A DNA stretch of 41,464 nucleotides from assembly GCA_937923485.1 (NCBI GenBank), contig CALDUE010000060.1, positions 1 to 41,464 of the forward strand, given 5' to 3'. Positions 1 to 41,464 of this stretch are shown here, piece after piece. The stretch is from an uncultured Saprospiraceae bacterium (GTDB taxonomy: Bacteria; Bacteroidota; Bacteroidia; Chitinophagales; Saprospiraceae). A model generated the notes under the pieces. It made no database searches. It was not told the origin of the DNA and was given only the letters and a program-made list of their open reading frames with translations. Numbering within the stretch: the first letter of the stretch is position 1; every line of letters begins with the position of its first letter. Position numbers and translations under genes: made by a program.

Positions 1-49
1 CTGTAAATCCAGTGATTCGTCTGAATAGGTTCGATTCCTATCACCCCCA
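1..49 (+). tRNA. tRNA-Tyr (GTA), 3' part only
   Basis: The window opens inside the anticodon loop; the anticodon GTA is visible at positions 3-5. It is followed by a long variable arm, as expected for tRNA-Tyr, a T arm with stem ATAGG/CCTAT and the acceptor 3' strand CACCCCC plus discriminator A at 49. CCA is not encoded. The 5' half lies outside the window. It is the first visible member of a Tyr-Gly-Thr-tuf-Trp-secE order often seen upstream of nusG in bacteria. Confidence 0.9.
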
Positions 50-56
50 CATTTAA

Positions 57-129
57 GCGGGAGTAGCTCAGTTGGTAGAGCATCAGCCTTCCAAGCTGAG
101 GGTCGCGGGTTCGAGTCTCGTCTCCCGCT
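57..129 (+). tRNA. tRNA-Gly (TCC)
   Basis: A complete cloverleaf can be drawn: acceptor GCGGGAG pairs with CTCCCGC, the D arm contains AGCTCAGTTGGTAGAGCA, the anticodon loop CTTCCAA carries TCC, and the T loop is TTCGAGT. The discriminator is T at 129 and CCA is not encoded. It lies 7 bp after tRNA-Tyr and was probably cotranscribed with it. Confidence 0.96.
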
Positions 130-238
130 CATTTACCTTAACGCGACTCAAACGTGAGTCGTAAAGAACTATCTAGGTTTTGCCGCAAGGTGAACCAAAA
201 ATCATATCCTCATCGTAATACATGAGCATTGCTTTTTA

Positions 239-310
<72 letters not shown>

Positions 311-442
311 CTACTCAAGTCTTTATTCGTAAAGGCGCATCAAACAAGAAAAAAACAGGTTCCCTTAGGTAGCGGGGCGCCAAACCGAGCAGCAATGTTC
401 GGCTAACAAACGCGACCATTAACAGCTAATAAATCACGACCA

Positions 443-1639
443 ATGGCTAAGGAAACTTTCGAAAGAAATAAGCCGCACCTCAACATCGGTACCATTGGGC
501 ACGTCGACCACGGTAAGACGACCCTGACCGCTGCTATCACGAGCGTACTGGCTGGCCAGGGCCTCGCACAAGCGCAAGGCTATGATACCATCGACGCTGC
601 CCCCGAAGAGAAGGAGCGCGGTATCACTATCAACACCGCTCACGTAGAATATGAGACGGCAAATCGTCACTATGCTCACGTAGACTGTCCAGGTCACGCT
701 GACTATGTTAAGAACATGGTTACGGGTGCTGCACAGATGGACGGTGCAATCCTTGTGGTTGCCGCAACTGATGGCCCTATGCCACAGACGCGCGAGCACA
801 TCCTTCTTTGTCGCCAAGTTGGTGTACCAAAGATTGTTGTGTTCATGAACAAGGTTGACCTTGTTGACGACGAGGAAATGTTAGAACTCGTAGAAATGGA
901 AGTTCGCGAACTTCTTGATCAGTACGAATTCGACGGCGACAACGTATCTATCATTCAGGGATCTGCACTTAAGGCGCTCGAAGGAGATGCTGATGCAGTT
1001 CAAAAGATCAATGATCTAATGGCAGCATGTGATGCTGACATTCCTGAGCCAGAGCGTCTTGTAGACCTTCCATTCCTAATGCCAATTGAGGATGTATTCT
1101 CAATCACTGGTCGTGGAACAGTTGCAACTGGACGTATCGAGCGTGGAGTAACCAACGTAGGTGATCCAGTAGAGATCGTCGGTATGTCAGCAGCAGGTGA
1201 GAAGCCTTTGACTTCTACTGTTACTGGTGTAGAGATGTTCCGTAAGCTTCTTACACGTGGTGAGGCTGGTGATAACGCCGGTATCCTTCTTCGTGGAATT
1301 GAGAAGACTGCAATCCGTCGCGGACAGGTAATCTGCAAGCCAGGATCTGTAAAGCCACACACTAAGTTTAAGTGTGAGGTTTACGTACTCTCTAAGGATG
1401 AGGGTGGTCGTCACACACCATTCTTCAACGGATACCGTCCACAGTTCTACTTCCGTACTACGGATGTAACTGGAGATTGTCACCTACCTGAGAATGTAGA
1501 AATGGTAATGCCTGGTGACAATGTCACTATGGAAGTTCACCTTCTTGCTGCAATCGCTATGGAGAAGGGTCTACGTTTCGCAATTCGCGAAGGTGGCCGT
1601 ACCGTAGGTGCAGGTCAGGTAACTGAGATCATCGAGTAA
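443..1639 (+). CDS. tuf: Elongation factor Tu
   Basis: This 398-residue protein is EF-Tu, the GTPase that delivers aminoacyl-tRNA to the ribosome. All G-box motifs are visible: GHVDHGKT at residues 19-26 (P loop), DCPGH at 81-85, NKVD at 136-139 and SALK at 174-177, followed by the two beta-barrel domains. The length is normal for bacteria. The ATG at 443 starts the usual MAKE-type N-terminus; no strong Shine-Dalgarno sequence precedes it, which is normal for Bacteroidota. It sits after three tRNA genes and before tRNA-Trp and secE, the classical arrangement, and is closed by a hairpin at 1686-1717. Confidence 0.99.
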
Positions 1640-1685
1640 GAGACATCAGTTTCTTATAGGTACGCATGTACTACTAAGCATGAAG

Positions 1686-1717
1686 ATTTAGCGCCTCAGT
1701 AGAGGTGCTAAATTTTC
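1686..1717 (+). terminator. Terminator-like hairpin after tuf
   Basis: ATTTAGC at 1686-1692 pairs with GCTAAAT at 1707-1713. Inside, CCTC pairs with GAGG around an AGTA loop, giving an 11-bp stem with one mismatch, followed directly by a short T run. Its position 46 bp after the tuf stop fits an intrinsic terminator. Confidence 0.7.
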
Positions 1718-1761
1718 GTGTTTTAGAAAATCTCTACTTCAACGGAAGAGAGATTCAGATA

Positions 1762-1774
1762 GCTTTCGCCAAAA
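1762..1774 (-). repeat. Iterated motif copy 1 (13 of 14 bases)
   Basis: The plus strand reads GCTTTCGCCAAAA and then T instead of the usual C. It lies in the tuf to tRNA-Trp spacer and overlaps a small palindrome, GCCAAAATTTGGC. It belongs to the dispersed GCTTNCGCCAAAAC family (see findings). Confidence 0.7.
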
Positions 1775-1830
1775 TTTGGCAAGTAATTCTGGAAGGTAGA
1801 TGAGCATATTTCAGTGATCATCTATCACAC

Positions 1831-1885
1831 ACGGGTGTAGCTCAATTGGTATCCCGCAGGAATGCGGGACAAAACCATTAGCTAT
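1831..1885 (+). pseudogene. Broken duplicate of tRNA-Trp
   Basis: The first 21 bases of tRNA-Trp (acceptor 5' strand and most of the D arm) are repeated exactly here, 100 bp upstream of the intact gene; with flanking bases the exact match is 25 bp (1827-1851 versus 1927-1951). After base 1851 the D-stem 3' strand and 5' anticodon stem are replaced by an 18-bp palindrome (1852-1869). A match to the anticodon-stem region, CAAAACCATT, then resumes with changes. No T arm or acceptor 3' strand follows, so it cannot fold as a tRNA. It is best read as a partial duplication that acquired a palindromic insert. Confidence 0.8.
1852..1869. repeat. Short palindrome inserted in the tRNA-Trp remnant
   Basis: TCCCGCA and TGCGGGA form perfect 7-bp arms around GGAA. 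The same arms around a different 4-base centre occur at 14060-14077. A conserved stem with a free loop, placed inside a disrupted tRNA copy, suggests a small dispersed palindromic element. Confidence 0.65.
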
Positions 1886-1930
1886 CCCAAATGAAATTAC
1901 TTGCAACGGCAGGTAGTTACTACACAACAC

Positions 1931-2003
1931 ACGGGTGTAGCTCAATTGGTAGAGTAGTGGTCTCCAAAACCATTGGCTGGGAGTTCGAGTCTCTCCACCC
2001 GTG
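1931..2003 (+). tRNA. tRNA-Trp (CCA)
   Basis: Acceptor ACGGGTG pairs with CACCCGT; the anticodon loop CTCCAAA carries CCA and the T loop is TTCGAGT. The discriminator is G at 2003 and no terminal CCA is encoded. It lies between tuf and secE, the usual place for this tRNA in many bacteria. A broken copy of its 5' half lies exactly 100 bp upstream. Confidence 0.96.
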
Positions 2004-2111
2004 CTTAAGCATGCGTCGAAATTCTGCGATTTAGTAGAAACTTCGGCGTCGTTTTCGTGGTATAAGAAGGATTGCCGACTGGCATCAACTTTTATCGCAC
2101 AATTCAATACA

Positions 2112-2309
2112 ATGGGAAGTCTTCAGACCTACGTTCAAGAAAGTTACAACGAGCTCATCAATAAGGTGACTTGGCCTACATTCCGTAACTTGCAATCGGA
2201 TACTGTAGTCGTTATTGTAGCAACGATCTTATTATCTCTGCTGATCTTCGGCATGGATGCTATATCTAATTTCGTTCTTGATCTCGTATACTCGCTTAAT
2301 ATCAGTTAA
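2112..2309 (+). CDS. secE: Preprotein translocase subunit SecE
   Basis: This 65-residue single-span protein is the SecE subunit of the SecYEG inner-membrane translocon. It begins with an amphipathic helix containing the signature block ELINKVTWPTF, followed by one hydrophobic membrane segment at about residues 28-50. The open frame extends upstream to 2001, but that would overlap the 3' end of tRNA-Trp and add a region unlike SecE. The ATG at 2112 gives the normal short bacterial length. It lies between tRNA-Trp and nusG, 32 bp before the nusG start, and is probably cotranscribed with it. Confidence 0.96.
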   Translation: MGSLQTYVQESYNELINKVTWPTFRNLQSDTVVVIVATILLSLLIFGMDAISNFVLDLVYSLNIS

Positions 2310-2341
2310 GCAATAGCTTAACAGGACAACCCCCAAGCACC

Positions 2342-2914
2342 ATGTCTACAGATACAGATACTGAACAAGAAAAGGACACTCGCTGGTACAGCCTTCGAGT
2401 AATCTCTGGTAAAGAGCGCAAGATCAAAGAGCGTATCGAGCAAGAGATCAGCCGTAATGGCTGGGAATCTGGTATTCCTCAAATCCTCGTTCCAACCGAA
2501 CGCGTGTTTAAGTTCCGTAACGGGAAGAAGGTGATTATCGAGCGCAATATTCTTCCAGGATACATCCTGATCGAAGCGGTTGATTTTTTCCTCAATGGTG
2601 AGACGGTAGGTACAATCTCAGGATTGCCTGACGTCATGCATTTTTTGGGTAGAACCAATCCAATTCCCATGCGGGATTCGGAAGCAAACCGTCTGCTAGG
2701 TAAAGTAGACGAATCCAAAGATGCTGAAGTGTCAATGATTGAGCCTTTCCTCGAAGGTGAAACTGTCAAGATTGTCGACGGACCGTTTAACGGATTTGTG
2801 GGTGATGTACAGGAAGTCAACGAGGAGAAGAAAAAACTAAAAGTAATCGTCAAGATCTTTGGTCGCGGTACAGAGGTAGAACTCAACTACGGTCAGGTCG
2901 AGAAGCAGATGTAA
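2342..2914 (+). CDS. nusG: Transcription termination/antitermination factor NusG
   Basis: The 190-residue protein has the NusG layout. The NGN domain spans about residues 14-120 (starting RWYSLRVISGKE and containing LPGYILIE at 71-78), and a C-terminal KOW domain starts near residue 138 (EGETVKIVDGPFNGFVGDV). NusG binds the RNA polymerase clamp and couples it to Rho or to the ribosome. The acidic N-terminal tail before the NGN domain is slightly longer than in E. coli. It sits between secE and rplK as in most bacteria. Confidence 0.98.
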   Translation: MSTDTDTEQEKDTRWYSLRVISGKERKIKERIEQEISRNGWESGIPQILVPTERVFKFRNGKKVIIERNILPGYILIEAVDFFLNGETVGTISGLPDVMHFLGRTNPIPMRDSEANRLLGKVDESKDAEVSMIEPFLEGETVKIVDGPFNGFVGDVQEVNEEKKKLKVIVKIFGRGTEVELNYGQVEKQM

Positions 2915-2928
2915 TTTAATGTCAGCGC

Positions 2929-2980
2929 GTCAAGCGTTGATTTCACCGTGGGAGGGCAGCCATCGAGCTGCGTGCTTGAC
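2929..2980 (+). promoter_or_regulatory. Hairpin leader of rplK (possible L1 feedback site)
   Basis: GTCAAGC at 2929-2935 pairs perfectly with GCTTGAC at 2974-2980, and inside it GCAGC (2956-2960) pairs with GCTGC (2967-2971). It lies just before the rplK start, where ribosomal protein L1 binds the rplKA mRNA in other bacteria to repress its own operon. The structure is seen; its role as an L1 site is inferred from position only. Confidence 0.4.
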
Positions 2981-2997
2981 CACAACGAACGAACACC

Positions 2998-3438
2998 ATG
3001 GCTAAAGAAGTCGAAACATTCATCAAACTCCAAGTTAAAGGAGGCGCAGCTAACCCTGCTCCACCAGTCGGTCCAGCACTAGGTGCAAAGGGCGTTAACA
3101 TCATGGAGTTTTGCAAGCGTTTTAACGCTTCAACAGAGGATTCACGCGGTAAAGTACTACCGGTGGTAATCACTGTATACAAAGACAAGTCATTTGACTT
3201 CGTCATCAAAACTTCTCCAGCAGCGGTCCAGTTGCTCGAAGCTGCAAAGCTCAAGGGAGGAAGTGGCGAGCCAAACCGTGTCAAAGTAGGAAGCGTAACC
3301 TGGGATCAGATTCGCGCCATCGCTGAGGACAAAATGGCTGACCTTAATGCCTTTAAGATTGAAAGCGCCATGAAAATGGTAGCTGGTACTGCACGTTCTA
3401 TGGGACTGACAGTAAAAGGCGAGTTCCCAGGAGCTTAA
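2998..3438 (+). CDS. rplK: 50S ribosomal protein L11
   Basis: This 146-residue protein is L11, which forms the GTPase-associated centre with 23S rRNA and is needed for stringent-response sensing on the ribosome. The N-terminal signature PPVGPALG is at residues 22-29 and the C-terminal RNA-binding domain (about 70-146) includes GTARSMGL. The ATG at 2998 gives the canonical MAKEV start and family length. It is the first gene of the rplKA pair, preceded by a hairpin-forming 83-bp spacer. Confidence 0.99.
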
Positions 3439-3517
3439 TTCACTAGACTTTTCATCAGGGAGCTGTTTGCAGTCTTTGTAGACTAGGCATCAGCGTTTGA
3501 ACCTAAACTTTTTTTCA

Positions 3518-4210
3518 ATGGCAAAGCTTACCAAGAAGCGAAAGGCCGCTGCCGAGAAACTCGAAGCAGACAAGCTTTATCCGCTTAACGAGGCCATGGG
3601 TCTCGTCAAGGAGGTCAATACCGCGAATTTTAACGCGAGTGTTGATGTTCATATCCGTCTAGGAGTTGATCCGCGTAAAGCAGATCACGCACTCCGTGGC
3701 ACGGTTACTCTTCCACACGGCACCGGTAAGGTGAAGCGTGTAGTTGTATTTTGTACCGAAGACAAGGTCGAAGAAGCCCTCGCAGCAGGTGCTGATTACG
3801 CCGGTCTCGATGAACTTGTTACGAAAATTTCGGGCGGTTGGTTCGAATTTGATGTAGCAATTGCTCAACCAAACGTTATGGCCAAAGTTGGTCGTATCGG
3901 TCGTGCACTCGGTCCACGTGGTCTTATGCCAAACCCAAAGACGGGTACGGTTACTCCAAACATTGCAGCAGCAGTTGCAGATGTGAAAGGAGGAAAGATC
4001 GCCTTCCGTGTTGACAAGACAGGTATCATTCACTCTAGCATTGGACGTGTCCAATTTACAGCTGAGCAGCTGAAGGACAACGCCAACGAACTACTTACGA
4101 CCATCCAAAAGATGAAGCCAAGTAGCGCTAAGGGTACTTATTTCAAAAGCATCGTTGCGGCCTCTACCATGAGCCCAGGGGTGAAAATCGATCCACGCAA
4201 CTACCGCTAG
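3518..4210 (+). CDS. rplA: 50S ribosomal protein L1
   Basis: This 230-residue protein is L1, part of the mobile L1 stalk and the usual translational repressor of the rplKA mRNA. The L1 signature, containing GRALGPRGLMPNPKTGTV, lies at residues 128-145. The frame is open from 3497, but the ATG at 3518 gives the standard MAKLTKK N-terminus, while the longer form would add seven hydrophobic residues unlike L1. It lies 79 bp after rplK and 21 bp before rplJ, too short to hold a full L10 leader between them. Confidence 0.98.
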   Translation: MAKLTKKRKAAAEKLEADKLYPLNEAMGLVKEVNTANFNASVDVHIRLGVDPRKADHALRGTVTLPHGTGKVKRVVVFCTEDKVEEALAAGADYAGLDELVTKISGGWFEFDVAIAQPNVMAKVGRIGRALGPRGLMPNPKTGTVTPNIAAAVADVKGGKIAFRVDKTGIIHSSIGRVQFTAEQLKDNANELLTTIQKMKPSSAKGTYFKSIVAASTMSPGVKIDPRNYR

Positions 4211-4231
4211 GTAGTCTCGAAATCTAACGAT

Positions 4232-4762
4232 ATGACTCGTACACAAAAGAACGATACCCTCGAGGCACTTAAAGTTAAGTTTGCTGATGCGGATTTCTTT
4301 TACATCACAGATGCCAGTACACTTACTGTAGCTGAAACGAATGAACTTCGTGCCGCTGCATATGAAGCTGGAGTAACCATGCAAGTGGTTAAGAATACAC
4401 TCGCTCGCAAAGCGCTCGAAGCGATTGCAGACGAGAAGGACACGGCTGAACTACACGGTACCCTCAAAGGACCTACAGCAATCATGTTCACAGACGTTGC
4501 CAAGGCTCCGGCGGCACTCATTAAAGAGTTCCGTAAGAAGCACGAGAAGCCGGTTCTCAAGGCAGCATACATTGATAGCGCGATCTACATCGGAGACGAT
4601 CAAATCGACGCGTTAGCAAGCATCAAATCGAAAGAAGAACTCGTTGGCGACATCATTCTTCTTCTTCAGAGTCCAATCAAGAACGTTGTTGGCTCACTTC
4701 AATCAGGTGGTAGCACTATCGCAGGTCTTCTTAAGACCCTCGAAGAGCGCGCCGCCAGCTAA
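4232..4762 (+). CDS. rplJ: 50S ribosomal protein L10
   Basis: This 176-residue protein is L10, the base of the L7/L12 stalk. The N-terminal domain contains the conserved block VVKNTLARKAL (about residues 53-63) that contacts 23S rRNA, and the C-terminal helix that binds L12 dimers ends the protein. The start ATG at 4232 lies 21 bp after rplA, so rplJ seems translated from the rplKA message rather than from a separate leader. A hairpin with a T run follows the gene before rplL. Confidence 0.98.
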   Translation: MTRTQKNDTLEALKVKFADADFFYITDASTLTVAETNELRAAAYEAGVTMQVVKNTLARKALEAIADEKDTAELHGTLKGPTAIMFTDVAKAPAALIKEFRKKHEKPVLKAAYIDSAIYIGDDQIDALASIKSKEELVGDIILLLQSPIKNVVGSLQSGGSTIAGLLKTLEERAAS

Positions 4763-4772
4763 ATTAATTTTC

Positions 4773-4817
4773 GCCGCAGGTTGTGTTACGACTTCCATCG
4801 CGGCTTAACCTTTTTTT
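4773..4817 (+). promoter_or_regulatory. Intercistronic hairpin with T run between rplJ and rplL
   Basis: GCCGC (4773-4777) pairs with GCGGC (4800-4804), followed a few bases later by a run of seven T (4811-4817). It could be a leaky terminator or a stabilising/processing hairpin, placed where L12 expression is raised relative to L10 in many bacteria. The stem is short and the loop is 22 nt, so the role is inferred. Confidence 0.4.
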
Positions 4818-4873
4818 CAAAGGCTTCCAGTTAGACATACTAACCACTTGTCTAACACTTAAAATTGTCCATC

Positions 4874-5251
4874 ATGGCAGAACTTAAAGAACTAGCAGAA
4901 CAGCTCGTAAACCTTACAGTAAAGGATGTGAGCGAATTAGCAACGATCCTCAAGGATGAGTACGGCATCGAGCCAGCAGCAGCAGCAGTTGCAGTAGCTG
5001 GCCCGGGCGGCGGCGGCGGAGACGCTGGCGGCGAAGCTCAAACTGAATTCACCGTAGTTCTTACTTCAGCAGGCTCAGCGAAGCTCGCAGTTGTTAAGGA
5101 GGTGAAAGGACTCCTCGGAGTTGGCCTCAAAGAGGCTAAAGAACTCGTTGACGGTGCACCTACCAACATTAAGGAAGGTGTCAGCAAAGACGAGGCAGAA
5201 AGCCTCAAAGCTGCTCTCGAAGGAGCAGGCGCTTCTGTCGAAGTCAAGTAA
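4874..5251 (+). CDS. rplL: 50S ribosomal protein L7/L12
   Basis: This 125-residue protein is the stalk protein that recruits translation GTPases. It has an N-terminal dimerisation helix pair (1-33), a very Ala/Gly-rich hinge (about 34-57, including a GPGGGGG stretch) and the C-terminal factor-binding domain (58-125) with the conserved KLAVVKEVK and LGLKEAK-like blocks. A TTG-initiated frame opens at 4865, but the ATG at 4874 gives the standard MAELK start. It lies 111 bp after rplJ, beyond an intercistronic hairpin. Confidence 0.98.
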
Positions 5252-5278
5252 TTCAATCTCTGAATTGAACCGTAAAGC

Positions 5279-5315
5279 GTCCCACTGGTTATTTTCTTCG
5301 GAAGACCAGTGGGAC
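5279..5315 (+). terminator. Strong 11-bp hairpin after rplL (attenuator or RNase III site)
   Basis: GTCCCACTGGT at 5279-5289 pairs perfectly with ACCAGTGGGAC at 5305-5315. No T run follows at once (TTTTTA comes 11 bases later), so it is more likely a partial terminator or processing hairpin between the L10/L12 and RNA polymerase genes, as known at this place in E. coli, than a full stop. Confidence 0.6.
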
Positions 5316-5352
5316 CATTACAGGTTTTTACTATAACCCTTCCACCCCTCCA

Positions 5353-5428
5353 ATTCTATGCCTGCAATAGGCGAACCCCAATACTGACATAGAATGTACG
5401 CTCTGGCTGTCTCTAGGTACCCACCTAG
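5353..5428 (+). promoter_or_regulatory. Structured leader upstream of rpoB
   Basis: In the 298-bp rplL-rpoB gap, ATTCTATG (5353-5360) pairs with CATAGAAT (5388-5395), with CCT/AGG paired inside. A second hairpin follows, with CTAGGT (5413-5418) pairing with ACCTAG (5423-5428). Together with the 5279-5315 hairpin this makes a run of structures before rpoB. No recognised riboswitch family fits; the rest of the gap to 5549 shows nothing clear. Confidence 0.4.
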
Positions 5429-5549
5429 GTTCGGCCTATCGTTGTTTTTGGCCAGTTGATTAAGCAGAATTATTAAAAGAACCTTACACAGTTCTAAATC
5501 TACTTAAGCTTCCAGCCCGCATTTTTTCGAATCTTACAAGACTGTACCC

Positions 5550-8500
5550 ATGGTTACCACCGGCCAGCCAGGTTCTACCGGAGAACGTTTCAACTTCGGT
5601 AAAATCAAACTAGCCCCCGCTTATCCCGATTTGCTGGGCATCCAAATTCAGAGCTTCCAGGAGTTCTTTCAATTGGAAACTACCCCAGAAAATCGGCACA
5701 CAGAGGGTCTATCGCGCGTGTTCAAGGAAAACTTTCCTATCTCTGATACACGCAGCATTTTCAATCTCGAGTTCCTCGATTACTATATCGATCCTCCGAG
5801 ATATTCACTAGAAGAGTGTATCCACCGTGGACTCAGCTATAGTGTCCCGCTCAAGGCCAAGCTACGCTTGTCTTGTAACGACCCAGAGCACATTGACTTC
5901 CAGACGATCGTACAGGATGTTTTCCTAGGAAACATCCCATACATGACTCCGAAAGGAACGTTCATCATCAACGGCGCTGAGCGAGTAATCGTAAGTCAGC
6001 TTCACCGTTCACCTGGTGTGTTCTTCGGTTTGAACTTCCACCCGAACGGAACTAAGCTTTACTCCGCACGTGTAATCCCTTTCAAGGGTGCATGGATGGA
6101 GTTCTCTACCGATATCAATACGGTGATGTATGCATACATCGACCGTAAAAAGAAGTTCCCTGTAACGACGCTTCTCCGTTCAATCGGATTCGCAACAGAC
6201 CAAGACATTCTCCAACTCTTCAATCTTTCTGACGAAGTCAAGTCTACCCGCAAGGAACTTGAGAAGTCTCACGGCCGCAAGCTTGCTGCACGTGTCCTTC
6301 GTTCTTGGACAGAGGATTTCGTTGATGAGGACACGGGTGAAGTAGTTACCATTGAGCGTAACGAAATCATTCTTGAGCGTGATTCTATCCTCGACGATGA
6401 GGCCATAGACAAAGTGCTCGAGTCTGGCGTAGAAACTATCGTACTTCAGAAGTCTGAGGTTGATCAGGACTATACCATTATTTACAATACCCTGCAGAAG
6501 GATCCGACCAGTTCGGAGATTGAAGCAGTTAACTATATCTACAAGCAGCTGCGTGGTACTGAGCCGCCTGATGATGACACCGCACGTGGTATCATCGACA
6601 AGCTGTTCTTTAGCGACAAGCGTTACAACCTCGGTGAAGTAGGTCGTTACAAAATTAACCGCAAGCTCGGTTCTGACGCAGCAGGCGATGTGCTCGTTCT
6701 AACGAAAGAAGACATCATCTCTATCGTCAAGTACCTTGTTAGCTTGATGAACTCTAAGGCAGAGATTGATGATATCGATCACCTGTCTAACCGTCGTGTT
6801 CGTACCGTAGGTGAGCAGCTTTATGCGCAGTTCGGTGTAGGACTCGCACGTATGGCACGTACCATCCGCGAGCGGATGAATGTACGTGACAACGAGGTCT
6901 TTACTCCAGTAGACCTCATCAACGCACGTACGCTATCGAGTGTGATCAACTCTTTCTTCGGAACGAGTCAATTGTCGCAATTCCTCGATCAAACCAACCC
7001 ACTTTCTGAAATCACTCACAAGCGCCGTATCTCGGCACTGGGACCAGGTGGTCTCTCACGTGAGCGTGCAGGATTCGAGGTGCGTGATGTACACTACAGC
7101 CACTACGGCCGGCTTTGTACGATCGAGACACCAGAGGGTCCAAACATTGGACTCATCTCTACACTTTGCGTTCACGCAAAGGTGAATAAGATGGGCTTCC
7201 TTGAGACACCTTACCGTGAGGTTGTCGAAGGTAAAGTCGATGTTGTTGGTGATGTACAATACCTCTCAGCGGAAGGTGAGAACTTTAAGAAGATCGCACA
7301 GGCAAACGCCGCGATTGATGGAGATACCGGTGACTTCAAGACGGCCCGCGTAGCTTGTCGTGAGCACGGTGAATTCCCAGTACTCGAGCCAGAAGAGATC
7401 GAGTACATGGACGTTGCACCTAACCAGATTGTGGGTGTATCGGCCAGTTTGATTCCTTTCTTAGAGAACGATGATGCCAACCGTGCCTTGATGGGCTCGA
7501 ACATGCAGCGTCAGGCAGTTCCGCTTCTTCGTCCGGCAGCGCCGATCGTAGGAACAGGTCTGGAAGCAAAAGTTGCACAAGATTCTCGTATGCTCATCAA
7601 CGCCGAAGGGCCTGGTGTCGTCGAGTATGTTGATGCACGTAAGATTACGATTCGCTATGAGCGTACTGAGCAAGACCAGTTGGTCAGCTTTGAAGGCGAT
7701 AGCAAAACCTACCACCTCACGAAGTTCCTTCGTACCAACCAAGGAACTTGTATCAACCTGAAGCCGATTGTGCGTAAGGGTGATCGCGTAGATTTAGGTA
7801 CACTTCTTTGCGACGGATATGCAACCGACAAAGGAGAGCTCGCTCTTGGGCAGAACCTCAAAGTGGCATTTATGCCTTGGAAGGGGTACAACTTCGAGGA
7901 TGCGATTGTACTCTCAGAGCGTGTAGTACGTGAGGATATCTTCACTTCGATTCACATCGAGCACTTCGAAATGGATGTGCGCGACACCAAGTTGGGTGAG
8001 GAAGAATTGACCAACGACATCCCGAACGTTTCTGAAGAAGCAACAAAGGATCTCGACGAGCACGGTATCATCCGTGTTGGTGCATGGGTAAGCGAAGGTG
8101 ATATCATCATTGGTAAGATCACTCCGAAAGGAGAGTCAGATCCGACTCCGGAAGAGAAGCTCCTCCGAGCAATCTTCGGTGACAAAGCAGGTGATGTCAA
8201 GGACGCATCGATGAAGGCCGCACCGAGTGTGAAAGGTGTTATCATCAACAAGCAGCTTTTTGCTCGTGCGAAGAAAGATAAGGATCAGAAGGAGCAGGAG
8301 AAAGAAATGCTTTCTAAGCTCGACGATGAGCACGCCATCAAGGTGAACGAGATTCGTACCATCATGGTCGACAAGCTCGCACAAATCGTTCGTGGTCGTG
8401 TATCTCAAGGTGTCAAAGACATCTATGGTGAGCAGATCGTTCCGAAAGGCGCGAAGTATACGATGGAAGTGCTTCGTAACATCGACGTTCTGAAGGCTGA

Positions 8501-9371
8501 TTACTCAGGTTGGACCACCAAGGATGATGACAACCAGCTCATCAGCCGTTTGCTCCACAACTTCAACATCAAGTACAACGAGGAAGTAGGTCGCTACAAG
8601 CGTGAGAAGTTCAACATCTCTATCGGTGATGAGCTTCCAGCGGGCGTTCTTAAGCTCGCAAAGGTTTACCTAGCTAAGAAGCGTAAGCTCAAGGTTGGTG
8701 ATAAGCTTGCGGGTCGTCACGGTAACAAGGGAATCGTGAGTCGTATCGTTCGTCGTGAGGACATGCCATTCCTAGAGGATGGAACTCCAGTCGATATCGT
8801 ACTCAATCCGCTTGGTGTACCATCTCGTATGAACCTCGGACAAATCTTCGAGACAGTTCTTGGATGGGCCGGTGAGAAGCTTGGTATGACCTTCGGTACT
8901 CCAATCTTTGATGGTGCAAGCCAAGATGAGATTGAGACGTACATCCAAAAGGCTAATCTTCCGAGTCTTGGTCAGACATACCTCAGTGATGGAGAAACGG
9001 GTGATCGTTTCCACCAGCGCGCGACGGTAGGTGTGATCTACATGTTGAAGCTCAGCCACATGGTTGACGACAAGATGCACGCTCGTTCTATTGGACCATA
9101 CTCGCTTATCACGCAGCAGCCACTCGGTGGTAAGGCACAGTTTGGTGGACAGCGTTTTGGTGAGATGGAGGTGTGGGCACTCGAGGCATTCGGTGCTTCA
9201 AGTATCCTACAGGAACTCTTGACCATCAAGTCGGATGACATCAATGGACGTGCGAAAGCATACGAGGCAATTGTGAAGGGAGATAACCTTCCTGAGCCTG
9301 GCATTCCAGAGTCGTTTAACGTTCTCGTGCACGAGTTGCGCGGATTGGCGTTAGACGTCAAGTTCGACTAG
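5550..9371 (+). CDS. rpoB: RNA polymerase subunit beta
   Basis: This 1273-residue protein is the beta subunit, forming one pincer of the polymerase and half of the active-site cleft. The rifampicin-binding region at about residues 470-535 contains [20 protein letters not shown] followed by [10 protein letters not shown]. The Asp, His and Ser at the classical resistance positions are all wild type, so rifampicin sensitivity is predicted at this level. The C-terminal clamp part ([20 protein letters not shown]) is intact. The length is typical for Bacteroidota. It starts at ATG 5550 after a structured leader and is separated from rpoC by an unusually long, hairpin-filled 280-bp spacer. Confidence 0.99.
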
Positions 9372-9416
9372 TTCGAACATGCTGTTTTAGCAGGCCCGTT
9401 AACACGTGGGCTTACA

Positions 9417-9430
9417 GCTTTCGCCAAAAC
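9417..9430 (-). repeat. Iterated motif copy 2
   Basis: GCTTTCGCCAAAAC on the plus strand, in the rpoB-rpoC spacer. It forms the left arm of a 15-bp inverted repeat with copy 3. Confidence 0.85.
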
Positions 9431-9446
9431 CTATCAAACGTGACTG

Positions 9447-9460
9447 GTTTTGGCGAAAGC
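9447..9460 (+). repeat. Iterated motif copy 3
   Basis: GTTTTGGCGAAAGC on the plus strand. It is the right arm of the inverted repeat; one extra paired base beyond the motif (C9431 with G9446) extends the stem to 15 bp around a loop of about 14 nt. No T run follows. Confidence 0.85.
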
Positions 9461-9507
9461 ACTAAACAGCAAAAGCGTCGATGAAACTAATCGTTGACGC
9501 AAGGCAA

Positions 9508-9521
9508 GTTTTGGCGAAAGC
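9508..9521 (+). repeat. Iterated motif copy 4
   Basis: GTTTTGGCGAAAGC on the plus strand, the third copy inside the rpoB-rpoC spacer, 48 bp after copy 3. Confidence 0.85.
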
Positions 9522-9651
9522 CGAATAGGCCCTCGTAAAGCGGGGCCGAAAATGCCACCAACAACCGACCAAGTGTCGGTTAACTCCCTTAGCCAAACCC
9601 TCGGGAGCGGCGATCATCCTACCAAAGCAATTTGGTGGTAATAACAAGAAC

Positions 9652-12600
9652 ATGGCGTTATCAAAAAAGACCCCGGTACTCGATCAGAACTTCAGCACCA
9701 TTACGCTGACGCTCTCTAGTCCGGACGAAATTCTCGAGCGCAGCTACGGAGAAGTGCTCAAGCCCGAAACGATCAACTATCGCTCTTATAAGCCAGAGCG
9801 TGACGGACTATTCTGCGAGCGTATTTTCGGACCTGTAAAGGACTTCGAGTGCTACTGCGGTAAGTACAAGCGTATTCGTTATAAGGGTATTGTCTGCGAC
9901 CGTTGCGGCGTAGAAGTAACCGAAAAGAAAGTGCGTCGCGAGCGCATGGGCCACATTAAGTTGGTTGTCCCTGTCGTGCACATTTGGTTCTTTAAGAGCT
10001 TGCCGAACAAGATCGGCTACATGCTTGGTCTTAACACCAAGAAGCTCGAAAGTATCATTTACTACGAGCGATATGTCGTAATCCAGCCTGGTGTAAAAGA
10101 GGCTGACGGTATCGAGAAAATGGGCCTCTATACAGAGGAAGAGTACCTCGACATGTTGGACACATTGCCAGAAGGCAACCAGCAGCTTGAGGATTCTGAT
10201 CCAACAAAATTCATGGCCAAGATGGGAGCCTCAGCGATCTTTGATCTGCTTGAGCGTCTAGACCTTGACCAGTTAAGTTACGACCTACGTAACCAAGCGG
10301 CTACAGAGACAAGTCAGCAGCGTAAGTCAGAAGCATTGAAGCGTCTACGTGTTGTAGAGAGCTTCCGTGATGGACAGACGCGCGTGGAAAATCGTCCAGA
10401 GTGGGCGATCATCCAGTACTTGCCTGTCGTTCCACCGGAACTACGTCCGCTTGTACCACTCGATGGTGGCCGTTTTGCGTCTTCTGACCTTAACGACCTC
10501 TACCGCCGTGTGATCATCCGTAACAACCGTCTTAAGCGCTTGCTCGAGATCAAGGCACCGGAAGTAATCCTTCGTAACGAGAAGCGTATGCTCCAAGAGG
10601 CTGTCGACAGTCTCTTTGACAACTCTCGTAAGTCAAATGCAGTGAAGGCTGAGGGTGGACGTCCACTCAAGTCTCTTTCTGACATCTTGAAAGGAAAGCA
10701 AGGTCGCTTCCGCCAAAACCTATTGGGTAAGCGTGTAGACTACTCTGGTCGTTCGGTCATCGTGGTTGGACCTACCCTTAAGATTCACGAGTGTGGTCTT
10801 CCAAAAGGAATGGCTGCGGAACTCTTTAAACCGTTTGTTATCCGTAAGCTCATCGAGCGCGGAATCGTTAAGACGGTAAAGAGTGCGAAGAAGCTCGTCG
10901 AGCGAAAAGATCCTATCATTTGGGACATCCTTGAGAACATTCTCAAAGGGCACCCAATCATGCTTAACCGTGCCCCTACGCTTCACCGTCTTTCAATTCA
11001 GGCGTTCCAGCCGACATTGATCGAAGGAAAAGCGATCCAATTGCACCCTCTTGTTTGTACTGCCTTCAACGCCGATTTTGACGGTGACCAAATGGCGGTT
11101 CACGTTCCATTGAGCCAAGCGGCGATTTTGGAAGCGCAAGTGTTGATGCTTTCGGCGCACAACATGCTCAACCCGCAGGACGGTTCACCAATCATGCTTC
11201 CTTCACAGGATATGGTTCTTGGCTTGTACTACATCACCAAAGAGCGTAGCTCAACACCAGAGCACAAAATGCTTGGTGAGGGACGTCGTTTTTACTCTTC
11301 GGAGGAAGTGATGATGGCTCTTGACGAAGGTAAAGTTGAGCTTCACTCGAAGATCACTTGTCGCGTACGCACGGAGGATGAGCATGGCAATCTCGTGCAA
11401 GCACGAGTGGAAACTACTGTCGGTCGTGTACTCTTCAACGAGGCCGTACCAGAATCAGTACCGTTTGTAAATGAGCTACTGACGAAGCGTAACCTCAAGC
11501 GCATTATCCAAGGCATCATTACACGTACGGATTTCCGCACGGTAGCGATCTTCCTTGATAAGGTAAAGGAGATTGGATTTGGTTGGGCATTCAAAGGTGG
11601 ACTATCGTTTAACTTGGGAGACCTGATCACACCATCGCAAAAGCAAGCAACACTCGACCGTGCTACCGAAGAGGTAGAGGAGATCATCCAGTCTTACGAG
11701 ATGGGTATGATTACAGCGAACGAGCGTTACAACCAGGTAATCGACAAGTGGAACAATGCGGATAATCGCATTACCTCTAACTTGATGACGGAGCTCCGCG
11801 AGCACAAGCAGGGATTCAACTCTGTATTCATGATGCTTGATTCTGGAGCGCGTGGTTCACAAGCGCAGATCAAGCAGCTTTGCGGTCTTCGTGGTCTTAT
11901 GGCCAAGCCGCGTAAGTCTGGTGATACAGGTGGAGCGGTTATCGAGAACCCGATCCTCTCCAACTTTGTGGATGGTCTTTCGGTACTTGAGTACTTTATC
12001 TCTACGCACGGTGCCCGTAAGGGACTTGCCGATACGGCACTTAAAACAGCAGATGCGGGTTACTTGACTCGTCGTCTTGTTGACGTAGCACAGGATGTTG
12101 TAATCCTAGAAGAGGATTGCGATACGCTTCGTGGAATCGAGACATCAGCACTTCGCGAAGGCGATAAAGTGATTGAGTCTCTACAGAGCAGAACTGATGG
12201 ACGCTACACGTTGCACGACATCGAGCATCCTGAAACAGAGGAAGTATTGCTAGAGGCGGGTGAGTATATCACTCCGGATATGGCGAAGCTTATCGAGGAA
12301 ATTGGTGTAGAGAGCGTTACGATTCGTTCGGTACTCACTTGTGAGACCAAGCGTGGCGTATGTCGCAAGTGCTACGGTAAGAACCTTGCAAGTGGCCGAG
12401 TCGCTGAGCGTGGAGATGCCGTTGGTATCATCGCTGCACAGTCAATTGGTGAGCCGGGTACACAGTTAACACTTCGTACCTTCCACGTAGGTGGTATCGC
12501 AAGTGTAAACCGTACAGAGTCTAGCATTGCTGCTAAGTACAAGGGTAAAATTGAATTCGATGATGTTCGCACAATCGAATCAAAGGATGCTACTGGAAAA

Positions 12601-13971
12601 GACATCAATATCGTTCTCTCACGTACAGGCGAGATTCGCATTGTAGATGCAGAGACTGGAAAGATTTTCATCACTCACCACGTTCCTTACGGTTCGACAC
12701 TCTTTGCGAAAGAGGGTAGCACCGTCAAGAAAGGAGACGAACTCGTTGAGTGGGATCCATATAACTCTGTAATCATCTCCGAGTTTGCGGGTGTAGTTCA
12801 GTTCGAGAATATCGAGCCTGGAATTAGCTACCGTACAGAGCGAGATGATCAAACGGGAATGGAGGAGAAGATTATCATCGAGTCGAAAGGCGCGAAGAGA
12901 ATCCTCCCTATGGTTCGCATCTCTACCAAAGATGGTGAGGACGAGCGTAACTACAACATGCCTGTAGGATCACGCCTAACTGTTCAAGACGGAGATTCGG
13001 TAGAAGCCGGTCAGATTGTTGCGAAGATGCCACGTTCTGCTGGCGGTATCCAGGATATCACCGGTGGTCTTCCACGTGTCACAGAGCTTTTCGAGGCGCG
13101 TAACCCAAGCAATCCAGCGGTTGTGACAGAGATCGATGGTGTTATCAGCTTCGGTTCTAAGATCAAGCGTGGTAACCGTGAGGTTATTGTGACTGCAAAG
13201 GACGGACAGAAGCGTAAGTACCTTGTAGGACTCAGCCGTCACGTGCTCGTACAGGATGGTGACTTCATACGTGCAGGAACGCCGCTTTGTGATGGTGCAA
13301 CGGCTCCGAAAGATATCCTCAACATTATGGGGCCATTTGCGGTGCAGTCGTACCTCGTCAATGGTGTTCAGGAGGTATATCGCTCACAGGGTATTACACT
13401 CAACAACAAGCACATTGAGGTAATTGTACGTCAGATGATGCGCCGCGTGCTCATCGAGGATTCTGGTGATACAACCTTCCTTGAGAATGAAGCAGTTGAG
13501 AAGTATGACTTCTTCGATCAGAACAACTGGATCTACGACAAGAAATTTGTTGTTGATGCTGGTGAGTCTGAGAACTTCAAAGCAGGTCAGCTTGTCAGCG
13601 TGCGTCAACTCCGCGAGGAGAACTCATTGCTCAAGCGTGAGGACAAGAAGTTGGTTGAATCGCGCGATGCGGTTCCGGCAACATCAAGTCCAATGCTACA
13701 AGGAATTACTCGTTCTTCTCTAGGTACGACAAGCTGGATTTCAGCTGCATCGTTCCAGGAGACGACGAAAGTTCTTTCTACGGCTGCAATTGGTGCGAAG
13801 CAAGACTTCCTCAATGGTCTGAAGGAGAATGTTATTGTTGGTAAGCGTATCCCAGCGGGTACAGGCCAGCGTGCGTTTAAGGATCTCTACGTACTTACTC
13901 AGGAGCAAGCAGATGCACGCGATAAGCGCGAGTCTGAGCGTGAAGAGAGTTACGAGACGGAGATGATGTAA
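9652..13971 (+). CDS. rpoC: RNA polymerase subunit beta'
   Basis: This 1439-residue protein is the beta' subunit carrying the catalytic magnesium site. The universal NADFDGDQM motif places the Mg ligands at D475, D477 and D479. The N-terminal zinc ribbon uses C67, C69, C82 and C85, and the second zinc site C823, C897, C904 and C907; all are present. The bridge/trigger region ([11 protein letters not shown]) is intact. The length is normal for Bacteroidota, and the protein ends with a charged tail. ATG 9652 gives a typical start. One copy of the iterated motif (10706-10719) lies in the conserved GRFRQNLLG segment. A clear terminator follows at 14003-14039. Confidence 0.99.
10706..10719 (-). 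repeat. Iterated motif copy 5 (in rpoC)
   Basis: GCTTCCGCCAAAAC on the plus strand inside rpoC, encoding part of FRQN. Unlike the other coding copies it is out of the common codon phase. The protein segment is universally conserved, so chance is more likely here than elsewhere. Confidence 0.6.
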
Positions 13972-13983
13972 GTCGTTCTTTCG

Positions 13984-13997
13984 GCTTACGCCAAAAC
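13984..13997 (-). repeat. Iterated motif copy 6
   Basis: GCTTACGCCAAAAC on the plus strand, between the rpoC stop and its terminator hairpin. Confidence 0.85.
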
Positions 13998-14002
13998 AAA
14001 TT

Positions 14003-14039
14003 AGCCCCACTGGATTTTAGGATTCGGTGGGGCTTTTTT
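14003..14039 (+). terminator. Intrinsic terminator after rpoC
   Basis: AGCCCCAC (14003-14010) pairs perfectly with GTGGGGCT (14027-14034) and is followed by a run of T, 31 bp after the rpoC stop. This is a strong terminator for the ribosomal protein/RNA polymerase transcript. Confidence 0.9.
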
Positions 14040-14059
14040 AATCTGGTTGGAGAATTTTG

Positions 14060-14077
14060 TCCCGCAATATTGCGGGA
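14060..14077. repeat. Second copy of the TCCCGCA palindrome
   Basis: TCCCGCA and TGCGGGA surround ATAT, giving a perfect 18-bp palindrome in the gap between the converging rpoC and eda transcripts. Its arms are identical to those of the palindrome at 1852-1869 that interrupts the tRNA-Trp copy. The other 85 bases between 14078 and 14163 show nothing recognisable. Confidence 0.65.
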
Positions 14078-14163
14078 TCGAATTTTGAATTTGATGGAAT
14101 CAGGCTTGGCTTATTTCAATTAGGTATGTAGGATTTAGAATAGAGGAACAACATGGTCTGCAT

Positions 14164-14197
14164 AAAAAAGCCGTCCAAAGCTTCAACTTTAGACGGC
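14164..14197 (-). terminator. Terminator of the alginate gene cluster
   Basis: Read on the minus strand, GCCGTC pairs with GACGGC (plus positions 14192-14197 and 14170-14175). After one mismatch, CTTT/AAAG pairing extends the stem around CTTCAA, and a run of T follows. It lies 30 bp beyond the aldolase stop and ends the leftward cluster. Confidence 0.88.
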
Positions 14198-14227
14198 CCT
14201 TTATGCAAGAACTATGTAGGAGATCAA

Positions 14228-14896
14228 TTAGGCGCGAAGCTCCTTAATCAAGGCCAAAGTCTCTCTGGTTTGCTGCTCGAGGAAATCCCAATTCTTGGAA
14301 GCAATGAGCTCTTTTGAGATGAGCTTAGAACCCATCCCGACGCAAACCACACCAGCATCAAACCACCCCTTGAGGTTGTCTCTATCTGGAGAAACACCGC
14401 CAGTAGGCATAATACTCGTCCACGGTTGCGGCCCGCTGATGCCTTTGACGAAGCCAGGGCCGTAGACGCTGCCTGGGAAGAGTTTTACAACCTCCGCACC
14501 AAGTTCTTCAGCACGGCATATATCTGCTAAACTGGCGCAACCTGGGTTCCACATGACCTTGCGACGGTTGCAAACGATGGCAATATCCTCGCGTAGAACA
14601 GGGGTAACGACAAAGTCGGCTCCAAGCATCATATAAAAACTCGCAGAAGCAGCATCTGTAACAGAACCAACACCTAGTGCGAGTTCAGGACATTCAACTG
14701 CACAGAACTTGCGGAGTGCTCCGAAAACCTCATGTGCAAAGTCACCTCGATTGGTGAATTCGAGTAAGCGTGCTCCTCCTTTGTAACAAGCGAGCGCGAT
14801 GGATTTGGCAACTTCTATGTCACCGTGATAAAAAAGAGGAACCATGCCTGTCGAAGTCATGAGGTGTGCGACGTGAATGCGCGAATGTTGTGCCAT
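14228..14896 (-). CDS. eda: KDPG (2-keto-3-deoxy-6-phosphogluconate) aldolase
   Basis: This 222-residue class I aldolase is expected to split KDPG into pyruvate and glyceraldehyde-3-phosphate. The Schiff-base lysine is K138 in VVKLFPGSVYGP, the catalytic glutamate is E46 in LLEFTNRG, and the substrate region NPGC at 117-120 replaces the PGA-type loop of E. coli Eda. The family also acts on 4-hydroxy-2-oxoglutarate. It is the last gene of the leftward cluster, 114 bp after kdgK and just before a strong terminator. Next to KDG kinase and PL17 lyase, a role at the end of alginate breakdown is the natural reading. Confidence 0.93.
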   Translation of the reverse strand: MAQHSRIHVAHLMTSTGMVPLFYHGDIEVAKSIALACYKGGARLLEFTNRGDFAHEVFGALRKFCAVECPELALGVGSVTDAASASFYMMLGADFVVTPVLREDIAIVCNRRKVMWNPGCASLADICRAEELGAEVVKLFPGSVYGPGFVKGISGPQPWTSIMPTGGVSPDRDNLKGWFDAGVVCVGMGSKLISKELIASKNWDFLEQQTRETLALIKELRA

Positions 14897-15010
14897 GGCT
14901 TAGTTGTTGATTTGGGGAGTTATTGAATATTCCGGCCCTATCCATAAGATTCTTCAGGGTTATTCGGAGTCTAATTCAACAACTCAAAAACTACTTGATT
15001 AAACAATTTA

Positions 15011-16069
15011 TTAGCGGCTAACGCGTCCACTACCATCACCTTCCATAAGCTTTTCAACTTCATCGACTGTAACGAGGTTAGAATCACCAAAAATGGTGTG
15101 CTTGAGACAAGAAGCTGCGACCGCAAAATCTAGCGCGCGCTGATCGTCATCAGGGAAGTTGAGTAAGCCATATATCAATGCAGACATAAAGCTGTCACCA
15201 CCTCCAACACGATCAACGATGTCTGTGATTTGGTAGGTTTTGGTTTCATACTGCTTGACCCCATCGTAGAGCGTTCCAGCCCATGAGTTGTGACTTGCAC
15301 TGATACTGCCACGTAAGGTTACTACAGCTTTTTTGCAGCGAGGAAAACGATCCATAAGAGCTTTCATGACGGGCAGATAATTTCCTGCGGCCATGTCGTG
15401 TCCTTTGGTTACGTCCATACCTTCTGGGTGAATGTCAAAGTGCTTTTCAGCGTCTTCTTCATTACCGAGAATGACATCGCAACCTTCAACTAGAGCAGGC
15501 ATGACCTCACGTGGATCTTTCCCATACTTCCAAAGGTTTTTGCGATAGTTTAGATCAGTCGACACCATGATGCCGAGTTTGTTAGCCATTTGAATGGCTT
15601 CCAAGCAAGCATCAGCTGCTCCTTGAGAGATAGCAGGGGTAATTCCTGTCCAGTGGAACCAATCCGCTTTCTTTTTATTTCCCTTGGCGTCATGAGTAAA
15701 CACATACTCCCAGTCAACCATGCCAGGTCCCATTTCTGCGATTGCAGAATGTGCTCGATCATAAACCACTTTCGAGCCTCTAGCTACCGCACCCATTTCA
15801 AGAAAATAGATACCTAATCTATCACCACCGCGAACGATTTGATCGGTATTGACCCCACGGCCGCGCAAAGCATTGCGGGCACAATCTCCCAAATCATTAT
15901 TGGGTAAACGGGTAACGAAAGTTGATTCGAGACCATAGTTCGCCAAAGCAACGGCAACGTTAGACTCCCCGCCGCCATAAATGACGTCGAAGGAATGTGC
16001 TTGACTGAATCGTAAGTGACCGGGAGGAGAAAGTCTAAGCATGATTTCTCCAAAAGTGACTACATGCAT
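15011..16069 (-). CDS. kdgK: 2-keto-3-deoxygluconate (KDG) kinase, PfkB family
   Basis: This 352-residue PfkB-type sugar kinase probably phosphorylates KDG to KDPG with ATP. Visible family features are the N-terminal sugar-binding block YGGGESNVAVALANYG (31-46), TDLNYRK (171-177) and the anion-hole/catalytic motif GGGDSF with D292 as the catalytic base. The protein is slightly longer than many KdgK proteins. It lies 27 bp downstream of the SDR gene and 114 bp before eda, all leftward, so the kinase and aldolase act in sequence. A different keto-sugar kinase role is possible but less likely in this context. Confidence 0.9.
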   Translation of the reverse strand: MHVVTFGEIMLRLSPPGHLRFSQAHSFDVIYGGGESNVAVALANYGLESTFVTRLPNNDLGDCARNALRGRGVNTDQIVRGGDRLGIYFLEMGAVARGSKVVYDRAHSAIAEMGPGMVDWEYVFTHDAKGNKKKADWFHWTGITPAISQGAADACLEAIQMANKLGIMVSTDLNYRKNLWKYGKDPREVMPALVEGCDVILGNEEDAEKHFDIHPEGMDVTKGHDMAAGNYLPVMKALMDRFPRCKKAVVTLRGSISASHNSWAGTLYDGVKQYETKTYQITDIVDRVGGGDSFMSALIYGLLNFPDDDQRALDFAVAASCLKHTIFGDSNLVTVDEVEKLMEGDGSGRVSR

Positions 16070-16096
16070 GAGTTGATAATTTTTTGGGTCAAAAAC

Positions 16097-16849
16097 CTAT
16101 GAAAAGGCTAGACCTCCGTTAATGTCAAAGTTTGCTCCTGCGACGAATGAAGCATTATCGCTTGCGAGGTAAACAACTAAATCTGCTACTTCGTCGGGAG
16201 ATCCTTCGCGGCGGAGTGGAGTAGCGTCGGCTACTTTCTCGCGCACAGCGTCAGGGGTGAAATTGTCGTGAAAAGCGGTTGCAATCATACCTGGGTTGAC
16301 TGCATTTACTCGAATACCTTGTGGACCGAGTTCTTTGGCTATACCGCGGGTAAAGGTCATAAGTGCCCCCTTGCTTGCTCCATAAGCTGTGGCTCCGCCT
16401 CCGCCACCGTCGCGGGCTGCCTGTGAAGCAATGTTCACGATTGCAGAGCCGACGGGCATATAAGGTAAAGTAGTCTTGAACATGCGCACTACGGAAGTCA
16501 TGTTCAAATCCATGACTTGCTCCCAAAACTCGATAGACATTTCATCCAGTCTTTTACGAGCGATGAGTCCTCCCGCATTATTGACTAGGATGTGGATTTC
16601 GTCTCCGTAGGCTTTGGTAGCCTCATAAAGCAGACTCTTACAATCGTCCATATTAGTGACATCTGCTTTGACCGCGATGCCCTCTCCTCCAGCCAATTTG
16701 ATTTGCCTCAAGGTTACTTCAGCGTCCGCTTGACTTCGAAAATAGTTGACCACAACCTTCGCCCCAGCAGAAGCTAATTTCACAGAAACAGAGCGCCCAA
16801 TATCACGTGAACCACCAGTTACGATGGCGACTTTTCCAGTTAAATCCAT
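16097..16849 (-). CDS. SDR oxidoreductase, probable DEH reductase of alginate catabolism
   Basis: This 250-residue classical short-chain dehydrogenase has a complete catalytic set: N116, S142, Y156 and K160 (YGASK), plus NNAG at 90-93. The cofactor motif reads TGGSRDIG (11-18), with Asp where the consensus TGGxxGIG has Gly, a change I associate with alginate-cluster SDRs. In such clusters the enzyme reduces 4-deoxy-L-erythro-5-hexoseulose uronate (DEH), the product of PL17, to KDG. It lies between the transporter (152 bp upstream) and kdgK (27 bp downstream). From sequence alone it could be a general 3-oxoacyl-ACP-reductase-like SDR; the context favours DEH reductase. Confidence 0.8.
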   Translation of the reverse strand: MDLTGKVAIVTGGSRDIGRSVSVKLASAGAKVVVNYFRSQADAEVTLRQIKLAGGEGIAVKADVTNMDDCKSLLYEATKAYGDEIHILVNNAGGLIARKRLDEMSIEFWEQVMDLNMTSVVRMFKTTLPYMPVGSAIVNIASQAARDGGGGGATAYGASKGALMTFTRGIAKELGPQGIRVNAVNPGMIATAFHDNFTPDAVREKVADATPLRREGSPDEVADLVVYLASDNASFVAGANFDINGGLAFS

Positions 16850-17001
16850 GGTGCGAGTATATTGCTGTTATGTATAAAAAGCAGCAGTAGTGGTAGATGT
16901 TAGAACTCCTTATTATGGATTAAAAAGAAGATTCTCTTAGTGTGACTTTTAAAGAAGAAGGCTTAGGGCTGAAGTAGCAGGATTTAATGCTGTCAAGCTG
17001 C

Positions 17002-18300
17002 TCACTTCGGTTTGAGTGGTTCAATCCGTGGACAAAGTATCCAAATAGCAGCGAGTGCGAGAATGGCAAGACCTGCCCCAATAGCGAAGGCCAAAGTATA
17101 ATTACCCCCTGCGGTTACATATGGGACAACTGCAATCAAACCTGCAACTGCAAATTTGGCAGCCATACCAGAGAAGCCTGCCAGTGTTCCAACGGTTTTG
17201 CCGCCAAAGAAATCACTCGGTAAGGTTTGTACATTTCCGATTGCTGTTTGAAACCCAAAGAGGATAACAGCCATAATGAGTACTGCGGCGGTCGGACCTC
17301 CTGGATTAGCGAGTGCAAGTAAGGCAGGTAACATGATTAGGCAACCGAGAGTGATCGTTAGTTTTCTAGTAGCATTCACACTCGAACCAGCTTTGAGTCG
17401 GTTTTGGGCTAGTAAGCCTCCAAACCATGCACCGAACATCGCGCCTACGTATGGAACCCAGCCGTAAAGTCTGATTTCCTTCACATCCATACCGTAGACT
17501 TCTGTGAGGTAGGTTAGAATCCAGACTACGAATAGCCACCAAATAGGATCAATTGCAGCACTAGCTAGAATTACGCCCCAGCTTTCTTTGTGTGACAAGA
17601 GCTGTAAGGTTGATGGATTGTATCCATCATCAGCAACCCCATCACCGTCAGGGTCTTCATTTCGTTGACCAGTAAGAATAAAGTTACGCTCCTCTTCCGT
17701 GATCCATGGGTGAGACTTCGGTGGCGATTTGACGATGATCATCCAAGGTATTAACCATAGTAATCCTACCAAACCAACAAGGATGAAAATCATCTGCCAG
17801 CTAAAGTGAATGGCTAAAAAAGAGATTAGTGGTATTGAAATAATTCCACCAATCGCTGCTCCAGAGTTAAAGATACCTTGCGCCAAAGCACGTTGTTTGG
17901 TAGTAAACCATTCCGCATTCGCTTTTGCAGCTCCTGGCCAGTTACCTGCCTCAGCGACACCGAGAATTCCGCGGAAAATACTGAACGACAATAGACTATT
18001 TGCCACCGCGTGCAAAGCCGTAGCTATAGACCAAGCCCCAATAGATAATGCGAAGCCTAGTCTCGTGCCTATCCAGTCAAAGATTTTCCCAAATACTGCT
18101 TGGCCAATCGCATAGGAAAAAACGAAAACGACAGAAATTGTGGCAAACATCTGTTTGTGATCGAAGTCTGAGAGGTCTGGGTAAAGCTCTTTGGCCATCG
18201 TAGGCCAGAGTACGTTGAGCGACTGTCGATCAATGTAATTGATCACCGTTGCTAAACAAACGAGGGCGATTACCCACCACCTTAATCCATTAATTTTCAT
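17002..18300 (-). CDS. MFS transporter, hexuronate (ExuT-like) family, with a calcium-loop-like insert
   Basis: This 432-residue protein is a major facilitator with about 12 hydrophobic segments and the anion:cation symporter style of ExuT (NYIDRQSLNVLWPTMAKEL near residues 21-39). It likely carries unsaturated uronate monomers or short alginate oligomers across the inner membrane. The central loop between spans 6 and 7 (about 191-245) contains DPDGDGVADDGYN at 216-228, matching the DxDxDGxxD pattern of thrombospondin type 3 or dockerin calcium loops, unexpected in a cytoplasmic loop. It lies 151 bp after the PL17 gene and 152 bp before the SDR gene in the same leftward cluster. Confidence 0.85.
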   Translation of the reverse strand: MKINGLRWWVIALVCLATVINYIDRQSLNVLWPTMAKELYPDLSDFDHKQMFATISVVFVFSYAIGQAVFGKIFDWIGTRLGFALSIGAWSIATALHAVANSLLSFSIFRGILGVAEAGNWPGAAKANAEWFTTKQRALAQGIFNSGAAIGGIISIPLISFLAIHFSWQMIFILVGLVGLLWLIPWMIIVKSPPKSHPWITEEERNFILTGQRNEDPDGDGVADDGYNPSTLQLLSHKESWGVILASAAIDPIWWLFVVWILTYLTEVYGMDVKEIRLYGWVPYVGAMFGAWFGGLLAQNRLKAGSSVNATRKLTITLGCLIMLPALLALANPGGPTAAVLIMAVILFGFQTAIGNVQTLPSDFFGGKTVGTLAGFSGMAAKFAVAGLIAVVPYVTAGGNYTLAFAIGAGLAILALAAIWILCPRIEPLKPK

Positions 18301-18451
18301 AGACTAGAATCTTGTTGGCATGACTGATTTGAAACCCTCGAGTTGAGCATTGATGAGTATGATGTCGCTGGTGATTAAAGGACGACCAATAGCTACTTCG
18401 AAGATTACATTCAGACGAAAATACCTTCCGCAGAGCAAGTGGCCTCATGAA

Positions 18452-20698
18452 TTATTTTTTTCGAATTAGAAGTGGATCTTTCCATGCATATTGCTTTCCA
18501 CAGATTTCAAGTGAATGTTGCTCCTGCGGAGCATTACCCTGATTTGCAATAATAATTAACCAATTAGATGTATCCGCAATGTTTACTGACACAGCTGTAT
18601 AGCTTTCTGTATCGTGAAGTACTGTTGGAATGATCTTCTCCGCATACGGGAAGCTACTGATTTCTGTGACAGGATTGTACTTCCCATGTGCTGAAATGAT
18701 AGATACAAAAAGATGGTCCTCTGCCGCAGCCTTGCGATGAAGGTGAAAGGCATCACGTCTCAGATTAAAGTTAGGATCGTTCGCGCCTAATCTCGCAAAC
18801 AGCAGCGAGTCTGAAGCCTCTGCTACACTCACCTGTGTGAAAAATTTATCTTCGTTGTACCAAGTCAACTCATAAAGATCGCTATCGATTTTCCCCGCAG
18901 CCTCTAGGTAAGCATGCTGATAACCTGCACTTTTTCCTAGAGGTTTAAGCTCTTCAAGTTGGGTGTTGAATTTTACAGATGAAGACAAAAGTTGAGCAAC
19001 ATATTGAAAGGGTAAGTCCGCAGATTTAGCTTGAGATCCGGATACACGAAAGATGTCGAGCCAGTACGGTTGTTTGGATGCTTCTCCATGAAGAAGTGCC
19101 ACTGTACGATGTAATTCCGTTCCAGGATATGCATGGCGATCCTTCGCACTCACAGCGGTGTAAACACTTTCTTCTTTTGCAAAGAAATAGCGTTCAGAGG
19201 GGTGTTCTTCTCCTTTCCTTGTACTCCCGCCGAACTGACTTTTCCGATCGAGTACAACCGTGTTGTGTGCGACCGTCTGCTTTGCCCAAGTCTTGTTCTC
19301 AGGTAAATAACGGCCGCCTGCCTTTTGATCGATATTGACCCAACGTGCTGCGCCGTAGTCTTGTAGTATTTCTGTGCTGCCAGCATAGAGAGAGTAGGAT
19401 AGGCGATCAAAGTGACCATGGCCCATGCCTTGTGTTCCAAATTTGAAGAGTGCGTTGATGGTGCCATTAGGATGACTTTGACCCCGCAAAGTCGCTATAC
19501 CACCCCCATTTCCGTCTTTGCCATCGACCCAAATTTGGCTCTTGAGTTGAGGAGGAGAGACTTGCAAATTGTTGAGTGCGGTTGCAACCGCATAACCAGT
19601 TTGATCAAGTTGAACTTTACCTTGTTTGAGGGCCGTGGTTAACAAGGACTGCTCTTGCCCGCAGTAAAAGTAAACAACGTCTACAGCGGCAATCAATTCA
19701 CGAGACTGAATTGACATGCCTTTCTGAGCATCGTTAATTGGATAGAAAGCACCACTCTCATCAGTCATTCCAACCAATGTGTGAACGGCTTTGCGAAGTA
19801 GACCGTCCCGATATTCAAATATTTTAATAGATGGGTCGTAGCCTTCCAAGGCTCTGGAGAATACGATAAACGGCAACATCGCATAGCGTTGATAGTACGG
19901 TCCTTCGCTATAATAGCCATCAGGAGAAAAGGCATTGTCAAGTTGCGCAAAGAAGCCTGCCTCTCCATTGGGTCCCGTCTTGATATCTCCACCGTCATTA
20001 TCTAATTTCAACTTCGTTGTTACACTATCTGGGAGCCCGTACAATGCACGTTGAAGTAAGTCCTTATCCTCCAACGCGATGGCCAGCATTCCTACGCCTG
20101 CATTTCCCCAAGTACTGTGGTTGTGTACCCGATTAAAGAACTGTGGGCTTTCTAAAGAGATATAATCTGCATAAGGTCTCAAGAAATTATTCTCGATTTT
20201 ATTTCGATCTGCCGTGGATAGATTTTTCCGAATAGCTGCATATGCTTGGCTGCCGTATACAAGCCAATTGGCATCATTCAATGCTTGCCAGAAAAGTTTG
20301 CCTGGAGCGTAAGATTTTGTAGAAGGATGCCCCGTAAAGGTTGGATACTTTTCAGCATACTCTAAAAATAGCTCTCGCAGAAATGAGTAATACTGTTTGT
20401 TTCTGGTCAGGGTGTAAAGAGACCCAGCTTGCTCCATCAAAAGGAGGTTGCGCTTGTGAACTTCGTGGCTATATCCTCCAGCCATATCCTTTGGGATGGG
20501 TACGAGGATGCCATCGTTCATCCAGTCCTGAACAGCTTGTTCCGAATTCCTTAAGGTCTTCAGGAATAAAGGGGGAGCTGACCCATCCTGAACAGCGTTG
20601 ACGATGTCAGTTTGACCCTTAACTATTGATCCTTTTTGAGCTTGCGCCAAAACACTTACCAAAAGGACTAGGAATAATACACCTATGTTTCTTCTCAT
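18452..20698 (-). CDS. PL17 oligoalginate lyase (exolytic), secreted
   Basis: This 748-residue protein resembles family PL17 alginate lyases: an alpha/alpha toroid alginate-lyase domain, then a heparinase II/III-like beta domain. The blocks NHSTWGNAGVGM (N193/H194), SPDGYYSEGPYYQRY (about 258-272) and GHGHFDRLSYSLY (about 426-438) match the Asn/His/Tyr/His catalytic surroundings described for Saccharophagus Alg17C; exact catalytic residues need an alignment. Such enzymes release DEH monomers from alginate oligomers. The ATG at 20698 starts a clear signal peptide (MRRNIGVLF then a Leu/Val core ending LAQAQ); the longer open frame to 20803 would bury it. Placement is periplasmic or outer-membrane associated. 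The iterated motif encodes VLAQA in the signal peptide. Confidence 0.88.
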   Translation of the reverse strand: MRRNIGVLFLVLLVSVLAQAQKGSIVKGQTDIVNAVQDGSAPPLFLKTLRNSEQAVQDWMNDGILVPIPKDMAGGYSHEVHKRNLLLMEQAGSLYTLTRNKQYYSFLRELFLEYAEKYPTFTGHPSTKSYAPGKLFWQALNDANWLVYGSQAYAAIRKNLSTADRNKIENNFLRPYADYISLESPQFFNRVHNHSTWGNAGVGMLAIALEDKDLLQRALYGLPDSVTTKLKLDNDGGDIKTGPNGEAGFFAQLDNAFSPDGYYSEGPYYQRYAMLPFIVFSRALEGYDPSIKIFEYRDGLLRKAVHTLVGMTDESGAFYPINDAQKGMSIQSRELIAAVDVVYFYCGQEQSLLTTALKQGKVQLDQTGYAVATALNNLQVSPPQLKSQIWVDGKDGNGGGIATLRGQSHPNGTINALFKFGTQGMGHGHFDRLSYSLYAGSTEILQDYGAARWVNIDQKAGGRYLPENKTWAKQTVAHNTVVLDRKSQFGGSTRKGEEHPSERYFFAKEESVYTAVSAKDRHAYPGTELHRTVALLHGEASKQPYWLDIFRVSGSQAKSADLPFQYVAQLLSSSVKFNTQLEELKPLGKSAGYQHAYLEAAGKIDSDLYELTWYNEDKFFTQVSVAEASDSLLFARLGANDPNFNLRRDAFHLHRKAAAEDHLFVSIISAHGKYNPVTEISSFPYAEKIIPTVLHDTESYTAVSVNIADTSNWLIIIANQGNAPQEQHSLEICGKQYAWKDPLLIRKK
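20640..20653 (-). repeat. Iterated motif copy 7 (PL17 signal peptide)
   Basis: GCTTGCGCCAAAAC on the plus strand. On the coding strand it reads GTT TTG GCG CAA GC, encoding VLAQA at the signal cleavage region of the PL17 lyase. Confidence 0.8.
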
Positions 20699-20835
20699 TT
20701 GTATGGTTCGACAGCGGAAATTGTAACGTGAGAAGTTTGCAAGAGGTGAGATTTGCATGGGGTCCTTAAAAGTTAGTCGATGAAGTCGATAGCCAATTTC
20801 CATTGACGACGAAGAATAATGTTTATTGACCTTTC

Positions 20836-20881
20836 AAAAAAAAAACGAAGGGAGGATACTAAAAAATAGCACCTCGCCTTC
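20836..20881 (-). terminator. Terminator after the GntR gene
   Basis: On the minus strand, GAAGG and GAGG (split by a bulged base) pair with CCTC and CCTTC (plus positions 20847-20855 and 20872-20881), followed by ten T. It should end the gntR transcript about 270 bp after its stop. A T run also follows on the plus strand, so it may act both ways. The rest of the gap, 20882-21151, is AT-rich and shows no gene I can support. Confidence 0.75.
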
Positions 20882-21151
20882 ATCCTTTTTTAAAACTCAA
20901 TTCTCATTAGAAAATAAAACCAAATTAATTATCAGCACTGCCGTTAGGTTAGCTATGATATGGAGTACAAAGGTGAAATCCAAAGGCAGTGTGGTGAAAG
21001 TCAAAAAAGATTAAATCGAATTCTCCTATTAGGATTACCAGATGAAATTCATTCAAGTATTCAAAACGGAAAGAGTTTTTTTAGTCGAAATTGCCGAGTC
21101 TAGCTCAGAAACTAGTTTTTTAAGTAGGATGGAATTCCATTCAAAGGTTTA

Positions 21152-21883
21152 TTAGATTGGAAGTTTCAAGGAATTATCTTTTTTTAAAAGTTGTTTGCTA
21201 AATTCAGAAACGCCTGCAAGGTGGGTAGCCATTGCGCTATTTGCTCCCAACGCATCTTTATTGATTATGCAATCAATAATTAGTTGGTGTTCTTCAAGTG
21301 TATTTTGAAGCTCATCAACACTACATATTTTAAGTTCATTATATCTCATGATTATATCTGGGGTGATAATCATCAATAAAGACTGCAAGACGGTATTTTT
21401 CGATGCTTCTGCTATTTTAACGTGAAATAAAAGATCGGCTTCGATTCCAGCTTTCCCTGTTTTTGTGATTTTTTGATGTTCGTCAAAAGCATATCTCAAT
21501 TCGTCGAGGTCTGTGGCCGTGCGACGAGTGGCAGCTAGTGCAGCAGTTTCACACTCTATCAGAAGACGAGTTTCAACGAGAGAATTGAATTCGTGCCCCT
21601 CAAAAGAGAGGACGTCTCCAATAAGTCCTTGTAATGCGTTCACTCCGAACCCAACGACATATGTACCGCTTTGTGGAGATGTGCGAAGCACGCCAAAAAA
21701 CTCTAATTTTTTAATCGCGTCTCTTACGTAGCTACGACCTACATCAAGTTGCTCTGCAAGTGAGCGTTCACTAGGTAATTTTTGTCCCATCTTAAGGTTT
21801 CCACTATGGATCAATTCCTTTATTTGACTTACAATTTTGTCGACAGGACTTTCCATTTGGATTTTGGAGAAACTTTTAAGCAT
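21152..21883 (-). CDS. FadR-type GntR regulator of the alginate cluster
   Basis: This 243-residue protein has an N-terminal winged helix-turn-helix (about residues 32-62, KLPSERSLAEQLDVGRSYVR) and a C-terminal all-helical FCD ligand domain. The FCD metal-site residues D150, H154, H199 and H221 are all present. The frame is open to a TTG at 21922, but ATG 21883 gives the normal start. FadR-type members such as UxuR and ExuR respond to uronate-pathway intermediates, so DEH or KDG is a plausible ligand here. It is the first leftward gene of the cluster, with its own terminator. A palindrome and a promoter-like box lie upstream at 21931-21962. Confidence 0.88.
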   Translation of the reverse strand: MLKSFSKIQMESPVDKIVSQIKELIHSGNLKMGQKLPSERSLAEQLDVGRSYVRDAIKKLEFFGVLRTSPQSGTYVVGFGVNALQGLIGDVLSFEGHEFNSLVETRLLIECETAALAATRRTATDLDELRYAFDEHQKITKTGKAGIEADLLFHVKIAEASKNTVLQSLLMIITPDIIMRYNELKICSVDELQNTLEEHQLIIDCIINKDALGANSAMATHLAGVSEFSKQLLKKDNSLKLPI

Positions 21884-21930
21884 GGGTTGATTGTAGACGA
21901 GTTTTGTTTGAGTGGTGGCCAACCTTCAAC

Positions 21931-21962
21931 TGGTTAACCAATTTGTGGCAGCGACAAATTTA
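21931..21962 (-). promoter_or_regulatory. Candidate promoter and autoregulatory operator of the GntR gene
   Basis: The minus strand carries TAAATTTG (plus 21955-21962), matching the Bacteroidota -7 consensus TAnnTTTG, about 72 bp before the ATG; no clear -33 box is seen. Just inside lies the perfect palindrome TGGTTAACCA (21931-21940), with AA and TT further out. This resembles the TTGGTnnACCAA operators of the UxuR/ExuR branch. I did not find a clear second copy before the other cluster genes. Confidence 0.45.
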
Positions 21963-22540
21963 CACTTTATTCTGTATTATCCTAAGATGTTAGTCATAAA
22001 GTTCCCCGACTCTCGGAAACCTGCCTCATATAGAAGCTTTTGTAAATGTCTAACCTTAGTTCTGCCTGGTATAAAGGTACGTATTATCGATGTTATTCAC
22101 TTTGAAGTGTGTCCCATATCTTGGCCAAATAGCATGCTCAGGGTATTCGTTTAGCCACGTGTAGCTTGTTTTGACGAAAGTCGAATACTAGGAATTGTAA
22201 CGCTTTGCTTACAGCAGAACAAGCTAATTCCATTGGTTAAGGCCAGGTGAAAAAGCAATCCATTATGTGGCAATGGATCAATACGTTGTGTCTTATTTGT
22301 GTGCTACCATGTATTGGAGCTACAAATCAATCGTACCGATACGTCTGACATTATCCAAAGTGCTCAGGTTTTTGATGTAAGGCAATCCATATACCTGTGC
22401 CGCCCAGTCGCTTAATAGCAATCGGCTGGATCGCGTCGTGATGTTAAGACCAGTGTGATCCTATTTAGTCGGGCGTTGAGGGATGTTAGAAACGATGCAG
22501 TGAGACATGAGCCTCTTGCCAGCTCCTAAATTCAGGGCTA
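21963..22540. other. Gene-poor region upstream of the repeat array
   Basis: No convincing gene is present. A nonapeptide-scale inverted repeat, TAGCTTGTT (22162-22170) with AACAAGCTA (22218-22226), and a 27-codon signal-peptide-like frame starting at 22264 are visible, but neither can be assigned. The region may be decayed sequence between the GntR gene and the repeats. Confidence 0.5.
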
Positions 22541-22842
22541 TGAACGATTCGGTTCTGCATGCTTCAGCGTGCCTGCGATACGTAACAGCCTAAAGGCTGT
22601 TGAACCGAATACTTCTATGAACGATTCGGTTCTGCATGCTTCAGCGTGCATGCGATGTGTTACAGCCTAAAGGCTGAAGAACCGACTACTTCCATGAACG
22701 ATTTGGTTCTTCATGCTGCAGCTTGCATGCGATGCTTAACAGCCTAAAGGCTGTTGAACCGAATACTTCTATGAACGATTCGGTTCCGCATGCTTCAGCG
22801 TGCATGCGATGTGTAACAGCCCAAAAGCTTCTAGATACACCT
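22541..22842. repeat. Tandem array of 77-bp structured repeats (3.7 units)
   Basis: Units start at 22541, 22618, 22695 and 22772, exactly 77 bp apart; the last breaks off near 22842. In unit 1 an outer stem ATTCGGTTC/GAACCGAAT (22547-22555, 22602-22610) encloses AACAGCC/GGCTGTT (22584-22590, 22595-22601) and a first hairpin region, which in other units reads GCATGC ... GCATGC. The unit can fold as a three-way junction. Some differences between units keep pairing (C to T opposite G). Open frames crossing the array are artefacts. Two more units follow the next gene. Confidence 0.9.
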
Positions 22843-22953
22843 ACTCGGTTGAGACTTTTATCGGTTCCATTAAACTTTCTACTTTCGATCCAGTCCAAGA
22901 GGTTTGCGATCTGAGATAACCAATCTCTAGTTGCTGATCCAAACTGAAAGTCT

Positions 22954-23565
22954 ATGTGGGAATCCATCAAGAAAAATTACGGCTGGGTAATCGTGGCAAT
23001 TTTAGCTGCCCTCCCACTGATGGCGATCTTTGGCAATTTGAATATTGACTTTGCGAACGGCTTACAAATTTCGCTTAAAAAAGCAACCGGCAGGGGAGGA
23101 CGTTCCACCTTAGATATGCTATATCATATTTCGGGCGAATTTGCGATTCGCTGGATGGTGGCAGTCTTGACCTTGACGCCGTTTTATATTCTGTTCGGGG
23201 TGACGAACCTATTTGTACGACAAGCCATGGGAATAGCTACCGCAATTTGGAGCATCTTACACTTTGCGCTATTCATCTGGGGTGCTGGCTTTATGGAAAC
23301 TTTCACGCAGGTTAATTACATCGCAGGTTTCATTGCCGTGCTAATCCTAATTCCGCTACTCTTTACGTCGAACCGTAAGTCAATGACTGCCATGCTTTCC
23401 AAATGGAAAGTGCTCCATCGGTTTACCTACCTCGTCGTTGGCCTGAGTATGCTGCATATTGTGTTGCTAGAGAAGACGTGGATTCCATACGCGGTCGTAT
23501 TGGCGATTGGTTTTGTATTACGGGTTCCGAGTATCCGACAGCGCGTTGAGTCGCGTTGGAAATAG
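22954..23565 (+). CDS. MsrQ-like haem membrane protein (ferric reductase-like domain)
   Basis: This 203-residue protein has about six hydrophobic segments and resembles MsrQ, the b-type haem membrane subunit of the periplasmic methionine sulfoxide reductase MsrPQ. Matching blocks are GEFAIRWMVAVLTLTPFYILFG (61-82) and LSKWKVLHRFTYLV (149-162). H103, H155 and H168 fit the haem-ligand positions known for MsrQ, and H58 is a further candidate. No MsrP gene lies in the window, so its redox partner is unknown. The gene stands alone, with 77-bp repeats about 110 bp upstream and 4 bp downstream. Confidence 0.8.
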   Translation: MWESIKKNYGWVIVAILAALPLMAIFGNLNIDFANGLQISLKKATGRGGRSTLDMLYHISGEFAIRWMVAVLTLTPFYILFGVTNLFVRQAMGIATAIWSILHFALFIWGAGFMETFTQVNYIAGFIAVLILIPLLFTSNRKSMTAMLSKWKVLHRFTYLVVGLSMLHIVLLEKTWIPYAVVLAIGFVLRVPSIRQRVESRWK

Positions 23566-23569
23566 ATAT

Positions 23570-23721
23570 TGTACGATTTGGTTGCGTATGCTTCAGCGTG
23601 CATGCGATGCGTGACAGCCTAAAGGCTGTTGAACCGAATACTTCCATGTACGATTCGATTCCGCATGCTTCAGCGCGCCTGCGATATGTGACAGCCTACA
23701 GGCTGTTGGACCGAATCGACA
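23570..23721. repeat. Two further 77-bp structured repeat units
   Basis: Units start at 23570 and 23647, with the same 77-bp period and the same orientation as the array at 22541-22842. The AACAGCC-type hairpin is kept (ACAGCC/GGCTGT in both). Outer stems differ slightly but largely pair. The first unit begins 4 bp after the MsrQ-like stop codon. Confidence 0.88.
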
Positions 23722-23829
23722 CTCAACGCTAGCTGTTTAGAAATTCCTTCGCTATATTGGTCTTACGTTGTTCAAATTCAATTGTGAGCGATGAAGTATC
23801 CTTAGTCGTTTTGTTCTTAAAACACTCGT

Positions 23830-26800
23830 ATGCACCAGCGTTACCTTTCCTTAATAAGTTCTTGGATTGTCATTATAGTTTTTCTAGCAATCTCGCCGCA
23901 ACTGACATTCGCCCAAACCATCGATACTATTTTTGGCTGTGATGATATACCCGCTAGCCCGCAAGGAGCAGCAAGTTGTACCATCTGCAACTTTGATATT
24001 CTCTACGGAAACACTTTTCCGTTCACGCCAAGTGAAAATGCTGATTGGTGCGGTACAATCGAAAATGATCAATATATCGGCTTTGTTGCTGGTCCTACCG
24101 GACAGGTAGTTTTCGAAATGGTGACTTTTAACTGCGCAAACTCGAATGGCTTACAGGTTGGCATTTACGATGAAAACAACTTATCGGTTGGAGATTGTTT
24201 GGGGCAAGTCTTTCCAAACACGTCCGAAATCTTTACTGCGCAGCAACTATATCCTGGTAACATCTACTACATACGTATAGATGGTTTTGCTGGAGATGGG
24301 TGTGAGTTTTCAATACGAGTAATATCGGGTCTTATTAATGCTGGCCCTGATGCTCCTGGTCCAATCGCGGGGCCAAGTGAAGTGTGTTTCGATGAAAGCT
24401 ACCCGTATTTCATTAATCCAGTAGCAAACGCGTATTCCTACTACTGGAGATTAACTCCTGGCATTTGGACTGCTGGAGCCACAGTTGACCCACCCGAAGC
24501 AGCTAATCCAGTTACTGGAACAACCAGTCTAAATATCGAAGTTGAAATTCCCCCGATAAGTATTGCGATGCCTTCTGGATCATGTGATGTACTTCGATTA
24601 GATGTTTTTCCGCTGAATCCATGTTTCGCAAGTCAAGACTCATCGTCTTTTGACATTCGAGTATGTAGAGCTCTTCAAGATACTTTTGTGTTTGAGGTTT
24701 GTTTAGGTAGTGAGGTGGAGTTTCCTGCCGGTTCTGGAGATTTCTTTTCTACTCCATTCATATACCAAACCGCTGACGTGGGGCCGTCGGCAAGAGGCTG
24801 TGATAGTTTTGCAGTACTACAAATTATTCCATTTGTAAATCCGCAATTTGTTGATACAATATCGGTTAGTGGCAGTTATTCTGCATGTGAAGCAGGTTAT
24901 GAGTATCCACCTTCAGGGCAGCTATTTACGGAAGGAGTTTACTATTTCGGAGTAGATACCACAGGCCTCAATTTATGTGATACCGCAATTGAACTAACTG
25001 TTACACGAACAGGTGATCCATTGCCAGCGGTCTCGTTTTCCGGAAACGGGATTATTTGTGATAGTATAACAGACGTGACAGCGGTCATACAGCAAGGAGT
25101 TCCACCTTTTATTTTTGAATGGTCAACAGGCGATAGAGATAGCGGAACTGTGAGCAGTACCGTCATAGATCTCTCGGTAGGCACTTATAGTCTTATCGTC
25201 ATTGATAGCTTAGGATGTTCCTTGGATACTTCGTTTGTGGTTGAACGTTTTCAGGGGGCATTGCCCGAATTAGAGATTACGCCATCCGACTGCAACGGTC
25301 AAGGTGGAGGCGTAGGGTTAGTAGGCGTGGACTCTAGTGCTTTTAATATTCTTTGGAGCACAGGAGCAACTTCGACATCCATCAGTGATCTTTCAACTGG
25401 AGTGTATAGCCTCAGCGTTTCGTTACCGAACACACCTTGTCAATTTGATACGGTTTTCACTGTTCCAGTAGACACCTCGTGTTACGCTGTAATCGAAGGA
25501 TATGTCAGTTCAGATCTTATGATCGATTGCGCAACTGCACAGACTGCGTTCCCGCTCGCTGATGTTGAGGTTGTTCTCAACAGCAGTCGAAGCACTTTTA
25601 CAGATCCTTCGGGATACTATAGTTTTCGTGTAGACACTGGTACCTACAATGTGATGGCGGTAAATCCTCACCCAACATTACTGACCCCAACATGCATTCA
25701 GCAGCACAATATTACCATTCAAAGTTATCTGGCACCGGCTGTACGAGCAGATTTTTATTATCTGAGAGATAGTATCTCAGATATCTCAATAGAGCTCTAT
25801 GCAACTTCAGCAAGCGTTGGTCGATCTAATTCACTTTTCGCTCGCGTCTGTAATAACAGTGCACTTGATCAACCTGTTGATATTACGCTGGCTTATGACA
25901 GTGACAAACAAAGTGTACGCTACACTCGGCCAACTACTGGACAGGTTTCGACAAATCCAGGTACGATACTATTCCCTGCTGTCAATGTGCCAGCCTTTGG
26001 TTGTACGTTCTTGCGTGTAGAATTGCAGTCAGGGACAACGGTCTCTATAGGAGATACGCTTACTTATTTTGGATGGACCGATAGTCTGACTACACTAAAT
26101 GATGCTAATCCTGTCAATAACCACGATACAACTCAGACGGTAGTCATAGCACCATTTGATCCAAATGTTAAACTGGTTGAACCTTCTGGTCGAGGTGATA
26201 GTAATTTGATTGCGGCTACAGACACACTCTTGGAATACACAATCATTTTCCAGAATTCCGGGACAGATGATGCGCTCTATGTACGCTTAGAGGATCGTTT
26301 ATTGCCAGAGCTAAATGCATCCACCTTTAGGCCTATTGGTGCTAGTCATCCATACCAGGTTAACCTCGAAGATGATAATACACTTACTGTCACTTTTGAT
26401 GATATTCGATTGCCGCCAATGACTGAAGATTTTGAAGGTTCAAAAGGCTTTTTCTCCTTTGAGATTGAACGTGCCGAAGGACTTCCGGAGGGGGCTGAGA
26501 TCACAAATTTTGCGGACATCTTTTTTGATTTCAACGCTCCGATTAGAACACCAACTTCAAGATTGATGCTTCCGCGTACGCAAGTTGTAGTTATAACGCC
26601 TCCAGTCGATACCCAACAAATTTTCAGCGAGCTGTTGTTGTATCCGAATCCAGCAAAAGATTTCTTCATTGTACGAGCGCCTACTGGAGATAGTGTGCTG
26701 ACGCTCATGCTCACTACCGTCAATGGTACGACGCTTCCGCTCGAATTTGTCGGCGGAAACGCGGCAAAAGGCAATCAAGAATTTCGAATAGGTGAAGACC

Positions 26801-26880
26801 ACTTTCCTAGCGGTGCCTATTTTGCACGCATTGAATTGTTATCTGGTAGGGTAGAGCACGTGAAGGTTGTAGTCGAATAA
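23830..26880 (+). CDS. Secreted multidomain protein with type IX secretion tail
   Basis: This 1016-residue protein starts with a signal peptide (about residues 1-29, ending TFAQT). It continues with Cys-containing beta-rich sequence and two SprB-like repeats (about 403-475 and 478-550; pattern PPFIFEWSTGDRDSG ... GTYSLIVIDSLGC). Next comes a carboxypeptidase-regulatory-like fold (about 553-625), then a DUF11/DUF7619-like region (about 776-915, from FDPNVKLVEPSG to FADIFFDFNAPI). It ends in a Por-type C-terminal sorting domain (about 933-1016, starting LLLYPNPAKDFFIVR). It should be exported by the T9SS and anchored or released at the surface. No enzyme domain is recognised; adhesion is plausible. 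It lies alone, about 110 bp after the 77-bp repeats. Confidence 0.85.
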   Translation: MHQRYLSLISSWIVIIVFLAISPQLTFAQTIDTIFGCDDIPASPQGAASCTICNFDILYGNTFPFTPSENADWCGTIENDQYIGFVAGPTGQVVFEMVTFNCANSNGLQVGIYDENNLSVGDCLGQVFPNTSEIFTAQQLYPGNIYYIRIDGFAGDGCEFSIRVISGLINAGPDAPGPIAGPSEVCFDESYPYFINPVANAYSYYWRLTPGIWTAGATVDPPEAANPVTGTTSLNIEVEIPPISIAMPSGSCDVLRLDVFPLNPCFASQDSSSFDIRVCRALQDTFVFEVCLGSEVEFPAGSGDFFSTPFIYQTADVGPSARGCDSFAVLQIIPFVNPQFVDTISVSGSYSACEAGYEYPPSGQLFTEGVYYFGVDTTGLNLCDTAIELTVTRTGDPLPAVSFSGNGIICDSITDVTAVIQQGVPPFIFEWSTGDRDSGTVSSTVIDLSVGTYSLIVIDSLGCSLDTSFVVERFQGALPELEITPSDCNGQGGGVGLVGVDSSAFNILWSTGATSTSISDLSTGVYSLSVSLPNTPCQFDTVFTVPVDTSCYAVIEGYVSSDLMIDCATAQTAFPLADVEVVLNSSRSTFTDPSGYYSFRVDTGTYNVMAVNPHPTLLTPTCIQQHNITIQSYLAPAVRADFYYLRDSISDISIELYATSASVGRSNSLFARVCNNSALDQPVDITLAYDSDKQSVRYTRPTTGQVSTNPGTILFPAVNVPAFGCTFLRVELQSGTTVSIGDTLTYFGWTDSLTTLNDANPVNNHDTTQTVVIAPFDPNVKLVEPSGRGDSNLIAATDTLLEYTIIFQNSGTDDALYVRLEDRLLPELNASTFRPIGASHPYQVNLEDDNTLTVTFDDIRLPPMTEDFEGSKGFFSFEIERAEGLPEGAEITNFADIFFDFNAPIRTPTSRLMLPRTQVVVITPPVDTQQIFSELLLYPNPAKDFFIVRAPTGDSVLTLMLTTVNGTTLPLEFVGGNAAKGNQEFRIGEDHFPSGAYFARIELLSGRVEHVKVVVE

Positions 26881-27514
26881 ACGGTACAGTTTGTAACCCC
26901 TTTTGATGTCCGTGCAGAAGTTTGCTAGCCTAGAGGAATGATGAGCTTAAAACTTTAGCAATATCATTCTGTAATTTCTTCTGTCATTTTTATATGTTCC
27001 TTCAGTCATTCAGCTTTCGCCAAAACTCGTTCTTATATCCCCAGCCCGATGACTGTTCAGTCATTTCAATGGCTGAGCGAGTATGGGTTTGTGAATGGTC
27101 AATTTATTGAACAGTTGGCTTCCATAGTGTCATATACCTTCTACTGCCGAATTCGAGCGCTTGGTTGTAAGCAATTGAATTTAGGGGTAGAGTTGTATTG
27201 GTAGACACGATCAGGTTGGGCAAATATCAGGACCCTCTGCAAATTCCACGGTTCGAAAAGACTACCGTTACGTATGAATTGTACTACAGAATATAACTAA
27301 AGTTATACCTCATCGCTCCTAGATTATACCGAACTTTGAAACTGTAGCTGAACTCTATTAACGTTTTGCAGAATAGATTTTCCAGCAGTTGAGTTTACGC
27401 TAGAGACTAGGAATTGCGATAAATAAGGGACAGGGGAGATACGTTCTCTTCAATCTTACGTTAACGCATTGGGTAACAGGCTTGCAAAACTTAAACCTTT
27501 GAACCTTTCTCCAT
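26881..27514. other. Long spacer with one iterated motif copy
   Basis: No gene can be supported in these 634 bp. The only recognisable element is copy 8 of the iterated motif at 27013-27026. I see no clear terminator for the upstream gene and no consensus promoter for the downstream LytTR gene. Confidence 0.6.
27013..27026 (-). repeat. Iterated motif copy 8
   Basis: GCTTTCGCCAAAAC on the plus strand in the intergenic region after the T9SS cargo gene. Confidence 0.85.
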
Positions 27515-27886
27515 ATGACTATCTATCAACCACCATCGTATCTGCATGATTACTTGGCCAGCGGTCGTCGAAAGACGATTTTTGTCAAGAAAAATGCGAA
27601 GACACTTCAACGCATTGACTTTGAGTCGGTCTCCTATCTAGCTGCCGACGGAGCCTACACAGATGTTCATTTTCGTGATGGAACCCGCTGCACTTTAGAT
27701 ATGGGTATTTGTTTGGCGATTAAGGAGTTTCATCGCAATGATTTACTTCAAATTCACAGGAGTTTTGCTGTTCCATTTCATGCGATTCAATCGGTAAGGT
27801 GCGGGGAGTTGGTCTTAATAAATGGAAGAGAATTACCAATTGGGCGCGTGTACCGTTCGGGATTACAAGAGGCGTTGGTGGGGTAG
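27515..27886 (+). CDS. Stand-alone LytTR DNA-binding protein
   Basis: This 123-residue protein consists almost only of a LytTR domain (about residues 20-120), with the family pattern KNAKTLQRIDFESVSYLAADG and later LLQIHRSFAVPFHAI. No receiver or membrane part is present, so its input signal is unknown. The C-terminal half closely resembles that of the REC-LytTR protein at 29445-30227 (HRSFAVPFHAIQSV versus HKSYAVPYHAIKRV), suggesting paralogues that may bind related sites. Confidence 0.82.
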   Translation: MTIYQPPSYLHDYLASGRRKTIFVKKNAKTLQRIDFESVSYLAADGAYTDVHFRDGTRCTLDMGICLAIKEFHRNDLLQIHRSFAVPFHAIQSVRCGELVLINGRELPIGRVYRSGLQEALVG

Positions 27887-28153
27887 TATTGGCTACTTGT
27901 TGAAACTATTAACCTGAAATACCTGAGAGCTGAGTCACTCCGCATATGGACCTCATTTAATCTTAAATGCTGCTGTAAACTTACCCTTCCTAAGTTTACT
28001 TATTCGATAGGTTGAGGTTGCATAGTTGCATGAGACAGATAGGCATTTTGCTATGCAAAAATTGAAGCAAGCTGATTTTACATAATTTAATTTCAGTTAG
28101 TGAGTATAAGCTAGGTATAGTGTCTTATTTTAGATTCTCCTAATTTAATCGCT

Positions 28154-28948
28154 ATGCGCTACCTTAATCAACTCATCTTAGATTTTGCAGAAATACGACT
28201 TCGCCGATGCGGTCAACTTGCAGCAAAGAACCTGTTACATCAACGTGAACACATGCTAGGGTATCGGTGCAACTTTGCAGGTGCTGTTGGTGATCGAGCA
28301 CACGATATCTTTACACAGAGCAGGGCGGAGTCTTTAATTTCTCTTGAGCACCGCCCAGAATCTTTTGATGCAGACCAACATATTCAAGGTATAGAAGCGT
28401 TTATGCGCGGGCCCGATGAGTCTATGCCAACCATCGCTCAACGTATCGGGATTGACCTAGAGGCTATTCCTCCTGCGGATACGCTAAGTGATGATCAGCT
28501 GCAAGCGCTCAACGAAGAACTCATTCCAACCTTGGCCATGCATGGAGCTAGTTATGGCGGTCCTAAAGATTATCCACCTAGACTTAAGTATGAGGTAGTC
28601 TTAAAATTAGCTCAGCGAAAATCGAAAATTACAGACAATGGTGGCTTCACACAAGATGGTTGCACTGGAAGTCAAGTAGGCTGCGATTGGGGTATGTACT
28701 GTTCTTGTCTTCAATACACAAGCAAAAAGGATTTTGTTGCTCAAGGCGGTGATCCTAGCTTTCCAGAAGAGCGTTTCTACCAAGGGGATGGTGATCCGTT
28801 CGGCTTTACCCCGGCCACCTCAGAAGAGAAAGCGGAGGCGGAAAAATTCAACGCCCTTCCGTTTGAAGAAAAGATTCGTATTTGGGAAGAGCAGGATAAA
28901 AACGCGCCTCCATGCCCTATGCATGGGAAAGATTGCGGCAAGTGGTGA
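28154..28948 (+). CDS. Cysteine-rich protein of unknown function
   Basis: I do not recognise this 264-residue protein. The N-terminal half is helical and charged, without a signal peptide or membrane segment. The C-terminal half carries a Cys cluster, C170-x6-C177-x5-C183-x-C185, and a final C254-P-M-H257-x3-C261 motif, which together could bind zinc or an Fe-S centre. The gene lies between the LytTR gene (268 bp upstream) and a DUF3024 gene (63 bp downstream), all rightward. Codon use looks like that of its neighbours, so it is probably a real gene. Confidence 0.7.
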   Translation: MRYLNQLILDFAEIRLRRCGQLAAKNLLHQREHMLGYRCNFAGAVGDRAHDIFTQSRAESLISLEHRPESFDADQHIQGIEAFMRGPDESMPTIAQRIGIDLEAIPPADTLSDDQLQALNEELIPTLAMHGASYGGPKDYPPRLKYEVVLKLAQRKSKITDNGGFTQDGCTGSQVGCDWGMYCSCLQYTSKKDFVAQGGDPSFPEERFYQGDGDPFGFTPATSEEKAEAEKFNALPFEEKIRIWEEQDKNAPPCPMHGKDCGKW

Positions 28949-29011
28949 TAGCAAAGGAAGTTCTTCATTTTTGCCTCTGTTTATTACCTGAACGATACTA
29001 AAATTTACCTA

Positions 29012-29344
29012 ATGCCTCGCCATTCCGACCCTAACATACTGTCCGAGTTTATCAAATCTATTAGGCCCCCAGAAGATATCCGTGATAAATTGGATGTTGG
29101 CGCAATTCATGATGATGACGGTATAAAAATTTTTGAGCGGAGGCCTTTTGTTAAGGATCCCGAACATGTTATGTATAACGCCTTTGCTAAGTTGAAATAC
29201 ATCAAAAAGTCTGACACTTGGCGACTCTATTGGATGCGCGGGACACTAAAATGGGTGCTATACGAACCATTCCCTGAGAGTCGAGACCTCGGTCAATTGC
29301 TAAAGGAGGTGAAGCGAGATGCTTACGGATGTTTTAGGGGTTGA
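29012..29344 (+). CDS. DUF3024 family protein
   Basis: This 110-residue protein matches the DUF3024 pattern: an N-terminal RPPEDIRDKLD segment (18-28), FERRPF near 41-46, the aromatic core WRLYWMRGTLKWVLYEPFP (70-88) and the end DAYGCFRG. Members are small cytoplasmic proteins of unknown function. It starts 63 bp after the Cys-rich gene and may share its transcript. Confidence 0.72.
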   Translation: MPRHSDPNILSEFIKSIRPPEDIRDKLDVGAIHDDDGIKIFERRPFVKDPEHVMYNAFAKLKYIKKSDTWRLYWMRGTLKWVLYEPFPESRDLGQLLKEVKRDAYGCFRG

Positions 29345-29444
29345 TGGTATAAGAACAGCGAATTTGAGTTAATCTAGATTGGGCATGTTTAATTTGCTTT
29401 CCTTTCCTCGCTGTTGCTGAAATTAATCTTAGAGTTTTAGCGTC

Positions 29445-30227
29445 TCAGCGCAATCCATCCCGATACCGATCTCCAACACTCACTTGAGTGCCGTTAATCA
29501 ACTCTACATGTTTATGTGCAACCCGCTTAATCGCATGATAGGGGACCGCATAACTTTTGTGCACGCGGATTAAATCATCTCGCCCGAAAAAGCTGATGGC
29601 TTTATCCATGCCCATTGATAAAGGTTTCTTTTTTCCTTCAATCGTGTGTAAGAGGACTTGTCCTTGATCCGCCTGTATGTAGAGCAGCTGCTCAAATGGG
29701 AATTTCTCCGCATGAGCTGCTCTGAAGTTGATCAAAGGCATATCTATACGCTGATTCGCTAGTCTTTGAGCTCTCGGATTGGTATCTGGAGTTTTGGCGT
29801 AAGCTGAATGGTCATTTATTGTCAATAACCTGCGTAAACTTGCATCTATCTGTGTACCCGTCGCCGGTTTTAAGATGTAGCCTGCTTTAGGAATTGCCTC
29901 TAATCTCGCGATGGTGCGCTCGTCACTATAACTTGTAACTACAAGTATAGGCATGGCGTAGCGTGCATGAAGTATACCTGCGACATCGATGCCATCTACA
30001 GGACTTTTCTTTAGTTCTACGTCAATAATGGCAGCATCGTAAGTTGAACCTCTCTCTGAAAGTAATTCTTGGGCACTCGGCCAACACTTACAATGATCAA
30101 CGCAACTATATCCAAGCTCATGAAGCTCTTGCTTGGTTCGTTGGGCTATCATCGCCGTATCTTCTATGTAAAGAATTTCTAGGCCTTCGGTAGAGGGGTT
30201 TGCTTCTTGACTGTTTTGAGTGGACAT
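29445..30227 (-). CDS. LytTR-type response regulator
   Basis: This 260-residue protein has a receiver domain (about 15-135) with acidic pair E22/D23, phospho-acceptor D69 (IIDVEL), T98 and K120 (LKPA), and a C-terminal LytTR DNA-binding domain (about 160-260). The frame is open to a TTG at 30266, but the ATG at 30227 gives the more usual start. No histidine kinase is adjacent; the nearest is at 34793-36157. The DNA-binding half is paralogous to the LytTR protein at 27515. Copy 9 of the iterated motif lies in the linker, encoding AYAKT. Confidence 0.88.
   Translation of the reverse strand: MSTQNSQEANPSTEGLEILYIEDTAMIAQRTKQELHELGYSCVDHCKCWPSAQELLSERGSTYDAAIIDVELKKSPVDGIDVAGILHARYAMPILVVTSYSDERTIARLEAIPKAGYILKPATGTQIDASLRRLLTINDHSAYAKTPDTNPRAQRLANQRIDMPLINFRAAHAEKFPFEQLLYIQADQGQVLLHTIEGKKKPLSMGMDKAISFFGRDDLIRVHKSYAVPYHAIKRVAHKHVELINGTQVSVGDRYRDGLR
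29791..29804 (+). repeat. Iterated motif copy 9 (in the response regulator gene)
   Basis: GTTTTGGCGTAAGC on the plus strand; on the coding strand it reads GCT TAC GCC AAA AC, encoding AYAKT in the REC-LytTR linker. Confidence 0.8.
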
Positions 30228-30812
30228 AATTTTAAGTAGACTGAAGTTTTTGAATTGATAACTCAATTTTTGAGACCGAAGATCCAGAAGTAAACTAAGC
30301 TGTCACAGAATGTCACTCTATCCGTATTTCTGGAGAGTTACAGTCTTATTGCGGTGATTGCTAATGTATATCTGGCTATCGTGTGGTTAATGTACTCTTT
30401 TCAGCAATATTATTCGGCAAGCTTAGGCGGTTCCAATGCTAGATTTATGCAGTTCACACCTAAATTATTGGCGTTCGTAGGCAGTCCTGTGGCTTTGAAT
30501 ACTTTTTCATGAACTGTCAATACTAGCTAAATGAAGCCTATTGACGCCCGTTATACAACGTAGACACTAGGTTTAGACTAGCGAAGAACTTATGCTTGCT
30601 CAGCAACAAACACTAGACTACTTGCCTGTAGCTCTTAGCTAGCAAAACATGCTTCCAATAGTGAACCTCGTACAAGTGTTCATCCGGACGATAATTTAAT
30701 GTATATGATTATCAATGAGTTATGAGGGGGCAGATTTTAACCCCCGAGTCTTACAGTTCTCATCTTAATTTATACCTAGTCCAGTGCCCAAGAAACCTAT
30801 TATAAAATATCC
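30228..30812. other. Intergenic region between divergent genes
   Basis: This gap of about 585 bp lies between the leftward response regulator and the rightward DUF3857 operon, so it should hold both promoters. Apart from the box at 30813-30820 I see no repeat, RNA or gene in it. Confidence 0.5.
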
Positions 30813-30820
30813 TATATTTG
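30813..30820 (+). promoter_or_regulatory. Candidate -7 box of the DUF3857 operon
   Basis: TATATTTG matches the Bacteroidota -7 consensus TAnnTTTG and lies 73 bp before the ATG at 30893. No good -33 TTTG box is present at the usual spacing, so support is modest. Confidence 0.4.
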
Positions 30821-30892
30821 TATGGCTGTCCGCTATCACGCTTCCTTTAAGGGTAAGGGCATCAATATCCTATTAGCCGTTCAAGTATTCAA

Positions 30893-32881
30893 ATGATCAA
30901 GCGAAGAATCCTTTCGAAAAGCGCAGTGCTCGCCACCTTATTAATGTATTCTCTGCTCGCTTGGAGCCAAAAACAACCGCCTAAACCTGCCGACCTCCCT
31001 CCTTTTGGTACACATGACCTCAACTGGTTTAGTCAAAATCCATACGCGGGCGATAGCTCTGTACACGCCTACGTGATTGCCAAGAATGTAGAGGCCTTGC
31101 TCACAGAAGATTCAGAGGTGCGTTGGCAGCTCGTTTCTGATCATCGCCGCATTGTGCGTATCCTCGATCGTCAGGGTACTGACCATGCTACCGTACGCTT
31201 ATCGTTTTATAGTCCTAAAGGTCAATCTGAAGGGAATAATATTCGGAAGTTGAAAGCCATGACGCTAACCAAAACAGCTACAGGGGTCGATCGAAACGAA
31301 GTTAAAGAAGAAAACATCTTTCGGAAGAGGGTCAACGAGAATTACGAAGAAATTTCCTTCAGTTTTGCTGGAGTACAAGATGGAAGTGTATTAGACCTTT
31401 CCTATTCGTTGCAGTCTGACTATATCCGCAGACTTGATCGATTTTATTTTCAAGAAAATATACCTGTTCAGTCAGCCCTTATCGAACTAGCCAATCCCGC
31501 AATATTTAATTACGCGGCCTCTTTTACGGGGAGAGTTCCAATCTATAGAGAGATTGATCAGTCTAGGACGGGCTCAATCAATAATAACTCGATATATAGC
31601 TCGGACATGGCTTTCTGGGCACTTGAGGTACCCTCTATCAAAGAGGAGCCTTATGTGTCTTCTATTGATAACTTTAGATCTAACATCTCTTTTGAACTGA
31701 CTCAATACGCCGCTCCAGGTGGTGCGGTAAAAGAATATACAACCACGTGGGTCGAGGTAGCGGACCTGATGCGCGATAACACCGGCTACAAAGAAGCCAT
31801 GAAGGGTAGTAAGTTTTACCAAGAGTGGGCTGAGTCTTACGCTGGGACAGATGACCTGATGACTAAGTATGATTGGGCTTTTGGTCAAGTGACTAATAAA
31901 GTTTCTAGCAATGGTTTTATTAGCTCTAACGCTCGAGAAAAACCTCAAAAGACTGTTGGTCGTGGAGATGGTAATTCTGCCCAGATCAATATACTACTAG
32001 TAGGCCTATGCAATGCATTGGGTATGGAGGCAATGCCATTAATCATTAGTGAACGGGAATACGGAAGTATTGTAGAAGAGTTGCCAAGCACGCAGAACCT
32101 GCGACATATGATCTGTGCCGTACGTAAAGGGAATCGTTACGTTTATGCAGATGCATCACAACTCCCAAGTGCTCCTGGTGTGTTGCCCTTGTATGACCTG
32201 AATGGAAAAGGACTTTTGCTAGATAGGAAGGATGGTCAATTTGTTGACTTGCATACCGCTGCAATTGGTATGTCTCAATTCATTGCCAACTTAGTGATGA
32301 ATTCTTCACTCGACGTATCTGGAGAAGTAACTATTCTCATGGCCGGAAATTCTACCTTGGATTTCATTAAAGTGGAGAATGGTAAGTATACCTTCGATAC
32401 CGATAAGTACGAACCTCTGAAGGATTACGACGTCAAGGTTATCAAGGTAGAAAATACCGGGCGTATGAAGTTCCGAATTCTTACGGAAGTGAAACGAAAA
32501 GAAAAGCTTCCTTCCATCGATGGCATTGCAGCATTTTCACCATCTATTGATGGTGCATGGCAAAAAAATCCTTTTGCTGAAGAAAACCGGACATATCCTG
32601 TAGAGTTTCCTTATGGCATTATTCAATCTAGAGAAGTAAATCTAAAGCTTCCAGAAGATTTTCACTTGGAAACGATACCAGAGTCACTCGTAGTGAAAAC
32701 TCCGGACGGAAAATGCATGTATCAGTATACGACGGCTGAAACTGAAGACGGGATGACCATTTCACAAAGCTTACATGTCAGGCAGTTGGTGCATGGCCCA
32801 GAACAGTACGAAGGGCTTCGCTCGATGTTTGAAATGCTCTCGAAAAAGGAGCAGGAGTATATCAGCTTAGCGCCCAACTAG
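30893..32881 (+). CDS. DUF3857 protein with a degenerate transglutaminase domain
   Basis: This 662-residue protein has a signal peptide (ending near LLAWSQ), an N-terminal DUF3857 beta domain (about 50-240), a transglutaminase-like domain (about 310-430) and a C-terminal beta domain. In the core the expected GDCKD-type block reads GRGDGNSAQ, with G360 where the catalytic Cys should be. H405 (LRHMI) and D420 (YADAS) of the triad are kept. It is therefore probably a non-catalytic paralogue in the cell envelope. The next gene starts one base after its stop codon and encodes a relative with an intact Cys, so the two probably work together. Confidence 0.82.
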   Translation: MIKRRILSKSAVLATLLMYSLLAWSQKQPPKPADLPPFGTHDLNWFSQNPYAGDSSVHAYVIAKNVEALLTEDSEVRWQLVSDHRRIVRILDRQGTDHATVRLSFYSPKGQSEGNNIRKLKAMTLTKTATGVDRNEVKEENIFRKRVNENYEEISFSFAGVQDGSVLDLSYSLQSDYIRRLDRFYFQENIPVQSALIELANPAIFNYAASFTGRVPIYREIDQSRTGSINNNSIYSSDMAFWALEVPSIKEEPYVSSIDNFRSNISFELTQYAAPGGAVKEYTTTWVEVADLMRDNTGYKEAMKGSKFYQEWAESYAGTDDLMTKYDWAFGQVTNKVSSNGFISSNAREKPQKTVGRGDGNSAQINILLVGLCNALGMEAMPLIISEREYGSIVEELPSTQNLRHMICAVRKGNRYVYADASQLPSAPGVLPLYDLNGKGLLLDRKDGQFVDLHTAAIGMSQFIANLVMNSSLDVSGEVTILMAGNSTLDFIKVENGKYTFDTDKYEPLKDYDVKVIKVENTGRMKFRILTEVKRKEKLPSIDGIAAFSPSIDGAWQKNPFAEENRTYPVEFPYGIIQSREVNLKLPEDFHLETIPESLVVKTPDGKCMYQYTTAETEDGMTISQSLHVRQLVHGPEQYEGLRSMFEMLSKKEQEYISLAPN

Positions 32882-32882
32882 T

Positions 32883-34787
32883 ATGTATATACAACGAGCT
32901 GTCGTGCGGATATTTTGGACCTCGATTACTTTAGTTATCTTTTCCCAGTGCGTTTTGGCGCAAGCAGAACTAATGCATGCCGAAATACTAGAAAATGAGC
33001 AATCATTTGAGGCACTACTAGATGGAACTTTTATTCACAATAAGCGCCTCGTCGTGAAGGTGAATAATAGAGAGGCTGCTCAGTATTTTCGATCTTTCTA
33101 TGTTTTCTATGATCCACAAACGGAAATCACTGAACTCTCCGGTACGCTGCAATCACCTAGTGATAAGAAAGCTATAAAAGCCAAAAAGAAAAACATTTCA
33201 GATAGATCATATTATGATGGATTTTCTATCGCGGTCGACGACCGTTACAAGATACTAGAACTTGATTTTCCGGACCAGTATCCAACAATATATACGTTCT
33301 GGAGCTCCGTTAAATATCTGGAAACAGTAGGACTGCCTACTGTTTCATACCGATATCCAGGAGGTGTAGTGCTTAAGTCTGCCAAGTTAACCTTGCAGGA
33401 TCCTGAAAACCTGATTCAATATAAACTTATTGATCCCAAAGATTTATTCACGGTAAATAACTCTGCAGGTTCTAAGGCATTTACGCTGCAAAACCTTCGA
33501 TCGAAATCCAAGACCAATCAAAGTGACTTATTTGTTACTGGTCCGGCAATTCTCTTAGCTCCAAAGGTTATTCAAATGGATGGAACTGTTGGGACCTTTA
33601 CTACATGGTCTGATATGGCCGCTTGGAATTCCTCACTGATTGCTGCAGCAGGCGAACTTCCTCCATCCGCTATCGAGGAAGTTGAATCGTTGGTTCAAAA
33701 TGCTAAAACAGATGAGGAAAAAATTGCCCTTATCTATGATTTTGTACAAAAGCGTTCTCATTACGTTTCTATTCAACTTGGTATTGGAGGCTGGCAGCCA
33801 GTGTCTCCTGCGGAAGTGCATGAGACAGGGTATGGTGACTGTAAGGCGCTGACCAATTACACGCGCTTACTGCTAGACGCGGTCGGCGTTAATGCGTCTT
33901 ATTGTGTCATCGGGGTACAAGATCGAGAGATTCGTTTTCCTGATTTTGTAAGCGCTAGCCAAATGAATCATGCAATGCTTGCTGTACCGATAGAGCAGGA
34001 TACCGTTTGGCTCGAATGCACAAGTCAACGTACGTCTCCTGGTTACATTTCAAGTGCCGCGTCGGGCCGATACGCCCTGTGGATTGATAAAGACGGTGGA
34101 TCATTAGTGCGTACCTCTGGTTTACTTCCATCTGAAAATTTACTCGTACGTAACAGCACGTTGACGCTTGCTAAAGATGGTTCAGTTCAGCTTTCGCAAA
34201 AACAATGGAGGCGAGGGAATAGGCTGGATTTACCAATCATGCTACAAAGTGAGACTGCAAACGAGCAACGCCGAACTGTACGTAAACTCTATTCCCATAC
34301 CCTAAACGACTTACGCATAAACTACGACATTCCATTTGGGGTACTTAATCCAGAAGCGACCGTTGTAATCGAAGCTTCGATTCCTACCTATGCTAAACAA
34401 TTGGGCACACGACTATTGCTTCCAGCTTTTGACTTTCAGACGCCGTCTCGCACACTCACCGATTTATTGGCTGCCAAAGAATTCTTCGAACTTGATGAGG
34501 CGAGTGTGCGTCGCGATACCGTCCGATTCATTGCCCCATCAGGAATGCGTATCACGCAATTACCTGAGCGAAAAGTATTTGCAACATCGTATTTGACCTA
34601 TAGCCTTTCGGCAAAACCTACATCGAGCGGGGTAGAGTTGATTCGTCAACTCACCTTACGTAAGACTCAACTAGAGGGCGAAGAATTAGAAGAAGCTAAG
34701 GAGTTTGTACGCGCAATTTCTCGCACAGATCGATTTGCACTAGGAGTAGTGAAAGCGCAGTGTCTTAGATATGCTGATAAGGTCTGA
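32883..34787 (+). CDS. DUF3857/transglutaminase domain protein, probably active
   Basis: This 634-residue exported protein has an N-terminal signal peptide ending CVLAQAE, a DUF3857 domain (about 50-220) and a transglutaminase-like core. The triad is C320 (YGDCKAL), H363 (MNHAM) and E378 (WLECTS); the last is usually Asp. It could be a cysteine protease or amide-transferring enzyme acting on envelope proteins or peptidoglycan; the substrate is unknown. It starts one base after the upstream paralogue stops, showing tight cotranscription. The stop lies 5 bp from the convergent histidine kinase stop. Copy 10 of the iterated motif encodes VLAQA in the signal peptide. Confidence 0.85.
   Translation: MYIQRAVVRIFWTSITLVIFSQCVLAQAELMHAEILENEQSFEALLDGTFIHNKRLVVKVNNREAAQYFRSFYVFYDPQTEITELSGTLQSPSDKKAIKAKKKNISDRSYYDGFSIAVDDRYKILELDFPDQYPTIYTFWSSVKYLETVGLPTVSYRYPGGVVLKSAKLTLQDPENLIQYKLIDPKDLFTVNNSAGSKAFTLQNLRSKSKTNQSDLFVTGPAILLAPKVIQMDGTVGTFTTWSDMAAWNSSLIAAAGELPPSAIEEVESLVQNAKTDEEKIALIYDFVQKRSHYVSIQLGIGGWQPVSPAEVHETGYGDCKALTNYTRLLLDAVGVNASYCVIGVQDREIRFPDFVSASQMNHAMLAVPIEQDTVWLECTSQRTSPGYISSAASGRYALWIDKDGGSLVRTSGLLPSENLLVRNSTLTLAKDGSVQLSQKQWRRGNRLDLPIMLQSETANEQRRTVRKLYSHTLNDLRINYDIPFGVLNPEATVVIEASIPTYAKQLGTRLLLPAFDFQTPSRTLTDLLAAKEFFELDEASVRRDTVRFIAPSGMRITQLPERKVFATSYLTYSLSAKPTSSGVELIRQLTLRKTQLEGEELEEAKEFVRAISRTDRFALGVVKAQCLRYADKV
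32952..32965 (+). repeat. Iterated motif copy 10 (signal peptide)
   Basis: GTTTTGGCGCAAGC, read in frame as GTT TTG GCG CAA GC (VLAQA) at the signal-peptide end of the transglutaminase protein, the same position and frame as in the unrelated PL17 gene. Confidence 0.8.
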
Positions 34788-34792
34788 TAGCT

Positions 34793-36157
34793 CTAAACCG
34801 TCTCAAGCGTCTTTTCCTCGACAAACTCTGGTACACAATCTAGGCCTACATAGAAACTTGTTCCAACGCCGATTTTGCCTCGGTAAGTAATGTCACCACC
34901 CATGCTTCTAGCCATCTTTCGACAGATTGCAAGGCCGATACCAGAACCAGGACGATCGAGTTCCCCAACACGTTGGAACGGAAGGAATACTTTGTCTATG
35001 AAAGCATTGTCCAGTCCAACTCCATTATCTTTCACGACAAGTATACTGCCTCCCGCGGTGTCTTGCCTCGTCACTTTAATACGACAAACGCGCTTGTAAT
35101 CCCTGTAGACGATAGCGTTTAGGATCAAGTTTTGAAGAATCTGAGAAACGACCACTTTTGATCCCTTCGCTTTTCCTAAGCGGTCGGCAGTAAGAATAAC
35201 TTCATTTTGAGAGATGTCCGCAGCCAAGTTTAGTTTTATTTGGCTAATAATCTTGTCAAGATCAATGACTTCTGTCTTCCTTTTTTCACCGGCTCTGTTG
35301 AAGGCGACTAAGTCGTCTAGCACCTGACTCATTGCCGTAGCATTCTTTTTTATGAATTCGAAATATTCATACGCTTCGTCTGGTATTTGTTCTGCGTACC
35401 TGCGCTGGATGAGCGCTGCAAAACTTCCTATACTACGAAGTGGGGTTTTCATATCATGGGATGCCACATACATGAATTGATTTAGCCCTTCGTTCGCTTC
35501 CTTTAAATCGCGAACTTGCCTATGCATTTTTTGATCCTGGATCTTGAGCGCCTTGATCAAAGAAGCGTTTTTCTCATGATAAGGCCTCAAAACGAAGATT
35601 ACTACGCTAAATAGTATGACCAAGAGTGCACCGGTGACCAGTAAACTGATTAGCTGAGCATGTTTTGCCTTCTCATTTGAAGCACGAACAAGCTCAGCCA
35701 CCGCAGCATTCATCTCCACGAGGTAAGTATTGATATTGCTCTGAAACCTCGCAAAGTTGACCTCTTCCTGTCTCATCAGCGCTTCGACATCCTGCACACT
35801 CAGGTCGATGAGCGGAGTGAGCTCAGCTAAAGATTGCCTGTGCGCTAAATGCTGTAAGGGAATACCACGATCAATGTTCCCCTCCAATAGATCCTTGTGA
35901 GCAGTTTGCCATTCTTGTACAACTTTGGCCAATTCTTCTCTGCAATCGGAGGTAGAATTTTCGAGGTACAGCAAAGCACTGTAGGCCAAAATCCGCTGAC
36001 TTAGCATTCGCTGTTTTCCTGCGATGTCAATGACTAGAGCATCACTCGCTTGTGCAGCTAGGCTTCTGTGGGTAATCCATTTGCCTATGCCAATCGTAAC
36101 AATCAGCAAGGCTACAAAAACAATAAACGAACGAGTTGATGAAGAAAGATGAAGCAT
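34793..36157 (-). CDS. Membrane sensor histidine kinase with PilJ/NarX-type input
   Basis: This 454-residue kinase has a membrane segment at about 10-28, an extracytoplasmic helical region opening with IAGKQRMLSQRI (PilJ/NarX N-terminal type, about 45-56), a second membrane segment (169-191) and a short coiled linker. A HisKA domain follows with H234 in YVASHDMKTPLRSIGSF, then an ATPase domain with an N-box (NLILNA), DNGVGLD and GSGIGLAICRKMA. The upstream TTG at 36160 adds one residue; ATG 36157 is preferred. No response regulator is adjacent. It is convergent with the DUF3857 operon with a 5-bp gap, so their transcripts probably overlap. Confidence 0.88.
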   Translation of the reverse strand: MLHLSSSTRSFIVFVALLIVTIGIGKWITHRSLAAQASDALVIDIAGKQRMLSQRILAYSALLYLENSTSDCREELAKVVQEWQTAHKDLLEGNIDRGIPLQHLAHRQSLAELTPLIDLSVQDVEALMRQEEVNFARFQSNINTYLVEMNAAVAELVRASNEKAKHAQLISLLVTGALLVILFSVVIFVLRPYHEKNASLIKALKIQDQKMHRQVRDLKEANEGLNQFMYVASHDMKTPLRSIGSFAALIQRRYAEQIPDEAYEYFEFIKKNATAMSQVLDDLVAFNRAGEKRKTEVIDLDKIISQIKLNLAADISQNEVILTADRLGKAKGSKVVVSQILQNLILNAIVYRDYKRVCRIKVTRQDTAGGSILVVKDNGVGLDNAFIDKVFLPFQRVGELDRPGSGIGLAICRKMARSMGGDITYRGKIGVGTSFYVGLDCVPEFVEEKTLETV

Positions 36158-36187
36158 CAATGGAGAAGGATGGGAATTGGCCGTTCT

Positions 36188-36383
36188 ACATATTCAAATA
36201 GTATGCCTACGTGTGGTCCTCTTTACCCAGCTTTGTGTTGGTCAACAGATTACGTTAAATAATCAGTCTGGTCGCAATCCTAGTTCATTTTCATGGACGC
36301 TTACTGGGGCAACTCCGCCTACTTCAACGCAAACGGTCGTTGCTGTGCAACTTCGCAGAGGAGCAGAGCGCGCAGAATCATGA
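36188..36383 (+). pseudogene. Orphan PKD-like domain fragment
   Basis: A short frame encodes a hydrophobic run followed by VGQQITLNNQSGRNPSSF, then SWTLTGATPPTSTQT. This resembles the first strands of a PKD domain of Bacteroidota surface proteins (pattern VxFxNxS...xxWxFxGATPxxS). It stops at 36383 with no proper ATG and no tail domain. It is most likely the remnant of a deleted surface-protein gene, or a short recombination fragment. The similarity is judged by eye. Confidence 0.45.
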
Positions 36384-36533
36384 CGCTCATTCAGTACGCG
36401 TAGGCTTTAATCGCGCTGCAGCTACGCTGCTTAAGAGTATTTTACTATTTCCTGCTGACTGTCAAGCCACGAAGAACTAGCAGCAAATCGGCCTTCCTAC
36501 TTTTCCGTAATCTGAAACGACGTTCCTATAAGC

Positions 36534-36582
36534 ATCCGAAATCCGAAATCCGAAATCCGAAATCCCACATCCCAAATCTCAC
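36534..36582. repeat. Heptanucleotide tandem repeat (ATCCGAA)
   Basis: Four perfect ATCCGAA units (36534-36561) are followed by three altered units (ATCCCAC, ATCCCAA, ATCTCAC) that run into the stop codon of riboflavin synthase at 36579-36581. Such arrays vary by slippage and could change the 3' end of the ribE message. Confidence 0.9.
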
Positions 36583-37184
36583 GCCCCCTCTCCATACAAG
36601 CGCGCATACCGCACCACATACTTCCCGATTACATCAAACTCTAGATTGATCTTCGAACCGGGTTGTAAATTTTTGAACGTCGTGTGCTCATAGGTATATG
36701 GAATGATCGAAACGCCAAATGAATCAATCGTTGGGTCGATTACCGTCAAACTAACGCCATTGATACATATGCTTCCCTTGTCTACCAAGATGCGCTCAGG
36801 ATGAGCCTCATACTGAAAACGATAGTTCCAACTGCCGTCGACGTCTTCTACACTTTGACATGCACCCGTCGTATCCACGTGGCCTTGCACCATGTGACCA
36901 TCCAATCGCGCACCAGCCTGCATGGCGAGCTCTAAATTTACTTCTCGGCCTACTTCCCATTCACCCAATGTAGAGCGATCTAATGTCTCTTGAATAGCCG
37001 TAACTGTATGGGTTTTGGCGGAAGCAGAAGTTGAGGTGACCGTCAAACAAACTCCGTCATGAGCCACACTTTGATCAATGCTCACTTCACCTGCTAAAGC
37101 TGATTCGACAGTGACATGAATGTTGCTCCCTTCGCGCTCCATCGCGGTGATGGTACCCAAGGCTTTGATGATTCCGGTAAACAA
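36579..37184 (-). CDS. ribE: Riboflavin synthase, alpha subunit
   Basis: This 201-residue protein catalyses the dismutation of two 6,7-dimethyl-8-ribityllumazine molecules to riboflavin. It has two lumazine-binding repeats, the first with DGVCLTV and the second with NGVSLTV, and the highly conserved GHMVQGHVDTTG between them. The start codon is TTG: the family N-terminus MFTGII begins exactly there and no ATG is near. Other riboflavin genes are not in the window. The stop overlaps the end of a heptamer repeat. Copy 11 of the iterated motif encodes ASAKT. Confidence 0.95.
   Translation of the reverse strand: MFTGIIKALGTITAMEREGSNIHVTVESALAGEVSIDQSVAHDGVCLTVTSTSASAKTHTVTAIQETLDRSTLGEWEVGREVNLELAMQAGARLDGHMVQGHVDTTGACQSVEDVDGSWNYRFQYEAHPERILVDKGSICINGVSLTVIDPTIDSFGVSIIPYTYEHTTFKNLQPGSKINLEFDVIGKYVVRYARLYGEGA
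37012..37025 (+). repeat. Iterated motif copy 11 (in ribE)
   Basis: GTTTTGGCGGAAGC on the plus strand; the coding strand reads GCT TCC GCC AAA AC, encoding ASAKT at about residues 54-58 of riboflavin synthase. Confidence 0.8.
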
Positions 37185-37301
37185 GGTAGTAGGTGTAAGT
37201 GAGAATAGAGAACGAATAAACAGACTGCAAGTTTACGATTGGCACTGTACTGTCGAACCACCGGTTCGCAGTAAAAGTGGCAACTATCAATCACCGAATT
37301 T

Positions 37302-40106
37302 TTACTGTCCTCCCCGAAACACCTCAATCGTCCCGTTCAAAGCCTCACCAGCTATGCGCTCAACCTCACCTCCCGGCAAGCGCTGAAACACTTCACAAGA
37401 GTAGAGGTACGTCCCATCAGAAACAGGCTCTCCATTGAGGTTCGTGCCGTCCCAACCAAGATTAGGATCTTCGGTCTGGTACATCAATTCACCCCAACGG
37501 TTGTATAGCACAAAATCAACGCGCTCTACAAACCGGTTGATTCTAGGACGCAGCACATCGTGCTGATTGTCCCCATTTGGAGTAATCACATTGGGCAAGA
37601 GATAGAACGGACAATTTTCTACGCAAACACTAGGAGACAACGGACCTTCATTGCCCACAGAATCGACTGCCGCAACCGCATAGCAAGCGGCGATTTCTAG
37701 CAGATCAGGAACTAAGAAAGTTGTATCGATCAGGAAATCAATTTCTCCGAGTAAGGTGCGACCGGTTCCAGCAGAATCCGTCAATTCATAGAAACGAATA
37801 GCCGCTAAATCATCAGCAGGCTCGCAGTCCCCATTGAAGTTGTAGGAAAGGGTATTGGTAAAAGGCGGACGGATATTCTGCTGATCTTCTAGTAGATCGC
37901 AAATTGTAGCGACATTCAAGTTTGGCGGGCATGGGCCAACCGTATCTATAGGTACACCGCAGACAACCTGACTATTGTTGATCAATGGCGAATGAATCGT
38001 CGAGACACCATAGGTGCCGAATCCAACAATCTTGTAGCAGGTCTCAACTCCATTCACCACATCATCATCTGCGAAAGTGGTATTTGTCACAGACGCAAGG
38101 GTATCAAAGCCTCCCGTCGTACGTTCACGCAACACAGCATAGCGTGTGTTCTCCCAAGAAGTCTCTGAAGTCCAATTCAACGTGTTTAGCTGGTCTGTAC
38201 TAGCCACACTTAAATCAATGGTAGAAGAGGGGAGTGGTGCGATACCGTTGTCACTGCCATTAGCTGTGAAGCGGATGGCGTACGTGTACCCTTGGCTCAC
38301 GGTGTTTACATTCTGATCGACAAACATGGTATCACCTTGCAGAGCTGCGAAGCTCGTAAAGGTGTTCAGTGTTCCAGGAATAGGGATAAAGTTGCTCGTG
38401 CCAATGCCATTGCTTCTCAAGATCTCATAGGTATAGGGAGCTGGATTGGCAATTGTATCTAAATCGGAGGCCAGCGGTGGAGTCCAGCGCACATCGATAG
38501 AACCTGTGGCAGGATCGGTACTAAGAATATCGGCTCGTGTCAAGAGCGGTAAGTCACGAGACGATTGAATACACACCTCCACACTCGGGATACTCTCAAC
38601 AAGGTTGAATGGACGTCCCGTTGCCGTAAATCGAACGAACTGCCCTAAAATGCGGTAGCAATACGTGCGACCACGTTCTATGTTATCGTCTGTGAATACA
38701 TAGCGGCCTCCTTCGATATCGTTTGTTTGGGTAGAAATTCGAGTATATCCACGTCCCGCCAGACCTTGTACACAAGAGTCAAAAGGAAACGGATTACTCC
38801 CTTCGCGCCGCCACACACTGAAACCGAAGAAGAAATCATCGGCTGCATCTTCACATACGTAGGGAGCTTCCCAGTCCAAATCAATTAAACCATTCTCCGC
38901 TTCAATCTGCACGTCATTCGGCGGTGGAGCGCTCACTTTAATTCGAACTACCTCAAGTCGACTCAAATCCGTTTCACCGCCAAGATTCGAACGGAAATCA
39001 TCGGTCGCTTTAAAGATGACGTTGTAGGGATTGCGGTCTGTGTGTTCACAGACCGTAGTCCAGGCATATTGTCGGGTCCAAGGTTGGGGATGGAACAATT
39101 CATCACCGTTCCAAGTCGCGGGCGAGAGCGCTAAATCAAGTGTGGCACTTGTTGCTTCTAGGCGCACCATTTGATCAGGTTCATCTATCGGAGCGGTGGC
39201 CACAGGATCGAGTGTTAAGGACTGACCGGTGATGAGGCAAAACTCATTATCGACCACCACGACTGGAGGAATGTTATCGCAAGTCTCGATTGAAATCTGC
39301 ATGTCTCTAGTCGTCGTATCGATCGGTTGACCGTTCCGATAACTGATGATCAAAATCACTGCATTGTAGTCGCCTTCACGCCGTGGGCTATCCCACGTTA
39401 AGGTACCAGTGATCTCATTAATCGTAAAGAAAGAAGCGCCGCCAACGCCTCCAAATTCACTCGGAGATTGATAGTTCGGGACGGGGATTCCTTCAGCTTG
39501 GAGTGGGGTTCCAAGGCGATACACCAGGGAATCTCCATCTGGATCAAAGGCATTTGGGTTGTGCGTAAAGCGTTGCCCCACACAGCCATTGTCTATTGGT
39601 GGTTGTAGTAGTTCAGGCGTCGAGTTCGGTCCTTGAAAGTTTGCATCTAAAAAGGTAAAGACCGTTCGGATATAGAAGCGGACTTCCGTACTACCTCCAT
39701 TGTTGATGTTGCGGATATTATCGACCCTGTTCGGGTCTTGCATGCCGATGATGTACTGTCCGCGACCACTATAAGTATGCGTGGCGATGTAGATGTTCAC
39801 TTTGATGTTGTCGCCGAGGCGCTCTCCGTTTGGAAATCCGTCTACGATTGGACCATTTTCTCTAATCACCCATTCCGAGGTTCCATCGCCCCATTCAATA
39901 AGAAGGGAGTCTCGATCGGCATCGTTGGAATTGCCTTGAAAGGCTGTATACGTAACAATGGTAGCTCGTACCGATAGACCAGAAAGCTGTTCTACACGGA
40001 TTTCTCCAGCTCGATTGTGCGTGGCAAACAGCGACGTACTCGTAGCTATTACGAGGAGTGTGAAAAGGAATACACGAAAGGTGGTAGGTAAAGTCACTTG
40101 CGGCAA
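37302..40106 (-). CDS. Gliding-motility-type (CHU_C) surface protein with fibronectin-like domains
   Basis: This 934-residue exported protein has an N-terminal signal peptide (about 1-28), an Ig/cadherin-like region with DPDGDSLVYRLGTP (near 189-202) and several fibronectin type III-like segments (about 390-780, repeated RVxVSxPPPND and SIDVRWTPP patterns). It ends in a C-terminal gliding-motility/T9SS type B sorting domain (about 836-934: PNVITPNGDNQHD ... LYNRWGELMY ... WDGTNLNGEPVSDGTYLY). It is probably anchored at the cell surface through the T9SS. No ATG is available: the frame starts at TTG 40106 (GTG 40097 is an alternative), with a stop upstream at 40131-40133. It lies 30 bp from rmlD. 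Confidence 0.87.
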   Translation of the reverse strand: MPQVTLPTTFRVFLFTLLVIATSTSLFATHNRAGEIRVEQLSGLSVRATIVTYTAFQGNSNDADRDSLLIEWGDGTSEWVIRENGPIVDGFPNGERLGDNIKVNIYIATHTYSGRGQYIIGMQDPNRVDNIRNINNGGSTEVRFYIRTVFTFLDANFQGPNSTPELLQPPIDNGCVGQRFTHNPNAFDPDGDSLVYRLGTPLQAEGIPVPNYQSPSEFGGVGGASFFTINEITGTLTWDSPRREGDYNAVILIISYRNGQPIDTTTRDMQISIETCDNIPPVVVVDNEFCLITGQSLTLDPVATAPIDEPDQMVRLEATSATLDLALSPATWNGDELFHPQPWTRQYAWTTVCEHTDRNPYNVIFKATDDFRSNLGGETDLSRLEVVRIKVSAPPPNDVQIEAENGLIDLDWEAPYVCEDAADDFFFGFSVWRREGSNPFPFDSCVQGLAGRGYTRISTQTNDIEGGRYVFTDDNIERGRTYCYRILGQFVRFTATGRPFNLVESIPSVEVCIQSSRDLPLLTRADILSTDPATGSIDVRWTPPLASDLDTIANPAPYTYEILRSNGIGTSNFIPIPGTLNTFTSFAALQGDTMFVDQNVNTVSQGYTYAIRFTANGSDNGIAPLPSSTIDLSVASTDQLNTLNWTSETSWENTRYAVLRERTTGGFDTLASVTNTTFADDDVVNGVETCYKIVGFGTYGVSTIHSPLINNSQVVCGVPIDTVGPCPPNLNVATICDLLEDQQNIRPPFTNTLSYNFNGDCEPADDLAAIRFYELTDSAGTGRTLLGEIDFLIDTTFLVPDLLEIAACYAVAAVDSVGNEGPLSPSVCVENCPFYLLPNVITPNGDNQHDVLRPRINRFVERVDFVLYNRWGELMYQTEDPNLGWDGTNLNGEPVSDGTYLYSCEVFQRLPGGEVERIAGEALNGTIEVFRGGQ

Positions 40107-40135
40107 GGTAATAACAACCTCAACGTGATTTTAAC

Positions 40136-40987
40136 CTATGTCGTTGCATCACGCGCGTGGAAGTCTGCTAATGCGTCGCGCCAGTGACGAAATGGGAACT
40201 TCCCAGCTTGAGCCTTTTGAAGGTCTAACACGCTGTAATGCGGTCTTGCTGCTGGAGTTGGGTAGAGTTTAGTGGGGATTGGATTTACGGTGCAAGTGAG
40301 CCCATAAGTTTCCATGATCGCTTTTGAGAAATCATACCAAGAAGCTACCCCAAGCCCAGCGTAGTTGTACGTTCCAGGCTTTAGATCTTTAGTTTCGATT
40401 ACATGTAAAATAGCCCGGGCGATGTCATCCGCAAAGGTCGGGGCGCCGATTTGGTCACTCACTACATTTAGTTCGTCACGTTCGCTTCCCAAGCGAACCA
40501 TCGTCCGTACGAAATTACCTCCTTCAAGACCGAATACCCAGCTCGTACGAAGAATGGTGGTTTTGGCGCAAGCTGAAAGAGCCTCTTTCTCTCCTGCCAA
40601 CTTCGTTCGCGCATAGACACTCTGCGGATCAGTTGGATCACTCTCTAGTAGAGGTCGATTTTTATCGTTGTGATAAACGTAATCCGTTGAAATATGAATA
40701 AAGCGGGCATCGATTGAAGTACAAGCTTCCGCCAAAACACGCACTGCATCTTGGTTGATCTCTACGCATGCCTGCGTATCACTTTCAGCCTTGTCTACTG
40801 CGGTATAAGCCGCACAATTGATGACTACTTGCGGCTTATAGGAAAGTGCTTTCTCCCGCACTGCATCCTCGTCTCTCATGTCGAGCTCGTCACGATCTGT
40901 GAAAAGACATTCATAAGATGGATTCGTAAGTGTGCGGCGCAAGGCCGTTCCTACTTGTCCGTTTGCTCCAGTGATGAGAATACGCAT
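40136..40987 (-). CDS. rmlD: dTDP-4-dehydrorhamnose reductase
   Basis: This 283-residue extended SDR makes dTDP-L-rhamnose in the last step of the pathway. The NAD(P)H motif GANGQVG is at residues 7-13, TDYVY at 101-105, and the catalytic pair Y125/K129 in YARTKLAGE. It lies downstream of rmlC in the same leftward direction, 108 bp apart, forming the end of a dTDP-rhamnose operon that continues beyond the window. L-rhamnose is used for O-antigen or capsule. Two copies of the iterated motif lie inside the gene. Confidence 0.95.
   Translation of the reverse strand: MRILITGANGQVGTALRRTLTNPSYECLFTDRDELDMRDEDAVREKALSYKPQVVINCAAYTAVDKAESDTQACVEINQDAVRVLAEACTSIDARFIHISTDYVYHNDKNRPLLESDPTDPQSVYARTKLAGEKEALSACAKTTILRTSWVFGLEGGNFVRTMVRLGSERDELNVVSDQIGAPTFADDIARAILHVIETKDLKPGTYNYAGLGVASWYDFSKAIMETYGLTCTVNPIPTKLYPTPAARPHYSVLDLQKAQAGKFPFRHWRDALADFHARDATT
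40560..40573 (+). repeat. Iterated motif copy 12 (in rmlD)
   Basis: GTTTTGGCGCAAGC on the plus strand; the coding strand reads GCT TGC GCC AAA AC, encoding ACAKT of rmlD. Confidence 0.8.
40725..40738 (-). repeat. Iterated motif copy 13 (in rmlD)
   Basis: GCTTCCGCCAAAAC on the plus strand; the coding strand reads GTT TTG GCG GAA GC, encoding VLAEA. It lies in the opposite orientation to copy 12 within the same gene. Confidence 0.8.
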
Positions 40988-41011
40988 GGGAATAGAATTG
41001 AAGGGTTTAGG

Positions 41012-41025
41012 GCTTTCGCCAAAAC
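41012..41025 (-). repeat. Iterated motif copy 14
   Basis: GCTTTCGCCAAAAC on the plus strand in the 108-bp rmlC-rmlD spacer. Confidence 0.85.
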
Positions 41026-41095
41026 CTTAGTTAATTGGATTGCAAAGATGAGACTTACATAAATGCAAAACCTAATATGAATTGTGCCCTAAAGA

Positions 41096-41464
41096 TTAAA
41101 GTGCTGCAAGGTGCTCTCCAAAATTTGGGAGAATTGCATCCTTCTCACTTAGCTGTACTTCAGACATGTCAATCTTCCAATCAATTCCGAGTTTCGGATC
41201 ATTGAATTTGAGACCTCCTTCAGATTTTGGCGCATAAAAGTTGTCGCACTTGTACGCAAAGAGTGCCGTCTCGCTGAGTACGACATATCCGTGGGCAAAA
41301 CCACGCGGAACGTAAAATTGATTCTTCAGCTCTCCGCTTAGCAGTACTGAATGATGCTGGCCGTAGCTAGGGGAGTCTGGACGACAATCAACGACGACAT
41401 CGAGCACCTCTCCATGGATTACGCGGACAAGCTTTGCCTGTGCATGCTCTCCGCGCTGATAGTG
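41096..41464 (-). CDS. rmlC: dTDP-4-dehydrorhamnose 3,5-epimerase, 3' part
   Basis: The C-terminal 122 residues of RmlC are visible; the 5' end lies beyond the window edge. The visible part opens in the HYQRGEHAQAKLVRVIHGE block, whose first His is the probable catalytic base. It continues through YVPRGFAHGYVVLSE, FAYKCDNFYAPKSEGG and FNDPKLGIDW, all family landmarks, and ends FGEHLAAL. A GTG at 41407 is an internal codon, not the start. RmlC epimerises C3 and C5 of the dTDP-keto sugar before RmlD reduces it. Confidence 0.94.
   Translation of the reverse strand, partial: HYQRGEHAQAKLVRVIHGEVLDVVVDCRPDSPSYGQHHSVLLSGELKNQFYVPRGFAHGYVVLSETALFAYKCDNFYAPKSEGGLKFNDPKLGIDWKIDMSEVQLSEKDAILPNFGEHLAAL

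Follow-up and report, generated by a model that had tools for sequence, protein, structure and literature searches.

What are the 77-bp repeats that lie on both sides of an MsrQ-like gene in an uncultured Saprospiraceae bacterium, and how did they come to be there? The window analysed, 41,464 nucleotides in length, makes up the entire contig C60 in a draft genome of 3.31 Mb in 216 contigs that is 85% complete. The reading preferred here, to which we assign a probability of roughly three in four, takes the units for tandem repeats of a REPIN/BIME-like element, hairpins that would have been spread by a RAYT, amplified in tandem at msrQ and given a role in 3' untranslated regions.

Two arrays of direct 77-bp units, four and two in number, flank the gene on the forward strand. 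Array 1 (22539–22829) was delimited by TRF (22538–22829, period 77, 3.8 copies, score 465) and by alignment, its fourth unit being truncated; array 2 (23568–23721) was delimited by TRF (23570–23716, period 77, 1.9 copies, score 224) and by its sequence, the unit start at 23570 being the boundary given in the initial annotation. The six units align without gaps on one strand with a mean column identity of 89%, and core-pattern scans returned 6 and 4 matches against 0 in shuffles. The six same-orientation units of period 77 described in the initial annotation were thus confirmed, with the correction that unit 4 is incomplete.

Each intact unit is built from one 28-nt module arranged as an inverted pair. 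The module consists of a 10-nt head (CGATTCGGTTnn), 2 nt, a 6-bp stem and a TTYA loop; the heads of a pair are mutually complementary and form the outer stem. With a covariance model built from 18 modules (R1), both modules were recovered in unit 1 (22545–22612; left 22545–22572, + strand, E = 3e-11; right 22585–22612, − strand, E = 5e-9), unit 2 (22622–22689; left 22622–22649, +, 3e-11; right 22662–22689, −, 4e-7), unit 3 (22699–22766; left 22699–22726, +, 5e-8; right 22739–22766, −, 5e-9), unit 5 (23574–23641; left 23574–23601, +, 1e-8; right 23614–23641, −, 5e-9) and unit 6 (23651–23718; left 23651–23678, +, 1e-8; right 23691–23718, −, 3e-8). Unit 4 (22776–22829) retains an intact left module (22776–22803, +, 3e-11); its right module is degenerate, without an R1 match, and the alignment ends at about 22829 with the right half gone. 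The fold proposed in the initial annotation, an outer stem enclosing two hairpins, is predicted for five of the six units (z of −2.7 to −5.1, unit 1 giving −5.1); that of unit 4 has no outer stem. Within the arrays an 11-nt linker (about ACTTCYATGWA) separates consecutive pairs; as it is present in both, one array may have seeded the other.

Searching the window against Rfam returned only tRNAs, the repeat having no match above the gathering score. A CRISPR reading, which the initial annotation had already set aside, was rejected on sequence: no variable spacers separate the units. Elsewhere in the window, a stretch of about 600 bp (21923–22538), long for this contig, extends from a gene for a GntR-like regulator to array 1 and contains no convincing ORF; a heptanucleotide tandem repeat (ATCCGAA, 6.4 copies, 36534–36578) lies immediately beyond the stop codon of a gene on the minus strand that looks to us like riboflavin synthase alpha; and the gene content, for instance a match to a T9SS sorting domain that falls just under the cut-off, points to a Saprospiraceae-like host in the Bacteroidota.

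The gene between the arrays (22954–23565, + strand) encodes a putative heme-binding membrane protein of 203 aa. It scores 28.8 bits against Pfam Ferric_reduct (cut-off 28) and 55 bits against NCBIfam MsrQ (cut-off 130), so that 'MsrQ-like' is a fair description. Its stop codon ends at 23565 and the next unit begins at 23570, the 4 bp distance noted earlier; the conserved head of unit 5 begins 8 nt past the stop. No canonical terminator was found 3' of msrQ. Because it lies between 77-bp direct repeats, the gene could be lost or amplified through recombination. The msrQ orthologue of a congener (64% identity) has no repeats and different neighbours.

Dispersed relatives of the unit were found initially by BLAST and pattern searches of the genome, and the initial annotation's call to look for copies elsewhere was answered at 12 further loci. 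At E ≤ 1e-3, R1 recovered 26 modules at 14 loci; the window contributes 11 and the further loci, which are spread over ten contigs, contribute 15. Inverted pairs and single modules both occur: contig C124 carries a complete pair of 74 bp with perfect ends, and modules stand alone or in direct orientation on C35, on C205 and at one of two loci on C148 (C148a). Modules lie mostly between genes, and that on C107 may sit inside an ORF.

The R1 search of relatives covered 150 genomes of the family, including this one and one congener, the only one examined. The congener gave one strong match (2e-7). Seven of the 148 others gave one lone marginal match each, near E = 5e-4; these were rejected, their sequences having the look of coding DNA or of hairpins of a generic kind. 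A sequence pattern run over 298 family genomes gave two matches beyond this genome, one of which (G126) looks coding from its flanks while the other (G092) contains no module. In about 85 000 GTDB species the pattern gave 17 matches in unrelated phyla against a chance estimate of about 15; they were dismissed as chance-level, no convincing copy being present among those inspected. No copies were found in the plasmid and phage collections searched. Since the congener holds one strong match and the rest are at chance level, the family appears essentially limited to the genus within the genomes examined. Tandem CAACGGGCTTTAGCCCGTTGTAC-like palindromes with the same loop type were seen in another genus of the family (L155, G131:C258, 1–170).

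Whether the stems covary was examined separately for the window and for dispersed copies. The pairing-preserving differences reported for the window units come down to six one-sided G–U cells; compensatory changes number 0, 15 of the 126 cells do not pair, and shuffled versions fare no worse. Covariation within the window was therefore rejected as evidence, and the window alone is no proof of selection on structure. A set of ten modules was then considered, located by sequence searches or adjoining such matches rather than by structure, with array 1 contributing one left and one right module and the others coming from dispersed loci. Here five of the six stem pairs show two-sided change, 95% of cells are paired, and the covariation score is 0.763, compared with 0.245 after shuffling and no more than 0.21 when the alignment is slid. 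A wider set of 19 modules had the same outcome (0.707), several of its extra members having been found with R1 and the set being biased toward the model to that extent. On the head-first strand its wobbles comprise ten G–T and no A–C cells, which points to this strand as the structured one; eight of the G–T cells share one column and may be inherited. The proposed selection on RNA or single-stranded DNA thus draws its support from the dispersed copies and none from the window units. The initial annotation had named as evidence against itself the lack of copies elsewhere and of covariation beyond recent duplication; as dispersed copies exist and covary, neither holds.

Published work on REPs centres on Proteobacterial GTAG-tagged families. 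In the broad sense of REP and REPIN, the module is a short, repeated extragenic palindrome (26 copies, 14 loci) with a conserved hairpin (five of six pairs covarying), and it occurs as inverted doublets forming a larger hairpin and in tandem clusters that include flanking sequence (window units, C124, C148b, C76). With 26 copies in a draft that is 85% complete, it falls short of the hundreds expected of a high-copy family. No GTAG tetranucleotide stands at the foot of the stem; the heads read CGATTCGGTT, with GTAG in the right head of unit 2 only. The CGTC-tagged pattern (CGTC tag, stem of 8–9 bp, CCA-like tail) is likewise absent, the stem having 6 bp and no tag. We regard the family as a new one of REP type, belonging to a kind of system that is already known.

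REPINs are inverted REP doublets, with doublet peaks at 71 and 110 bp (Bertels & Rainey, 2011; PMC3116915), compared with a period of 77 bp here. Like REPINs and the BIMEs of E. coli (PMC3116915; PMC8266576), the present elements are mostly extragenic inverted imperfect palindromes that form a larger hairpin and occur singly, in pairs and in tandem clusters including flanking sequence. They differ in that the head is CGATTCGGTTnn instead of GTAG at the stem foot, the two heads of a pair are complementary to each other and base-pair into an outer stem, the copy number is low and the transposase is a putative one. With the GTAG- and CGTC-tagged superfamilies (Di Nocera, 2013; PMC3733652) they share a 6-bp stem (6–13 bp in those families), a short loop, placement downstream of genes and occurrence as dimers and groups; neither tag is present, and the loop is TTYA. 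TnpA_Y1 subclass 2.6 is associated with atypical REP-like structures, mostly in Bacteroidetes (PMC6006769). Compared by description, these resemble the present family in their Bacteroidota host, the lack of a GT[AG]G tag and the presence of copies elsewhere in the genome, but they are defined by a flanking subclass 2.6 gene, a linkage not seen here.

Five Y1_Tnp matches were found in this genome, and model NF047646 adds a third clear RAYT, on C137. The three clear RAYTs (C15, C84 and C137) have HUH and Y motifs that look intact by eye, and have flanking inverted repeats of their own; R1 gave nothing significant around them. A head-only matrix gave marginal matches beside C15, C137 and C207 and beside two congener genes (p = 0.015–0.057 per 150 bp; combined about 0.009, post hoc). 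The RAYT link suggested in the initial annotation is thus weakly supported: RAYTs are present, but none is flanked by significant family matches in this incomplete genome. A 168-aa protein encoded between the C35 copies was considered as a RAYT and rejected, being DUF2846-like instead (below the Pfam cut-off).

In two genomes of the same order (G302 and G301), short Y1 transposases lie among inverted hairpins with TTYA/TRAA loops. At one such locus (L115, G302:C270, 780–2360) a 143-aa Y1 gene is embedded in tandem hairpin arrays with a period of about 201 bp and TTTA, TTCA and TRAA loops, and its stop codon TAA appears to be supplied by a hairpin loop (GGGCTAAAGCCC). Across 78 Y1 loci, the loop type seen most often close to the gene is TTYA/TRAA (10 in 44 kb), whereas farther away 4 TAAA-class loops were counted in 130 kb; 5 of the 78 loci contribute to the count, which leans on L115. 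A RAYT-like gene of the congener (L134, G075:C269) is preceded by repeats of the form GTA(A/G)-CYATGGG-TTTA-CCCGTGG (2002–2019 and 2234–2253), one of them a GTAG-tagged REP with a TTTA loop. Orthologous RAYTs of the two genomes (L147, G000:C137 and L150, G075:C184; 82% identity) have related but distinct flanking repeats (GATCTNNAGATC with GTCCTG); the transposase is thus conserved as its REP families diverge.

In the preferred reading, a Y1/HUH transposase of RAYT type would have copied the element in the form of a single-stranded DNA hairpin. We infer this enzyme at the level of its class, because the RAYTs lack significant family matches and five loci lie behind the loop count. The msrQ arrays would then have arisen by tandem amplification of a pair together with its 11-nt linker, through slippage or recombination.

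A further regularity concerns stop codons. At 9 of the 14 loci a head lies 0–15 nt past a same-strand stop in the sense orientation: 8 nt at msrQ, 15 and 2 nt at two loci on C35, 2 nt on C117, 7 nt on C76, 2 nt on C30, 6 and 0 nt at C148b (convergent genes), and 0 nt at C148a and C205; the congener copy also lies at 0 nt. Such placement is expected for 2.7% of strand-positions in the intergenic space of the window, or about 5% per locus. The binomial tail, with two heads per locus allowed, is about 6e-9, an approximation in that the background is from the window and the genes are ORF calls. In many cases TAA or TAG directly precedes the head (right modules of C124 and C148b; C103, C205, C148a; G075:C342 in the congener); if these bases reflect an insertion target, the target could by itself give rise to the adjacency. 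In E. coli, REPs in 3' untranslated regions affect translation and mRNA stability. As related in PMC12306157, Liang et al. (2015) proposed that 260 of 496 E. coli REPs act within 15 nt of stops; the present elements share that distance and the sense orientation, are unrelated in sequence, and would affect translation by analogy. Hairpins behind stops would be transcribed into the 3' untranslated region, where they may damp translation, shield the mRNA 3' end, or both, and an inverted pair between convergent genes could serve both genes.

The same placement admits two readings in which function outweighs mobility. A tagless REPIN-like family with pairing heads may have been domesticated as a 3'-untranslated-region regulator, its modules being retained chiefly in the sense direction just past stops, its pairs between convergent genes serving both and no cognate transposase being left; we consider this unlikely. 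Also doubtful is a host-selected RNA element of the 3' untranslated region, acting as a terminator, as a stabiliser or as a brake on translation, that spread and is retained for what it does as RNA, its mobility having ceased or being of secondary importance. It would account for the nine loci directly past a stop, for C148b and C205, where the element takes up most of the gap between convergent genes, and for the G–U but no A–C wobbles on the head-first strand. However, neither array 1 nor C124 follows a stop codon, the neighbouring genes seem unrelated to one another, the congener msrQ has no orthologous copy, no terminator-type T-run was found after the hairpins, and mobile REPs share the same location bias.

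Movement by a DDE transposase, as a MITE with terminal inverted repeats of about 10 bp (CGATTCGGTT...AACCGAATCG), is improbable. Complete pairs such as that on C124 do resemble a 74-bp MITE with perfect ends, but no target-site duplication was seen at six loci inspected by eye, half-MITEs leave the lone or direct head-plus-hairpin modules (C35, C205, C148a) unexplained, and the inner hairpins covary around a fixed loop. Plain tandem duplication of one accidental palindrome into a minisatellite, free of selection, would suit the window units, with their lack of compensatory change, and is very improbable given 12 further loci whose copies have covarying stems. The boxes of integron attC sites read RYYYAAC...GTTRRRY. 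Recombination sites of that type are hardly credible: folding repeats do lie on both sides of one ORF, one of them a few bases past its stop, but their ends (CGGTT...AACCG) have the opposite polarity, the tandem units contain no genes and the copies lie behind genes on scattered contigs.

Read as REPIN/BIME-like copies, the units represent a compact, covarying and tagless family in a Bacteroidota genome. It shares two characteristic features with the REPs of E. coli: inverted doublets arranged in tandem, and a position no more than 15 nt from stop codons. If the stop-codon placement reflects function, the family would provide a case outside Proteobacteria in which the translation brake known from REPs could be examined. 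In related genomes, the hairpins with TTYA loops next to Y1 transposases offer a lead to the matching enzymes.
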